A stretch of DNA of 51,828 nt from a virus: the IMG/VR virus record IMGVR_UViG_3300031578_000049, positions 1 to 51,828 of that record; one strand, 5' to 3'. The translations under genes and the position numbers were made by a program. Shown piece by piece: positions 1 through 51,828 of the stretch (position 1 is the stretch's first letter; each line of letters starts with the position of its first letter). Under the pieces are notes generated by a model. The model saw only the letters and a list, made by a program, of their open reading frames with translations, was not told the origin of the DNA and did not search any database.

Positions 1-8
1 AGACAGAG

Positions 9-968
9 ATGGCAGATCCAAAACAACAAGAACAAGAAGAAGAACTGATTCCCGTAGGCGATGGTGTCGAAGAGGAAGAGGATCCTTCCAAGAAGCCTGA
101 TGAAGACGCAGATCAGGACGAGGATGACGATGATGATGATGACGACGAAGAAGAGGAACGTCTAGGCGCCTCCGAAGACGACGAAGTTGACGTCAAAGAA
201 AAGCGTCGCAATGAACGGAAGACTCGCAAAGAACGGCAGAAGGCTGCTCGTGAGCGAGACCAACGTGAGATGAAATTCCTCCAAGGAAGAAACGAGGAAC
301 TCGAGCGACGATTCAGTCAAGTTGAACAACGGGTTGGCTATAGCGAAGTATCAGCAGTTGATGCACGCATCAACAAGATCAAGACTGATCTGAAGCTTGC
401 CGACCAAGTAATCTCGAAAGCAATCACCGCGCAAGATGGTGAGCGCTACACGGAAGCACAACGCATAAGAGATGGACTGCGTGATGACCTGGGTCGCATG
501 GAAGTTGCGAAGCAACAAGTCGTCCGAAGAGTATCACAACCGGCAGCACCTGAAGTAGATCCTCGATTGGTTAGCCACGCGGCTAACTGGATGGAAAATC
601 ATGCCTGGTGGGATCCAAACGGTGGAGACAACGATTCCAGAACAGTCTCTCGCCTTGATCAGCAAATGGTCAACGAGGGATTTGATCCCACCACCGCTGA
701 GTACTGGGATGAACTCAGTGAACGAGTCGAGAAAGCACTACCAAAACGATACGCACAAGGGAATGGTAAGGCTGCACCAGTCAAGAAGAAATCAGCCGGG
801 CCTCGCTTTAGTACAGGTGGCCGTGAACGTCCCTTGAAGAAGGGAGAAGTGTATATCTCTTCAGACCGCAAAGCCGCGATGATTGAGGCTGGTGTCTGGG
901 AAGATCCCGAACTTCGGCAGAAGTACTTGAAGAGCTACGCCAAGTACGATTCTGACAACCGAGCATAA
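9..968 (+). CDS. Putative capsid scaffolding protein
   Basis: 319 aa. The first 60 or so residues are extremely acidic, with a long uninterrupted Asp/Glu run. Residues 60-180 are charged and predicted helical (Arg/Lys/Glu-rich, coiled-coil-like). The C-terminal part is basic. This acidic, helical, capsid-proximal layout, three genes ahead of the major capsid protein, is typical of podovirus scaffolds that fill the procapsid and leave before DNA packaging. No catalytic protease motif is visible. Only eight bases lie upstream in the window, so the ribosome binding site cannot be judged. Portal and terminase genes are expected to the left. The role is inferred from composition and position, not from a recognised domain. 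Confidence 0.6.
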   Translation: MADPKQQEQEEELIPVGDGVEEEEDPSKKPDEDADQDEDDDDDDDDEEEERLGASEDDEVDVKEKRRNERKTRKERQKAARERDQREMKFLQGRNEELERRFSQVEQRVGYSEVSAVDARINKIKTDLKLADQVISKAITAQDGERYTEAQRIRDGLRDDLGRMEVAKQQVVRRVSQPAAPEVDPRLVSHAANWMENHAWWDPNGGDNDSRTVSRLDQQMVNEGFDPTTAEYWDELSERVEKALPKRYAQGNGKAAPVKKKSAGPRFSTGGRERPLKKGEVYISSDRKAAMIEAGVWEDPELRQKYLKSYAKYDSDNRA

Positions 969-995
969 CCGCAGCTGACTGCTAGGAGCAAGCTA

Positions 996-1568
996 ATGGC
1001 AAAACGTATTTCAAACAACGACGCGAAACTGAGTGACGCAAATCGACACAGCCGAGAAAGCCAAGACCGCAAGGTTAAGGAAGATCGGAATCTGACCGAT
1101 GAAGAACGTCTTGATGAGTTCCGCTTTACATCTTTCCAATCAGCACTGCCTGATATTCCACCAATTGATGGATATCATGTCTGCTGGCTAACAACGGAAA
1201 ATCCTCGCGACCCTATTCATGGCCGTATGCGCCTTGGATATGAGCCAGTCAAATCTGATGACATACCCGGATGGGAACACGCCTCACTGAAGACAGGCGA
1301 GTGGGCCGGTTGTATCGGCATCAACGAGATGGTTGCTTTCAAACTTCCTCTACGACTTTATGAAGCGTACATGAAAGAGGCGCATCACACGCAGCCTCTG
1401 ATGGAAGAGAACAAACTGGATGAAGCCAGACGAATGGCTGAAGAAGGTGCGTCACAGATGGCGAGGAAACCTATTAGCTTTGAAGCATTCGAGGGGCAAG
1501 CGGAATTGGGACAAACGCCTGATGCACCGTCGTTTCAAGAAACATTGACATCGACTCGACGTGGCTAA
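996..1568 (+). CDS. Head-region structural protein, unknown function
   Basis: 190 aa, preceded by an AGGAG box about 10 bases before the ATG. The N-terminus is polar and probably disordered. The middle (about residues 40-130) looks globular and has the phrase GYHVCWLTTENPRDPI. The C-terminal third is helical, charged and then disordered. Proteins of this shape recur between scaffold and capsid genes in environmental phages and are thought to belong to the head. I recognise no enzyme motif. It lies between the scaffold-like gene and a capsid-associated protein, in one co-directional run. Confidence 0.55.
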   Translation: MAKRISNNDAKLSDANRHSRESQDRKVKEDRNLTDEERLDEFRFTSFQSALPDIPPIDGYHVCWLTTENPRDPIHGRMRLGYEPVKSDDIPGWEHASLKTGEWAGCIGINEMVAFKLPLRLYEAYMKEAHHTQPLMEENKLDEARRMAEEGASQMARKPISFEAFEGQAELGQTPDAPSFQETLTSTRRG

Positions 1569-1600
1569 AGGAAACTTAATCCTAAGTCTGGAGAAATTAC

Positions 1601-2152
1601 ATGTCTAATGTAGCTTCACCGTTTGGCCTTAAGCCCGCTTTCCATCCGTCTGGTGTGATTCGCACTTTCGCACAGACGATCTTAAGCGGCTATAACGCCG
1701 ACATCTTCCAGTTTGGACCAGTCATCGTTGCAGCCAATGGTACTCTTACCAATCCCGCTGCAGCCACTGACTCCATCGTTGGTGTTTTCAATGGTGTAGA
1801 ATGGACTGAACAGGATGGAAGACGACGAGTAGGAAACAGATGGCCAGCTAATACCGTAGCAACGGAAATCGTTGCCTATTACACGCCACTCGATCCCGCT
1901 CTAATCTTCGAGATCCAAGCCAACGCCTCGGTAGCACAAACCAATATCGGGGAACTGTTCGACTTCACGGCTGTAACCTTTGTACAAGGTAATGTCGTCA
2001 CAGGTCTGAGTGTCGCGTCTCTGAACGTTGCATCTGGTCCTGCCGGCACCGTGATGAGAATCGTTGGCGTCAACCCGGCTCCTGATAATGTGATCGGAGA
2101 TGCCTTCACTATCGTTCAAGTTCAACTGGCTCCATGGCAGTTCCAGAACTAG
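1601..2152 (+). CDS. Capsid-associated virion structural protein
   Basis: 183 aa. The N-terminus SNVASPFGLKPAFHPSG matches a widespread phage virion family that begins with a similar [AN]-x-PFGL[RK]P-x(2)-HPSG phrase and sits immediately upstream of the major capsid gene. The rest is beta-rich with many Val/Thr/Asn residues and no catalytic motif. It is probably a head decoration or minor capsid protein; its neighbour and the family context support this, but the exact position in the virion is inferred. A GGAGA box lies about 7 bases before the ATG. Confidence 0.7.
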   Translation: MSNVASPFGLKPAFHPSGVIRTFAQTILSGYNADIFQFGPVIVAANGTLTNPAAATDSIVGVFNGVEWTEQDGRRRVGNRWPANTVATEIVAYYTPLDPALIFEIQANASVAQTNIGELFDFTAVTFVQGNVVTGLSVASLNVASGPAGTVMRIVGVNPAPDNVIGDAFTIVQVQLAPWQFQN

Positions 2153-2182
2153 ACGGTTTCAACAGTTAAAGGAGAGTAACTC

Positions 2183-3112
2183 ATGGCTGTTCCAATGAGG
2201 AGTACTGACTTCCGCTCGATTGTTGAACCCATCTTGAACGAAGCGTTCGATGGCATATACAATCAGCGGGCAGACGAATGGAAAGGGGTGTTCACACAGA
2301 GATCAGGCATCCCACGTTCCTACCACGAAGAACCAGTTCTCTACGGCTTTAATGCTGCACCGGAGATGCCTGATGGCACTCCAGTAACGTATGATGCCGG
2401 CGGTGTTCTTTTCATCCAGCGTTATGTCTACAAGGTCTTCGGCCTTGCTTTCGCTTTGACCAAAGTTCTGGTCGAAGATGGCGATCATATCAAGATCGGC
2501 ACGATCTACTCTGAGCATCTCGCTCAGTCGATGATTGAAACGAAAGAGACGCTTTGCGCCAACATCCTCAACCGTGCCTTCAACGGCGCATTCGTTGGTG
2601 GTGATGGTGTAGCGCTCAACGTGCTGAACCACCCCATTGCCCCAGGCAGTGCGGCAGGCGGCGTCTTCTCCAACTTGCTCACGACTGCTGCAGCTCTATC
2701 GCAGACGTCACTCGAGCAGATGCTCATTCAGATTCGCAATGCTGTGGACAACAACGGCAAACGAATCCGCTTGACGCCCAAGAAGATCGTCACTGGTCCA
2801 AGCAATGTGTTCCAAGCTGAAGTTCTGCTGAAGAGCGTGTTGCGAGCTGGTACGGCAAACAACGACATCAACCCAATCAAGTCAATGGGTCTGCTCGATC
2901 AGGGACAAGCAAATCTGTCTCGTATCACGAGCACCACAGCCTGGTGGGTACAAACCGATGCTCCGCGTGGTATGCAACTCATGATGCGTCGTGGTCTTGA
3001 GAAGTCAATGGAAGGCGACTTCGAGACGGACTCGATGCGTTACAAATCAACAGAGCGATACATTCCATCATGGACTGATCCTCGCGCTGTGTACGGAACC
3101 CCAGGGCTCTAA
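2183..3112 (+). CDS. Major capsid protein
   Basis: 309 aa, the usual length for an unprocessed HK97-fold shell protein of this group. It starts with VPMRSTDFRSIVEPILNE, has the helical spine and P-domain-like middle (KIGTIYSEHLAQSMIETKE), and ends with a conserved-looking block (TDAPRGMQLMMRRGLEKS, then YKSTERY and a C-terminal DPRAVYGTPGL) seen in Mu GpT-like major head proteins. The start has a good AAAGGAGAG box. It is followed directly by a hairpin terminator, a frequent arrangement that raises capsid transcript levels. The call rests on family resemblance and synteny. Confidence 0.88.
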   Translation: MAVPMRSTDFRSIVEPILNEAFDGIYNQRADEWKGVFTQRSGIPRSYHEEPVLYGFNAAPEMPDGTPVTYDAGGVLFIQRYVYKVFGLAFALTKVLVEDGDHIKIGTIYSEHLAQSMIETKETLCANILNRAFNGAFVGGDGVALNVLNHPIAPGSAAGGVFSNLLTTAAALSQTSLEQMLIQIRNAVDNNGKRIRLTPKKIVTGPSNVFQAEVLLKSVLRAGTANNDINPIKSMGLLDQGQANLSRITSTTAWWVQTDAPRGMQLMMRRGLEKSMEGDFETDSMRYKSTERYIPSWTDPRAVYGTPGL

Positions 3113-3132
3113 CCGAGAGTTCTTCAAGAAAC

Positions 3133-3168
3133 AAGGAGGAGTCCAAAGAACCGGGCTCCTCTTTTCCT
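3133..3168 (+). terminator. Rho-independent terminator after the capsid gene
   Basis: A near-perfect stem (AAGGAGGAGTCC pairing with GGGCTCCTCTT, one or two G-T pairs) around an eight-base loop, then TTTTCC. It lies 20 bases after the capsid stop codon and before the next ribosome binding site. It probably ends most capsid transcripts, letting a fraction read into the tail genes. Confidence 0.8.
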
Positions 3169-3192
3169 TAGCTAAATCTTTAGGAGCATGAC

Positions 3193-3915
3193 ATGCCTTT
3201 GAACATATCGGTTACACAATTTCCAAACGGGATTGGTACGGCAAAAGACAACAGCGTACTAAACTCTCTTCCTCTTCCGGGTGCGAATGTCGCGTTGAAC
3301 GTGATGGACTTCGGTCAGGCTGAGGACTATGCCTCGTTCTATGCGTCTACAGTTATCGGCGCTGGTGCGGTACTCTCCAACCCACTTAGCTCAAGTGGAA
3401 TTCTGAGACAGGTCTCTGCTGGTGCTGCAACAGATGGAACCAAGCAGGCAGCAAGCATCGGCTCTACTGCTGACTCGTTCGAGTTTGTGCTTGGTAAAGA
3501 AGTATGGTTTGGTGCACGCATCAACCTCAGCGAAGTCGTCAATGAGATTCTCCTTCTGGGATTCATTCCTGCAGCAGCTACGGTTGCACCGGCAGATGGC
3601 GTCTTCTTGCGATCAGTTGATGCAACTGGCGATCTTGAGATTGTTTCTCGTAATACAGGCGTTGAAGTTGCAACGGTCATCGGCACTCTCGTAGCTGCTA
3701 CTGACTATGATGTTGCGTTCTACTGGGATGGCATCAACAAGATCTCTGCACAATTCACGGGTCCTGATGGCGTGATTGGTGGAGGTGGTACCGTTTTGCC
3801 TGGTGCATTACTGCCGGCTGTCGGTCTTCAGCCCTCCATCGTGTCTTCTCGCGGCGCTGTGGCTGGTGTCACAACATTCGATCTGGACTACGTCCTCTTC
3901 GGCGGCTCTCGATAA
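3193..3915 (+). CDS. Beta-rich virion structural protein
   Basis: 240 aa, with a TTTAGGAGCATGAC leader giving AGGAG before the ATG. The sequence alternates short hydrophobic strands with Gly/Asn/Asp turns, as in lectin-like or concanavalin-like jelly rolls (for example FEFVLGKEVWFGARINLSE). A repeat-free beta-sandwich of this type is common in head decoration and receptor-binding virion proteins. No enzyme motif is visible. It is first in the run after the capsid terminator. Confidence 0.55.
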   Translation: MPLNISVTQFPNGIGTAKDNSVLNSLPLPGANVALNVMDFGQAEDYASFYASTVIGAGAVLSNPLSSSGILRQVSAGAATDGTKQAASIGSTADSFEFVLGKEVWFGARINLSEVVNEILLLGFIPAAATVAPADGVFLRSVDATGDLEIVSRNTGVEVATVIGTLVAATDYDVAFYWDGINKISAQFTGPDGVIGGGGTVLPGALLPAVGLQPSIVSSRGAVAGVTTFDLDYVLFGGSR

Positions 3916-3927
3916 AGGGAGAACGTC

Positions 3928-4251
3928 ATGAGACCAGTAAGAGTCACAACTTCAGGAGTCAGCGTTTCACCTGTCATCCCGATTGATCAATATCTAAGTC
4001 CAACTAACATTGGATTAGGTGTTGATGTTACGGGTGCAGTGACGTACACCGTTGAACATACGTTTGACGATGTCTTCGCTGTTGACTTTGTTCCAGCAAC
4101 AGCAACCTGGTTCCCTCATCCTACCTTAGCCGGTCTGCTCGTTGATGCAGACGGTAACTATGCATTTCCTCCAACTGGTGTCCGTTTGAACCAGACAGCA
4201 GGTGCTGGGTCGGCCATTCTCAATCTCATCCAAGCGGGAGCAGCAGCATGA
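3928..4251 (+). CDS. Small virion-associated protein, unknown
   Basis: 107 aa. It begins MRPVRVTTSGVSVSPVIPID and contains VTYTVEHTFDDVF and ATATWFPHP, phrases I associate with a family of short beta-rich proteins found next to capsid genes in many environmental phages. The C-terminal GVRLNQTAGAGSAILNLIQAG looks like one edge strand plus a helix. The biochemical role is unknown; a small tail or decoration subunit is plausible. Its stop overlaps the next start (ATGA), so the two are translationally coupled. Confidence 0.6.
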   Translation: MRPVRVTTSGVSVSPVIPIDQYLSPTNIGLGVDVTGAVTYTVEHTFDDVFAVDFVPATATWFPHPTLAGLLVDADGNYAFPPTGVRLNQTAGAGSAILNLIQAGAAA

Positions 4252-4802
4252 GCGGAGCAGGAAGCGGCATAGCTGGCAATCAAGGGCAATCGTCCTTTGC
4301 TGCCTTGGAACTGCTCGCGGATCCTCAGAAGCTTCAGAACAAGATCAACCAACTGAAGTCTGCTGAAGAATCCGCACGTGAGCAAATCACCCTCGCTGGC
4401 CCTGCTAGTGAGATTTTGAAGATACGAGAAGAGATGGATGATCTCAAGGCTCAAGCGACAGAAGCTCTACGGGAATCTCGAGCGGGAGCAGAACAGATCA
4501 TCCAGAAAGCTAAGAATCAAGCAGCGGACATCATAGCGGATGCGGAAGCAGATGCTGGTCGAGTCGCCGTTGCTGCAGCGGATAGGGCTACTAAAACAGA
4601 AGAAGCCTATAAAGAAGCTGCTGAGAAATTAGCTGCCGCCAAGAAGGAGGAGAAATACCTCAACGAGCGGGAAACCAAACTCACCGAAGATCGCAAAGTT
4701 CTTGACGCTCGAGCATCAGACCTCGAGTCCCGTGCATCACTACTTCTGCAGGAGAAGTCTAAACTCGCATCAGTTCGCGAGTATATTGCAAACACTCTGT
4801 AG
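4248..4802 (+). CDS. Coiled-coil protein of the tail region
   Basis: 184 aa. Residues 20-175 are almost entirely Ala/Glu/Lys/Arg-rich helix with clear heptad character (a long stretch of AADRATKTEEAYKEAAEKL type), so an extended coiled coil or fibrous stalk is expected. There are no Cys residues, no signal peptide and no catalytic motif. It is coupled by ATGA overlap to the gene before and directly followed by a fibre-like gene. It could be a fibre chaperone, a stalk or a trimerisation partner; the sequence does not decide. Confidence 0.55.
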   Translation: MSGAGSGIAGNQGQSSFAALELLADPQKLQNKINQLKSAEESAREQITLAGPASEILKIREEMDDLKAQATEALRESRAGAEQIIQKAKNQAADIIADAEADAGRVAVAAADRATKTEEAYKEAAEKLAAAKKEEKYLNERETKLTEDRKVLDARASDLESRASLLLQEKSKLASVREYIANTL

Positions 4803-4805
4803 CCT

Positions 4806-6806
4806 ATGACTGCGCAATCAGGATTAGGCTTCTCGGGCATTGTAGCAATACAAATCCCAGACGACGGTGCAGCCGGCACAGTTCTAACCAAACTCACCCC
4901 TGACAACTATGATTATGACTGGTTGCCAGGAGGTGGTGGCGGTGGCGGACAAGTCAACACTGTCGTTGGGGGTGTTAACATCACTGTCAACGCTGGCGAT
5001 CCAATCAACCCTATCGTCAACCTTGATGCTGCCATCACTGGCGTATCTGTCAATGGCGTCACGCTCAATGCTGTAGGTGTTGCAACTAACTTCTTGAACG
5101 AGACTGGAGCGTACTCAGTTCCTCCGGTTGACACGGTTACAGCAGACGCAATCTACCTGCGGCTTGATACGACTAACAATCCTCTGACTGGTAACCTGGA
5201 CTTCAACACAGGTGGCGATGCGGTCATCTATAATCGGTTTCTTGACGGTGACATCCACTTCGATGTGAACAACACAGGCGTGGGTCCAAACAAACGCGCC
5301 ATGACCATCATCGCGGAGGATCCGGTTCAAGGGTCATCTTCTGTTGACCTGCGACCTTCAGACACCTGCTACCTCTCCAACTTCGTTTTCTTGCAGAACA
5401 ACATCGAGCTTGTCAACACAGAAAGCGGAATTGCCACGCAAGTATTATGGAGGCTGGACAATGCCGTGCCAGCGACTGGCATTCGGACTTGGGGAGTAGG
5501 CACCACTGATCCTGGATTTGGAAGTTTCTCGATAGGACTAGGAACAGGTGCCGGCGATACCAGCTTTAATTTTGTTGGGGCATTTGATGTTGCTTTCACC
5601 CTATCGTCTGGTCAGGTCTTTGATTTTAATGCACCGATAACGATGACGAACGCGTTGAGTCCTATCGCGTTCAACATCGCTGCCGCTGACACGTTCACGA
5701 CCGGAGGCGGATTCAATGGTGGCGTGCTCGACTCGACGGGTACGATTACCTACGACAACGGATTCTTCATCTGGGGTCTGATGGTCGAGCGGAAGACGTA
5801 CATCGGAACAGCTGCTCCCACGTTTGCGGCTTTCACTTTGTTCAACGCTTTACCTGTTATTCAGAACGGCGCTAACGTGGATCTGGTTGCCGCATTGACA
5901 TTGAATGTCGGTATCACTCACGCACGAACTACGGCAGGTACTTCATCCACTGTTGGCACTACTGGCCTCAGCTTTTCGGCACAGTCCAGAGCAACCGTCA
6001 ACGGCGCAGTACTCACCAAATCAACGGGTGACGTAGCAGTACGGGTATCACCGACCTTTTCAACGGTCGCAGGTTCGACTGTGAATATGGGCACAATTCG
6101 TGGCATGCAGTGCTTCGAGCCAGTCCAAGCTTTATTCCAGCCGAGCGCAGGCACCGAGAACATGACTGCCTATTACGGTGTAGATTTTCCTAACATGACG
6201 TTTGGTGGTGCTAATCGAATCATCAACGTAGTTCGGTCTTCACTCAATGCGGCAACCAATGTTCGATTCCTTAACAACCTGGGCACAGCGGTTAGTGATT
6301 TTGGCAACGGACTTATTCATCTAAACGACAACGTTAGTCTCGCGCTTGGCAACACAGTTGCGGCGCCTGATGCTGCGATTCAATGGATACCGGGGTTCAA
6401 CGCTCTTGATCTAAGCGGTGGTCGTGTTCGTGTTCAAGGAGCGATGGAGTATCCTCCTATCAATCCGGCAGCATTGGCCGCAGGCAACAACAACGATTGG
6501 AACGGCTTGCTATCTAACGTCTTCAGCAATTTAGCGCGTCACTGGGCTAGGGTCTCTGGCAACGTAGTCACCTCGGTCATTACTGGCATTGGTGCAGGAG
6601 CTGTGGAAGATGGCGACTCATACGAGTTGACTAACGTCAGCGCCAATGCTATCGACATCTCTCATCAGAACGTGGCATCGCTTGCGGCCAACAGAATCAT
6701 CAGCCCCACAGGAGCCACCTACTTGCTAGGACCAGATGAGACGGTAAGGATTCGATACGACTCGATCACTACTCGATGGCGACTACTGGGAGGGACTGGC
6801 GCATGA
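4806..6806 (+). CDS. Tail-fibre-like protein 1
   Basis: 666 aa. The N-terminal 110 residues hold a module shared with the larger fibre at 9898 (QVNTVVGG, NITVNA, DP-x-NPIVNLD, later NGVTLN and FLNETGAYSVPP). The rest is a long Gly/Asn/Thr-rich beta repeat without Cys or enzyme motifs, as in phage fibres and spikes. The C-terminus (LLGPDETVRIRYDSITTRWR) resembles the closing strands of fibre tips. A Gly run sits at residues 42-48. The start follows the previous stop by three bases with no clear Shine-Dalgarno box, so translation may depend on re-initiation. Confidence 0.7.
   Translation: MTAQSGLGFSGIVAIQIPDDGAAGTVLTKLTPDNYDYDWLPGGGGGGGQVNTVVGGVNITVNAGDPINPIVNLDAAITGVSVNGVTLNAVGVATNFLNETGAYSVPPVDTVTADAIYLRLDTTNNPLTGNLDFNTGGDAVIYNRFLDGDIHFDVNNTGVGPNKRAMTIIAEDPVQGSSSVDLRPSDTCYLSNFVFLQNNIELVNTESGIATQVLWRLDNAVPATGIRTWGVGTTDPGFGSFSIGLGTGAGDTSFNFVGAFDVAFTLSSGQVFDFNAPITMTNALSPIAFNIAAADTFTTGGGFNGGVLDSTGTITYDNGFFIWGLMVERKTYIGTAAPTFAAFTLFNALPVIQNGANVDLVAALTLNVGITHARTTAGTSSTVGTTGLSFSAQSRATVNGAVLTKSTGDVAVRVSPTFSTVAGSTVNMGTIRGMQCFEPVQALFQPSAGTENMTAYYGVDFPNMTFGGANRIINVVRSSLNAATNVRFLNNLGTAVSDFGNGLIHLNDNVSLALGNTVAAPDAAIQWIPGFNALDLSGGRVRVQGAMEYPPINPAALAAGNNNDWNGLLSNVFSNLARHWARVSGNVVTSVITGIGAGAVEDGDSYELTNVSANAIDISHQNVASLAANRIISPTGATYLLGPDETVRIRYDSITTRWRLLGGTGA
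4950..5131 (+). repeat. Fibre module, copy 1
   Basis: Encodes the roughly 60-residue segment that recurs in the fibre gene at 10168-10370: Q-V-[ND]-[TS]-V-V-G-G-x-N-I-T-V, then DP-x-NPIVNLD, then NGVTL, then FLN-[EQ]-[TS]-G-x-Y-[ST]-VPP. The two copies match at most of these positions at protein level, so it is a paralogous module and not a DNA repeat. Confidence 0.75.
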
Positions 6807-7570
6807 TTAGGCTAGACACGCTTTACAGAAACATTCGGGTCTATACAACTACGCTGGACTTTCCGAGTGTGCCTTCTAATGGTTCGGCGCTGATTGATGT
6901 TCCAGTAGCTGCCGGTGCGGCTCCCCTTGGGACATCTGTGAGACTGGTTCCATTGACAGATGCTTCTTCGTTTGATGACATGGTGGTGCAAGCAACCGTG
7001 GTGACAGCAGACTCAATACGCTTTGTGATGATCAATCCGACTGCTGGGGCCATTGATCCAGCATCCACAGACTTCGCAGTATGGACTGGGCAGATCAATA
7101 CTGACTTGGCGTCAGTACTTACGCCTCCTATCCCTCCGGGCAACATTGCACTTGCTGCCAATACGTTTCAATCAGTACAGTCATTTGGCACTAACGAATC
7201 CATCATTGGTATCCGCTTAATACCTGGTGGATTTTATCAGTACCTCGCTGAGCCGACCAATCTCACCATCTTTTGGACTGATATCAACCTCGGCACAAAC
7301 TGGATTGATGATGGGGGAGCATCCGCTGCCCAATTTGAGGCGCAACTCGTGCCTCTCAATGTTGCCAGCATGCAACCGGAAGTATGGACGGGTTGGACGG
7401 GCTTTAATCAGTGGCTTCCCTGCAATCAGATTTTGTCAATGTCAAGTTTTAATGGAGTCCCGGCCTTTTCAACCAACTCGTTTATTGTAGATGTACAGAT
7501 TAGGCAGATATCAACTCCCGCAAATATAGTAACCGGAGTCGCAGATATTAACTCCACAAACGAGCTATAG
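6803..7570 (+). CDS. Beta-rich virion protein downstream of fibre 1
   Basis: 255 aa. I chose the ATG at 6803, which overlaps the preceding TGA (ATGA) and has GGGAGGGA upstream; an in-frame ATG nine codons earlier has no such support. The protein is beta-rich with a Phe/Trp-containing middle (NLTIFWTDINLGTNWIDDGG) and a C-terminal strand-turn pattern, and it lacks Cys-rich or catalytic motifs. Coupling to the fibre gene suggests a fibre-associated subunit or tip protein. The family is not recognised. Confidence 0.5.
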   Translation: MIRLDTLYRNIRVYTTTLDFPSVPSNGSALIDVPVAAGAAPLGTSVRLVPLTDASSFDDMVVQATVVTADSIRFVMINPTAGAIDPASTDFAVWTGQINTDLASVLTPPIPPGNIALAANTFQSVQSFGTNESIIGIRLIPGGFYQYLAEPTNLTIFWTDINLGTNWIDDGGASAAQFEAQLVPLNVASMQPEVWTGWTGFNQWLPCNQILSMSSFNGVPAFSTNSFIVDVQIRQISTPANIVTGVADINSTNEL

Positions 7571-7579
7571 GAGAACACC

Positions 7580-8074
7580 GTGACAACAAATACAGATGTC
7601 TTCGAAGCAGTAATTGACGCTGTCATCGCAGATCCCACAATCAGTCAGGGAGTGGCGCAAGATGCTGTGCGAACAGTCGCCACCATCAACGTGAACAACG
7701 CAGAGGCTAAAGCATGGCTCGATGAACTTCAGGTAGTCTATGAGTCTATTGGCGTGATCAACACTGCGGCGTGGGTAGCTTTTCGCAATGAGATTGTTAA
7801 TGAGGGTAAGCTTACTTCAATGGCTCTCTTCACTGCATTGCAGTCTTCAATCAACGGCCTGGTTAGTTCCGAGCCTATCAACTTCTCAGTACGGAAGCAG
7901 GATCTACGAGAAGAGAGAGATACGGCTGACGCGAACATTGATCGCTTGATCGTGGTCAGAGATGGAGAGACAGAACGTCAGGTGAAAGACTCGATCAACA
8001 TTGGTATTAGCGAACTTCGTGCTTACAAGCAACGAGTTATTGATGAACTGCAAAGCCTTGGCGATGCACCATAG
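7580..8074 (+). CDS. Hypothetical helical protein
   Basis: 164 aa from a GTG start with AGGAGA six bases upstream. The protein is mostly alpha-helical, acidic overall, with a C-terminal charged helix pair (LREERDTADANIDRLIVVRD and following). No domain is recognised. It may be a small structural or assembly protein, since it sits among virion genes with tight spacing on both sides. Confidence 0.5.
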   Translation: MTTNTDVFEAVIDAVIADPTISQGVAQDAVRTVATINVNNAEAKAWLDELQVVYESIGVINTAAWVAFRNEIVNEGKLTSMALFTALQSSINGLVSSEPINFSVRKQDLREERDTADANIDRLIVVRDGETERQVKDSINIGISELRAYKQRVIDELQSLGDAP

Positions 8075-8083
8075 GAGAATGAA

Positions 8084-8470
8084 ATGAAAGGCTTCAAGAA
8101 AATGGGCGATCTTCATAGCGACATGTATGCGCATGGTGCTAAGATGGGCTTCGCCAAAGGCGGTAAGGTTATGGGAAAGATGCAGACCTCCAGTATGGAC
8201 TCGATGGATCACGGTGTTCAACCGGCTCGAACGGGTATCACGGAGCAGGATAAAGAAGCGGGTGGAACTCCCAAGCTTCGTCCTCGGTACAAGAAGGGTG
8301 GCAAGGCGGCAGCTAAGAACACCGATGAAAAGGAAGACACCAAGCTGATTGGTAAAGCTATTCAGAAGCATGAGAAGACGCCAAAGCCTCGCGGTCATGG
8401 AATGAAGAAAGGTGGAAAGCCAACTCACAATTCAACTCCCATGTTTGGCAAGGGTGGTAGGAGCTGCTAA
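8084..8470 (+). CDS. Basic protein with repeated Gly-Gly motifs
   Basis: 128 aa, Lys/Gly/Met-rich and probably disordered. Four copies of the short motif [FYM]-x-K-GG-[KR] are visible: FAKGGKV, YKKGGKA, MKKGGKP and FGKGGRS at the C-terminus. The same kind of motif recurs in the large internal virion proteins further right. Proteins of this composition are common in environmental phage structural regions; their function is unknown. DNA or membrane contact during packaging or ejection is a guess. It abuts the tail accessory gene that starts one base after its stop. Confidence 0.6.
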   Translation: MKGFKKMGDLHSDMYAHGAKMGFAKGGKVMGKMQTSSMDSMDHGVQPARTGITEQDKEAGGTPKLRPRYKKGGKAAAKNTDEKEDTKLIGKAIQKHEKTPKPRGHGMKKGGKPTHNSTPMFGKGGRSC

Positions 8471-9526
8471 ATGGCAACCTCAGGAACAACTGGAACCACG
8501 GTCTTCGATACGAGGAAGGTGATTGATCATGCCTTTCGTCGTTGTGGAATTATCTCTCAACAGATAGTCAGCGAGCATATTGATACGGCTCTTGATCTGC
8601 TCTACCTCGAAATGTCGGCGCTCGGCAATCGAGGCATTCCACTGTGGACCATTGAAAGGATCCTTCTGCCCATTTACTTCCGCACTCCGGTTGCTCCTAC
8701 TCCTCTGGGAACGATTGATGTCTTTAACGTCAACCTGAGAACTGCTCAACGAATCTCGGAGACCAATACTGCAAGTGAAGGCAATGCCGATTTCGCCTTT
8801 GATGCTGACATCGACACCGCCTGTGTTCAGACGATAGCGGGAGGTTGGATTCAAACGCAGTTCACGTCACCGACATTTGCTTCTATCTTCGGGTTCTTGC
8901 CGAATGCTTCAGGCACGTGGGACATCACATTCCAATTCTCCGATGACGGAATCACGTGGACGGACATCTTCACTCGTCCTGCATTGGATGTTGTCGATGG
9001 AGAATGGTTCTGGGCAGATGTCGAAGGCGTGACCAATCATACTCATTGGCGTCTTCAAGCTAATGGTGTGACGATTCTCAACGTAAGAGAGCTGGTCTTC
9101 CAGAACACTCCGCAAGAAATTCCTTTCTATAAGCTCAATCGAACGGACTTTAGCAACTTGCCTAACAAGACGAGGACGGGAAGGCCCACGCAATTCTGGT
9201 ACAACAAGACGCGCACTCAGCCAGAGATCACGATGTGGCCGAATCCTGACATTCAATTCACGTTTGCTCAGATCACCGGCTTTCTTCATCGTCAAATCCA
9301 GGACGTTGGAACGATGCAGCAAGAGCTGGAGTTCCCTCAACGCTGGTATTTGGCCATTGTTCTGCAGTTGGCGAAGCACTTGGTGAAGGAAGTGAAGGAG
9401 GCCGACAAGAATTTGATCCCTATCATCGAACAAGACGCGGCTTGGGAACTCAAAAGAGCGTGGGATGGAGAGGATGATGGCTCTGATATCTATCTTCGTG
9501 TCAACATAAGACCCTATACGGCCTAA
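8471..9526 (+). CDS. P22 gp4-like tail accessory/adaptor protein with inserted beta domain
   Basis: 351 aa. The N-terminal helices (VIDHAFRRCGIISQQ, then ALDLLYLEMSALGNRGIPLW) and the C-terminal block (YKLNRTDFSNLPNKTRTGRP, PEITMWPNPD, FLHRQIQDVG, helical end) match a podovirus virion family related to P22 gp4, which joins portal to tail. Between them, roughly residues 90-215, is an extra beta-rich stretch (DADIDTACVQTIAGGWI and QFSDDGITWTDI) that looks like a discoidin (F5/8 C)-type sandwich and is not part of the basic family. Family members are usually about 200-230 aa, which fits an insertion of about 120 residues. Confidence 0.68.
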   Translation: MATSGTTGTTVFDTRKVIDHAFRRCGIISQQIVSEHIDTALDLLYLEMSALGNRGIPLWTIERILLPIYFRTPVAPTPLGTIDVFNVNLRTAQRISETNTASEGNADFAFDADIDTACVQTIAGGWIQTQFTSPTFASIFGFLPNASGTWDITFQFSDDGITWTDIFTRPALDVVDGEWFWADVEGVTNHTHWRLQANGVTILNVRELVFQNTPQEIPFYKLNRTDFSNLPNKTRTGRPTQFWYNKTRTQPEITMWPNPDIQFTFAQITGFLHRQIQDVGTMQQELEFPQRWYLAIVLQLAKHLVKEVKEADKNLIPIIEQDAAWELKRAWDGEDDGSDIYLRVNIRPYTA

Positions 9527-9528
9527 TC

Positions 9529-9888
9529 ATGCCTATTTTCCTCGATACTACTGGCTTAAAGACTTTCGGAATTGGAATCTGTGACCGTTGCAGTCGGAAA
9601 TTCTCTCTAACAGAGCTTTTCTCGGATCCAAACACTCCTGGTCTAAGAGTTTGTCGTGAAGATTTGGACAATTATGATCCCTATCGTCTGCCGGCACGCA
9701 AAACTGAGAACATTACTCTGAGATTTGTTCGTCCAGACATTCCATTGAACGATTTGCAAGTAGGAGCGGTCTCTCCAGCCTTTGGATTGTTTGGCGTGAG
9801 AGTTGCATTGGGTTCTGTGAACCCTCGAATCACTGAAGATGGTCGAATTCGAGTCATGGAAGACCCTTATTTGAACAGCGTAATCTAG
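9529..9888 (+). CDS. Small tail-region protein with Cys motif
   Basis: 119 aa. It has CDRC near residue 18 and a third Cys in LRVCREDLD, then DPYRLPARKTENITLRF and RPDIPL. This matches a short phage family found next to gp4-like adaptors, where the Cys residues look like a zinc knuckle. Here only three Cys are seen, so metal binding may need a His or another subunit, or may be lost. Beta-rich C-terminus. Probably a virion component; no direct function known. Confidence 0.62.
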   Translation: MPIFLDTTGLKTFGIGICDRCSRKFSLTELFSDPNTPGLRVCREDLDNYDPYRLPARKTENITLRFVRPDIPLNDLQVGAVSPAFGLFGVRVALGSVNPRITEDGRIRVMEDPYLNSVI

Positions 9889-9897
9889 GACTATGAC

Positions 9898-12800
9898 ATG
9901 CCTAATGTAAGAATATCAGATCTGCCACCAGCCATTCTTCCTCTGACTGGCGCTGAATTACTTGAGATCACACAGAACGGATTGAGCTATAAAGTCACAT
10001 CCAACGAACTACAACAGCCTCTTGGACTTCAAGCAGATTTTGTGACACTCTCGGCTAACGTAGATTTGCCGAATGAGAGGATCTTAACGGCTGGCGTAGG
10101 GATCAGCATAGTGGATGGAGGTCCTGGTCTTGACGTCACTATTAGTTCTACTGCTGTTCCTGGAGGACAAGTAGACAGTGTCGTCGGTGGATCCAATATC
10201 ACAGTGGATGCCACAGATCCAGCCAATCCTATCGTCAACTTAGATGACCCAGTTCTAGCCAATGTCTCAGGCAACATCACCGGAGACGTCAATGGTGTAA
10301 CGCTAAGCAATGCAGGACCGGCTACAGCGTTTCTCAATCAATCGGGTGGCTATACAGTTCCTCCTGGAGTGGGAGGTTCTCTCGCTGGATTATCTGATGT
10401 TGATCTGACCGGACAAGCCCAATATGATTTGCTCTTCAATGTTGATGGTGCGAACTGGGAAGACACTGCTGGCAATCTGATCTTTGATACTGCCGCTTTT
10501 GCTCTTCAGTTAGGAGCAGGCTACGCACTGAACATGATAGATGCCTCAGTCACGTCACGCCGAGTAGCGGAGATTGCTGTAGCGGGAACTCCCTCAGTCA
10601 CAATTGATCATCCTTCTGTGCAAGTGGTAGCTGAAGTAAGCACGACTAGCAACGTGGAAGTTACTGTCACTGGTGCAGTATTGCCACTCTTGAATAATGG
10701 CGATGTCTACCTCATCCTGGCTGTTGCACAACATCATCAGGGAAACACTGGTGGTCAGAACATTCACGGAGCCGATATAGCTATTGCGACTGGAACAGGT
10801 GTTCCTTACGGCAACTGTCGAGATGACATAGAACCTCCATCAGCGGTTCCAGGTTCGGCTACAGGTCAGTGGTTCTGTGGCGTGACTATGATCACGTACT
10901 CAACAGCTTTTGATGCTCAGATTCAACTTGAGCATTCTGCAGGAGCCACAGCGACTCACTACGTGAACAACGCAGCTCTGATTGCTATCAACATGACGCA
11001 ATTTGGTACAGAGAATGTGGACTTCTTTCGAAGTCTCTTAGCTCCCTTCGTCACGGTGACGGATGCGGGTTGGTCCAATCTCTCTCCAACCATTACGATT
11101 GGCGATGGAGTTAGTGATTGGCTGCTCTTCGGTGCCTTTCAATGCGATCAGCCAAATGTGGCAGCAGCTCGGATTGAGTTTGGACTTTTCGATGGAGCTG
11201 TCAATTCAACGTATGTCATTCATCAGTTCGCAGACCTACAAGACATCAAGAGTGTTTCGTTCTCAGTGGTTCTACAGGGAATCGCTGCTACTACATTCCA
11301 AACAGCCGCAAGAGCTGTGGCAGCATCAACTAATACTGCTCGAATCTTCACCAGCTCGATCATCGCAATTCGATTGAATCGCTTCGCACAATACAGCATC
11401 ACATCTGCTACAGGTCCTACGTCTCCTCCCGGCGCAGCAGAGTTCTCACTGCTTACAGATAGCATCGTGGCTAATAGCTCTAGTGACTGGGGCATTCTGG
11501 CGTTTGTTAGAAACCAATGGATAGCCAACACTTTGTCAGGTACGACTTATGCTAGAGCGAATATCAACGCGGGAGGATTCACGACTCTCTCCGGGTTTAG
11601 TGCTTCATCTCCGCAGGCCATCGTTGAGAATGCGACAGTCGAACTGACTGGCAAGCAAATGGTTCCGATCACAGATCTCTCAGGAGTTGTTGCGACGGAT
11701 ACGGTAGGTGCTGAACTTCGTTGGATTCCTCCTGCAACCTTCGGATCTGCTCTAGCGAATGTCTACAATATGGTTCTGTTCACCTGGAACACCCCGGATA
11801 ATTCCACGGAAGTATTCACAGTCGGTGATCCAGTACTTGATACTCAGATCGACGGTCTGACAATCAACATGTTTGGAGCTTATTCTTTTCCTATTGCCGA
11901 TGGAACGGTGGGTCAAGTTCTTCGGACAGACGGTGCCGGCCAACTGAGTTTCGTCACAGTTGCAGCAGTCCCGGCAGGAGCCGATTCAAACATTCAGTAT
12001 AACAACGGTGGTGTTTTTGGTGGCGAGAGCAACTTCACTTACAACGACCTAGAGAAAGGAATAACACTCACGCACGATGCTGCTCCTGGGTCTGGTCGTC
12101 CTGCAGTAGCCATCACCGTCAACGTTGCTGCTCCTGCCATGAGATTCTCAACGAATCAAACAGGCTACTCGTTGATGGAGGTGAATGCTAATGCTGGCAT
12201 CAACGTCGGCTTTGACCTTGACCTCGACTTCACAGGCGCAGACCCTGATCACGCCCTTAGGTTGACGGATCAGGCTGGTTCATTCCTGCAGACATGGAGT
12301 CGCAACGGTATAGTGGACATCTCCAATAGTCTGTTGGTAGTTGATACAACAGCTCCGGCGGCAGTGAGGATTTCCGGTGCCGCACTGCTGGAGATGAATG
12401 AGCGAACCGTAGCTAATGCTTTTGTCGCAGGAGTCGGTCAATTTTGGGTTCGTGATGATGCTCCTAATGTTCCAATGTTTACTAATGACGTTGGTACAGA
12501 CTTCGTTCTCAACGCCGGTGGAGGTAGTCAGACTCCATGGACCTCTGATATAGATGGAGATGGTTTCAACCTGACTGATGCGGGTGTCTTCTTTCAACGT
12601 GAACAAGCGACAGCTGATGTGGATGTTGTAGGTGCTGGTCAGATTTGGACTAGAACGGATGCCTTCTCAAACAGCCTCATGTTCACAAACGACAATGGCA
12701 ACGACTTTGAAATAGCCACTGTCAATCTGACTGACATGAATACTGCCGCCATTCTCGTGACTGGTGTTGGGTTCGTGGAAGCTTTGACTTTCTCTCCGAA

Positions 12801-13170
12801 GATCAATCAGAATTACATGATCAATGCGGCCTTTGAGGTGACGTCTCCAGCAGCGGATGACATGAATATCGAAATGGTCATTGATACAAACGCAGTCTTC
12901 AAAGGAATTCTGACCTATGTTGGTGGAGGAGGCTCAGGAACATTCGCTCTTGATTCAGCCGTAGGTGAGGTCATAACGAACATTGTTCTCATACCCACAG
13001 ATGGAACGGCTACTCCCAATGGAACCTATATCACTATCGTAGGATGTCTCCGAATGGGAGCTACCACAGGTACACATTCAGTCAGAGCAGCAAAGAATGC
13101 GGATACTGGTGCTGATGGACGAGTCGAGGCAACAGCGGCTTTACAGGCTTCAGTATTGCAAATTAGTTAA
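9898..13170 (+). CDS. Large tail-fibre-like protein 2
   Basis: 1090 aa. It begins PNVRISDLPPAILPLTGAEL, a typical fibre or appendage N-terminus that attaches to the virion. Residues 90-157 repeat the module of fibre 1. The middle is long beta-rich repeat sequence. Near residues 830-940 two tandem copies of a G-x-GQ-[FI]-W-[VT]-R ... MFT-[ND]-D-x-G-x-DF unit occur, a motif seen in tail fibres. The C-terminal 150 residues form a distinct domain (INQNYMINAAFEV, ending ALQASVLQIS) that could bind receptor. No depolymerase active site can be assigned by eye. Confidence 0.72.
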   Translation: MPNVRISDLPPAILPLTGAELLEITQNGLSYKVTSNELQQPLGLQADFVTLSANVDLPNERILTAGVGISIVDGGPGLDVTISSTAVPGGQVDSVVGGSNITVDATDPANPIVNLDDPVLANVSGNITGDVNGVTLSNAGPATAFLNQSGGYTVPPGVGGSLAGLSDVDLTGQAQYDLLFNVDGANWEDTAGNLIFDTAAFALQLGAGYALNMIDASVTSRRVAEIAVAGTPSVTIDHPSVQVVAEVSTTSNVEVTVTGAVLPLLNNGDVYLILAVAQHHQGNTGGQNIHGADIAIATGTGVPYGNCRDDIEPPSAVPGSATGQWFCGVTMITYSTAFDAQIQLEHSAGATATHYVNNAALIAINMTQFGTENVDFFRSLLAPFVTVTDAGWSNLSPTITIGDGVSDWLLFGAFQCDQPNVAAARIEFGLFDGAVNSTYVIHQFADLQDIKSVSFSVVLQGIAATTFQTAARAVAASTNTARIFTSSIIAIRLNRFAQYSITSATGPTSPPGAAEFSLLTDSIVANSSSDWGILAFVRNQWIANTLSGTTYARANINAGGFTTLSGFSASSPQAIVENATVELTGKQMVPITDLSGVVATDTVGAELRWIPPATFGSALANVYNMVLFTWNTPDNSTEVFTVGDPVLDTQIDGLTINMFGAYSFPIADGTVGQVLRTDGAGQLSFVTVAAVPAGADSNIQYNNGGVFGGESNFTYNDLEKGITLTHDAAPGSGRPAVAITVNVAAPAMRFSTNQTGYSLMEVNANAGINVGFDLDLDFTGADPDHALRLTDQAGSFLQTWSRNGIVDISNSLLVVDTTAPAAVRISGAALLEMNERTVANAFVAGVGQFWVRDDAPNVPMFTNDVGTDFVLNAGGGSQTPWTSDIDGDGFNLTDAGVFFQREQATADVDVVGAGQIWTRTDAFSNSLMFTNDNGNDFEIATVNLTDMNTAAILVTGVGFVEALTFSPKINQNYMINAAFEVTSPAADDMNIEMVIDTNAVFKGILTYVGGGGSGTFALDSAVGEVITNIVLIPTDGTATPNGTYITIVGCLRMGATTGTHSVRAAKNADTGADGRVEATAALQASVLQIS
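10168..10370 (+). repeat. Fibre module, copy 2
   Basis: Second copy of the module found at 4950-5131: QVDSVVGGSNITVDA, DPANPIVNLD, NGVTLSNAG, FLNQSGGYTVPPG. A roughly eight-residue insertion (LANVSGNITG region) separates the halves compared with copy 1. Confidence 0.75.
12391..12720 (+). repeat. Tandem W-R/MFT repeat pair in fibre 2
   Basis: Two protein-level copies of about 42 residues, at 12391-12519 and 12592-12720. Shared positions include V-A-G-x-GQ-x-W-x-R-x-D and MFT-N-D-x-G-x-DF. The linker holds PWTSDIDGDGFNL. This is a known style of fibre repeat, not a mobile element. Confidence 0.65.
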
Positions 13171-13204
13171 ACCCACCATCATAACTAAAAAAAGGAAAGG
13201 TAAA

Positions 13205-13480
13205 ATGAACGAGCCAAAACAGCAACAGATCAATATCACACCCGAGCAGGTGCAGAAAGCATGCGCGTCAGCCATCAAACTGTTGAGTGATGATACGAAG
13301 GTCAACATTCCACCCAGCATGGCGTTGTCCGGTGATCTGACTATCATCATGGGTATTCTTAATGCATTGGCCGCTGGTCAGGCCGTATTGGGAAACCCTC
13401 AGGCCCCGCTCGCGGCTCCAAAGCCAAGCGGTGGGGAGGGAAGCGAAGGAAGCGAAACCGGAGTCACTTCTGAAGAATAA
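13205..13480 (+). CDS. Small hypothetical protein
   Basis: 91 aa from the ATG at 13205, which is supported by an AAAGGAAAGGT leader; an in-frame ATG 36 codons upstream lies inside the fibre gene and is unlikely. A helical core (ITPEQVQKACASAIKLL, then SMALSGDLTIIMGILNALAAG) is followed by a Pro/Gly/Ser/Glu-rich disordered tail. No recognised domain. It sits between fibre 2 and the probable lysis cassette. Confidence 0.55.
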   Translation: MNEPKQQQINITPEQVQKACASAIKLLSDDTKVNIPPSMALSGDLTIIMGILNALAAGQAVLGNPQAPLAAPKPSGGEGSEGSETGVTSEE

Positions 13481-13482
13481 GC

Positions 13483-13974
13483 ATGGATCTTTTCATCTAC
13501 AGGTATAGCTATGCCACAACGGAGACTGAAGGTGATCTTAGTATTGGCGATCATTCTCTATGCACTATTGAACGCCCTTGGATTGCTCATAGTGTTCCAG
13601 GTGGTAGACCTTTCGCGTCTTGCGTCCCAGACGGAAGATATATTCTTGAGCCCTGGATCAGAGCAACGAATGGTCATGAAGTCTATATCCTCTCCAACCC
13701 CGATCTTGGGGTCTACAAAGAGAAGGATGATCGACTCAACGGAGAAGGACGGTACTTAGTGCTTCTACACATCGCAAATTTTGTGACTAACGTGGTTGGC
13801 TGTATTGGACCGGGTACGAAGAGAGCCTTGATGATGAACAAGAAAACCGGACAGATTGAACGTGCAGTTGCAAGTAGTGGGGAGGCCATGAGAATCATTC
13901 AATCTCAGTTAGGCCGCTCTGAGACACATCGTTTGACCATTAGATCCAAATGCGGAACAGGAGCAGTATCATGA
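13483..13974 (+). CDS. DUF5675 family protein, candidate cell-wall enzyme
   Basis: 163 aa. It fits the DUF5675 pattern: N-terminal beta strands with LCTIERPW, a central CVPDGRYILEPW, and a C-terminal LLHIANFVTNVVGCIGPG. The H-x2-N and downstream G-C resemble the His and Cys signatures of L,D-transpeptidase-like folds, but catalysis is not established for the family. DUF5675 genes often sit in phage lysis cassettes, and here the next genes encode a two-span membrane protein and a lipoprotein. No classical endolysin is present in the window, so this may be the cell-wall-acting member, though an endolysin outside the window cannot be excluded. Confidence 0.7.
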   Translation: MDLFIYRYSYATTETEGDLSIGDHSLCTIERPWIAHSVPGGRPFASCVPDGRYILEPWIRATNGHEVYILSNPDLGVYKEKDDRLNGEGRYLVLLHIANFVTNVVGCIGPGTKRALMMNKKTGQIERAVASSGEAMRIIQSQLGRSETHRLTIRSKCGTGAVS

Positions 13975-14213
13975 AAGAGAATCTCAACACCATCATCGGA
14001 GCGCTGATTGCGGCCCTCGTCCTTTTCATGAGCAACATCACTACGTTGTTCATGGAGAACCCCGACTTGACGTTTGCAGTAATCAAACAGTCGGCGTGGG
14101 TATCTATCTGTGGAGGTGCTTTTGTCGCCTTCCTGAAAGACTATCAAGCAATCTCCACGCGAAGATTGGTCAACAAAGTAACTAAGAATGGAGACGGAGG
14201 AGCTTTACTGTGA
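13971..14213 (+). CDS. Holin-like small membrane protein
   Basis: 80 aa from the ATG at 13971 (ATGA overlap with the previous stop, AGGAG upstream). Two hydrophobic stretches, about residues 8-27 (IIGALIAALVLFMSNITTLF) and 42-56 (SAWVSICGGAFVAFL), are joined by a short acidic loop and followed by a basic tail with RR and KVTKN. This is the shape of class II holins. Position between the DUF5675 gene and a lipoprotein gene supports a lysis role. The assignment is by topology and context only. Confidence 0.58.
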   Translation: MKENLNTIIGALIAALVLFMSNITTLFMENPDLTFAVIKQSAWVSICGGAFVAFLKDYQAISTRRLVNKVTKNGDGGALL

Positions 14214-14623
14214 CACAATTAAAACAATATCAGGCGTTCTACCTTCTGGTGATTATGTTTGCTTTGCAGGCGTGTACTGCGAGCAATCCAATTACTCGAG
14301 CTGAGACTGCTGAGCAAAAGGCCTATGCTACCTACGGAACTTTCGTGATCTTTGAAGAGCAAGCCGCTAAGCTGGTTTCCAGTGGTCAGCTTCCTCGAAG
14401 TACGGTGGTGGCGATAGGCGATGCGGATAGACGAGCAAAACCAATAGCGGACTCATTACTTGATGCGACTCTGAAGTTCACGGAGATCCGCGAAGAGTAT
14501 GAGGCCTCAGGAACTGGTGAAACACGATTCATCGCAGCTACTAAAGAGTTGAATGGCTGGGTGGAACAGGCTTTGCCTCTAATCAATAATCTGGTCGCAG
14601 CGGTCAGAGGAGCAAACGAATGA
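14210..14623 (+). CDS. Putative lipoprotein in the lysis cassette
   Basis: 137 aa from a GTG that overlaps the preceding stop (GTGA) with GGAGGAG upstream. The N-terminus is a lipoprotein signal: hydrophobic YLLVIMFALQ followed by A-C, Cys22 being the predicted lipidated residue. The mature part is helical and charged. A lipoprotein right after a holin-like gene could act as an outer-membrane spanin subunit, but it is longer than usual o-spanins and lacks their Pro-rich tail, so this remains open. It implies a Gram-negative host if the lipobox is real. Confidence 0.6.
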   Translation: MTQLKQYQAFYLLVIMFALQACTASNPITRAETAEQKAYATYGTFVIFEEQAAKLVSSGQLPRSTVVAIGDADRRAKPIADSLLDATLKFTEIREEYEASGTGETRFIAATKELNGWVEQALPLINNLVAAVRGANE

Positions 14624-15021
14624 ATGTTATATCACTGATTATGGCTGCTCTTCAGGGGTTGTCCTCGGTCATGCTCAATCCCAATGTTCAAGGTGGCAAT
14701 GGAAAGAGGATGAAAGATGCGGCTAACATTCTGGGAATTCTTACTGAGTTACTCGGTCGTGGAGATGAGGCTCATGAGGAATTGAAGGCGTTTGCAGAGA
14801 TCATTCAGCGAATGGCCGACGAGAAACGCAATCCCACTCCTGAGGAATGGGCAACGCTCAAGGCTCGCAGTGATGCAGCTCATGACGTTATTCAGGACGC
14901 GGCAGCAGAAGCGGCTGAGCCAGTCCCGGTAGATCGAGGTGGGAATCCTTTGGAACCTGATCCTGAGCCAGAACCGGACGTCACAGAAGAACCAGAACCA
15001 CCAAATGAGCCGACTGAGTAG
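14620..15021 (+). CDS. Hypothetical protein with Pro/Glu-rich tail
   Basis: 133 aa, ATGA overlap with the preceding gene. A helical N-terminal part contains TPEEWATLKARSDAAHDVIQ, a phrase found in a family of small phage proteins of unknown role that often sit near lysis genes. The last 35 residues are Pro/Glu repeats (EPDPEPEPDV type) and disordered. The first helix is hydrophobic (VISLIMAALQGLSSVML) and might contact membrane. Confidence 0.55.
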   Translation: MNVISLIMAALQGLSSVMLNPNVQGGNGKRMKDAANILGILTELLGRGDEAHEELKAFAEIIQRMADEKRNPTPEEWATLKARSDAAHDVIQDAAAEAAEPVPVDRGGNPLEPDPEPEPDVTEEPEPPNEPTE

Positions 15022-15032
15022 GAGCACAGAGC

Positions 15033-15677
15033 ATGGCCACTGCAATGACATTCACTTCTCTACTGGTAGATCTGCGCCAGTATCTTGAGCGTGGCACGGT
15101 AGTGGACACAACTGTGTTCGAGCAATTGCCTCGTTTGATCAATCTCGCTGAACGAGACATTGCTCGCTCCATCAAGATTCAAGGGTTCATCAACGTTGTA
15201 ACCAGCGTGATGGCTGCGGGTACATCCGTGTATGCAAAGCCTGATCGCTGGCGTGAGACGATTAGCATCAACTTTGGAGTAGGAGTTGCTCAGGTTAGAA
15301 CTCCTGTCTTCCCTCGCTCTTACGAGTATTGCAGAATGTACGCGCCAGACTCGGCCATTCAAGATGTGCCGCAGTTCTACGCAGACTACAACTATTCCAA
15401 TTGGCTGATCGCACCAACTCCAGATGCGGCCTACCCGTTTGAAGTTCTGTACTACGAATTGCCAGCTTTGCTTGACGCTGTGAATCAAACTAACTGGCTA
15501 ACAGATTATGCGCCAAATGCGCTACTTCATGGCTGCCTCTTGCAATGTGTTCGATTCTTGAAAGCTGATGAACGCATTCCTGTCTGGCAACAGAATTACA
15601 CCGAGGACCTTCAGAAGTTGGATGGTGAAGATCTTCAGAAGATCATTGACAGAACGACCACGAGACAGGAAGCTTAA
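15033..15677 (+). CDS. Phage adaptor-type tail protein
   Basis: 214 aa with a GAGTAGGAGCAC leader. The N-terminus (LLVDLRQYLERGT, then LPRLINLAERDIARSIKI) and following WRETISIN and PRSYEYCRMYAP strand-helix pattern fit the phage adaptor protein family (gp24-like; similar in use to gp11/gp4 tail tube connectors). These proteins join the head portal to the tail tube or to the hub. The gene is close to the gp10-like hub at 17856, which supports the call. No enzyme motif. Confidence 0.7.
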   Translation: MATAMTFTSLLVDLRQYLERGTVVDTTVFEQLPRLINLAERDIARSIKIQGFINVVTSVMAAGTSVYAKPDRWRETISINFGVGVAQVRTPVFPRSYEYCRMYAPDSAIQDVPQFYADYNYSNWLIAPTPDAAYPFEVLYYELPALLDAVNQTNWLTDYAPNALLHGCLLQCVRFLKADERIPVWQQNYTEDLQKLDGEDLQKIIDRTTTRQEA

Positions 15678-15679
15678 TC

Positions 15680-17854
15680 ATGTCATACACAGATATATTC
15701 GGAGGAGAGACAATCTACCCGGCTGGGCAGAGTTATTTGTCGCTGACTTTCTCCGTAGATCAACAGCTGCAATGGCCTATCGAGCAAGCCGTGGGTGGAA
15801 ATGTTGTATCTTCCATTATGGATCTCGATGCTACTGCTCCGGGATTGAACGTAGATATTCCTGATGCTCGGCAAGTGTCGAATGGAGTTCAATCAGTCTT
15901 CAACAACGTTGGAGGCAATCCCATTACGATTCGAGACGCGCTAGGCGGTACTATCCTCTCTATCGTTCCTGGTAGCGCGTGGGTGGCTTATTTGACCGAT
16001 AACAGCACGGAAGATGGCACCTGGAGAATCTTCCAGCTAGGCGCATCTGTGTCGGTAGCGGTCGCCTCAGCGCTCGCAGGAGCCGGTCTTAAGGCCATCG
16101 GACTGACGTTGAACCAGCGGATGGCGCCGACATCGACTGCAGCGACTCCAGTCACGTGGACTGATTCTAACCGCGCTCAGCTGACGATATGGACAGGCGG
16201 TCTTGGTGTCTTGAATCTTCCTCTAGTTGGAGTAGTCGGGTCTGACTGGTTCGCAATGGTTCGTAATGGTGGCTCTGGTGACTTGGCGCTTACTCCTGCC
16301 GCCGGTACAATTGATGATGCAGTTACTTTGATTCTAGCGCCAGGCCAGTCAGCAACTGTCGTGACAGATGGAGTGAATTGGTTTACAGTCGGTCTTGGTC
16401 AGTCAACTGCTGGCTTCTTCGACTTCGTGGAAATAAATGTCGCCGGCTCGGGTGACTTTACTCTCTCCGGTGTTCAGTTGAATAGGATTTCCTATCGTTT
16501 CATCGGTGCTCTCACCGGGAATAGGAACATCATCGTCCCAAATACAATTCAACAGTATTGGGTCGACAATGAAACCACCGGAGCTTTTTCTTTGTTCGTA
16601 AAGACAGTGGCTCAGGTGACACCCGTTCAGATTGCTCAAGGTGCTCGAAACATTACCTATTGCGATAGCACGGATGTTCTGCTAGCGGAGTCAAACACGA
16701 TTGGCTTCCCGGTCAGTATCGCACAAGGCGGCACGGGTGCGGTCACAGCTCCTAATGCTCTTCTCAATCTGGGAGCAGCTGCTTCGGCTCGTCTTCTCAA
16801 TACTCTTGCTCTCAGCGGCTTATCTGGAGGAGGGGACTTATCCGCAGACAGAAGCTTTGCATTGGACGTTAGCAATCTGTTTGTTGAACTTACCATTGAT
16901 CCGGTAGCTGACACTCTGGCAGTTTATGACGATAGCGCAGGAATCACAGTTCAAACTCCAATCGGAATAGTCTTCCCTGGTCTTCTCATTCAAGAGGAAG
17001 GCGTCCCATTGGTCACTGCAGCAAGTACGTTGAACTTCATCGGTGGTGCGGTCACTGCGGCTGGAGCTGGAGCCACGAAGACTATCACGATTCCAATTGA
17101 TGCTCCTACAACTAGCAACGGAGTATTGAGAGCAAGCGGAAGCGCCTGGGTAGTTCCACCGAACATCTCAATTGATTCAATTGGTCGATTGACTACTAGT
17201 CAAACCACTTTCCACGATGCTGGAGTGCAATGGCGTGATGGCGGTGGCAACAATATGCAGGTCTCTATCTTCGCTGGCAATGTGACCTTTGGGGCTCTTG
17301 CTGGTGCCATTGGCTACTACAATTTCAATGAGTCGATCCGTACTCAGGAGAGTTTCTACTTCATCAATGGAGGTGGTCCTCAGCCAAATATCGGTACTTA
17401 TCTGCAGCTCTATAACACGGCTGGACACCTCGTCTATCAAAATGATGTAGGGTTAGCTCTTCCAATCTGTGAAGAAGGCTCGTTTGTTATTGACTTCGAT
17501 GTTGGATTCACAGGGCCCAATACAGTTACCATTCAATACATTCGCATTGGTAATCTCGTGCACATCACGATGCCGATAGCGAATTTTGGTAACTCCAATG
17601 CAAATACTCTAGGGACTGGAGCCGATTGGCCCGTGGGCTTACGTCCTGCTTCAACTCGATATGGAAGCGGCCCTTGCATAGACAATGCTGCGTCAATCGT
17701 CTTGGCACAATGCACGCTCTCATCTGCAGGTACGCTGAGTTTCTTCGCACCTAATGCAGCGACGCCACCAGATTATGGAAACTTCTGGACTACTTCAGGC
17801 GTTAAAGGTGTTGGGGCTGGGTGGTCCATGTCATACCGGATAACGGACTCTTAA
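15680..17854 (+). CDS. Tail-fibre-like virion protein 3
   Basis: 724 aa. The N-terminal part (SYTDIFGGETIYPAGQSYLS, TDNSTEDGTWRIFQLG, QLTIWTGGLGVLNLP, and QQYWVDNETTGAFSLFVKT) is a conserved virion module I recognise from environmental podoviruses. It carries a fibre hinge phrase, SIAQGGTGAVTAPNALLNLG, near residue 350. The last 150 residues form a different beta domain (FVIDFDVGFTGPNTVTIQYI) that may be the receptor tip. Start follows the previous stop by two bases. Confidence 0.7.
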   Translation: MSYTDIFGGETIYPAGQSYLSLTFSVDQQLQWPIEQAVGGNVVSSIMDLDATAPGLNVDIPDARQVSNGVQSVFNNVGGNPITIRDALGGTILSIVPGSAWVAYLTDNSTEDGTWRIFQLGASVSVAVASALAGAGLKAIGLTLNQRMAPTSTAATPVTWTDSNRAQLTIWTGGLGVLNLPLVGVVGSDWFAMVRNGGSGDLALTPAAGTIDDAVTLILAPGQSATVVTDGVNWFTVGLGQSTAGFFDFVEINVAGSGDFTLSGVQLNRISYRFIGALTGNRNIIVPNTIQQYWVDNETTGAFSLFVKTVAQVTPVQIAQGARNITYCDSTDVLLAESNTIGFPVSIAQGGTGAVTAPNALLNLGAAASARLLNTLALSGLSGGGDLSADRSFALDVSNLFVELTIDPVADTLAVYDDSAGITVQTPIGIVFPGLLIQEEGVPLVTAASTLNFIGGAVTAAGAGATKTITIPIDAPTTSNGVLRASGSAWVVPPNISIDSIGRLTTSQTTFHDAGVQWRDGGGNNMQVSIFAGNVTFGALAGAIGYYNFNESIRTQESFYFINGGGPQPNIGTYLQLYNTAGHLVYQNDVGLALPICEEGSFVIDFDVGFTGPNTVTIQYIRIGNLVHITMPIANFGNSNANTLGTGADWPVGLRPASTRYGSGPCIDNAASIVLAQCTLSSAGTLSFFAPNAATPPDYGNFWTTSGVKGVGAGWSMSYRITDS

Positions 17855-17855
17855 G

Positions 17856-19358
17856 ATGCAACCAATCAAAATACTTTCCGCTCCCGGCATCAAGCGTGAT
17901 GGAACGAAGCTTGAGGGAGATAATTATGTCGATGGTCAATGGTGTAGATTCCAACGTGGCCGACCACGAAAGATTGGAGGATACCAGTCCATCACAAATG
18001 CGGTGCCAGAAGTAGCGAGAGGAATTTCTTCTTACTCAACTGATGGCTTGCAGTACCTGCATCTTGGACAGCAGTCGGGAATTCAACAATATACTGTCAA
18101 CAATAACGGCAATCTCAATAGTAATGCTGATAGAACTCCAGGCGGCTTCATTCCCAACATCGACAATCTCTGGCAATTTGAAGTCTTCTATGACGTGGTA
18201 GGTGTCGCCAATTATCTGATTGCTCATCCTGGTCAGAACCTGTCAAACATCGACAGCTCAGTTGCCACACCCTATTACTTTGCGGATGTGACGTTGGGAA
18301 CTCCACTGGTTGCAGCCGCTCCTCGGGCTGTGAGTGGAGGTATTGTCGCGCTTGGTCCTTATCTGTTCTCTTTTGGAAGTGATGGCCGAATTGGATTTAG
18401 CGGAGTCAATGACATCACCACTGTCACTGATGCTTTCATCACTCAGCAGAAAATCATAAGAGGGTTACCATTACGCGGAGCCGGTGCAGGGCCTGCTGGG
18501 CTATTCTGGTCGCTAGACTCGCTAATTCGTGCCACGTTCGTTGGAGGCGGTCCTGTTTGGGCCTTCGATACAATAACGTCTGACACGTCTATCTTGTCCT
18601 CTCAGTGCGTCATTGAGTACGATGGAATCTATTATTGGCTTGGCAATGATCGCATGTTGATGTTCAATGGCGTCGTGAGAGATATTCCGAACATCTTCAA
18701 CATCAACTGGTTCTTCGACAATCTGAACTTTACGGAGCGACAGAAAGTCTTTGCATTCAAGGTTCCTCGCTTCGGTGAAATCTGGTGGTGCTATCCAAGA
18801 GGCAATGCAACGGAATGTACTCATGCGATCATCTACAATGTCGCTGAGCAATCGTGGTACGACACTGAGCTTCCTGATGGAGGAAGGACTGCTGGTATCT
18901 ATGCCAAAGTCTATAGTAAGCCCTTCCTCATAGGGAATCAGCTCTCAGCCGTGCCCGGTTACACTATATGGCAACACGAGACAGGAACGGATAGAATTGA
19001 CATGGCTAACGTGCAACCAATTCCATCCCACTTTGAGACTAACGAGATTTCCATGCTGACTACCGAACAGGCGCAGAACAAGTCTTTACACGTTGAAAGA
19101 ATTGAACCAGACTTTGTTCAGGCCGGCAATATGACGTGCCGGGTTCGAGGTCGAGCAAATGCACGAGCTCCTCAGCTGGATGGTGCAACATTCACCTTTC
19201 CTGATACTGCTTCAGTACCAACAGAAGAGACTGTAAAGACTCGCGAGTTATTCCGTTTGATGAGTTTCCGGTTTGATTCTAATGTGACTGGTGGAAACTA
19301 CGAGATGGGCGAACCTCTAGCTCATATTGGACCAGCGGACGGAAGAGTTGAGTCATGA
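17856..19358 (+). CDS. P22 gp10-like tail hub / DNA stabilisation protein
   Basis: 500 aa, similar in length to gp10-type hubs. It has the family layout: N-terminal VDGQWCRFQRGRPRKIGGYQ, repeated beta-propeller-like blades with YLHLGQQSGIQQY and LFSFGSDGRIGFSG, then the conserved stretch IEYDGIYYWLGNDRMLMFNG and FKVPRFGEIWWCYPRG, and a beta-rich C-terminal domain. In P22, gp10 follows gp4 and plugs the tail to keep DNA in. Here the gp4-like and adaptor genes precede it. Only one base separates it from the fibre gene, and the next gene overlaps by ATGA. Confidence 0.72.
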   Translation: MQPIKILSAPGIKRDGTKLEGDNYVDGQWCRFQRGRPRKIGGYQSITNAVPEVARGISSYSTDGLQYLHLGQQSGIQQYTVNNNGNLNSNADRTPGGFIPNIDNLWQFEVFYDVVGVANYLIAHPGQNLSNIDSSVATPYYFADVTLGTPLVAAAPRAVSGGIVALGPYLFSFGSDGRIGFSGVNDITTVTDAFITQQKIIRGLPLRGAGAGPAGLFWSLDSLIRATFVGGGPVWAFDTITSDTSILSSQCVIEYDGIYYWLGNDRMLMFNGVVRDIPNIFNINWFFDNLNFTERQKVFAFKVPRFGEIWWCYPRGNATECTHAIIYNVAEQSWYDTELPDGGRTAGIYAKVYSKPFLIGNQLSAVPGYTIWQHETGTDRIDMANVQPIPSHFETNEISMLTTEQAQNKSLHVERIEPDFVQAGNMTCRVRGRANARAPQLDGATFTFPDTASVPTEETVKTRELFRLMSFRFDSNVTGGNYEMGEPLAHIGPADGRVES

Positions 19359-19591
19359 ACATAGATCCACGAGGAATGACCGTGATTGAATGGACTGATA
19401 GAACAGCCTTGAATCTCGACAAGTTAGTGCAAGTAGAAAGATTAGATGATCCGGAGAAATGGCAAGACTGGGCTAATAACATTCTTAAGACTCCGAATCT
19501 AGAAGGACAGAATACGCCTAATCCATATCAATTTGACGATTGGATGGAATGGGCCATGCGATTCAATCAAAATGTGGACCTACTTGGATAA
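19355..19591 (+). CDS. Small hypothetical protein between hub and ejection genes
   Basis: 78 aa, ATGA overlap with the hub gene. Acidic and Trp-rich (WTDRTALNLDKLVQVE, then PEKWQDWANNILKT). No recognised domain. Probably a virion assembly or tail component because of its tight coupling on the left and a gap of five bases to the next gene. Confidence 0.55.
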   Translation: MNIDPRGMTVIEWTDRTALNLDKLVQVERLDDPEKWQDWANNILKTPNLEGQNTPNPYQFDDWMEWAMRFNQNVDLLG

Positions 19592-19596
19592 CCAAC

Positions 19597-22068
19597 ATGG
19601 GAATATCATCATTCATTAAGAAGGTTCATGATCCCTTTGGTCATGGAGAGAAGATCAAAGAGAAGGTCGGAGTTAACAAACTCAAGGCCAAACTTGGGAT
19701 AGACGACATGGAGCAATTCGAGTCGTTCAATCTGGATAGGATGTTCAACATGCTCAAGGATGATCCTGAGCGAGCATTCTTAGGTGCGTTTGATCCTCTG
19801 AGTTCCAAGATGTGGGGAAAGGTAACTGGCAAAGACTATGATCCTATTCTTAATCAGATGGGAGGTCCAAGCAAAGGCTCTTTTCAAGCAGCAGCTGATG
19901 CGGGAATAGATATTGGTCAATCTGCTATGTCACATCAGATAGCGGCAGCTATTGCATCATTCTATGCGGGTGGAGCTGGAGCTAATGCGCTTGGAGGTTT
20001 GAGCGCGGGTTCAGGCGCAGGAACAATTGGAAGTCTAGGTGGCGGTGCAGCACAGACCGCTTTGAATACAGCCGTTCCTGCCGCAATTACAGCGGGAGCC
20101 TCAGCATCAGATGCGGAGTTTGATCCAACAGCTCCGTATGATCCAGGTCAACTCGTCTACGGTGGTAGTGGCGCACGTGGCCTTAATCAAAGGAGTTTTG
20201 GGATGGGATTTGCGGAAGGTGGACATATGAACTACGATAATGAGGAAGTCAACAATCTGGTTCAGATGATGGGATCAGTTACTTCTGTTCCTGGTGGAAC
20301 CGAGATGCTGATGTCAGCCTTAGCTGAAGAGATGACAGGTGGCCAAAGATCGGAGAAGACTAAGAAACTCCGTCTGTACAATATGGGTGGCCCCGTTGAG
20401 TACAACGAGGGAGGCCTAGCCGCAGCAGAACAAGTTCGTCAAATGGGTCGAGGTGATGACGATATGATTCTGCATCTTGCTCCTGAAGAATATGAAGCTC
20501 TCACCGGTATGTGGGGTGAACCGGAAATCAATCCCAATACTGGAATGCCGGAGTATGGCTTCTTGTCAAAGATCTGGAAGAAGATCAAAGGTGCGGTTAA
20601 GAAGATTGTCAAGTCTCCTCTCTTCGGTATGATCGCACCAATTGCCTTGAACATTTTTGCTCCTGCCGCAGGTGCGGCATTAGGTAGCGCTCTTGGACTT
20701 GGTGCGAAAGCCGCGCCTATTGTTGGTGATGCTTTGATTCGTACTGGCGTGGGAGCGGCTACAGGAGGGAAAGAGGGAGCTCTCTCGGGTGCTGTTTCAG
20801 CTCTATCTGGTTCGGTAGGAAGTAAGCTTGGAGGAAAGCTTGGTCTAAGTGGTCAGGCGGCTCAAGTTGCTGGTGATGCTCTAATAGGGGGAGTAGGAGG
20901 CGAGATCGGTGGAGGAGGATTTGCTCAAGGAGCTCTTGGTAACGCTTTGGCTCAAGGAACGATGAGACCTATCAACGCAGCTCTGGAAGATTTTGGAACT
21001 TCTGTCTTCAAACCTGGCCAAGGAGACCTTCCTGATCTAGGAGTCGGCAGCACAGGTGAGATGAGTCCTGTTTCTCAACCTGATATCTTTGGAGGTGGAG
21101 GCACTCCTATTGATATGAGTCCAATCGCGAGTGGAACTTCTGGAGCCGCAATGACTGGTTCTCAGCCAGGCATGTTTGGTCGAGGAATGGATTGGATCAA
21201 AGAGAATCCGGGCCTTGCTCTTGGATTAGGAACTGCCGCTTATGGAATGATGGGTCAAAGTTCTGGCTATGATGCTCAACCTCCAGGGCCACCTCCTGGA
21301 TTCAATGATCCTTTGCCAGCATTTGATTGGACTCGAGACAGAGCGTCTATTGATCCCAACGCTTACTACACTTATGGCCAAGTCGGTGCACCTCAACAAG
21401 CTGAGGCTCAATTCTTCGGCAACAATAGTCTCGGTGCTGCGGTTCCTTCGGGTATGGGTCAACCTCTGCCTGGCACGTCAGGTAGTCAAGGAGGTGGACA
21501 CAGAGGGGGAAGTGGTCGTAGAAGTCGCGGAGCTCCTGCTCCAATGACGCCTATTGCGGACTACGCGCCTTCTTGGTCAGAGCAAGAATTAGGAATCTTG
21601 GGAATGGGCGGCTCGAATGGCATCGAAGATCCTCAAAGTGTGGTTACTCGGCTGCTGCAACAACTTCAAGAACAAGTTCGTAACAATGGACCTCGAGGCA
21701 ATGCGATGGGAGGCTATCAGCAGGGAGGTGGTCATTCCAAAGGAAATGGATCAGGCCGTGATGATACTATTGAAGCGTTGCTGTCAGATGGCGAGTACGT
21801 GATGGACGCTGAGACAGTCGCTCTTCTTGGAGATGGCTCGAACGATGAAGGCGCTCGTCGTCTGGACGAGATGCGCGAAGAACTAAGGTCGCATAAAGGA
21901 GCTGGTCTAGCTAAAGGTCAATTCAGCGACAATGCTAAGAGGCCGATGGAATACATGAAGACCGGCGGAAAGATACCACGTCAACGAAGAGCAAGAGGTG
22001 GCCGAGCAAAGAACAAACGAACTGCTTTTGCAATTGCGGAAGCGGCACGTAACTTGGGAGAAAGATAA
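19597..22068 (+). CDS. Internal virion protein with Gly/Ala-rich membrane-active segments
   Basis: 823 aa from the ATG at 19597; an earlier in-frame ATG lies within the previous gene and is not supported. The N-terminus (SSFIKKVHDPFGHGEKIKEK) is helical. Several Gly/Ala-rich stretches (for example AIASFYAGGAGANALGGLSA) look able to insert in membrane. It carries Gly-Gly motifs FAEGGHMNYD and YNMGGPVEYNEGG. Near the C-terminus is RDDTIEALLSDGEYVMDAE, a phrase recurring in phage tape-measure or internal virion proteins, followed by a basic tail. This suggests a protein ejected with DNA through the envelope; family membership is by pattern. Confidence 0.62.
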   Translation: MGISSFIKKVHDPFGHGEKIKEKVGVNKLKAKLGIDDMEQFESFNLDRMFNMLKDDPERAFLGAFDPLSSKMWGKVTGKDYDPILNQMGGPSKGSFQAAADAGIDIGQSAMSHQIAAAIASFYAGGAGANALGGLSAGSGAGTIGSLGGGAAQTALNTAVPAAITAGASASDAEFDPTAPYDPGQLVYGGSGARGLNQRSFGMGFAEGGHMNYDNEEVNNLVQMMGSVTSVPGGTEMLMSALAEEMTGGQRSEKTKKLRLYNMGGPVEYNEGGLAAAEQVRQMGRGDDDMILHLAPEEYEALTGMWGEPEINPNTGMPEYGFLSKIWKKIKGAVKKIVKSPLFGMIAPIALNIFAPAAGAALGSALGLGAKAAPIVGDALIRTGVGAATGGKEGALSGAVSALSGSVGSKLGGKLGLSGQAAQVAGDALIGGVGGEIGGGGFAQGALGNALAQGTMRPINAALEDFGTSVFKPGQGDLPDLGVGSTGEMSPVSQPDIFGGGGTPIDMSPIASGTSGAAMTGSQPGMFGRGMDWIKENPGLALGLGTAAYGMMGQSSGYDAQPPGPPPGFNDPLPAFDWTRDRASIDPNAYYTYGQVGAPQQAEAQFFGNNSLGAAVPSGMGQPLPGTSGSQGGGHRGGSGRRSRGAPAPMTPIADYAPSWSEQELGILGMGGSNGIEDPQSVVTRLLQQLQEQVRNNGPRGNAMGGYQQGGGHSKGNGSGRDDTIEALLSDGEYVMDAETVALLGDGSNDEGARRLDEMREELRSHKGAGLAKGQFSDNAKRPMEYMKTGGKIPRQRRARGGRAKNKRTAFAIAEAARNLGER

Positions 22069-23072
22069 TGCCTGGTGGCGTACTAGATTTCCTGTTCGAG
22101 GGTAGACCGCCTGCAGCGGTTAACACTTATGGACAGACGGTTGAGAACATTCCGAAGTGGCTTTCTGACTACACTCAAGGATTGATTGGTCGTGCTAACG
22201 TAATTGCTGCTGAGCCTTATCAGGAGTATGGCGGTCCACGCATCGCGGGATTCACTCCTGATCAAATGTCAGCCTTTGACATGACTCGTCAAAATGTCGG
22301 AAGTCATCAACCTTATTATGACTACGCCACTGGGATGACTGAAGCTGGAGGAAATCAGAATCCCTTGGCTGCTGCTCAACCATATATCGAGGGAGGATCT
22401 CAAAGCTTCCCTGGGCAAGTTGGTCAGTACATGGATCCATACATTCAAAATGTATTGAATCGTCAACAAGAACTCTCTAATCGAAATCTGTATGAGAACG
22501 TCATTCCAGGCGTTCAAGACATGTTCGTTGGCTCAGGCTCATTTGGCGGTGATCGAATGGCCGAGATTGGAACTCGAGCCGCTCGAGATGTTGCGGAAGG
22601 ATTACAAGGACAGCAGCTCGGCGCTCTGTCTCAAGCGTATGGTCAAGCAGGAGAACTCTTCGGAGCGGATCAACAGCGTCAATTGCTAGCAGGTCAGATG
22701 ACCGGCAATCTCGCGGGTCAAACAGGCGAACTTCAGTTGGCAGCTGGCGCTCAGATGGGAGACATTGGTTCTGAACTACGAGGACTCGGAGCAGGAGATG
22801 CCGCTTCTCTCGAAGCCGTGGGAGCAGCGCAACAGCAGATGGGTCAAGGAAGTCTCGATCTTGCTTACCAAGATTTCTTACGGCAACAGAACTATCCACG
22901 TGAGAATATCAACTGGATGTCTGAGATTATTCGCGGAATGCCACATTCAACAGTAACAGATCGGACAGAGGTAGGACCGGCAAGTTCTTATGGTCCTTCA
23001 CCTCTGTCTCAGATCGCTTCTCTCTACTCAACCTATCGTGGTCTATCAAATCCCAATCCAGGGCAGACTTAA
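22068..23072 (+). CDS. Internal/ejection-type virion protein
   Basis: 334 aa, start overlapping the preceding stop (TAATG) with GGGAGAAAG upstream. It contains PYIQNVLNRQQELSNRNLYE, a Gly-rich turn (FVGSGSFGGDRMAEIG), then a long Gln/Ala/Gly-rich helical stretch, and a C-terminal YQDFLRQQNYPRENINWMSE. This matches a common virion family that lies next to large internal proteins of podoviruses, comparable in position to T7 gp14. No enzymatic motif. Likely part of the ejected core. Confidence 0.65.
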   Translation: MPGGVLDFLFEGRPPAAVNTYGQTVENIPKWLSDYTQGLIGRANVIAAEPYQEYGGPRIAGFTPDQMSAFDMTRQNVGSHQPYYDYATGMTEAGGNQNPLAAAQPYIEGGSQSFPGQVGQYMDPYIQNVLNRQQELSNRNLYENVIPGVQDMFVGSGSFGGDRMAEIGTRAARDVAEGLQGQQLGALSQAYGQAGELFGADQQRQLLAGQMTGNLAGQTGELQLAAGAQMGDIGSELRGLGAGDAASLEAVGAAQQQMGQGSLDLAYQDFLRQQNYPRENINWMSEIIRGMPHSTVTDRTEVGPASSYGPSPLSQIASLYSTYRGLSNPNPGQT

Positions 23073-23073
23073 T

Positions 23074-26000
23074 ATGAAACAGAGATATCAAGAAGGCGGT
23101 GAAGCCGAAGAGCAACAGCCAGATCCAATGGGAGGTCTGGCCAGTATCTTTGCGGTAATGAACCAAGGAACTCCCGAAGCTCAGCGCTATGCTCGAGAAA
23201 TTCTCGACCAATATCAATCCTACGACTTTACGTCTGAGGAGGAGCTTCTCGAGAAATTTCGTGAGACTGCTGAAGAATCACGGGCTGCTCTATCACAGGC
23301 ACGTGAAAGGATTCTAGCTGAGAAGTATGATCCTCGTGCGAAATGGCTAGCAGCGGCTGCCGCTTTTGGTGCTCCTACCAAAACGGGTCAATTTGGTGAG
23401 ACCATTGGAAATGTCGCGGGAGCTCTCGGACCTGAAGTCGAAAAAGAGAATCTTTTCCGCAGAAAGCAGGACCAGGATGCTTTGGCTCTTCAGCAGCAGA
23501 TGACTGAGGTTGATCAGAACACGCTGATGAACGAATTCAAATTACAAGAGATGCGTCGCAAGCAGCAGACTGATCTTGCAGGACGTGCATTGACGCAACT
23601 TGGTAAGCCTACTCCTGGAGCACCTACTTCTGTCACGAATCTTCCTTCAATCAAGAAGCTTGATCAGGTCATGGCGACAGAATATCAAAAGTGGGCTTCA
23701 GGTGGTCAGCAAGACGTTCAATTCCAGATGGCTAACCTCGACCTGGCCATTAGCGAACTCGAGAATCCAGATCTAAACATCAGCGGTCCTTGGATGGGGC
23801 TCATGCCGAAGATGGCTCGAGACGTCTTCTTTCCGGAGAGTGCAAATGTTCAAGAAACCATCGAGACAGTCGCTCAACGATCATTGAAGGCAATTCTCGG
23901 TGGTCAGTTCGGACAAAGAGAAGGCGAGATGTTATTGGAGAGAACCTTCAATCCTCGCTTGAAAGAGAAGACCAATCGTGATCGTGCTTTCCGACTGCTG
24001 CAAAACATCAAATTAGGCGCAGCTGAGAAACAGCGAGCTATGGAGTGGTTCCAGGATCATGCGACTATGGCTGGTTATGACGGTAAGACGTCTTGGACTC
24101 TTGATGACTTCATTCCCGATGAGCCGGTTCTGCGTAAGATTCGCATGCCAGATAAGAATGTCGTACTCTTTCCTCGAGATTGGAATCAAAAGGAGATGAT
24201 GGAGTACTATCAGGAGACTGGTGGCGGATTTGATCCTGAAGAAGAGGCAAAGGCTGAAGGAGGTCGTGTTCAATACGCGGGAGGCGGTGGCGTCAAGAAA
24301 GGACTGGAAGAAGCTCTGGCTCAGTTGAAAGCTCAAGCTGGAGAATCGAATCCTAGTGAGCTCTCAGAGATGGAGGAATTCTATCGGACTAACCCGGTAG
24401 GTGGCAATAAGCCTTTGGGAGGACAGTATCTTGAGGCGGCTTCTGGTTCTGGCAAAAACTTTGAAGCAGGTTTGGCCGAAGCTCGTGGAGAACCCGTTCT
24501 AAAGATCGACCCCAGGAAGCCAAAGACCGGAGGAATTCAAAAGAAGATTTTGATTGATGCTGAAGAATACAGCGGCAAGAACTTTACAGACATGGAGGTC
24601 GTTCGTGATCCTCGAAATCGGAGTATGTATGCTGTGCGAACTGTCGATACTAAAGGAGAAGAATGGACTTTCCTCTACGACATGGATGCTCAAGATCCTA
24701 TGGACGCTATTGAAGAAGTTGAATTCACTAGCTGGCCTCCGACTTCAGGAGATGCAAAACCCATGGGCAATTTCGCGGGAGGCGGTCGAGTAGGCTATCA
24801 AGAAGGTGGTGAAGCTGAGGACATCATTGATTTTGGTGAGGCCGATGCGGAGGAATTCTCAGAGGTTGAAGAAGAAAGCTTCTTTAGTGGAACTCCTGTT
24901 GATGTAGGCGTGACTGGTGCTGGAGCATTGGCTGGAGCCGGTATTGGTTTGGGTACTGAAGCTGCTGGCACGAAGCTCTACGAGATGTACAATGAACTTG
25001 AACGTCCACCACGTAGCGAACAACTGATTGGCACCTCAATGGAAGCGGGTGGAGTTGAACCTGATGAGATGATTGCTGAAGTGAAGCGTGGTCGTAGAAT
25101 GGGAGTTCCTGAGCGTGCTATTGACAAGTCTGGTCCTATTACTCGCGAACTCGGCGCTCGCGCCATCATGGGTTCAGGAGACATTGGCGCATTGGCTCTC
25201 GAAGAATTGGAAACTCGTCATGAGGGATCCAAACAGCGTGTAGGACGTCAAGTTGAGAAAGGACTGAAGACTCCCGAGTTTTATGCGACTGAGGGAAAGA
25301 TGACCGAGCGGCTCTATACTCGTGCAAGTCCGCTTTACAAGCAGGCTTACAAAGAGAATCCTTCTGTGCAGATGCCTCCGTTCTATGCTGATCTGGTTCA
25401 AGGGAAGTATGGAGTAGAAGCTGTAGAATATGCTCTAGACTTCATGGAGTTGGCTGGTAAGCCGATTGGCCGAGAGAATGCAGTAGGAATTGTTCAACGT
25501 CCTTCTCTGGAGTTCCTCGACCAACTGAAGCGCGGTTGGGATCAAATGATACGCAAAGAAGAAGCGATGGGTCATACACCTCTCGGAAAATTGATGCGAG
25601 ACCAGAGGAAGAAACTCGTAAGCTGGCTTGATGATCCCGAGAACGTCACGGGTACTTATCAAAAGGCTCGTGCGCAATACAAAGGAGATCTAGAAGTTCT
25701 CGAGGCTCTTGACACAGGTCGCACGCAATTTCATCGGATGCCTCCAGAAGAAGCTCGTGAAATGATGCAGACGATGAGTCGCTCGGAAGTTGATGCAATG
25801 AAGACAGGCGTTGCTCAACATCTTTACGATGTTATCTATGGTCCTACTAGCGATATCTCAACCGCTCGAAGAGTCATTGGCAGTCCAGATATGAGACGCC
25901 GACTACAGCTGTTGTTCAATAAGCCTTCTGAGTACCGCATCTTTGAAGCGGCAATGGAACGTGAGCTTGATCTGTATGAGAAAGGCAAGAAGCTAATCTC

Positions 26001-26415
26001 CAAATCTGAGTCGGGTAGAACTCGTAGGCAGATTGGAGATGTGCTCAACATAGATGATCCTCTTACTGCTGCCAAAGATATGATGGCGAGAGGTCCTATC
26101 ATGTGGGCTCTTCGGACTCTCGGATGGGGTGGCCGTAGCGCTAAGGGACTGACTGAGAAAGAGTCAGATGAGATTGTTCAAATTCTGATGACGAGAGATG
26201 TCAAGGAACTCGAGAAGTATGGGCCCAAGCTTGAATACGGTCGTGACTACGCCAAGACTCGCCAGAGGAGACGCGGCAGAGCGGCAATGGTAGGTGCTGG
26301 AGTTGGAGCAGCATTGGCTGGTGCTTCTCGAGTAGGTGCTGAAGAAGAAGACGACACTATCACCGATGAACAGATTGAGGAGATTAGACAACTTCTCGGA
26401 GCAGGAGCAGAGTAA
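23074..26415 (+). CDS. Large internal virion protein
   Basis: 1113 aa from the ATG at 23074; the longer in-frame start lies inside the previous gene. Residues 1-390 are helical (with ILAEKYDPRAKWLAAAAAFG and PTKTGQFGETIGNVAGALGP, a conserved phage phrase). Gly-Gly motifs punctuate the chain: YQEGGEAEE at the start, AEGGRVQYAGGGGVKKG near 395, FAGGGRVGYQEGGEAED near 566. Residues 740-1020 form a helical module with TRASPLYKQAY, SLEFLDQLKRGWD, GTYQKARAQY and RRRLQLLF, widely found in phage ejection proteins. The C-terminus has a Gly/Ala-rich hydrophobic segment (AAMVGAGVGAALAGASRVGA). No lysozyme motif seen. Confidence 0.65.
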   Translation: MKQRYQEGGEAEEQQPDPMGGLASIFAVMNQGTPEAQRYAREILDQYQSYDFTSEEELLEKFRETAEESRAALSQARERILAEKYDPRAKWLAAAAAFGAPTKTGQFGETIGNVAGALGPEVEKENLFRRKQDQDALALQQQMTEVDQNTLMNEFKLQEMRRKQQTDLAGRALTQLGKPTPGAPTSVTNLPSIKKLDQVMATEYQKWASGGQQDVQFQMANLDLAISELENPDLNISGPWMGLMPKMARDVFFPESANVQETIETVAQRSLKAILGGQFGQREGEMLLERTFNPRLKEKTNRDRAFRLLQNIKLGAAEKQRAMEWFQDHATMAGYDGKTSWTLDDFIPDEPVLRKIRMPDKNVVLFPRDWNQKEMMEYYQETGGGFDPEEEAKAEGGRVQYAGGGGVKKGLEEALAQLKAQAGESNPSELSEMEEFYRTNPVGGNKPLGGQYLEAASGSGKNFEAGLAEARGEPVLKIDPRKPKTGGIQKKILIDAEEYSGKNFTDMEVVRDPRNRSMYAVRTVDTKGEEWTFLYDMDAQDPMDAIEEVEFTSWPPTSGDAKPMGNFAGGGRVGYQEGGEAEDIIDFGEADAEEFSEVEEESFFSGTPVDVGVTGAGALAGAGIGLGTEAAGTKLYEMYNELERPPRSEQLIGTSMEAGGVEPDEMIAEVKRGRRMGVPERAIDKSGPITRELGARAIMGSGDIGALALEELETRHEGSKQRVGRQVEKGLKTPEFYATEGKMTERLYTRASPLYKQAYKENPSVQMPPFYADLVQGKYGVEAVEYALDFMELAGKPIGRENAVGIVQRPSLEFLDQLKRGWDQMIRKEEAMGHTPLGKLMRDQRKKLVSWLDDPENVTGTYQKARAQYKGDLEVLEALDTGRTQFHRMPPEEAREMMQTMSRSEVDAMKTGVAQHLYDVIYGPTSDISTARRVIGSPDMRRRLQLLFNKPSEYRIFEAAMERELDLYEKGKKLISKSESGRTRRQIGDVLNIDDPLTAAKDMMARGPIMWALRTLGWGGRSAKGLTEKESDEIVQILMTRDVKELEKYGPKLEYGRDYAKTRQRRRGRAAMVGAGVGAALAGASRVGAEEEDDTITDEQIEEIRQLLGAGAE

Positions 26416-29400
26416 TGGCCGGTGGAGGCGCACTTAAAAAACTTCTGAAGCGACAGAAGCTGATGATTGACGGTAAGATCATTCAGCCTGGCGACAAAGT
26501 TACTACTGGAAAAGGCGAAGAATATCTCTTCGATTCTATCTCTCGCTACAACGAGACTGAGCATGGTGGAAACTCAAGTGGTAAGATCATATTGCGAGAT
26601 CCTACTGTGCCAGAGGGAGAGCCATTTAGTACGGTGCAGTACTATCCGAGCGTGGTTGGTGGAAAATTAGTAGATCCTACAACAACTCTCAAACGTGTCA
26701 AGAGGCGTGGCGGTAGGATCCGCAAGGCGAAAGGCGGCAAAATCTCGAGACGCGATCTCTTAAAAGGATTAGGCGCAGGCGCGTTGGCGGCAGGAGCAGG
26801 AGCAGCTGGTCTAGGGAAGGCAGCCGTTAAGCAGGGACTTCCCGAGGTTCCTATTGCCGCAGTCAAAAAGGCTTTGCATCGTAGACCGACCATATCTAAG
26901 AGCTGGTTTCCGAAAGAGGATTGGGATGTTGTCAATAGGTATATCAAGAAGTACATTAATGATCTCACGGATGATCTAGCCAGTAGAAATCCTGACATTG
27001 ATGAATTTCCGATGGTTTTGGATGATGAGCTTCAAACATTACAGAGAATTCAAAACCTCGATTATTCAAAGTCTATGGATCCTTTTGATGAGAGATATTT
27101 TAGAAATTTCCTCGAGGACGTCACTGGCTCAATTGAAGATGATATTGGTCGCATTGATGCCTATCAGAATATCGGAGACCAAAGATATACTGACTATCAT
27201 CAGATTGAGGATATGCTTGGTGAGATAGATGAATTTGATATGCGTCGTAATATATGGGATGAGGATGCTCATACTGTTCCGACTAATCGAGCCGAATTTG
27301 CGGAACTGGTGGGTTCTAAAGTTGAGAAGGCAGGAGGGGGTCTGATTCGGAAAGGCTTGAAACAATATCAGAAAGGACCCGGCTTACATGAAGCTGCGAT
27401 GGAAGCGGCTAAAGCAGGAGACGCGGATAAGGCGTTGGAGTATCTGAAGCAGCTTCAAGATATTCTCCAGCTGAGTGACGAAGATTTTAGCAAGATGCTT
27501 GGCGCCCAATTTGATCGTGGTCCCCAATCAAGCAAGTATGTTCCTGAAGTTGACCCAGACCTAGACGCGCCAATTGGAGGCTACAAAGCTGACCAACGTG
27601 ACCCAGATTCAAGAATGAGAAAGGCTGGTGGTGGACCGATTGACAAGAGCATCAGAGGAGCGTTAGTTCAAGCTCAAGAGGCCTTCGCTAAACGCCAGGG
27701 GAAAGTCAAGAGCCCAGACATTGAGATTCCTGAAGGATTTGATAGCTTCTACACTAAGCAATATTCTGATCGCGTTGACATCATCGGCGTTACTAAGGAT
27801 GGCAAAGAGCAGATCGTTGATAACATTGGCCCTGGCTTTGGAGATCTTGATTCAATGGTTCTGGCTAAAGAATTGGCCAGCATCTACAACACTGGAGGTT
27901 TCTCCAATGCCTATGTTTCTCGTCCGAAGTTACAGGATCTATTTCCTCCTGAACCTCCTCCTCCTCCTAAGGCAAGTGTCACGCAGATTCGTGGAGGACA
28001 GCGAGCACCAGAAGGCAATCGTCTGCGTAGCTTCCAAGAACACCTGCAGAATCTGACGAAAACAGGCAATGTAGGAGTGGACGAACTTCAAGATTTGTCA
28101 GATGTCGCTCGAGAGGCTCTTTCTCCTGAAGATTTCGAGATTTTCTTGGAGCAGCTTGACGGAGACGGACTGATCCCTCCTAGCCAAGGAACACGTCAAG
28201 TTCCATATGAGCCCGATGTAACAGTGCAGATGGGTAGTACTGCAACTGAGCTAAAAAAGATTCTAGCTGAGATGGGTCTTAGCCCGGAGGATTTGCAAGA
28301 TCCTGCTACGGCTTTCCGTCGTCTTGCGGAAATGTCGGACGAGATGGCAACTAGACCGGCTTCATACAAAAGACCGCTGACCTATGAAGAGCATCTGATG
28401 GAGACGCCTCCCGCTCGCATGACGTTGGATGAATTAGAAGATGCCTTCGATCACGACTTTATGACTGAAGATGATTACATGTTCTTCCAAGAGAGCTTTG
28501 TGGATCTCGAAGATGACATGATGGATCTTCTAAAGGACTATCATCCAAGCGGGTTTGAAGATATCAATGACATCGAGATCTTCCCTAATCCCAAGAAGGA
28601 GAATGAATTCTTTGCGAAAGTTCGCTATCTCGGAGATGACGATCTGTACTACTTCAAGATTTTTGAAGATGAAGTAATGGATCTCAATGGTCCAGATGAC
28701 ATTCCTCCTCGATTTGCGGAAGGTGGTGAAGTTAAGAAAGAAGATAGCACCGCGATGGACTATCTGAGATCTGTTGGTCAATCTCTTTTCGGTGCCGTTC
28801 CTTTTGGAGGCGAAGAACTGCCATTGATTGGCGCAGATGTTGGCGAGCAGATCTACAAGAAAGCTGCTTATCCTCTGGCTGGTCTCGCTTCTCAGTGGTA
28901 TGGCGTCAATCCTACTAACGATGAATTTGAATATGCTGGCCCTGGCTCAGATATGATCTATGGACGAGGCAGACCTTCTTATCCGATGGAAGAGCTGCAG
29001 ATGATTGATCCTGAGGAATATCGTCGCCAATACGAAGCCTGGAGGGATTGGAAAGGCGAGACAGGTCCTATTCCTGGAATCATTGACGAGACCGCTCTTC
29101 TGCCGGCAATGCCTCAGATGATCGAGATGATGACGGACATGGACGAGATTAGCACCAATCCTGACTATGAGCCGTTCATTGGCGCTCCTGAGCTCTCTTT
29201 AGAGGCGTCAGATCGTGCAGCTGAGAACTGGGAACGCTCGCTTGCGAAGTTCGGTCTGCCAGAACCTGAGGGCTTCGTAGAGAATGCTTTGATCTCTGGC
29301 GGGATGATGGTTGGACAGATTCCTGTTCCTACTGCATGGCTCGGTCGACTTCGGGCTCTATTTCCAGGTGCGAAGAGTACTGTGGAAATGGTTAAGAATG

Positions 29401-30980
29401 CTGGCAAGTTTGGATGGCTGAAAGCTGCTGCTGGATCTGCGCCTGAGTTTCTCTTTCCAACGATTGATCCCAGCACTGCCAATTATGTTACGGCTTCTTT
29501 GTTCGGTGGCGGTCTGATGACCATGCTCGGTGGCGTTGGAGAAGAAGTACCTGAGGACATTCCACCTGACATCGCCTCTCTGATCCAACGTCATAATCAA
29601 GGCGACAAAGAAGCGACAAAGTTGTTGCAGGAGATTCTCAACAACCATGAGAAACAGCAGAGCCGAGAAGATACCGTTCAACGCTCTCTCGAACAGATGG
29701 GAAAGAGCGGAGCGTTTGCTGGAGGAGGTGCAGTTAAGAAAGCGATTTCCAAGAAGTGGAGAATCTGGGATCCAAAAGAGAAAGTTTGGGTGAGCCAACC
29801 TTATAGCGACAAGAATCGGGCTCGTCATAGGATGGACAAACTCGACAACGACTATGGCGCCTATCGCTACCAGGTAAAGGAAGTTGAAGGAGATGAGGTT
29901 CCTAAATTAGCGGGAGGGGGAAAGATTCGAGGTGGGGCTCATGATAAGATAGTTAATTTTAAGCGACAACAATTGCTTAAGAAGAAGGGACTCACCGAAG
30001 AAGATGCCGAAGGACTGCGAGACTCGATGGTACAACATCAGATTGACTTTCTTCACTCCCTGAAAGAACAAGGAAAAGAGATTGATGAAGCCGATTTGAA
30101 ATGGCTAATCGAGATGGGAGTCGATCCTAAGGATGTGGGATTGGCCAAAGGTGGGAGGATCTCTCGATCTGAATTATTGAAGATGGCTAAAGGTGGCAAG
30201 ATTTCTCGTCGTGAACTTCTCAAGGGATTAGGTGCTGGAGCAATTGCTGCTGGTGCAGGCGCGGCAGGATTAGGTAAGACCGCAGTTAAGAAAGGAGTTC
30301 TCGAGGCTGAAGTTCCCGTTGCGGTCATTAAGAAGGCTATTGGTAATCCTCGAGATTTGGCTATGCGAGTTAGTAAGGCCGACTTCTCTCCTGTGGAATG
30401 GAAGCGACTTAAAGGCTACATTGATGAATGGATAGGTGACTGGGAACACGATCTTAGCTTAGAAGAAGGAAGCGCTCATCCAGACTCTCCTCAGAACGTG
30501 AAAGAATTAAGAGCAGCAGTTGATCGTCTGAAGTCTATCGAAGATTTGGCTGATGATGTTGACTTTAACCGAGATCAGAAAGCAGCGGTGATGGATCTAC
30601 TGGAAGAGATTGAGGATACCTCGGCACCTTATTCAGGAGAAGGCAACCCGGATTGGATTGAGCTGGAAGACGACTTTGATTTTGCGAGTCGTTTAAGTGC
30701 TGAGTTCCATACTCCTCAATCCTTCAAGAGAGAAGCCTGGAAGAATGCTTTGAACGAAGTTCCCAATCCAAGTCCTAAGGTTCGAGGAATCTTCGAGCAG
30801 TATGTCAATGACGCTCGAGTCTTCGAAGATCGAATGGAGTATGGAATAGAAGATCTAGCTTTTGCTGAGGGAGCTATGCCCGGAGAAGCCGCTCTCTTCG
30901 AGAAACTCAGCACGGAAGAGGCCAAGCAATTACAGCGAATGATTCACGCCAGTCCTGATGGTACATTCACACACTTTTAG
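26415..30980 (+). CDS. Giant modular virion protein with two Tat-like segments
   Basis: 1521 aa, start overlapping the preceding stop (TAATG) with GGAGCAGGAG upstream. The chain looks like a string of helical modules separated by Gly-Gly motifs at about residues 105, 306, 404, 767, 1101, 1165 and 1246-1262 (for example KAGGGLIRK, FAEGGEVKKE, FAGGGAVKKA). Two copies of a twin-arginine-like hydrophobic segment occur: SRRDLLKGLGAGALAAGAGA at 111 and SRRELLKGLGAGAIAAGAGA at 1264. No enzyme motif was recognised. Its place at the end of the internal-protein block suggests an ejected protein. Whether it is processed into pieces is not known. Confidence 0.6.
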   Translation: MAGGGALKKLLKRQKLMIDGKIIQPGDKVTTGKGEEYLFDSISRYNETEHGGNSSGKIILRDPTVPEGEPFSTVQYYPSVVGGKLVDPTTTLKRVKRRGGRIRKAKGGKISRRDLLKGLGAGALAAGAGAAGLGKAAVKQGLPEVPIAAVKKALHRRPTISKSWFPKEDWDVVNRYIKKYINDLTDDLASRNPDIDEFPMVLDDELQTLQRIQNLDYSKSMDPFDERYFRNFLEDVTGSIEDDIGRIDAYQNIGDQRYTDYHQIEDMLGEIDEFDMRRNIWDEDAHTVPTNRAEFAELVGSKVEKAGGGLIRKGLKQYQKGPGLHEAAMEAAKAGDADKALEYLKQLQDILQLSDEDFSKMLGAQFDRGPQSSKYVPEVDPDLDAPIGGYKADQRDPDSRMRKAGGGPIDKSIRGALVQAQEAFAKRQGKVKSPDIEIPEGFDSFYTKQYSDRVDIIGVTKDGKEQIVDNIGPGFGDLDSMVLAKELASIYNTGGFSNAYVSRPKLQDLFPPEPPPPPKASVTQIRGGQRAPEGNRLRSFQEHLQNLTKTGNVGVDELQDLSDVAREALSPEDFEIFLEQLDGDGLIPPSQGTRQVPYEPDVTVQMGSTATELKKILAEMGLSPEDLQDPATAFRRLAEMSDEMATRPASYKRPLTYEEHLMETPPARMTLDELEDAFDHDFMTEDDYMFFQESFVDLEDDMMDLLKDYHPSGFEDINDIEIFPNPKKENEFFAKVRYLGDDDLYYFKIFEDEVMDLNGPDDIPPRFAEGGEVKKEDSTAMDYLRSVGQSLFGAVPFGGEELPLIGADVGEQIYKKAAYPLAGLASQWYGVNPTNDEFEYAGPGSDMIYGRGRPSYPMEELQMIDPEEYRRQYEAWRDWKGETGPIPGIIDETALLPAMPQMIEMMTDMDEISTNPDYEPFIGAPELSLEASDRAAENWERSLAKFGLPEPEGFVENALISGGMMVGQIPVPTAWLGRLRALFPGAKSTVEMVKNAGKFGWLKAAAGSAPEFLFPTIDPSTANYVTASLFGGGLMTMLGGVGEEVPEDIPPDIASLIQRHNQGDKEATKLLQEILNNHEKQQSREDTVQRSLEQMGKSGAFAGGGAVKKAISKKWRIWDPKEKVWVSQPYSDKNRARHRMDKLDNDYGAYRYQVKEVEGDEVPKLAGGGKIRGGAHDKIVNFKRQQLLKKKGLTEEDAEGLRDSMVQHQIDFLHSLKEQGKEIDEADLKWLIEMGVDPKDVGLAKGGRISRSELLKMAKGGKISRRELLKGLGAGAIAAGAGAAGLGKTAVKKGVLEAEVPVAVIKKAIGNPRDLAMRVSKADFSPVEWKRLKGYIDEWIGDWEHDLSLEEGSAHPDSPQNVKELRAAVDRLKSIEDLADDVDFNRDQKAAVMDLLEEIEDTSAPYSGEGNPDWIELEDDFDFASRLSAEFHTPQSFKREAWKNALNEVPNPSPKVRGIFEQYVNDARVFEDRMEYGIEDLAFAEGAMPGEAALFEKLSTEEAKQLQRMIHASPDGTFTHF
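26727..26873 (+). repeat. Tat-like module, copy 1 (residues 105-153)
   Basis: Encodes KGGKI, then S-R-R-D-L-L-K, a Gly/Ala hydrophobic stretch ending AGLGK, then AAVKQ and a VPIAAVKKA block. It matches the module at 30186-30338 nearly residue for residue over the first 30 positions and the VP-[IV]-A-V-x-KKA end. The DNA uses different synonymous codons in the two copies, so the duplication is old or under protein-level selection. Confidence 0.8.
30186..30338 (+). repeat. Tat-like module, copy 2 (residues 1258-1308)
   Basis: Second copy of the module at 26727-26873: KGGKI, S-R-R-E-L-L-K, Gly/Ala stretch, AGLGK, TAVKK, then VPVAVIKKA. It is preceded by a shorter related piece, KGGRISRSELLKM, about twelve residues earlier, as if part of the unit had been triplicated. 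Confidence 0.8.
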
Positions 30981-30991
30981 AGAGAAAGATA

Positions 30992-31900
30992 ATGCCGAGT
31001 AAAACACAGAAGCAAGCGAGGTTCATGGCGGCTGCTGCTCACAATCCGAAGTTCGCTAAGAAAGTCGGCATTAAGCAGGGCGTGGCTAAAGAATTCAACA
31101 GAGCAGACACAGGAACTAAGAGGTTATCAAAGGCAATGAAGAACCGTAAAAAGTATGCACAGGGTGGGCTGGCAACAATGCTCAAAAACAAATGGGCTCC
31201 TCAGATGGCAGTCGGTGGACAAGTTCCTCCGCGTAGAATGGTGCCGCCATCAATGCCTCCTCAAGGTGGACAGCCAGTTGGCATGATGGATCCACGCCAG
31301 AGAATCCCTGGTGGTCAACCGCCTCAGGGTGGAGGACTCGCTCAGATGATTCAAAGGGCGCGTAGTCAGCAGCAGTCAGGAGGCGCCAGACCGGGTATGC
31401 CGCCACAAGGCCCGGCAGGCGGTATGCGGGGCTTTATGGACCAGTTACGGCAACGCGGGGCAGCTGGCGGCTTCCCAGGCCCTACTGCAGGCCCTCAGCA
31501 GCCCCAAGGCGCGCTTTCCCGGATTGCTGGTAGGTTACCCGCTACCGGAGGGCAAAACGGGCTTCTCAGGAGCGCTCAGGGCGCCTACCGGAACCCCGGA
31601 AACCGGATGATGGGAGGTGCTCCCCGTGCCCAGTTCGCGGCAGGAGGCAGAGTGAGAAGAGCGATCAAGGCTTTGAATGGTGCTCGATCAATGCTCACAG
31701 ATAGTGACCCTGACTTCGATCACATCGCAGATCTCTTGGCTAAGGAAGTTCCTGAAGCTAGTCACATTGCAGAGAAGATCAAGAAGACTGCTAACGCTGA
31801 GCCGAAGACGAGTGATCCCGATGAGTTCCGAGATGCCTGGCTATCAATCAACAAACAGCTGAAGGAATTGAAGGCGAAGTTGAAAGAGGCTAAGGAGTAA
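30992..31900 (+). CDS. Basic virion-region protein with Pro/Gly-rich linker
   Basis: 302 aa. The N-terminus (PSKTQKQARFMAAAAHNPKF, then AKKVGIKQGVAKEFNRADTG) is a short basic module I recognise from many phage proteins of unknown role. It is followed by Gly-Gly motifs (YAQGGLA, MAVGGQV), a long Pro/Gln/Gly/Met-rich disordered linker (about residues 70-205), another motif (FAAGGRVRRAIKA) and a helical C-terminus. The linker DNA (31380-31640) is visibly more GC-rich than its neighbours. This is the last rightward gene; its stop overlaps the end of the convergent gene by 11 bases. Confidence 0.6.
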   Translation: MPSKTQKQARFMAAAAHNPKFAKKVGIKQGVAKEFNRADTGTKRLSKAMKNRKKYAQGGLATMLKNKWAPQMAVGGQVPPRRMVPPSMPPQGGQPVGMMDPRQRIPGGQPPQGGGLAQMIQRARSQQQSGGARPGMPPQGPAGGMRGFMDQLRQRGAAGGFPGPTAGPQQPQGALSRIAGRLPATGGQNGLLRSAQGAYRNPGNRMMGGAPRAQFAAGGRVRRAIKALNGARSMLTDSDPDFDHIADLLAKEVPEASHIAEKIKKTANAEPKTSDPDEFRDAWLSINKQLKELKAKLKEAKE

Positions 31901-32429
31901 GTTTCTTTAGTAGCTTTCGGATCTTCGGTTCATCTTCATAGGGTGCGTGCATTCCCTGAGACCTGAGATATTTGCGGATCTTTGAAGGAGAGATCCCGGC
32001 TTCAATCGCGATGATCGCAATGCAGTTGGCTTTGACCTTCTGGGCAACTCGTTTGGATTTGGCGACGGGCTCAGAAGGCATTCCCTCATCTTCGATCTTC
32101 TGGTCACCAAAGTCTTCGGGGTTGTTCGGCCAATCCTTTATGAGTTGGAGAGCTTCATCGCTAATGGGTTTCTCTTGCATGATTCGCTCGATGTGAGTGA
32201 TGAATCGAGAGACCGGATATTCTTCTGTGGTTTTTCCGAAGGTAACGAGAGGTGACTCGTCGTGAATCCGTAAGTCTAAGCGAACGGGAAAGACTCCCTC
32301 CTGTTCATTGACGATTCCTATAGCATAGGTCTTCCCCCTGAAACAGAGAGCTGGCTTATTGCCTGAGGCAATTTGTCGTCCCTCATGCACACTGATGTCA
32401 GTTGGTATATATCGGACTGAAGCTTCCAC
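31890..32429 (-). CDS. Hypothetical protein with C-terminal ARxxLR-like helical domain
   Basis: 179 aa from a GTG at 32429 preceded by GGGAGAGAAAC. An in-frame ATG 11 codons upstream (32462) has no ribosome binding site and follows a TATAAT directly. The N-terminal part is a beta-rich fold (KPALCFRGKTYAIGIV). The C-terminal 45 residues (IAIIAIEAGISPSKIRKYLR, then PKIRKLLKKL) look like the domain of the H1-like proteins at 32916 and 47956, though more weakly. It is the last gene of the leftward replication block; function unknown. Confidence 0.55.
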   Translation of the reverse strand: MEASVRYIPTDISVHEGRQIASGNKPALCFRGKTYAIGIVNEQEGVFPVRLDLRIHDESPLVTFGKTTEEYPVSRFITHIERIMQEKPISDEALQLIKDWPNNPEDFGDQKIEDEGMPSEPVAKSKRVAQKVKANCIAIIAIEAGISPSKIRKYLRSQGMHAPYEDEPKIRKLLKKLTP

Positions 32430-32481
32430 GTTTCTCTCCCAGGTTTTTTGAGTTATACCCATATTATAATAGATGTAAATC

Positions 32482-32916
32482 TTAGTCGAGCGGCTTTCTT
32501 CTCCTGAGAATTCGAGCGAGAATTTCGGCAGCCATCTCGGGTTCGTTCTTGATTACTACGTCATAAGCCATCTCCATCAACTGCTTATGAGTAGCGCCGT
32601 TGATATCTCCTGCGAACTTACCGGGAATGATGTAGATATGAGGAGTGACTTCTGCGATGATCCAGACAGTGCCACCGCTGCGAATGTTCTCACGAATCCA
32701 TTTGATCTGTGAGCGGCGCATGCCTTTCTTGTCTTTGAATGGATATTGAGAATTGGGGTTCTCAGAAAATTTCAGTTCGAGTGTTGGAGAACAACCAGGA
32801 GCGATCTGGCAGTGCACATCAGGGAATCCCGGTGAGGTTGGAGATTCGATTCTCGAGTAGTGAGCAAGAGGGAGGGCTACATCACGTAGCCACTCCCAGA
32901 GGTTTGCCTCGCTCAC
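32482..32916 (-). CDS. PD-(D/E)XK nuclease, VRR-NUC/Holliday-resolvase type
   Basis: 144 aa from a GTG that overlaps the previous TAG by one base. The core SPGFPDVHCQ (Asp33) followed by TLELKF (Glu47-Lys49) is the PD...ExK catalytic pattern, with an N-terminal helix containing RIES and a later RSQIKWIRENIRSGGTVWII helix-strand typical of VRR-NUC and small resolvases. It probably trims or resolves recombination and replication intermediates, which suits the neighbouring recombination genes. Structure-specific versus general nuclease activity cannot be told. Confidence 0.72.
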   Translation of the reverse strand: MSEANLWEWLRDVALPLAHYSRIESPTSPGFPDVHCQIAPGCSPTLELKFSENPNSQYPFKDKKGMRRSQIKWIRENIRSGGTVWIIAEVTPHIYIIPGKFAGDINGATHKQLMEMAYDVVIKNEPEMAAEILARILRRRKPLD

Positions 32917-33266
32917 TACAGACCCAAAGCTTTTCGCACCGCCTTCAGATCTTTAGAGCCATCCTTCCAGCTCCAGCGACTACCCTCGGCACGTTCAATG
33001 CCTGCGGCTCGAAGCTTTTGTCGTGCCTTCTGGCCAGTGATCTTCGCTTCTGCTGCGAGAGTCGCCAGAGTTACACCACCGTCTTCCGATTTCTTACTGA
33101 CTTTCTTGGAAGTCTTCTTCACTACTTTCTTCGAGACTTTTTTCTTGCTTGCCTTACCTTTTTTCTTCGTGGCCACTTTCTTCTCCTTCGTTGTGGTTGT
33201 ATGCTCGGGAAGAGGCTTTGCCATCTCCTCTTTTATTGCGTCTGCTGCTTTTTTAATGTCTTTCAT
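32916..33266 (-). CDS. Histone-H1-like lysine-rich protein with ARxxLR domain (paralogue A)
   Basis: 116 aa from the ATG at 33266, supported by GGAGGAAG seven bases upstream; a longer in-frame start is not. Residues about 25-60 are Lys/Thr/Ser/Val repeats of the KKxxKK type, like bacterial H1-type DNA-binding tails. The C-terminal domain reads LATLAAEAKITGQKARQKLR, then RWSWKDGSKDLKAVRKAL. The same domain follows a similar tail in the gene at 47956. This suggests a small nucleic-acid-binding protein with a folded head and a basic tail. Start overlaps the upstream helicase gene by 14 bases. Confidence 0.68.
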   Translation of the reverse strand: MKDIKKAADAIKEEMAKPLPEHTTTTKEKKVATKKKGKASKKKVSKKVVKKTSKKVSKKSEDGGVTLATLAAEAKITGQKARQKLRAAGIERAEGSRWSWKDGSKDLKAVRKALGL

Positions 33267-34614
33267 TCTTCCTCCGATAACGATCACAGACTAATGTCGC
33301 TAAATTCTTCTTCTTTACTACGGCTAAATACATGTCCTCATCCACTGTGTCTTCCGCGATCAAGTACCAATAGTTGACCTGCAAAGTATCGAAGGCTTGA
33401 ACTCTGAACCTCGCTTGCTCGTAGTTGATGAGACTATGATTCCAAGAATAGAAAATATAGGTGTTTGATAAAGATAAGTCGATGGCCTCGGCTCCTTGAA
33501 TCTGAAGTATAATCACACGAACATCAAATTGTCCATCATACTCATGCTTACCTGAGATGATCTTGGAGGTCACTCCCTCTTCGGTTAGGAGCTGGCTTAT
33601 ACGGGCAATCTCGTGTTTGAACCGGCAGCAGATCACGAGATGATCCTTCTTTGCCAGTTCAGGCGTCCTGAGCGCCCTCAAGAGGACCGCTAGCTTCTCT
33701 TCCCCAATACGGTGTACCGTGCGTTTCTTCTTTCGCTGACCGGGCACTCGCTCGTCCTGGATCAGATAGCCACCTGCGATCTGTTGAAGCTTCATCGCCA
33801 GTGTTAGAACAAGCGGAGTACTGACGACTCGGCCTCGAATCATTGTCTCTAGATCCAGACTCAGCTCGTCGTAGTGAATCCAAGATTGTTTCTTTAACTG
33901 AAACTTGATCTTTCTGTGCCGAATCTTGGCCGGCATCAATCCTTCTGCCTTTCGAGCTTCTCCCAACGTGATCCGATAAGAATACTTGTGGAAGATCTCA
34001 TTGAATTCTTCTTCGTTCTGAACACCCACAATCCTTTTGTAGATCGCGCCAGTAGAACGATTCTCTTTGCTTTCGATCATAAGAAATCTATTCTCGAAAT
34101 CTTCCCACTTGCCGAAGACACCGGGCTGAATGAAATCATAAATAGGCCACGCATCTTTATGTCCTTGTGCGATGGGAGTTCCGGTAAGAGCGAGTCGATG
34201 AGAAGCTCGTTTACCAAGCGTGCGAATGAAACGTGAGTTACGTGTTCCACGCTTCTTACAACGATGCGCCTCGTCAACAATGACCATAATCGAGCGGCCT
34301 TGCTTCTGCCACTTGGTTGCAAGTTTGTAATAACGCCGACGATCAACGGCTTCCTTTGCCGAAGCTTCAAAGTGCACGTAGCGCACGTAACAATCCCAGT
34401 CCAAGTCAAGGTGTTTGGAAAATTCTGAAGACCAAACACGCAGAGCCTTCTTTGGACAGACGATGAAAATGATATCAGGTTTGACATGGTCAGCTATCGC
34501 CAGTGAAACTAGGCACTTGCCTGTGCGCTGTTCAGGAAAAAGAGCAAAGCCGCTATAGCGTAATGCTTTTCTAACGGCTTCACTCTGATAACCCCTGAGA
34601 GTTGTCTTCAACAA
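33253..34614 (-). CDS. SNF2-family DNA helicase/translocase
   Basis: 453 aa, TTG start. Motifs: Walker A variant EQRTGKC (Lys33), motif II VIVDEAHRC (Asp114-His117), motif III LALTGTP (141-147), and in the second RecA lobe a motif V-like GAEAIDLS and motif VI-like QARFRVQAF (from residue 400). Compared with classical SNF2 proteins the Walker A ends in Cys instead of Thr and motif VI lacks the usual R-x-H-R-x-G-Q, having R-x-Q-A-F. Probably remodels protein-DNA or branched DNA during replication. It sits between the ssDNA-binding gene and H1-like paralogue A. Confidence 0.85.
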   Translation of the reverse strand: MLKTTLRGYQSEAVRKALRYSGFALFPEQRTGKCLVSLAIADHVKPDIIFIVCPKKALRVWSSEFSKHLDLDWDCYVRYVHFEASAKEAVDRRRYYKLATKWQKQGRSIMVIVDEAHRCKKRGTRNSRFIRTLGKRASHRLALTGTPIAQGHKDAWPIYDFIQPGVFGKWEDFENRFLMIESKENRSTGAIYKRIVGVQNEEEFNEIFHKYSYRITLGEARKAEGLMPAKIRHRKIKFQLKKQSWIHYDELSLDLETMIRGRVVSTPLVLTLAMKLQQIAGGYLIQDERVPGQRKKKRTVHRIGEEKLAVLLRALRTPELAKKDHLVICCRFKHEIARISQLLTEEGVTSKIISGKHEYDGQFDVRVIILQIQGAEAIDLSLSNTYIFYSWNHSLINYEQARFRVQAFDTLQVNYWYLIAEDTVDEDMYLAVVKKKNLATLVCDRYRRKNERH

Positions 34615-34617
34615 GAC

Positions 34618-35388
34618 TTATGCAGCCTCGAGTTCCGATACATCAACTTCCCAGACGTCGCCTGCAGAATCTTCGACCTGGGCTGTGTCATCGTCCATTT
34701 CGACAACGACGCCTTTCACAGTGTCGCCTTCCTCATCTTGGAATTTGACCTTGCTGCCAGTGCGAATCTTCTTAGCTCGGCCTTTACCCTTTTTCTTTTT
34801 GGGTGCCGGCTCTTCTTCTTCATCTTCTTCTTCTTCTTCGTCCTCTTCTTCTTCTTCGGGCTCTTCTTTCTTCTTGCGGGAACGACGCTTCTTAGGAGCT
34901 TCTTCTTCCTCTTCAGGCTCCTCGTCTTCGTCTTCCTCTTCCTCTTCACCTTCCTCTTCTGCGCCCATGAAGCCAGTGATGCGAGGACGATCTTTTCCTT
35001 CATAGTCCTCGTTGGTCACCTCAATACCAGCGACTTCACCAATCAAGTCGTTAGGATCAATGTCCATGTCGTCTTCTGCCACTTCCAATCCCAAGCACTC
35101 GAGAATAGTTCGGAAGCGCCACAGCGACTGCGGCTGCAGAGAGATGTTGTCGTGAATCGTAGCGCCAGCGCATTTGCCATCCGCGATCTTCCAAACGCAG
35201 TGCAAATACGGCTCACCACTGTTCTGTCCTTCTTCCTGGGTGAGCTTGTGAAGGGATGCGTTGTAGTTGCCATCTGGAACTGGACGACCACCGCCTGACT
35301 CAACACCTTCAAAGTTGACACTAATCATTCCTGACTTTTTCTTGCTAGACCTTTTCTTGCGAGTGGATGCTGCTTTTGCTCTTGCCAT
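34618..35388 (-). CDS. DUF669-like ssDNA-binding protein with acidic/basic linker and SH3-like tail
   Basis: 256 aa. Residues 1-19 are Lys/Arg-rich. Residues 20-140 match DUF669-type phage proteins (VPDGNYNASLHKL, PYLHCVWKIADGKCAG, RFRTILECLGL, DYEGKDRPRITGF), which act beside annealing ATPases as ssDNA-binding partners. Residues 140-210 alternate Glu/Asp blocks with Lys/Arg blocks. The last 48 residues (GSKVKFQDEEGDTVKGVVVE) resemble a KOW/Tudor-like barrel. The ATG follows CCAGGAGAAAGTA, shared with the nuclease gene at 37200, and overlaps the Sak4 stop (TAATG). Confidence 0.75.
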   Translation of the reverse strand: MARAKAASTRKKRSSKKKSGMISVNFEGVESGGGRPVPDGNYNASLHKLTQEEGQNSGEPYLHCVWKIADGKCAGATIHDNISLQPQSLWRFRTILECLGLEVAEDDMDIDPNDLIGEVAGIEVTNEDYEGKDRPRITGFMGAEEEGEEEEEDEDEEPEEEEEAPKKRRSRKKKEEPEEEEEDEEEEEDEEEEPAPKKKKGKGRAKKIRTGSKVKFQDEEGDTVKGVVVEMDDDTAQVEDSAGDVWEVDVSELEAA

Positions 35389-35401
35389 TACTTTCTCCTG
35401 G
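35386..35401 (-). promoter_or_regulatory. Ribosome binding cassette CCAGGAGAAAGTAATG
   Basis: Strong AGGAG with seven-base spacing before the ATG of the DUF669-like gene. The same 16-base string occurs at 37198-37213. Here it also encodes the last codons of the Sak4 gene. Confidence 0.75.
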
Positions 35402-36236
35402 TTACTTTCTTCTTGGTTGCCTTCTTCTTTGATGGTATTATCTTTCCTGTTATGAGATTCACGATCTTCTCATGAGTTGGATCAACAACAAAATCGGGAA
35501 GCGGTCCTGCTTCTACTGGTCTGCGCACCTTCGTTGAGTAAAAGGCATGAGGACCGATGCGCATACAGTAGTCCACAGACCTAACTTTCTTTCCTGCTTT
35601 CTTGGTATAGGACTCTCGAATGAACGTACTGCCGATAGCATCGACCGCTCCATCAATGAAAGATCCCACACTGGGCATTACTCGAGCACCAACGCTCGGC
35701 TCTAATGCCTCATCCTCTTCTTCACCGCCATCGAATGTTCGCTCATGCGCGATGAAGCACATATTGTAATCATCAGCCAGAGCACGGAAGTTGGCGATGG
35801 TCGTCTTTAACAAGCCAGACAGATTGCCCCATTCCTTGCGAGTGAAGAGTTCGCTCTCGCCTTTCTTCGCTCGCTTCCTGATCTCAGCCATGCCCAAGTC
35901 CTGCAGGTTAGTCATCTGATCAATCACGATTGATTTGTACTTCGTCCCTTCCTTGAGATACCAGAATGCATCTTCGATGTCATCCCAGCTCGTCACCTTT
36001 AGAAGGTCGATGTTCTTCTTGTGAGCAATCGTCTCAGTGCCTCGCTCGTTGATGTCCAAGAACAGAATAGGCGTAGGAAAGGTAGAGCCAAACTCCGTCT
36101 TGCCCGTTCCTGAGCGGCCATACACTAGCATGACTAGATGTTGCATGAGTTCGGTCACTGGCGAAATCTTACTTGCTATTGACTTTCCGCTTTTTGGCGC
36201 GCTTCTTTGCAACTTTCTTTTTACTTTCTTTGCCAC
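35388..36236 (-). CDS. Sak4-like RecA-fold recombination ATPase
   Basis: 282 aa from a GTG at 36236 with GGGAG seven bases upstream. Walker A is GRSGTGKT (residues 40-47), Walker B is SIVIDQM (Asp106), and the layout (GTETIAHKKNI, FTRKEWGNLSGLL, CFIAHE) is that of Sak4 single-strand annealing/RecA-like ATPases. They work with the adjacent ssDNA-binding protein. Both ends are Lys-rich (AKKVKRKLQRS and KKKATKKKVTRRK). The first 22 codons overlap the end of the upstream nuclease gene in another frame; the stop overlaps the next ATG. Confidence 0.85.
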   Translation of the reverse strand: MAKKVKRKLQRSAPKSGKSIASKISPVTELMQHLVMLVYGRSGTGKTEFGSTFPTPILFLDINERGTETIAHKKNIDLLKVTSWDDIEDAFWYLKEGTKYKSIVIDQMTNLQDLGMAEIRKRAKKGESELFTRKEWGNLSGLLKTTIANFRALADDYNMCFIAHERTFDGGEEEDEALEPSVGARVMPSVGSFIDGAVDAIGSTFIRESYTKKAGKKVRSVDYCMRIGPHAFYSTKVRRPVEAGPLPDFVVDPTHEKIVNLITGKIIPSKKKATKKKVTRRK

Positions 36237-37200
36237 TGAATTTCTCCCGATCTACATAGTGAGCCTTCTTGACGAAGTTAACGTCTAGTCCTCTGACATC
36301 TGCTTCGCATAGTTGTTTGAATTCGCATCCCTGGCAGTTGAACTTGCTCATACTGCGTGGGTGAATTCCTTTCAGGTTCTCAATCATGGCGGTAGTCGCC
36401 CGGAAGTCCTCGACAATTTTCATGATCTGCTGTTGAGATGGTGCCGGCAAGAAGACGCGCTCAAAGAACATCAGATCGTTCTTCTCGAGTTTCTTCAAGA
36501 ATGGCTGATAAGGTTTTGGATCCAGATGGTGCTTCTTAATCTGCGCCTCATACGTGGCTCGATCACAACGGATGTTCGCACGTTGAGACAGTTCTCCATT
36601 CTTCAGAACGTCAGGCAAAGTCGGAGGAGTTGTGCGAACGTAGTCCCAAACAATACCGTCAGCCGGTCTACTGGCCTGCCAGCGATTCCAAGCCCAGATG
36701 TACAAGATCAACTGCAGTTCGTGGAAGCGATCTTCAGGACCAGGAATAGACGCATGGAACTTGTGATCCATCAGCCAACGACGCTGGTGTTGATCCATAG
36801 CCACCTTGTCGATATAGCCAATGAATCTGAAGTCGGCCATGATATCTGTAGCCACAAAGATTTCACTGTCTTCATATTTCAGATCGTCATTCTTGTACTT
36901 CTTCATGTACGCTTCGAAGATCCGCTCAATCTCCCCGATGATATCACCGTGTTCTTCCTTCTCTTCCGCAAAGAATGTCTTGAACTCTTCAGCGTATTTC
37001 TCAAGTGCATCCCAGGCGTCTTCTGGAAAGTCCTTGAGCTTCTTCGACATTACATGGTTATGCAACATCTCATGCAAGATCTTTCCTCGTAGCATAGGAA
37101 GGATAGGTCTCTTGCGTGTGAGACGTTCGGAATAACGGTAATGATGTGCCTGCATGCATTTGCGAAACAGGTTGACTTCACTCCAACTCGTAGATGGCAT
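36169..37200 (-). CDS. Fe-S PD-(D/E)XK exonuclease, RecB/Cas4-like
   Basis: 343 aa. Motifs: His43 in ILHEMLH, Asp131 in GYIDKV, Asp145-His-Lys147 in LMDHKF, and Gln163 in ELQLILYIWAW, the RecB-type nuclease order. Cys15 near the N-terminus and Cys289, Cys292, Cys298 near the C-terminus match the one-plus-three cysteine pattern of an iron-sulphur cluster in Cas4/AddB-like nucleases. The tail is Lys-rich (ESKKKVAKKRAKKRK). Placed directly before Sak4 and the ssDNA-binding gene, it probably resects ends to feed annealing. No CRISPR array or cas genes are nearby. The ATG has the shared CCAGGAGAAAGTA leader. Confidence 0.82.
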   Translation of the reverse strand: MPSTSWSEVNLFRKCMQAHHYRYSERLTRKRPILPMLRGKILHEMLHNHVMSKKLKDFPEDAWDALEKYAEEFKTFFAEEKEEHGDIIGEIERIFEAYMKKYKNDDLKYEDSEIFVATDIMADFRFIGYIDKVAMDQHQRRWLMDHKFHASIPGPEDRFHELQLILYIWAWNRWQASRPADGIVWDYVRTTPPTLPDVLKNGELSQRANIRCDRATYEAQIKKHHLDPKPYQPFLKKLEKNDLMFFERVFLPAPSQQQIMKIVEDFRATTAMIENLKGIHPRSMSKFNCQGCEFKQLCEADVRGLDVNFVKKAHYVDREKFSGKESKKKVAKKRAKKRKVNSK

Positions 37201-37213
37201 TACTTTCTCCTGG
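37198..37213 (-). promoter_or_regulatory. Ribosome binding cassette CCAGGAGAAAGTAATG (second copy)
   Basis: Identical to 35386-35401, in front of the nuclease gene, within the 54-base gap after the polymerase stop. Confidence 0.75.
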
Positions 37214-37254
37214 GCTCTCGATTCTAGCTCTTCATTTTCTCAATGTAAACAACT

Positions 37255-39750
37255 TCATTCAACAAACTTTACGCCTTTGCCCCAAGGTCCTACTTCAAGC
37301 TCTCCCTCCATAGGTAATCCCAGATTGATTTTGAAAGTCTTCATCAATTTAGGTTCCCGCATGATACGCAGAACTTTAGGTAACACCTCGGATTTGTATT
37401 CTGTTTTCACGATTCCGAGAATGGCGTCATGGTGCTCACCAACCAAGCGGAACTTCTTGCGATCAATCGTCTCGTGTACTTCGACCATCACCGCTGCTTT
37501 GTAATCGCCAATGAACCCCTGAATTGGGCTGTTGATAGCTTGCCGCTCGGCTTCCATGCGAACGAACTTGTCCCTGGCTTCGATACCCGGCAATCTCCGC
37601 AATCTCCCAAACAAGTTCCGAACATAACCGTTGAGCTTCGCCAGCTTCTTCATTTTGTTGTGCCATCCCTTCAACCCCGAGTACAAACTAAAGTAAGATT
37701 CACGTGCTCGATGTGCTTCGTCAAACGTAGCATCCCACTGATACTTCACGCGAGCAGTCTCCATGAATTTCTTTTCGTACATGCCATAGAGGAAACCAAA
37801 GTTGATAGCTTTCGCTTTCTTACGTCCTTCTTTCCAGCCTCCCCAGATAGCGGTGCAGACTTCAGGCCCTGCGACAGTTACGATCTCAGCATCTTCCACT
37901 AGCGTCCTATTGCTTCCTTTCTTGAGAGATTGGGCCGTCTCCCTGAGATTCCGCACATATTCCCCGAGGCCTGCTGACGTAAGAGTGTGCATAAGTGTTC
38001 GCCAATGGACATCAATGTCTTCGGTGAAGCATCTTCTAAGCTCCCCATCACCACTAGCAGCCGCTGCAGCGCGGAGTTCAGCTTGAGAGATGTCTCCTTG
38101 GACGAACTCCCATCCATCGGGAGCGGTAATGAGATTTCTAATTTTGCCATCTCGGGGAATAGAGTGAATTCTAGACGAGTAGCGTCCTGTAACTGTACCA
38201 TGAAGTTTATAGCTGACATAGAGTTTATCTCCTACCATGAATTGTTGAAAGCCGTTGATGTACGTGCTGATGAACTTCGCTCGTTCCCGGTAAGCCACCA
38301 GCTTATCCACCGCCTCATGAGTGCCCATCAGGCCGAGTATAGCAGTCTCAGACGTCGAGGGGCTCTTCTTCTTAGTCCATTCAACGCATTTCAATCCAAG
38401 CTCGTTATACAGGACCTGAGCGACCTGAGCGGGAGAATTCCAGTTAACCTTGTGTCCCGCTATCCGGTTTAGGTCTTGTTCGAGTTGGATCTTCTCCGAC
38501 AGTAGCTCAAGACCGATGTTCTCCATGGCTTCGAAGTCTACTGTCAATCCTTCCATCTCGATGTCTTCCATTGCTCGAGCCGCAGGCATGACCAGCTTAT
38601 AGAACAGACGTCTGAGTGGCAAGGATTCTTTGAGTTGTTTCTGGAAGAGCTTGACGAGTTGCAAAGTGTAAGTACAATCTTCCGCACAGTATTTGAAGTT
38701 GGGCATTGGATCTTCAGTGATTCCCTGCTTCCACTTTAATGGGATGTCGTATTCTGGAACGTCCAAGAAGTCCCGACAATTAGATGTCAAGTCGTTGGCG
38801 GTATTCTCGTTGAGAGTATGCGCGGCCAACATTCCATCGAAGTTCAGGTGGAATCCTGCGCCGAATTGATTTCTAAGCCAGAGGTTATCAAACTTAGCGT
38901 TCCATCCATACGCTTTCTTCTTCGTGACTCGTTGGATCCTGACTAACTCGAGAAGTAACAGGGATAGGGCCTTTCCTCTTCGCCAAGGACCAACGCCATA
39001 CTGTGCGAAGTCGGGATGCATATGGCAAGGTATAATCCAAGTTCTCTTTGGGAGAGCGATGCCAATGGCGGTGATGTACTGGAGTCTCTTCGGGTCTTTA
39101 TGTTGGAAGAGACCTGACGTTTCCAAGTCAAAAGCGAACTCAGATGCTGCCGTGAATTCCTTGATAAAGGTTTCAAAGTTTCCTCTCCTAACGATATTCC
39201 ATTTGAAGCTTCGGTCTTGGCTTTCACCATTGACCGCTCGTGCGAGTCGAGCGATGTCGTTTTGGAAGCCAGGAAGCTTAGACGGGTCTCGCATTGTGTA
39301 CGCTGGATGGTAGGTGGGCATCCCGATGTAATTGACTCGATCATTTTCTATCAGCTCCCCATGAAATTGATTGATCTTCGCTTTGCCTCGGAACAAAGCC
39401 TTAGTAGGTGGTAGTCCTATAGTGAGAACAAACTTCGGGTTAAGTTCTAGCAATTCCTTTTCGAGATACGGCTTACACGCTCGAACTTCATCCTGAGTCG
39501 GTGCTCGTTTATCTGGCGTCTGACACTTGACCAGGTTTGTGATGTAGGCGTCTTGTAATCCGTTCTTCTGCAATTCCCTTTCAAGAATCTTTCGAGGTTC
39601 ACCAGCAGTCGGTATGCCTCGTCTCAACGGCAGCGGACTATCCGACACAATCACAACGTCTGGGTTCTTAGGTCCTACTCCTGCCACACATACTGGCTCG
39701 GCATATTCCCAGAGCCCACAGTCACGACAATTTGGATTGAGGCTTTTCAA
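37255..39750 (-). CDS. DNA polymerase A with N-terminal family-4 UDG-like domain
   Basis: 831 aa, TTG start (AGGACC upstream). Residues 1-175 resemble family-4 uracil-DNA glycosylases: Cys8, Cys11, Cys76 and Cys92 fit the Fe-S spacing, and YHPAY (His148) fits motif B, but the GE-x-PG catalytic loop is replaced by SDSP. Exonuclease: FDLE (Asp208, Glu210), NAKFDN (Asp288), YCAED (Tyr354, Asp358). Polymerase: motif A GDISQAELR (Asp553), motif B AKAINFGFLYG (Lys647, Phe651, Tyr655), motif C HHDA (Asp775). Motifs A and B lie about 94 residues apart, about 40 more than in E. coli Pol I. This is the replicative polymerase; UDG-Pol fusions exist in SPO1-type phages. Confidence 0.9.
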   Translation of the reverse strand: MKSLNPNCRDCGLWEYAEPVCVAGVGPKNPDVVIVSDSPLPLRRGIPTAGEPRKILERELQKNGLQDAYITNLVKCQTPDKRAPTQDEVRACKPYLEKELLELNPKFVLTIGLPPTKALFRGKAKINQFHGELIENDRVNYIGMPTYHPAYTMRDPSKLPGFQNDIARLARAVNGESQDRSFKWNIVRRGNFETFIKEFTAASEFAFDLETSGLFQHKDPKRLQYITAIGIALPKRTWIIPCHMHPDFAQYGVGPWRRGKALSLLLLELVRIQRVTKKKAYGWNAKFDNLWLRNQFGAGFHLNFDGMLAAHTLNENTANDLTSNCRDFLDVPEYDIPLKWKQGITEDPMPNFKYCAEDCTYTLQLVKLFQKQLKESLPLRRLFYKLVMPAARAMEDIEMEGLTVDFEAMENIGLELLSEKIQLEQDLNRIAGHKVNWNSPAQVAQVLYNELGLKCVEWTKKKSPSTSETAILGLMGTHEAVDKLVAYRERAKFISTYINGFQQFMVGDKLYVSYKLHGTVTGRYSSRIHSIPRDGKIRNLITAPDGWEFVQGDISQAELRAAAAASGDGELRRCFTEDIDVHWRTLMHTLTSAGLGEYVRNLRETAQSLKKGSNRTLVEDAEIVTVAGPEVCTAIWGGWKEGRKKAKAINFGFLYGMYEKKFMETARVKYQWDATFDEAHRARESYFSLYSGLKGWHNKMKKLAKLNGYVRNLFGRLRRLPGIEARDKFVRMEAERQAINSPIQGFIGDYKAAVMVEVHETIDRKKFRLVGEHHDAILGIVKTEYKSEVLPKVLRIMREPKLMKTFKINLGLPMEGELEVGPWGKGVKFVE

Positions 39751-40173
39751 TTAAGGTCCTATCCATCCAGTTACTCCAATCCCGGCAGATCGAAGTAAGG
39801 CTAGAGGTTCTTCGTCTCGATAAGGAATGACATAGACGAATCGACTTATGCCAGCGTTGATCATCAGCTTCGCGCAATCGTTACAGGGACTGTGAGTGCA
39901 ATACAATTCGGCGCCATCAGTTTCTACTCCCGTCTTCGCAGCGAAGGCGATGGCATTAGCTTCCGCATGAACAGTACGGGTGCAGGGTTCTGTCTCGCTT
40001 ACATGATGATTGCAATGAGGCAATCCTCGTGGCGCTCCGTTGTATCCACTCGAAAGAATGCGACCATCTCGAACGAGGATAGCCCCAACCGCTAATCGCT
40101 GACAAGTAGAACGTCGGCTGACTAGCTCAACGATGTTGACGAGTAATTCTTCTCGGTTTATTCTTCTTAACAT
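39751..40173 (-). CDS. dCMP deaminase
   Basis: 140 aa from the ATG at 40173 (AAGGA six bases upstream); a TTG two codons earlier is less likely. Zinc site: HAE at 69-71 and PCNDC at 96-100. SSGYNGAPRG is the substrate-loop phrase of deoxycytidylate deaminases. It converts dCMP to dUMP and so feeds a thymidylate-synthase-type step. Directly upstream of the polymerase gene and downstream of the TS-fold pair, in one leftward operon. Its stop abuts the polymerase TTG start. Confidence 0.9.
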   Translation of the reverse strand: MLRRINREELLVNIVELVSRRSTCQRLAVGAILVRDGRILSSGYNGAPRGLPHCNHHVSETEPCTRTVHAEANAIAFAAKTGVETDGAELYCTHSPCNDCAKLMINAGISRFVYVIPYRDEEPLALLRSAGIGVTGWIGP

Positions 40174-40426
40174 GTCCAATCCTTATTGCTTTCCGATTTC
40201 GCAAAGCTCTGTAGGCATCTTTCAATGATGCGTGTCGAGTTCCATGATCACCACTAAGCATGAACTGATGGAACTGCGTCTTTCCTTTCTGATGGACCCT
40301 GCAGCGCAAGTCAGGGTATTCATTGCAGACCCACTCCTGACAAGTCCAGGCATGACCGTCGCAGAAGACCGTAGCTCTCCACGTCAGTTCTTTAGCTCGG
40401 TAGTGTTTCAATTGAGTAGTCTTCAA
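40127..40426 (-). CDS. Small Cys/His-containing hypothetical protein
   Basis: 99 aa from a TTG; no good ribosome binding site, and both ends overlap neighbours (by 47 bases with the deaminase and 35 bases with the gene upstream). It has a Cys/Trp-rich core (FCDGHAWTCQEWVCNEYPDL) and a basic tail (VKKNKPRRITRQHR). The core looks like a small folded domain, so the gene is plausible, but translation is not firmly supported. Confidence 0.45.
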   Translation of the reverse strand: MKTTQLKHYRAKELTWRATVFCDGHAWTCQEWVCNEYPDLRCRVHQKGKTQFHQFMLSGDHGTRHASLKDAYRALRNRKAIRIGHVKKNKPRRITRQHR

Positions 40427-40700
40427 TGACAGAGAAATATCCTTTGTCTTTCATTCGATCCAATCGAGCATGGATGTTCTTATCCGTTAGACATTCTTCC
40501 TCAGTGAACATCTTGCAAGGTCCGGTTAACTGAGCCAAAGCGAAAAGCTCACGGACTAGGGATCGCTTATGAAAAACAGCGTTCAATCCCAACTGGGTAA
40601 TGGCGTATTGCCAATAAGCATATCTCTTAGATCCTCGCGTCGGTGGAACAACACTTACTGACCAAACGCCATCAATGATGTCATATTCTCTTGTAGCCAT
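40392..40700 (-). CDS. Hypothetical protein, possible winged-helix fold
   Basis: 102 aa from the ATG at 40700, overlapping the previous stop (TAATG) with GAGG upstream. It reads as a mixed alpha/beta protein with LVRELFALAQLTGPCKMFTE and a C-terminal MKDKGYFSVIEDY strand, somewhat like winged-helix regulators. The family is not recognised. It lies within the nucleotide-metabolism operon. Confidence 0.5.
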   Translation of the reverse strand: MATREYDIIDGVWSVSVVPPTRGSKRYAYWQYAITQLGLNAVFHKRSLVRELFALAQLTGPCKMFTEEECLTDKNIHARLDRMKDKGYFSVIEDYSIETLPS

Positions 40701-41479
40701 TATTTGTAATCCTCGCATATTGTTCGATAGTCATTCTCAAAGCAGTGCATCGACACACAGTGAAACACGAACATTCCCGGCTTGATGCCTTCCCATCCGG
40801 GTTGAACACGTAGACAATCCATCATGTATATCTGCAGTCTCAGAGAAAGATAGAGGTCATCGCGAAAGTGCCGCGTAAAATCGCAAGACCTTATATAATA
40901 GGTCATGTGCAAATAGCCGTGTCGATGCAGGAAGTGATAGCCCAGGGTACAGGGTACTCTCTCCCCATGGACTACTCCCGTATCTTCAGGGAACCAGATA
41001 GGAAGGTAAGCTTGTCGAGTCTCTGGGTTGTTCGTCAAGTGCTCAACGACATCTGATAGCTCACCCGGCGCAAATCTTATTCCCTCAGGCCCGTCATGTT
41101 CTCCTGCATTTTTTGGCCAATATCGTTCCATGTAGGTATGAGAAAACTGACTTCCCTTTGTGCGGAATTTGTCAGCAGATAGCGCATAGGGCCAATTTCG
41201 CCATTGAACGCCAGGGTTGAGAGGGAGTCCGCCAACTCGTTCTTCGAAGTGATCGTCTGCCCAAGGAAGATTCGGTTGTATATCTTCCTGATAGGAATTG
41301 TGGTCTTCATCATTTAGTTGCACCGTGAATGAGGTGTTGAATAATTCGCGCATCTTCATCTCGGGTTTGTCCGAGACGTCAATGCTCTGCCAACGCTTTC
41401 CATCGACAACATAACCGACTCGCACTAGCGATCTGCCAACGTCGTTGATGGCATCTCTGAATCTAGCGTACATTTTCAC
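40700..41479 (-). CDS. Thymidylate-synthase-superfamily enzyme, dCMP-hydroxymethylase-like
   Basis: 259 aa. The TS fold is recognisable along the chain: NPGVQWRNWPYALS, a YMERYWP counterpart of the GPVYG-x-x-WR region, NNPETRQAYLPIWFPED, catalytic VPC (Cys177), YIRSCD (Arg197-Asp200), and a C-terminal SMHCFEND counterpart of GD-x-H-x-Y. From Cys177 to Arg197 is 20 residues and from Arg197 to Asp208 is 11, exactly as Cys146, Arg166 and Asn177 in E. coli ThyA. Position 208 is Asp, not Asn. In T4 dCMP hydroxymethylase the same Asn-to-Asp change sets dCMP use. The product may therefore be hydroxymethyl-dCMP or another 5-substituted dCMP. Its four-base overlap couples it to the second TS-fold gene. 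Confidence 0.75.
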   Translation of the reverse strand: MKMYARFRDAINDVGRSLVRVGYVVDGKRWQSIDVSDKPEMKMRELFNTSFTVQLNDEDHNSYQEDIQPNLPWADDHFEERVGGLPLNPGVQWRNWPYALSADKFRTKGSQFSHTYMERYWPKNAGEHDGPEGIRFAPGELSDVVEHLTNNPETRQAYLPIWFPEDTGVVHGERVPCTLGYHFLHRHGYLHMTYYIRSCDFTRHFRDDLYLSLRLQIYMMDCLRVQPGWEGIKPGMFVFHCVSMHCFENDYRTICEDYK

Positions 41480-42306
41480 TTGCGCTTGCTCCTCGGCGTG
41501 TAGTCCTCTTTACTATTATAATGAATCTTCGGCAACGGTTTACCGAATTTCAAATGTTTCTTCTCCAAATACTTCTTTATTCTCTTCATGTCGAGATTAG
41601 CCCACGCGAACTTGTGTTGAACATTCTCTGGGGAGAAAGGGAAGTGCTGATCCTCCCTATAAGCAGACCGCAGAAAAAATCTAGTTCCTCCGGTGAACAG
41701 CTTTTTATCATGCTCCCAAAGATAGTCGAGGAACTCAACAGGATCCCAATGTGCACAGAGAGTTGGGAAGAAAACTCCTGAGAGGTAAGCATTCGCAAAT
41801 CGAAATCGGAATAAGTCTGGACTGAGATCAAGTTCGTCCAAGATGTATTTGAGAAAGACGAGATCAGCTCCGAACTTTTGAATGACTTCTGTAGACCGAT
41901 ACTGGACTTCAACCGTCTCCATATCTTTCTTCCAGGAGATGATGAGGGACTGCATACAGTGACCCATACTCCTCTTATCTTTTTTGGCTCCTCGTAAAGA
42001 CATCGCAACCGAAGTGAACGATTGTCCCGCACGGTGATCGAGTAATACTCGAACTCTCTCAAGTTCGTCAGGATCAATATAATTCCGCTGAAGCTGTTTG
42101 AATTTGTTATTTCCATAGCCAAGGTCCTCATAACTGAGATCCGGTAACTCGGGAATCGTCCAAGTGATATCTTGAACAATCTTCCTCACACCAGAATAAA
42201 GAAACGCTTCCTTCTCGATGCACGCTTTGATCAATCCTTGTGGCCAGTAACTCACAGGTAGCCACTGTACTTGTCGAGAATCACAAGATGATTCGGTCCA
42301 ATCCAT
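41476..42306 (-). CDS. Divergent thymidylate-synthase-fold paralogue
   Basis: 276 aa if started at the ATG at 42306; a GTG at 42255 overlapping the previous TGA (GTGA) is an alternative, since neither has an ideal ribosome binding site. SMGHC (Cys117) is followed 20 residues later by YRSTE (Arg137-Glu140) and 11 after that by Asp148 in FGADLVFL, the same spacing as in the neighbouring TS-like gene and in ThyA. Upstream, TSVAMSLRG resembles the Arg-containing strand before the catalytic Cys; downstream, FRFANAYLSGVFFPTL may be the nucleotide-closing strand. It may form a heterodimer with its neighbour or act on a related base. Confidence 0.6.
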   Translation of the reverse strand: MDWTESSCDSRQVQWLPVSYWPQGLIKACIEKEAFLYSGVRKIVQDITWTIPELPDLSYEDLGYGNNKFKQLQRNYIDPDELERVRVLLDHRAGQSFTSVAMSLRGAKKDKRSMGHCMQSLIISWKKDMETVEVQYRSTEVIQKFGADLVFLKYILDELDLSPDLFRFRFANAYLSGVFFPTLCAHWDPVEFLDYLWEHDKKLFTGGTRFFLRSAYREDQHFPFSPENVQHKFAWANLDMKRIKKYLEKKHLKFGKPLPKIHYNSKEDYTPRSKRK

Positions 42307-42680
42307 CCTTTAGGTTTCACCAAGTCGAAGGGCATGTCAGGTCGCTTCTTGTTGGCGCCTACTTCCTTCATCAGATTCGCTCGATGAACTTCATCCCAAT
42401 GCCATTTCCAACGAAGGCCCATCATCACAGCCGTTCCTTTCGCCACGACTACCAGATCAACCAAGGCGTCTATCTGTTCGAGATAGTCTCCATTCTCAAC
42501 AGCCCTTCTGAATTCATCAAGTTCCTCCTGAAGAAAATCAGCTCGAGCCAGCAACGTAGCTTTGTCACACACAGAGGGTTTCAACTTGACGTTACTCCAG
42601 AATTTGTCGTGCATCTGAGCGATGTCAACAGTTTCGGAATCTTTGAAGTATCTTTCAAACGTAGTTCTATCAGTACTCAT
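42252..42680 (-). CDS. MazG-like all-alpha NTP pyrophosphohydrolase
   Basis: 142 aa, ATGA overlap with the kinase gene, AAAGGGG upstream. The helices carry FLQEELDEF and QIDALVDLVVVAKGTA, the EExxE and later Asp pattern of MazG/dUTPase/PRA-PH enzymes, and DEVHRANLMKEVG, a family signature after the last core helix. It probably hydrolyses a dNTP to dNMP and pyrophosphate. In a modified-base scheme it would remove dCTP or dTTP and supply the dNMP for the TS-fold enzymes. The substrate is not visible from sequence. Confidence 0.78.
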   Translation of the reverse strand: MSTDRTTFERYFKDSETVDIAQMHDKFWSNVKLKPSVCDKATLLARADFLQEELDEFRRAVENGDYLEQIDALVDLVVVAKGTAVMMGLRWKWHWDEVHRANLMKEVGANKKRPDMPFDLVKPKGWIGPNHLVILDKYSGYL

Positions 42681-43198
42681 TGCGGTGTCCCCTTTCGGAT
42701 GAATGCCTTGATTGAATCCAGAACCAGCTGAGGTGGTCCGGTGTAGTCATAGCGTTTGATGTAAACGCCTTCCTTTTCGAGAGAGCCCATAAGATCGTCA
42801 TAGGCCTTGATAATTTGTCGATGGTTCAGAACGACTCCATCCATCTGCACTTCCCTTCTAACCCCGGCAGCCAGAGCTTGATAGTTAGGTCGGCAATGAA
42901 TGATCATTGTATCTTTGAACCAACGGGCTAGCTGCTCTATTGACAAGGCATGCATACACTTGCCACGGATGATAGGCCCGTAGACGTATTCTGATAGAAC
43001 AGGGTTTCTGTCTGTGATGATTGGTAAAGATGAATCTCGGAGAGTGGTTAGAGTTCCAATAACATTAGCTAACTGTCCGAGAGTATGGGGAGGACCATTG
43101 GATCTTAAGAGAAGCAGGTACTCGTCAATGTCCTTTCTTATTCTTGTGGCCAGAGATGTCTTACCAGAGCCATCTGCGCCTTCGAGTATCACTAACAT
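42677..43198 (-). CDS. Thymidylate/deoxynucleoside monophosphate kinase
   Basis: 173 aa from the ATG at 43198 (GGGAGA ten bases upstream); longer in-frame starts run into the divergent promoter region. P-loop GADGSGKT (residues 7-14) opens the protein, TDRNPVLSEYVYGP is the DR-type substrate motif of thymidylate kinases, and a basic lid region (GVRREV) follows. It phosphorylates dNMP to dNDP with ATP. It is the first gene of the leftward operon and would activate the product of the TS-fold enzymes. Confidence 0.8.
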   Translation of the reverse strand: MLVILEGADGSGKTSLATRIRKDIDEYLLLLRSNGPPHTLGQLANVIGTLTTLRDSSLPIITDRNPVLSEYVYGPIIRGKCMHALSIEQLARWFKDTMIIHCRPNYQALAAGVRREVQMDGVVLNHRQIIKAYDDLMGSLEKEGVYIKRYDYTGPPQLVLDSIKAFIRKGTPQ

Positions 43199-43284
43199 TT
43201 TTTTATTTTCTCCCAGAATTTCCATGTTTTCGCAAAGTGGTTTATATTGCGAGATCCGTCCATTATAAATCGAAGGTTTCACAA
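43199..43284. promoter_or_regulatory. Divergent promoter/operator region
   Basis: Gap of 86 bases between the leftward kinase gene and the rightward HTH gene. A TATAAT lies on the minus strand at 43267-43262 with no good -35 box (TTTTCA or similar at 18 bases). On the plus strand TTTATATT near 43242 and ATTATAAA near 43262 form an imperfect inverted repeat, a possible operator for the HTH protein. Assigned by position and sequence only. Confidence 0.45.
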
Positions 43285-43551
43285 TTGAAAATCCAAAATT
43301 CACAGGTGTTTTACGGTGACGACGAGTACAATGTTGTGCCGCAAAAACACTTTCCTTATTTTACGCTGGCAGAAGCGGCAGAGAGACTCGACATTCGTAA
43401 GCAGAGGTTGAGTAGGATGTTGAGGATTCTTCAAGTTCCTATTCATAAGATTGGAACACTGGTTCTGCTGGATGATGAGGCTCTTAGTCGAATCAAAGCA
43501 GCGGTCAAACAACACGAGGTCAGGCGCGGAAGAAAACCAAATGTCGAATAA
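43285..43551 (+). CDS. Small HTH (MerR/excisionase-like) DNA-binding protein
   Basis: 88 aa from a TTG at 43285 with GAAGG eight bases upstream; there is no ATG in frame. YFTLAEAAERLDIRKQRLSR is a helix-turn-helix of the HTH_17/MerR N-terminal type, followed by a wing-like IHKIGTLVLLDDEALSRI. The C-terminal tail is basic (RRGRKPN). It is divergent from the replication operon and overlaps the primase start, so it may regulate one or both transcripts or assist origin recognition. Confidence 0.65.
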   Translation: MKIQNSQVFYGDDEYNVVPQKHFPYFTLAEAAERLDIRKQRLSRMLRILQVPIHKIGTLVLLDDEALSRIKAAVKQHEVRRGRKPNVE

Positions 43552-45658
43552 GAAATTGAACGGCTCGCTCAACAGCGAGAAGATTGCCACGGAATGGTTA
43601 GAGCTTGGCATTAGAACCGTACCTCTATGGCCTGGCCAGAAAAAGCCGCGTGGATCCTCGTGGCAGAAAGTACGAGTTACAGAAGCCAATGTCGGAGACT
43701 ATTTCAAGCCTGGCGATAATATCGGCGGACTATGGGGAAGTCCTAGTGGTTGGATAGTCGATGTTGATCTTGATGATGAAGATGCCGCTGACCTGGCTAC
43801 TCATCTGCTGCCTACGACTTTTACATATGGCCGGCAATCACGTCCACAAACTCATTTCCTTTATTATTGTAAGGGAGCGAAGACGCACAAGTGGATGGAC
43901 GATAAGAAGCGAGCCATCGTTGAGCTCCGGTCTACTGGATCTCAGACAGTACTGCCGCCTTCAATTCATCCTGACAACGAGCGATACATTACTGATGATC
44001 GCAATGACGATAGCTTCACGGCAGTTCCACGTCTGAAGTTGGTGAAGTATCTGAACGAGATAGCCGCTGGTACTCTCTTCCTTCGCAATTATCCTGAAGG
44101 CGGTTCACGTCATGACTACGTTCACGCTCTGACTGGCGCCTTACTCTGGTCGAAGTGGGAGCCAGAAGAAGCACGACGATTCGCACGAGCTATCGTGAAT
44201 GCGGCACGTCACATGGATGACGATCTTAAGCAGCGCTTCCGCACGATTGAGAACACCATCGAACATCACAAGCAGGGCCATCGCATCATGGGATGGAAGA
44301 CGCTGAAGGAATGGATCAACCCGAAAGAGATCCAACTGATGCGTACCTGGCTCGAGAATAAAGATCACGCTGAACCTGCGCCGAAGATGGAAGAGATGAA
44401 CGCCTATACTTCTGTTGGACGTGTTCCGAAGTTCGACATCGAGTTAGGCAAGGTTCCTGGACTCGTAGGCGAGTTGGTCAAATGGTCGGCTCAACAAACA
44501 TATCTGGCTCAACCATCGTTTGATCTAGCCGTTGGTCTTATGTGTACCGCTCTCGTCTCCTGCAATCATTATGAAGTGGACAACTGGCATACACCACTGC
44601 AGCCCTACTTCATGTTACTGGCTCCGACTGCTGCGGGTAAAGGTTCAACGCTTCATCGAGTATTTGAGTTCGCTACACAGATTGGATTAGATCAACACCT
44701 CTACCAAGGTTTCCAATCGTACCACGCGCTGATGGATGAACTTTCTGAGGCGCCGAACATGGCGTGCTGGTTGTGGGATGAAGCGGCTCGACATCTGCAG
44801 TCTGCACGCAGTACCGGAAGCCAGGACTTCCAAATTCTGTCGCACCTTATATCGCTATATGGCCAAGCCAATCAGCTCGTACCGGGGCAACCAGGACGTA
44901 AGAACCCGATACCCGCATTGAACAACCCCTTTCTCACGCTCTTCGCCACGGCCCAACCTGCGGCGCTCGTGGAGGCCATATCAACTGCCGACATCGCTAC
45001 CGGGTTCATCAATCGGTTCATGCTGTTCGATGCGGGAGATGATACTCCTCGGCGCAACCAACGACGAGAACGGATCTTCCCAGCTGCGATCAAGCGAACT
45101 GCTAAGGCGATCAAGTCCCACGAGCCTCGAGGTGGCCGCACAGTCATCCGGTTCTCTAACGTGGAAGCCTTCACGATGTTCGATGACTTCGCTGAGGCGG
45201 CACGTCAGAAACTCAAGGGGGATGACGCTAACTCGGTATGGGGACGAGCGAACCAGAACGCGCTGATTGCTGCGGGTATAGTAGCGGTAGGGATAGACGC
45301 GAAAAGGCCTAAGATCACGCCTGAGATCGCCTCGTGGGCTATACAGCTGACTACCTGGTCTATCGAATCCTGGTTAGTCCGTATCGAAGAACTCACTAGC
45401 GGATCCTTCCGCGAGAAGTACTCCAAGAAAGTGGAGTCGATCATCCGCAACCCGAAGGCTCTCATCTCGAAGAAGACTCGCGCCAAACAGAGGTCCTACC
45501 TCGAGAAGGGCATGGTGCCCAAGTCCGTTCTGACTATGAAATGCCGCTCACTGAATTCACGTGAGATCGAAGACATACTCGAACAGCTGTTAGTCATCGG
45601 TCTGATTGGACAGAGCGAACTCGATGACGGTACTACCTGCTACTGGGCCAAACGATAA
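43541..45658 (+). CDS. Primase-polymerase (AEP) fused to a DUF3987-type helicase
   Basis: 705 aa from the ATG at 43541. N-terminal prim-pol: LWGSPSGWIVDVDLDDED (Asp74, Asp76), QTHFLYY (His105) and IVELRS (Glu128), then TGSQTVLPPSIHPD. C-terminal ATPase: Walker A APTAAGKGS (Lys367), Walker B-like CWLWDEAA near 411, and LFATAQPAALVEAI with GFINRFMLF near the arginine-finger region, as in DUF3987/D5-like helicases. It makes primers and unwinds the fork. Convergent with the small-gene region, separated by a hairpin terminator. Confidence 0.85.
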   Translation: MSNKKLNGSLNSEKIATEWLELGIRTVPLWPGQKKPRGSSWQKVRVTEANVGDYFKPGDNIGGLWGSPSGWIVDVDLDDEDAADLATHLLPTTFTYGRQSRPQTHFLYYCKGAKTHKWMDDKKRAIVELRSTGSQTVLPPSIHPDNERYITDDRNDDSFTAVPRLKLVKYLNEIAAGTLFLRNYPEGGSRHDYVHALTGALLWSKWEPEEARRFARAIVNAARHMDDDLKQRFRTIENTIEHHKQGHRIMGWKTLKEWINPKEIQLMRTWLENKDHAEPAPKMEEMNAYTSVGRVPKFDIELGKVPGLVGELVKWSAQQTYLAQPSFDLAVGLMCTALVSCNHYEVDNWHTPLQPYFMLLAPTAAGKGSTLHRVFEFATQIGLDQHLYQGFQSYHALMDELSEAPNMACWLWDEAARHLQSARSTGSQDFQILSHLISLYGQANQLVPGQPGRKNPIPALNNPFLTLFATAQPAALVEAISTADIATGFINRFMLFDAGDDTPRRNQRRERIFPAAIKRTAKAIKSHEPRGGRTVIRFSNVEAFTMFDDFAEAARQKLKGDDANSVWGRANQNALIAAGIVAVGIDAKRPKITPEIASWAIQLTTWSIESWLVRIEELTSGSFREKYSKKVESIIRNPKALISKKTRAKQRSYLEKGMVPKSVLTMKCRSLNSREIEDILEQLLVIGLIGQSELDDGTTCYWAKR

Positions 45659-45671
45659 CTCCACACAAAAG

Positions 45672-45696
45672 AAAGCTCGCACGAAGCGAGCCTTCT
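45672..45696. terminator. Bidirectional hairpin terminator
   Basis: GCTCGC, loop ACGAA, GCGAGC, flanked by A-rich and T-rich sequence (GAAA on one side, CCTTCT on the other), so it can end transcripts from either side. On the minus strand it is followed by TTTCTTTTG, the better T tract. It lies between the primase stop and the leftward small gene. Confidence 0.75.
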
Positions 45697-45701
45697 CCCT
45701 A

Positions 45702-45719
45702 ACTGTCAGCGCAGACAGT
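45702..45719. terminator. Second short hairpin
   Basis: ACTGTC, loop AGCGCA, GACAGT, a perfect six-pair stem right after the previous hairpin. No T tract follows, so it may protect or pause transcripts instead of ending them. Confidence 0.5.
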
Positions 45720-45725
45720 CAGTAA

Positions 45726-45935
45726 CTACTCGGGATACTTGTAGCAGTTCAATCCGAGAGTGAACGACATATCCTTCTCGCCAGCCATCTTCTTGTTGCC
45801 TTCGGTACTGGCGATGCGCACGGTCTTCTCTGACTTCGACAACCCAAACTCCTGGTTGAGGTCAATCTCGATCACGAGCTTGTTGCCTTTCACTACTTCG
45901 TATTTGATGTTGGTTCCGATCTCTTTCTTAGCCAT
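45726..45935 (-). CDS. Small conserved protein (MAKKEIGTxIKYEV family)
   Basis: 69 aa from the ATG at 45935, with GGAGGAAATACCA as an excellent ribosome binding site. The sequence (EIGTNIKYEVVKGNKLVIEI, DLNQEFGLSKSEKTVRIAST) matches a family of short beta-rich phage and bacterial proteins of unknown function; the core is probably a small barrel or sheet. The same frame is open upstream and would give a longer form with a signal peptide. Confidence 0.72.
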   Translation of the reverse strand: MAKKEIGTNIKYEVVKGNKLVIEIDLNQEFGLSKSEKTVRIASTEGNKKMAGEKDMSFTLGLNCYKYPE

Positions 45936-46034
45936 TGGTATTTCCTCCAGTTGAAAAGCGGCGTTGGCAACGCACTGGATCATAAGACACAGCACGATGA
46001 AAACTCCGAGTAAGTAAACGACTTGACGTCTCAT
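45726..46034 (-). CDS. Longer, possibly exported form of the 69-aa protein
   Basis: 102 aa from the ATG at 46034, which overlaps the stop of the microprotein before it (ATGA). RRQVVYLLGVFIVLCLMIQC is a hydrophobic segment after two arginines, followed by VANA, a possible signal peptidase I site. It continues in frame into the 69-aa protein, and the bases coding its linker (QLEEIP) form the ribosome binding site of the short form. Alternatively only the short form is made and the upstream frame is chance; overlap chaining favours a real gene. Confidence 0.5.
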   Translation of the reverse strand: MRRQVVYLLGVFIVLCLMIQCVANAAFQLEEIPMAKKEIGTNIKYEVVKGNKLVIEIDLNQEFGLSKSEKTVRIASTEGNKKMAGEKDMSFTLGLNCYKYPE

Positions 46035-46108
46035 AGCAGCCACCCCAGAAGCCAGATGATAAGGCCGATGCGGATAGTCCACCAGAAGAACTCTTCTAGA
46101 ACTCTCAT
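46031..46108 (-). CDS. 25-residue transmembrane microprotein
   Basis: ATG at 46108 overlaps the TGA of the DUF2786 gene (ATGA), and its own TGA overlaps the next ATG. The product is MRVLEEFF followed by Trp/Ile/Leu-rich sequence (RIGLIIWLLGWLL), a single hydrophobic helix. Coupling at both ends and the strong hydrophobic pattern favour a real gene. Function unknown; a membrane-acting regulator or lysis-associated peptide is possible. Confidence 0.55.
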   Translation of the reverse strand: MRVLEEFFWWTIRIGLIIWLLGWLL

Positions 46109-46821
46109 TGGATTTGCGTGTTCAACGATACACGCCCTCCATACTGCTTGCCACGCGAGTAGGCGTCTCCACCCTGGTGACCTTTGCCGCCTCGTCCTGT
46201 TCGCAACGCAGGATGCAGCTGGCGTAGCATGACAGCGTTCTTCTCGCGCTCCGTATTGTAGTAGGATGCCAGGACTAGCCCTGTGCCCGGCTCAGCTGCC
46301 TTCTGCGACTCATCCGTTCCAGCAATGAGTTCCTCCACCCGTTCCTTGATGCGGTTAGCTGCGCCCCAACAGAACGTCCTCAGCCAGGAGTTCCCTTCCA
46401 TCTCGTCGCGCTTCTGCCGATTGCCCTCCTTAATGATCGACTTGACGATGAACTCAGCCATCAGCGCGGCAGTGATCGCATTCGAGTGCCGGCCAATGAA
46501 GTAGTGCTTGACGTTAGTCGCCTTCTTGTGTGACATGTAAATGTAGTGGCAGAAGAACAGGCGTCCCACGTTCATACAAACGTTGCGAGCCCAGGGCCTA
46601 CCGTAGAAGTGCGTGGTGTGCTCTTCACGTGGCTCGCCTGATGACTCCCGCTTTGCTTCGGTGTTGGCCGACTCGAGGTCTGCTAGGTCCAGGTTGTACT
46701 TAGCGAGAGTCGCGTGTGCCATTCTCATGGCGTTGTCGCGCTCGCCTTCGGTTGCTCCTGCGTTGTTCGCAAGGTTCAACATCTTCTGAACCCGCGACAG
46801 GATCTTCTTGTGGTCGTCCAT
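46105..46821 (-). CDS. DUF2786 domain protein
   Basis: 238 aa, start overlapping the previous TAA (TAATG). The N-terminal helices (ILSRVQKMLNLANN, then EGERDNAMRMAHATLAKYNL) are typical of DUF2786, and the central part (RPWARNVCMNVGRLFFCHYI, then FIGRHSNAITAALMAEFIV) fits the longer phage members with a second conserved region. C-terminal Gly/Arg-rich tail. Known in bacteria and phages, function not established. Confidence 0.75.
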   Translation of the reverse strand: MDDHKKILSRVQKMLNLANNAGATEGERDNAMRMAHATLAKYNLDLADLESANTEAKRESSGEPREEHTTHFYGRPWARNVCMNVGRLFFCHYIYMSHKKATNVKHYFIGRHSNAITAALMAEFIVKSIIKEGNRQKRDEMEGNSWLRTFCWGAANRIKERVEELIAGTDESQKAAEPGTGLVLASYYNTEREKNAVMLRQLHPALRTGRGGKGHQGGDAYSRGKQYGGRVSLNTQIQ

Positions 46822-47048
46822 TAGTAATTCTCCCTCACTGTCTTTGCAACTAAATCAAAAGCCATTTTGCGAGCGGCGCCATAGCGATCTCCGAGATTCT
46901 CGGGTTGATCGCAGAAAACTTCTCCAATTCGCTTACCATAGAATGTGACTTCATATCTATCCCATTGACCAGTTGAATCATTGATCACTGCCACATAAAC
47001 TGAAGGCGCAGGATGTCCCGTCTCTTTTCTGAATTGGTGACCGTCCAT
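46821..47048 (-). CDS. Small hypothetical protein
   Basis: 75 aa with GGAGG-type leader and TAATG overlap with the upstream stop. Alpha/beta pattern (PSVYVAVINDSTGQWDRYEV and AARKMAFDLVAKTVREN). No recognised family. Confidence 0.5.
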   Translation of the reverse strand: MDGHQFRKETGHPAPSVYVAVINDSTGQWDRYEVTFYGKRIGEVFCDQPENLGDRYGAARKMAFDLVAKTVRENY

Positions 47049-47329
47049 TAGTATCCCTCCATCATTCGTTCATCTCTGAGACCGTCTGCTCGGTCTTCCA
47101 GCATACAGGTATGACACTCGGTGCAGTACTCGTCCTCGTCTCCGACTTGAACGTCTCCGCAACCGCGACAGTAGAAGGCAGATTCTTCCTCCACGTCATC
47201 GCTGTTGCACTCGGGACAACGGGTGTCATACTCCGCTGGCTCCTCGAGCGTCTGATGGAATACGCAGACCGTCACGTCTTCCTCTGGCATAGCATGAGCC
47301 GAACAGTTGTTACATTTGAAGGTGCTCAT
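47048..47329 (-). CDS. Multi-CxxC zinc-ribbon-like protein
   Basis: 93 aa. Four CxxC pairs (CNNC, CPEC, CRGC, CTEC) with a further Cys in HTCML suggest two zinc ribbons or knuckles. Acidic overall. ATGA overlap with the gene upstream and GGAGGAAGG leader. Probably a small nucleic-acid or protein-binding factor; family not identified. Confidence 0.62.
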   Translation of the reverse strand: MSTFKCNNCSAHAMPEEDVTVCVFHQTLEEPAEYDTRCPECNSDDVEEESAFYCRGCGDVQVGDEDEYCTECHTCMLEDRADGLRDERMMEGY

Positions 47330-47541
47330 TCGCCTTCCTCCAGTCCGAGGAGAAACTTCAACTTCTCCATGTGAATGGTGATGCAGGAATCGAACAGCTC
47401 AGGTTGATAGGTGAGCAGGTTCAACAGCTCCCCCTTCAACGTGGAAGGATTCTGCACGGCTTCCTTCAAGGCGCGGCCTCTCCGCTTGTCCTTTAGGTAG
47501 TACTGCCGTAGGGCGTGTTCCAAGATTGTGTGGTGACTCAT
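47326..47541 (-). CDS. Small helical hypothetical protein
   Basis: 71 aa, AGGAGACCTGAC leader, ATGA overlaps at both ends. Two or three helices with basic middle (YLKDKRRGRALKEAVQN) and a Leu-rich C-terminus. Unknown function. Confidence 0.5.
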   Translation of the reverse strand: MSHHTILEHALRQYYLKDKRRGRALKEAVQNPSTLKGELLNLLTYQPELFDSCITIHMEKLKFLLGLEEGE

Positions 47542-47891
47542 GTCAGGTCTCCTATTTTGTCGCCGTGATAAGGCATAGAGAAAGGACGATGGCCCACGGC
47601 ATACTGCCAGCAGGAGTCCTGGTCATACGGGTAGGTGTACATCCACAGCGTGCTGAGTTGCTCGTCCGGTATGTCGAACCGTTCAGCCACCATTCTGATG
47701 ATGCCGGTCTCGAGGTTCTCGTAGATCTTATCGTAAGCCGGGTCTGACCACTCGCCACCGTCGTAAGAACGGTCTGCTTCGTGGCACATCGAGATGTCGG
47801 CCATCGAATCGTTCATCAAACGATCACAGGCACGGCAGGCCCTCAGGACGTGAGGCGTTAAGTATGGATCTCTTTCTATCGTTGGTTTCAT
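47538..47891 (-). CDS. Hypothetical acidic protein
   Basis: 117 aa from the ATG at 47891 (GGAG six bases upstream); a start four codons earlier is less well placed. Contains LRACRACDRLMNDSMADISM and YPYDQDSCWQYAVGHRPF. Alpha-helical, acidic, rich in Tyr and Trp. No known family. Confidence 0.52.
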   Translation of the reverse strand: MKPTIERDPYLTPHVLRACRACDRLMNDSMADISMCHEADRSYDGGEWSDPAYDKIYENLETGIIRMVAERFDIPDEQLSTLWMYTYPYDQDSCWQYAVGHRPFSMPYHGDKIGDLT

Positions 47892-47924
47892 GGTGCGCTC
47901 CATGTGAGAGTGTGAGAAAGCAGA

Positions 47925-47944
47925 AAGGGGAGTTTCCTCCCCCT
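47925..47944 (-). terminator. Hairpin terminator for the second H1-like gene
   Basis: On the minus strand: GGGGAG, loop GAAA, CTCCCC, followed by TTTCTG. It lies just after the stop of the gene at 47956. Confidence 0.75.
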
Positions 47945-47955
47945 CCGCTATTCGA

Positions 47956-48459
47956 TTAGGCCGCGAGGATTTCCTTAATCTTCTTCGCCTGTGCTACGGT
48001 GAATTCCCATCGTGCTTTTTGGTCGTGGCTCTTAACGCCTTCAGCTCGCAGCTTACGACGCGCCATCTTCGGGTCAATCTTCAGTTCCTGACAGATCTTC
48101 TTCAGTGGTAGCAGGTTTGATTCCTTCTTCACCGCGACCTTCTTAGCGGCGCCTTTCTTCGATACGACTTTCTTTGCAACTTTCTTTGAGACTTTCTTCG
48201 TTGCCGTTTTCTTCGATACTGATTTGTTAGTAGCCATTTCACGTACTCCATTTTCTTCGTTGAGTTTTGCGGCTTTCGCCTTTCTGAACTTTCGTGCAGA
48301 TCGACTTAAGGCGCGTTTGGTTTCCGCATCCGGTTTCCAAGCCCACCCCACTGATAGAACGCCTTGACGACTCGCCACCTTCTCACCTGCTTTCTGATGG
48401 TGAGTCGGTATCGGGTTGGCTGAACAGTAGTCAGCGATTGAAGCGTACTTGCGTGGCAT
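47956..48459 (-). CDS. Histone-H1-like lysine-rich protein with ARxxLR domain (paralogue B)
   Basis: 167 aa from the ATG at 48459 (GGAGG eight bases upstream). An N-terminal basic part (ending KFRKAKAAKLNEEN) is followed by a Lys/Val/Ser/Thr tail (KKVSKKVAKKVVSKKGAAKK) and a C-terminal domain (LKKICQELKIDPKMARRKLR, then ARWEFTVAQAKKIKEIL) like that of paralogue A. An internal ATG at 48237 with GGAG upstream would yield a 93-aa form with the tail and domain only, similar in size to paralogue A. Likely a DNA- or RNA-binding protein. Confidence 0.68.
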   Translation of the reverse strand: MPRKYASIADYCSANPIPTHHQKAGEKVASRQGVLSVGWAWKPDAETKRALSRSARKFRKAKAAKLNEENGVREMATNKSVSKKTATKKVSKKVAKKVVSKKGAAKKVAVKKESNLLPLKKICQELKIDPKMARRKLRAEGVKSHDQKARWEFTVAQAKKIKEILAA

Positions 48460-48480
48460 GGTCAATTCCTCCGGGTTTGG

Positions 48481-48589
48481 TACCCCTATTATAGAAGACT
48501 AAATCAAGTAATGAAATGTGCTTTATAATCAATGAGTTGTGGTTGGCATTATGTGAAATGACTCTTCAAGTGTGACTCGGGTAAAGTGG
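48481..48589 (-). promoter_or_regulatory. Probable early promoter region
   Basis: Intergenic gap of 130 bases upstream of paralogue B. On the minus strand a perfect TATAAT lies at 48493-48488 with the transcript start expected near 48481, about 20 bases before the start codon. The -35 region is weak (TTTCAT at 17 bases). A plus-strand TATAAT at 48524-48529 has no matching gene and may be incidental. I see no coding sequence here. Confidence 0.5.
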
Positions 48590-48868
48590 TCAAGTTTTGA
48601 TCACCGCCTCCTCAACCGGAATGTCACGCCACTGTGTGAGAGACGGATTGTAAATCTCGTGTGGCTGTCCGCTCTGATTCATAACGTGTGTCTCCCACAT
48701 CTGCTGCAGAATGCGCGTCACCTCGGACTTAGCATGGTGTGGATCAATGAACGTCTCCTCTTCTCGCTCAACAAAGCGGAGCAACACAGTCGGTATCCAC
48801 GCCAGGCCGACATACTCAACGTCTTTCACCACGTCACTGTAGTCGGGAATGGGATTCTCAACGCTCAT
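48590..48868 (-). CDS. Small hypothetical protein
   Basis: 92 aa with AAGGAG leader; overlaps the gene upstream by 11 bases. Acidic with SDVVKDVEYVGLAWIPTVLL, FVEREEETFIDPHHAKSEVT and an IYNPSLTQWRDIPVEEA end. No recognised domain. Confidence 0.52.
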   Translation of the reverse strand: MSVENPIPDYSDVVKDVEYVGLAWIPTVLLRFVEREEETFIDPHHAKSEVTRILQQMWETHVMNQSGQPHEIYNPSLTQWRDIPVEEAVIKT

Positions 48869-49055
48869 TGACTAGCTCCTTGATCGACTTAATCTTCTCC
48901 TCGTAGTTGAGCGCGTTGTTGTTGAGAATGTCATCGAGCTTATGACCGTCTTGCCGGTTCATCCATCCATCGACTTTGCCGTGGATCTTGACGTGCATGC
49001 GATCAGTTGCATGATCCCTGGAGGTGTCCACTGTTATCTTATCTTGTGCTTTCAC
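48858..49055 (-). CDS. Small hypothetical protein
   Basis: 65 aa from a GTG that overlaps the previous stop (GTGA), with GGAG upstream. Charged, with RDHATDRMHVKIHGKVDGWM and a helical end. Unknown function. Confidence 0.5.
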   Translation of the reverse strand: MKAQDKITVDTSRDHATDRMHVKIHGKVDGWMNRQDGHKLDDILNNNALNYEEKIKSIKELVNER

Positions 49056-49480
49056 TTTCGATCTCCTTCAATAAGTTGATGCAATTTTCTGAGCTCGGCC
49101 TGGAGATATCCCTCTGGTGCAGTCTCCGCAATGAACCACAGCCCTTCGTCTTCAGCCTGTTCATCGACTAATTTCTGTATGGCAGTGAGTCCGTACTCCT
49201 CTCTTAGTTGTTGGCGAAATGTGGTGAGGCACCAGGCGACAAACTCCATTGCTGATTTCGCCTTCTGTCCTTCGAAGCGCCACTCTTTCCTATCTTTATC
49301 GAACCAGAACTTGCCGATCTCTCCACTCTCATCGTTGAAGACGTATTGGATGGGTTCTGGCGTGAAATACAGTGACCCAAACACATCGTTGTCGTCTGGT
49401 CCTGAGACGTTGGGTTCATCCTGGTGCCGTTGAAAGAACTCATTCTCCCGCTGATTGCTCTCTCCTATATCATTTGCCAT
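49052..49480 (-). CDS. Hypothetical protein
   Basis: 142 aa from the ATG at 49480 (AAAGGAG upstream); a start 11 codons earlier lies within the gene before. Beta-rich middle (SLYFTPEPIQYVFNDESGEI, GKFWFDKDRKEWRFEG) then helices (SAMEFVAWCLTTFRQQLREE). Acidic. No family recognised. Confidence 0.52.
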   Translation of the reverse strand: MANDIGESNQRENEFFQRHQDEPNVSGPDDNDVFGSLYFTPEPIQYVFNDESGEIGKFWFDKDRKEWRFEGQKAKSAMEFVAWCLTTFRQQLREEYGLTAIQKLVDEQAEDEGLWFIAETAPEGYLQAELRKLHQLIEGDRK

Positions 49481-49646
49481 GACTCTTAATCTCCTTTGTA
49501 ACGGCATTGCCACATGCGTGCCATCCCTGGCTATAGGCCATCTTCTTCTCTTCCTGGAGACGCTTCACGACCAGCCGCAGAGCTTTCACTTCGTTTCTGC
49601 ATTCCTGGTGACTCATCTTGTCGGGGTTCCTATGATCTTCGTTCAT
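49470..49646 (-). CDS. Short basic protein (58 aa)
   Basis: ATG at 49646 overlaps the previous TGA (ATGA). Reads MNEDHRNPDKMSHQECRNEV, then a Lys/Leu/Arg helix and GWHACGNAVTKEIKS. Its last codons contain the ribosome binding site of the gene at 49480. Tight coupling on both sides supports it. Confidence 0.5.
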   Translation of the reverse strand: MNEDHRNPDKMSHQECRNEVKALRLVVKRLQEEKKMAYSQGWHACGNAVTKEIKSHGK

Positions 49647-49972
49647 TGAACCACCTTGGCCTCGAACTTGCCCTTAAGATAGACGTGAAAGATCTGCACG
49701 CCAGCACTCAGCGTCTCATACCAGTTCCAACTGCCTGCGGGTATCGTTCCTCCTGGCGCCACCACAGCGAACTCGATGTCACGGAATCGCACCTTAGTTC
49801 CTTCAGGATGGCTCCACACTTCGCAAAACAGAATGAAGTTACCCTGAGGATCAATCCTCATGCACAGCGGAGTCGCTGCTTCGGGTATCTTCACGCCCAC
49901 CCTGATAGGTTCTCCCTTCGCGATCACGCCCTCTTGCTGCAGGTTATACCCTGCGACCATTCTCTGCTTCAT
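49643..49972 (-). CDS. Hypothetical beta-rich protein
   Basis: 109 aa with GGGAG leader. Beta-rich (CMRIDPQGNFILFCEVWSHP, VRFRDIEFAVVAPGGTIPAG) with a Trp-containing end. No domain recognised. Confidence 0.5.
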   Translation of the reverse strand: MKQRMVAGYNLQQEGVIAKGEPIRVGVKIPEAATPLCMRIDPQGNFILFCEVWSHPEGTKVRFRDIEFAVVAPGGTIPAGSWNWYETLSAGVQIFHVYLKGKFEAKVVQ

Positions 49973-49975
49973 GTG

Positions 49976-50278
49976 CTACTCCCAATAAAGATCTTCGAAT
50001 ATAACAGCATTGCCCAGGATAGGCGAACGGGGAAACTCTCCACGCTGCGTGATACTAGCCGCTCCATAGGCAATCGTAGCTCGCCAATTAAAAGGTAGCT
50101 GACGGATCAACCCCTCTTCGTTGACGATCATCTGCATCTTCTTGTCCTTGAAAAGGATGTGCACCACTTCGACAAAGCCATCCACATATTTCTGCATGTC
50201 TTCGAGGGATGGTGCGACAGTCGCCTTCTCGGTGATGATAGGTCCGGTGGCTGGGATGTAGTGAATGATGCCGGTCAC
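49976..50278 (-). CDS. DUF3846-like protein
   Basis: 100 aa from a GTG at 50278, backed by AGGAGG eight bases upstream; the longer in-frame start is unsupported. LEDMQKYVDGFVEVVHILF, then MIVNEEGLIRQLPFNWRATI and GNAVIFED match the DUF3846 shape (helix, then VNEEG-x(4)-LPxNxxAT). This family is common in phages and plasmids; function unknown. GTGA overlap with the microprotein gene. Confidence 0.65.
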   Translation of the reverse strand: MTGIIHYIPATGPIITEKATVAPSLEDMQKYVDGFVEVVHILFKDKKMQMIVNEEGLIRQLPFNWRATIAYGAASITQRGEFPRSPILGNAVIFEDLYWE

Positions 50279-50406
50279 AGTTCGTCCCTCCTCTCGAATA
50301 GGTCCTCTAGATCTAGAAGACGTTCCCACAGATCCCTGGTCTGGTTCATCTGGCCGAAGACGAGAGCTATTAGTATGACTATGATTATCCATTGAAAGAT
50401 CTCCAT
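50275..50406 (-). CDS. 43-residue membrane microprotein
   Basis: ATG at 50406 with AAAGGAGAATAACA upstream. Residues 4-18 are hydrophobic (FQWIIIVILIALVFG), then a charged amphipathic helix (LWERLLDLEDLFERRDE). Stop overlaps the next GTG (GTGA). Probably a small single-pass membrane protein; function unknown. Confidence 0.6.
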   Translation of the reverse strand: MEIFQWIIIVILIALVFGQMNQTRDLWERLLDLEDLFERRDEL

Positions 50407-50408
50407 TG

Positions 50409-50621
50409 TTATTCTCCTTTAGGTTTTTCTATTGTAGTGTCCGCTACCGCATGATGCACCACATCCAAAGAGGTCTCGATAGTCCGGATGTAATTGAGAA
50501 CTTGGATCTTGTGCTCAATCGACATTTGAGTCTTTGGCTGCTTCACATTAAAGCCGAGGGACTTGAGATGTCCTTCGATCTTTCGCTGTATGACTGTGGC
50601 GTATTCGTAGGATCTGCTCAT
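50409..50621 (-). CDS. Small helical hypothetical protein
   Basis: 70 aa from the ATG at 50621 (GGAGGAGAT, ATGA overlap with the upstream gene). Charged helices (ATVIQRKIEGHLKSLGFNVK and VLNYIRTIETSLDVVHHA). Unknown function. Confidence 0.5.
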   Translation of the reverse strand: MSRSYEYATVIQRKIEGHLKSLGFNVKQPKTQMSIEHKIQVLNYIRTIETSLDVVHHAVADTTIEKPKGE

Positions 50622-50809
50622 ATCTCCTCCACTTTGAATTGTGCCTTGTCGGCTTTGTTGTAGGCATAATCTTCTGCCCACTCCCTGGCTGTGATTGTCG
50701 TGTCCGTCTCTTCGATGTAGCTGTCTTCGAAGTCTTTGTACTCAACGGTGTATTCATTGTAACCCTCTGGAGGATCCACGCTGTCAATGGTGATCCTGAA
50801 CCGGGTCAT
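50618..50809 (-). CDS. Small acidic hypothetical protein
   Basis: 63 aa from the ATG at 50809, overlapping the previous TGA (ATGA) with GGGAG upstream. Two beta strands at the start (RFRITIDSVDPPEGYNEYTV) then an acidic helix. No family recognised. Confidence 0.5.
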   Translation of the reverse strand: MTRFRITIDSVDPPEGYNEYTVEYKDFEDSYIEETDTTITAREWAEDYAYNKADKAQFKVEEI

Positions 50810-51171
50810 TTGATCAACTCCCATTCGATCTTCCGCTTGGTAGCCCGCTTGATCATGTCAGCAGTTCCCACGCTGTTCTTTAAGTCTTCGTGAAACGCCA
50901 AGATGCGATCAGGCTTAAAGTCGTTCAGCATAAACTCGTTGCGGTCGATACCTGCTCGCTTTCCCTGGGCTCTCCACTCTTCGTGAGAAACGGGATAGGC
51001 TTTGATGGTATATTCGAGGAGCCTGGCGATCTGGTCAGCCATCATGTCCGCGCCTTTACAGCCGCCATGCGCAATGAACGTACTGACTGGTAGTTGCATC
51101 AACCTCGCGAGCATCTCCCTGGTCTGTCGCTGGCCGGTCCAATTCCGTGACCCGGTAATGAGTACTCTCAT
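50806..51171 (-). CDS. SLOG-family protein (DUF2493, YspA/YpsA-related)
   Basis: 121 aa with GGAGGAACGC leader. MRVLITGSRNWTG is the Rossmann-like glycine turn, FIAHGGCKGADMMADQIARL the conserved HGG-x-GAD helix start, and KRAGIDRNEFML a second conserved block, as in DUF2493/SLOG proteins. These bind nucleotide-derived ligands and appear in phages and in some defence systems. The role here is not known; it sits in the small early gene run and may sense or bind a nucleotide. Confidence 0.78.
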   Translation of the reverse strand: MRVLITGSRNWTGQRQTREMLARLMQLPVSTFIAHGGCKGADMMADQIARLLEYTIKAYPVSHEEWRAQGKRAGIDRNEFMLNDFKPDRILAFHEDLKNSVGTADMIKRATKRKIEWELIK

Positions 51172-51521
51172 TTGCGTTCCTCCAGATAGCCATCCCTGAT
51201 CAACTGATAGATGATCTGAGAGTCGAGATCTTTCTTGGTGCAGTCTTCCCTGAGTTGGACACGAGAGACATTACCGATACCATGCTTCTTCTCCAGTTTC
51301 TCGAAGGTAGTGAGGACCGCTTCTCTCATGCTGCCCTGTTGTGCGCTCTTGCCGGTGAGGCTGAGATTACCACTGCCATTAGCGACTTGCTTTCCCTGTT
51401 GCTTCCAGGACGTTCCACCAGTATCACGGGGTGTGACACAGATCCACGTCTGCTTGGGTAACGCGCTGAGGATGTCATTCAGCTGCTTGAAGCTTACCTC
51501 TTTTATTTGGATGTCAAACAT
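51168..51521 (-). CDS. Hypothetical protein with possible winged-helix end
   Basis: 117 aa, ATGA overlap with the SLOG gene. N-terminal strands (SFKQLNDILSALPKQTWICV), a Gly/Ser-rich middle with SGNLSLTGKSAQQG, and a C-terminal helical part (AVLTTFEKLEKKHG, then DSQIIYQLIRDGYLEERK) resembling a winged-helix recognition region. Family not identified. Confidence 0.5.
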   Translation of the reverse strand: MFDIQIKEVSFKQLNDILSALPKQTWICVTPRDTGGTSWKQQGKQVANGSGNLSLTGKSAQQGSMREAVLTTFEKLEKKHGIGNVSRVQLREDCTKKDLDSQIIYQLIRDGYLEERK

Positions 51522-51724
51522 TATCGTTTCCTCTTCTTAGGTACATTGCGTGGATGGTCGATCATGTGTTCCATCCTGCCATTAAGGCGCTTGAGTTGGG
51601 TTAGTCGCCTGCGCTTGTCGGCCTGGCTTCTGCCCTTCCAATAGCTAAGGCCGGAATAACAAGCCTTACATACGTCTAGGTACAAGAAGTGTGACTCCTC
51701 GTCACAGCCCTTCATTTTGCACAT
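51521..51724 (-). CDS. Small Cys-containing basic protein
   Basis: 67 aa from the ATG at 51724 (GGAG eight bases upstream); a TTG four codons earlier is less likely. CKMKGCDE and VCKACYSG form two Cys pairs, a possible zinc knuckle, followed by a strongly basic tail (GRSQADKRRRLTQLKRLNGR). Probably nucleic-acid binding. Confidence 0.55.
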   Translation of the reverse strand: MCKMKGCDEESHFLYLDVCKACYSGLSYWKGRSQADKRRRLTQLKRLNGRMEHMIDHPRNVPKKRKR

Positions 51725-51828
51725 GTGCTTCTCCAAATGTGAATCACCGAGAAATGGGGTATTCCATGTTTTCTGGCGATGTCTTTCTTATTGGTATTGG
51801 TCTTCAAATCCTTCAGCACTGCTGCTAT
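51712..51828 (-). CDS. C-terminal end of an HTH protein (cut by window edge)
   Basis: Open frame running off the right edge, stop at 51714-51712, overlapping the next gene by 13 bases. The visible 38 residues include NKKDIARKHGIPHFSVIHIW, an HTH-like pattern (IA-x-x-x-G-[IV] turn, then recognition helix). The N-terminus is outside the window. Confidence 0.5.
   Translation of the reverse strand: MAAVLKDLKTNTNKKDIARKHGIPHFSVIHIWRSTCAK

Follow-up and report, generated by a model that had tools for sequence, protein, structure and literature searches.

The window analysed here, a 51,828-nucleotide stretch of the IMG/VR virus record IMGVR_UViG_3300031578_000049, carries a minus-strand operon (39751-43198) whose best reading is cytosine modification before DNA synthesis; most likely, a virus of bacteria makes an altered cytosine for its own DNA. 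The operon encodes a TMP-kinase-like enzyme, a PRA-PH pyrophosphatase, two proteins with a thymidylate synthase (TS) fold, which we call A and B, and a dCMP deaminase, and it adjoins a UDG-PolA polymerase. The overall plan is already known from phage T4, but the two key enzymes lack residues that mark the T4 enzyme. An earlier note on this DNA had described a leftward nucleotide cluster beside the DNA polymerase, and both statements hold: every gene that it named is present on the minus strand where it had been placed, and the polymerase comes directly after the deaminase. The genes of the region are the following.

42677..43303, minus strand: deoxynucleoside-monophosphate (TMP-type) kinase; phrog_761 (thymidylate kinase), E 2.9e-12; P-loop GADGSGKT
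42252..42680, minus strand: all-alpha NTP pyrophosphatase (PRA-PH/MazG-like), presumed dCTPase; PF01503, E 6.7e-13
41476..42306, minus strand: TS-fold protein A ("HMS"), divergent TS superfamily, Asp177-type; AlphaFold2 fold and invariant residues
40700..41479, minus strand: TS-fold protein B ("TS259"), putative dCMP-type C5-modifying enzyme; PF00303, E 1.1e-7, with fold and residues
40392..40718, minus strand: small ORF of 108 aa inside the operon, without known family
40127..40426, minus strand: small ORF of 99 aa inside the operon; relatives at the same place in loci L001, L002 and L003
39751..40179, minus strand: dCMP deaminase; PF00383, E 4.3e-25; phrog_174 (dCMP deaminase), E 2e-50
37255..39750, minus strand: DNA polymerase A with an N-terminal family-4 UDG-like domain; PF00476, E 4.7e-64; PF03167, E 1.1e-18
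36169..37200, minus strand: Cas4/RecB-like exonuclease, a conserved neighbour; PF12705, E 5e-20; phrog_1218
35388..36236, minus strand: Sak4-like ssDNA annealing protein, a conserved neighbour; phrog_124, E 4e-34

The genes for the kinase, the pyrophosphatase, A and B are joined by start/stop overlaps (ATGA, GTGA and GTGA). The kinase likely starts at the internal Met at 43198, as was also proposed earlier, and protein A at a GTG at 42255 that overlaps the stop of the preceding gene. Against Pfam and against the NCBIfam profile DTMP_kinase, the kinase gives sub-threshold matches only. The pyrophosphatase shows the metal motif EELDE...EQID, and the zinc site of the deaminase is complete by sequence, with HAE (H71/E73) and PCxxC (C99/C102). 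Both small ORFs sit between B and the deaminase. Searches of Pfam, PHROG and NCBIfam assigned the 99-aa product to no known family; the 108-aa product had no Pfam, PHROG or meaningful NCBIfam match and no relative among the fetched loci. Neither these ORFs nor the UDG-like domain fused to the polymerase figured in the earlier note. Among the window ORFs scanned, no glycosyl- or carbamoyltransferase was recognised as a downstream modifier.

Protein B is labelled "thymidylate synthase" in databases and matches PF00303 with 31.8 bits (cut-off, 24.3). The best fold matches of its model are 9iqc (Z 19.7), 9iqu (Z 19.2) and MilA (Z 19.1), the gap to ordinary TS structures (Z about 18) being small. 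These neighbours act on dCMP or CMP: 9iqc and 9iqu are a phage dCMP hydroxylase, and MilA is a CMP 5-hydroxymethylase. Among 85 sequences of the B family, C177, R197, D208, H245 and R174 are invariant. After the His, B has 14 residues, T4 dCH has 30, and a canonical TS (Huwbert ThyA) has 56; the folate-closing C-terminal tail of canonical ThyA is missing from B.

Protein A has no Pfam or NCBIfam match and falls only in phrog_34294, which carries no assigned function. Profile HMM searches, proposed earlier as a check on these proteins, place B in PF00303 and the pyrophosphatase in PF01503 and leave A without a Pfam family. Yet the AlphaFold2 model of A (pLDDT 89) matches the TS fold, with a VIA Z of 12.5 to 9iqu (167 residues, 3.5 A); the VIA Z to TS is 10.9, and Foldseek gives an E value of 1.7e-5. 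The sole invariant residues among 48 A sequences are Y76, C117, R137 and D148. When A was aligned to the B family with hhalign, the match had an E value of 0.0046 and a low probability, with Cys, Arg and Asp in register. A PDB profile match between A and a protein with tendon repeats was set aside as a repeat artefact. On the strength of its model, A is a TS-superfamily family without a Pfam model and with a clear predicted active site; most of its relatives bear the label "hypothetical protein" or "pyrimidine hmase synthase".

The residues that set substrate choice in this superfamily point to cytosine. An Asp occupies the TS Asn177 position in all 85 B and all 48 A homologues, with the exact spacing found in TS (C+20=R, R+11=D), and position 147 is non-His in the TS-fold proteins. 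According to the MetaGPA report (PMC8670742), an Asn-to-Asp change at position 177 of TS switches the substrate from dUMP to dCMP, and Asp177-type TS, PRA-PH and dCMP deaminase genes co-occur on modified-cytosine contigs. The Asp in both TS-fold proteins, their linkage with kinase, pyrophosphatase, deaminase and polymerase, and this co-occurrence agree with the cytosine-modification logic put forward in the earlier note.

The same gene order is found in phages of Pseudomonas, Serratia, Yersinia, Gordonia, Streptomyces and Mycobacterium; cultured phages share it whether their hosts are Gram-negative bacteria or actinobacteria. A and B occur together in such cassettes in PMBT14, Serbin, Yersinia P744, GTE2, NoShow, Muddy and Zuko. 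Since the same set recurs in the same order in dozens of independent phages, it is not a chance assembly. Loci with A nearly always carry the deaminase (57/60), the pyrophosphatase (56/60), the kinase (57/60) and the polymerase (57/60). These genes are far rarer at the 50 loci that have B without A (6, 4, 1 and 4 of 50, respectively). A is never alone: B accompanies it at 60 of 60 loci and in 18 of 18 phage records. Upstream of B in loci without A, we looked for hidden A homologues, and the ORFs there look unrelated by eye (IMPDH-like, phosphoesterase-like and DNA-methyltransferase-like). Scanning viral contigs with the protein A sequence alone gave no match; the profile for the viral contig scan came from a tight alignment. 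The genome contig scan found a single MAG contig.

Cassettes vary in their details. In some relatives, other genes separate A from B, and some have a third TS-like gene, ThyX or a canonical TS as well. The pyrophosphatase slot is filled by PF08761 (dUTPase_2) in Serbin, P744 and Muddy and by PF01503 in others; T4 gp56 matches PF08761 and, weakly, PF01503, whereas the pyrophosphatase of the window matches PF01503 only. Separate dTMP synthases are encoded by several relatives, namely, a canonical Asn-type TS in Huwbert and ThyX in MW202455, MW202777, L010 and L103; therefore, the A-B pair does not simply serve thymidylate synthesis.

Taken together, it is probable that the cassette produces a dCMP substituted at C5 ahead of DNA synthesis and that the phage polymerase is supplied with this nucleotide instead of normal dCTP. 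The analysis shows the set of genes with its order and conservation, and the fold and residue signatures of A and B; from these we infer which substrates are used, in which direction the steps run and what kind of group is added, as follows. The pyrophosphatase would convert dCTP to dCMP. Cys177 of B would then attack C6 of dCMP while Asp208 reads the cytosine, and C5 would receive either a one-carbon group or an oxygen group. A, with its own Cys/Arg/Asp site, would work with B, whether by catalysing the next step or by pairing with it as a subunit. The kinase would phosphorylate the modified dCMP, with kinases then yielding the triphosphate, while the deaminase would turn leftover dCMP into dUMP for dTTP. 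Finally, the neighbouring UDG-PolA polymerase would incorporate the modified nucleotide. The resulting nucleotide may be 5-hydroxymethyl-dCMP, 5-hydroxy-dCMP or dCMP with some other group at C5. The literature searched gave no virion nucleoside data for cassette carriers, nor did we find published DNA modification data for Muddy, the Gordonia phages or PMBT14; MMDA13, considered as a comparison, was dropped as a 7-deazaguanine phage.

Several explanations compete at the level of the chemistry. It is possible, if doubtful, that B works as a genuine dCMP hydroxymethylase, in the manner of T4 gp42 or MilA, making 5-hydroxymethyl-dCMP with methylene-THF, and that A is an accessory paralogue, as first proposed. 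B does have the TS fold, the catalytic Cys (C177) and the Asp179 equivalent (D208), MilA is among its nearest structures by sequence and by fold, and it lacks the folate-closing tail, as does T4 dCH. However, the published signature of dCMP hydroxymethylases includes an Asp or Glu three residues before the catalytic Cys, described as needed for water activation (PMC6400193), and this position (Cys-3) is Arg174 in 85/85 B homologues and Met in protein A of this phage, which speaks against hydroxymethylation as such. The Ser/Thr expected two residues before the Tyr is also missing from B, being replaced by His114 in 84/85 homologues (Y116 is taken as the Tyr96 equivalent from sequence only), and the position of T4 Tyr218 holds Phe in 75/85 and Tyr in none. 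A slightly weaker candidate is a flavin-dependent dCMP 5-hydroxylase, consisting of B or of the A-B pair, that makes 5-hydroxy-dCMP like the hodCMP synthase of RB69/HY126, an enzyme type that belongs to the TS superfamily (PMC13390438). The models of A and B both score their best Z to 9iqc/9iqu; B and RB69 ORF048c both end 14 residues after the His, both have Phe at Tyr209 and both have a Tyr and a basic residue after the Asp (DLYLSLR/DFYLQGK); and a kinase gene lies close to the RB69 hydroxylase gene as well. Yet the Z of 19.7 for B ties with the 19.1 of MilA, and neither the Glu that RB69 has at Cys-3 nor its Thr close to the Tyr is present here.

A similarly uncertain proposal concerns how A and B act rather than what they make: together they may form one putative obligate heterodimer, each completing the active site of the other. 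Their genes are adjacent and translationally coupled, A was always found with B, and TS enzymes form dimers in which a site is shared between the subunits. On the other hand, B stands alone at 50 loci, some relatives have other genes between the two, and distance trees revealed no A-B co-evolution beyond the descent shared with the polymerase (partial r -0.16; a weak test, with 23 loci). Far less credible is an ordinary dTMP-supply operon in which A and B convert dUMP to dTMP. In its favour, dUMP would come from the deaminase and the pyrophosphatase, and the database label of B fits. Nevertheless, we reject ordinary thymidylate synthesis because of the Asp at residue 177 in every homologue, the missing tail and the separate ThyA or ThyX of relatives, and position 147 also tells against it; such action on dUMP, which the earlier note had set against its own reading, thus appears disfavoured, to judge from the sequences. 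We tentatively suggest that the C5 chemistry on dCMP differs both from the hydroxymethylation of T4 and from the hydroxylation of RB69, a suggestion that we rate no higher than the hydroxymethylase explanation. B, with Arg at Cys-3 and His near the Tyr, might make or trap a C5 intermediate that A completes, either in sequence or paired with B as a subunit; the outcome would be a cytosine base that has so far not been described in DNA and is common to phages of Proteobacteria and Actinobacteria, Muddy included.

Mycobacterium phage Muddy has been used clinically against drug-resistant M. abscessus. If our reading is true, small viruses of the siphophage type, a large group with Muddy among them, have modified cytosine, made by genes annotated as thymidylate synthase. 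This would bear on restriction, CRISPR resistance, sensitivity to type IV restriction, engineering and sequencing of these phages. As the protein A family has a clear active site and no Pfam model, the modified base and its chemistry are directly testable on cultured phages.

In T4, hydroxymethylcytosine is made by gp56 dCTPase, gp42 dCMP hydroxymethylase, gp1 dNMP kinase and cd dCMP deaminase. The T4 logic seen in the earlier note stands in part: the steps are the same and most are drawn from T4's superfamilies, but the published hydroxymethylase signature is missing. Its claim that other families do this work is not supported, since gp42, which shares a superfamily with A and B, matches PF00303 as B does, and the gp56 family, PF08761, fills the pyrophosphatase slot in several relatives. 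Unlike in T4, the genes are compactly clustered, there are two TS-fold proteins (three in some relatives), no Asp/Glu stands at Cys-3, and the polymerase is of the UDG-PolA type rather than family B.

The MetaGPA clusters likewise bring TS, PRA-PH and dCMP deaminase together, with Asp177 and a non-His147, but they carry a carbamoyltransferase, of which none was seen here; the portion of the cluster description available to us (PMC8670742) makes no mention of a protein-A-like family. MilA, which among solved structures is nearest to B in sequence and is also Asp-type, differs in belonging to an antibiotic pathway and in having, by phmmer alignment, the Asp at Cys-3 that B lacks. Finally, the RB69/HY126 hodCMP synthase (AfhB; PDB 9iqc and 9iqu) has low sequence similarity and a Glu/Thr signature missing here, and arabinose genes were not recognised here either; even so, it offers the nearest solved fold of both A and B, and it resembles B in its short C-terminus and Phe, with a kinase gene nearby in RB69.

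The window is a phage record of 51,828 bases. Its minus strand carries, from 43198 down to 39751, a run of five overlapping or adjoining genes; re-examination reproduced both the coordinates and the gene calls of the earlier note. Two small ORFs of no known family separate B from the deaminase (A and B are the proteins assigned the thymidylate synthase [TS] fold).

Minus strand, from 43198: TMP-kinase-like protein, first in the operon
Minus strand, between kinase and A: PRA-PH/MazG-like pyrophosphatase
41476-42306, minus strand: A, a 276-aa ORF that probably begins at the GTG at 42255 (259 aa)
40700-41479, minus strand: B, 259 aa, after A
Minus strand, down to 39751: dCMP deaminase, fifth gene
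37255-39750: UDG-PolA polymerase, after the deaminase
After the polymerase: Cas4-like exonuclease, then Sak4-like protein

A 99-aa ORF of no known family (40127-40426) has clear relatives in the same spot of three homologous loci (L001, L002, and L003) and is possibly a small cassette accessory. The polymerase carries an N-terminal family-4 UDG-like domain that retains the HPA motif and has SDSPL as its first active-site motif, which is usually GEGPG in this family; one possibility is that the domain binds uracil or a modified base without excising it.

The TS fold proposed for both proteins holds. B matches PF00303 above the Pfam cut-off, and its model matches 9iqc, a flavin-dependent phage dCMP monooxygenase (Z 19.7); MilA, a CMP 5-hydroxymethylase and, among solved structures, the closest to B in sequence (19.1); and TS (about 18). 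A has no match in Pfam or NCBIfam, and its PHROG matches are all “unknown”; its fold is supported by a confident AlphaFold2 model (pLDDT 89, built from 26 relatives), which matches the TS-fold enzyme 9iqu (Z 12.5), MilA (11.8), and TS (10.9), and by its catalytic residues. Y76, C117, R137, and D148, and no others, are invariant across 48 distinct A homologues, and the spacing (20 residues from Cys to Arg, 11 from Arg to Asp) is common to A, B, T4 gp42, and RB69 ORF048c. A canonical TS has both of these spacings, with Asn at the last position. A therefore has a complete TS-type catalytic set. We found no characterization of A in the literature covered by the search; it is not wholly unnoticed, since two records annotate it as “pyrimidine hmase synthase.”

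Some relatives have a third TS-like gene between B and the deaminase, making three in a row where the window has two. Its small product (178-226 aa) matches the A family profile (E 5e-11) and retains Tyr, Cys, Arg, and Asp.

L084:9613-10161, L086:8702-9268, L090:2891-3523, L091:7257-7805: third TS-like ORFs
L010:6821-7501, L098:8716-9333, L100:8117-8698, L103:8624-9160: third TS-like ORFs

The cassette probably modifies cytosine. According to the MetaGPA study of modified-cytosine contigs (PMC8670742), Asn177 to Asp switches the substrate from dUMP to dCMP, Asp177 and position 147 are the top two features separating TS on such contigs from the rest, and TS, PRA-PH, and dCMP deaminase occur together there. 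In B, position 147 is not His. Several relatives own an extra dTMP synthase besides the pair: Huwbert has a canonical Asn-type TS, whereas MW202455, MW202777, L010, and L103 have ThyX; thus, the A-B pair is not simply for thymidylate.

Published marks of T4 dCMP hydroxymethylase are Asp179, Asp (Glu in some phages) at Cys-3, and Ser/Thr two residues before Tyr (PMC6400193). B has Asp179. It lacks Asp/Glu at Cys-3, having Arg174 in 85/85 homologues, a count that needs no gap, and lacks Ser/Thr before Tyr, having His114 in 84/85, with Tyr assigned by sequence only; A has Met at Cys-3. Because a published mark was looked for and is absent, we do not file B as a hydroxymethylase. RB69 ORF048c carries the Glu/Thr variant; more recently, enzymes of the RB69 type have been described as making 5-hydroxy-dCMP (PMC13390438). 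B resembles the RB69 protein in its short C terminus, Phe at Tyr209, and Tyr plus a basic residue after Asp, but is without its Glu/Thr; B therefore forms its own class. The group placed at C5 could be hydroxymethyl, hydroxy, or another. The observation of the earlier note is confirmed, and cytosine modification is likely.

The arrangement from kinase through pyrophosphatase, A, B, and deaminase to PolA is repeated, with some gene gains and losses, across phages of Pseudomonas, Serratia, Yersinia, Brevundimonas, Gordonia, Microbacterium, Streptomyces, and Mycobacterium. Counting some truncated loci and overlapping pieces of one contig, A-bearing loci have a nearby deaminase in 57/60 cases, pyrophosphatase in 56/60, kinase in 57/60, and polymerase in 57/60; for loci with B but without A, the counts are 6/50, 4/50, 1/50, and 4/50. 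A is always accompanied by B (60/60 loci, 18/18 phage records), whereas B is frequently present without A; the dependence thus runs one way, from A to B or to the cassette. Distance correlations indicate that the cassette genes share descent with the polymerase, and they hold no extra A-B signal beyond it.

Mycobacterium phage Muddy (L110), a therapy phage, has the full cassette (gp44-gp49), with A (gp47) annotated “hypothetical protein” and the deaminase (gp45) “hypothetical”; its DNA is predicted to contain modified cytosine. Elsewhere, B without A lies immediately downstream of an IMPDH/GMP-reductase-like ORF with no cassette genes nearby, or, in three loci, downstream of an ORF resembling C5-cytosine DNA methyltransferase, which suggests another possible way to combine cytosine modifications.

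L058:4891-5955, L080:4940-5998, L062:4880-5947, L032:4789-5955: IMPDH/GMP-reductase-like ORFs, by eye
L011:4893-6014, L012:4450-5706, L013:2964-5126: C5-cytosine DNA methyltransferase-like ORFs, by eye

The cassette plan works like the T4 hmC pathway. The earlier note had assigned its steps to other families; this does not apply to most of them. T4 gp42 and B have PF00303 in common, and T4 gp56 matches PF08761 and, weakly, PF01503, while the pyrophosphatase slot holds PF01503 in the window and PMBT14 and PF08761 in Serbin, P744, and Muddy. New relative to T4 are protein A, the third TS-like gene of some relatives, the clustering into a compact operon, and the kind of polymerase. The cluster class is already known, and A together with the residue pattern of B makes this cassette a variant of it.
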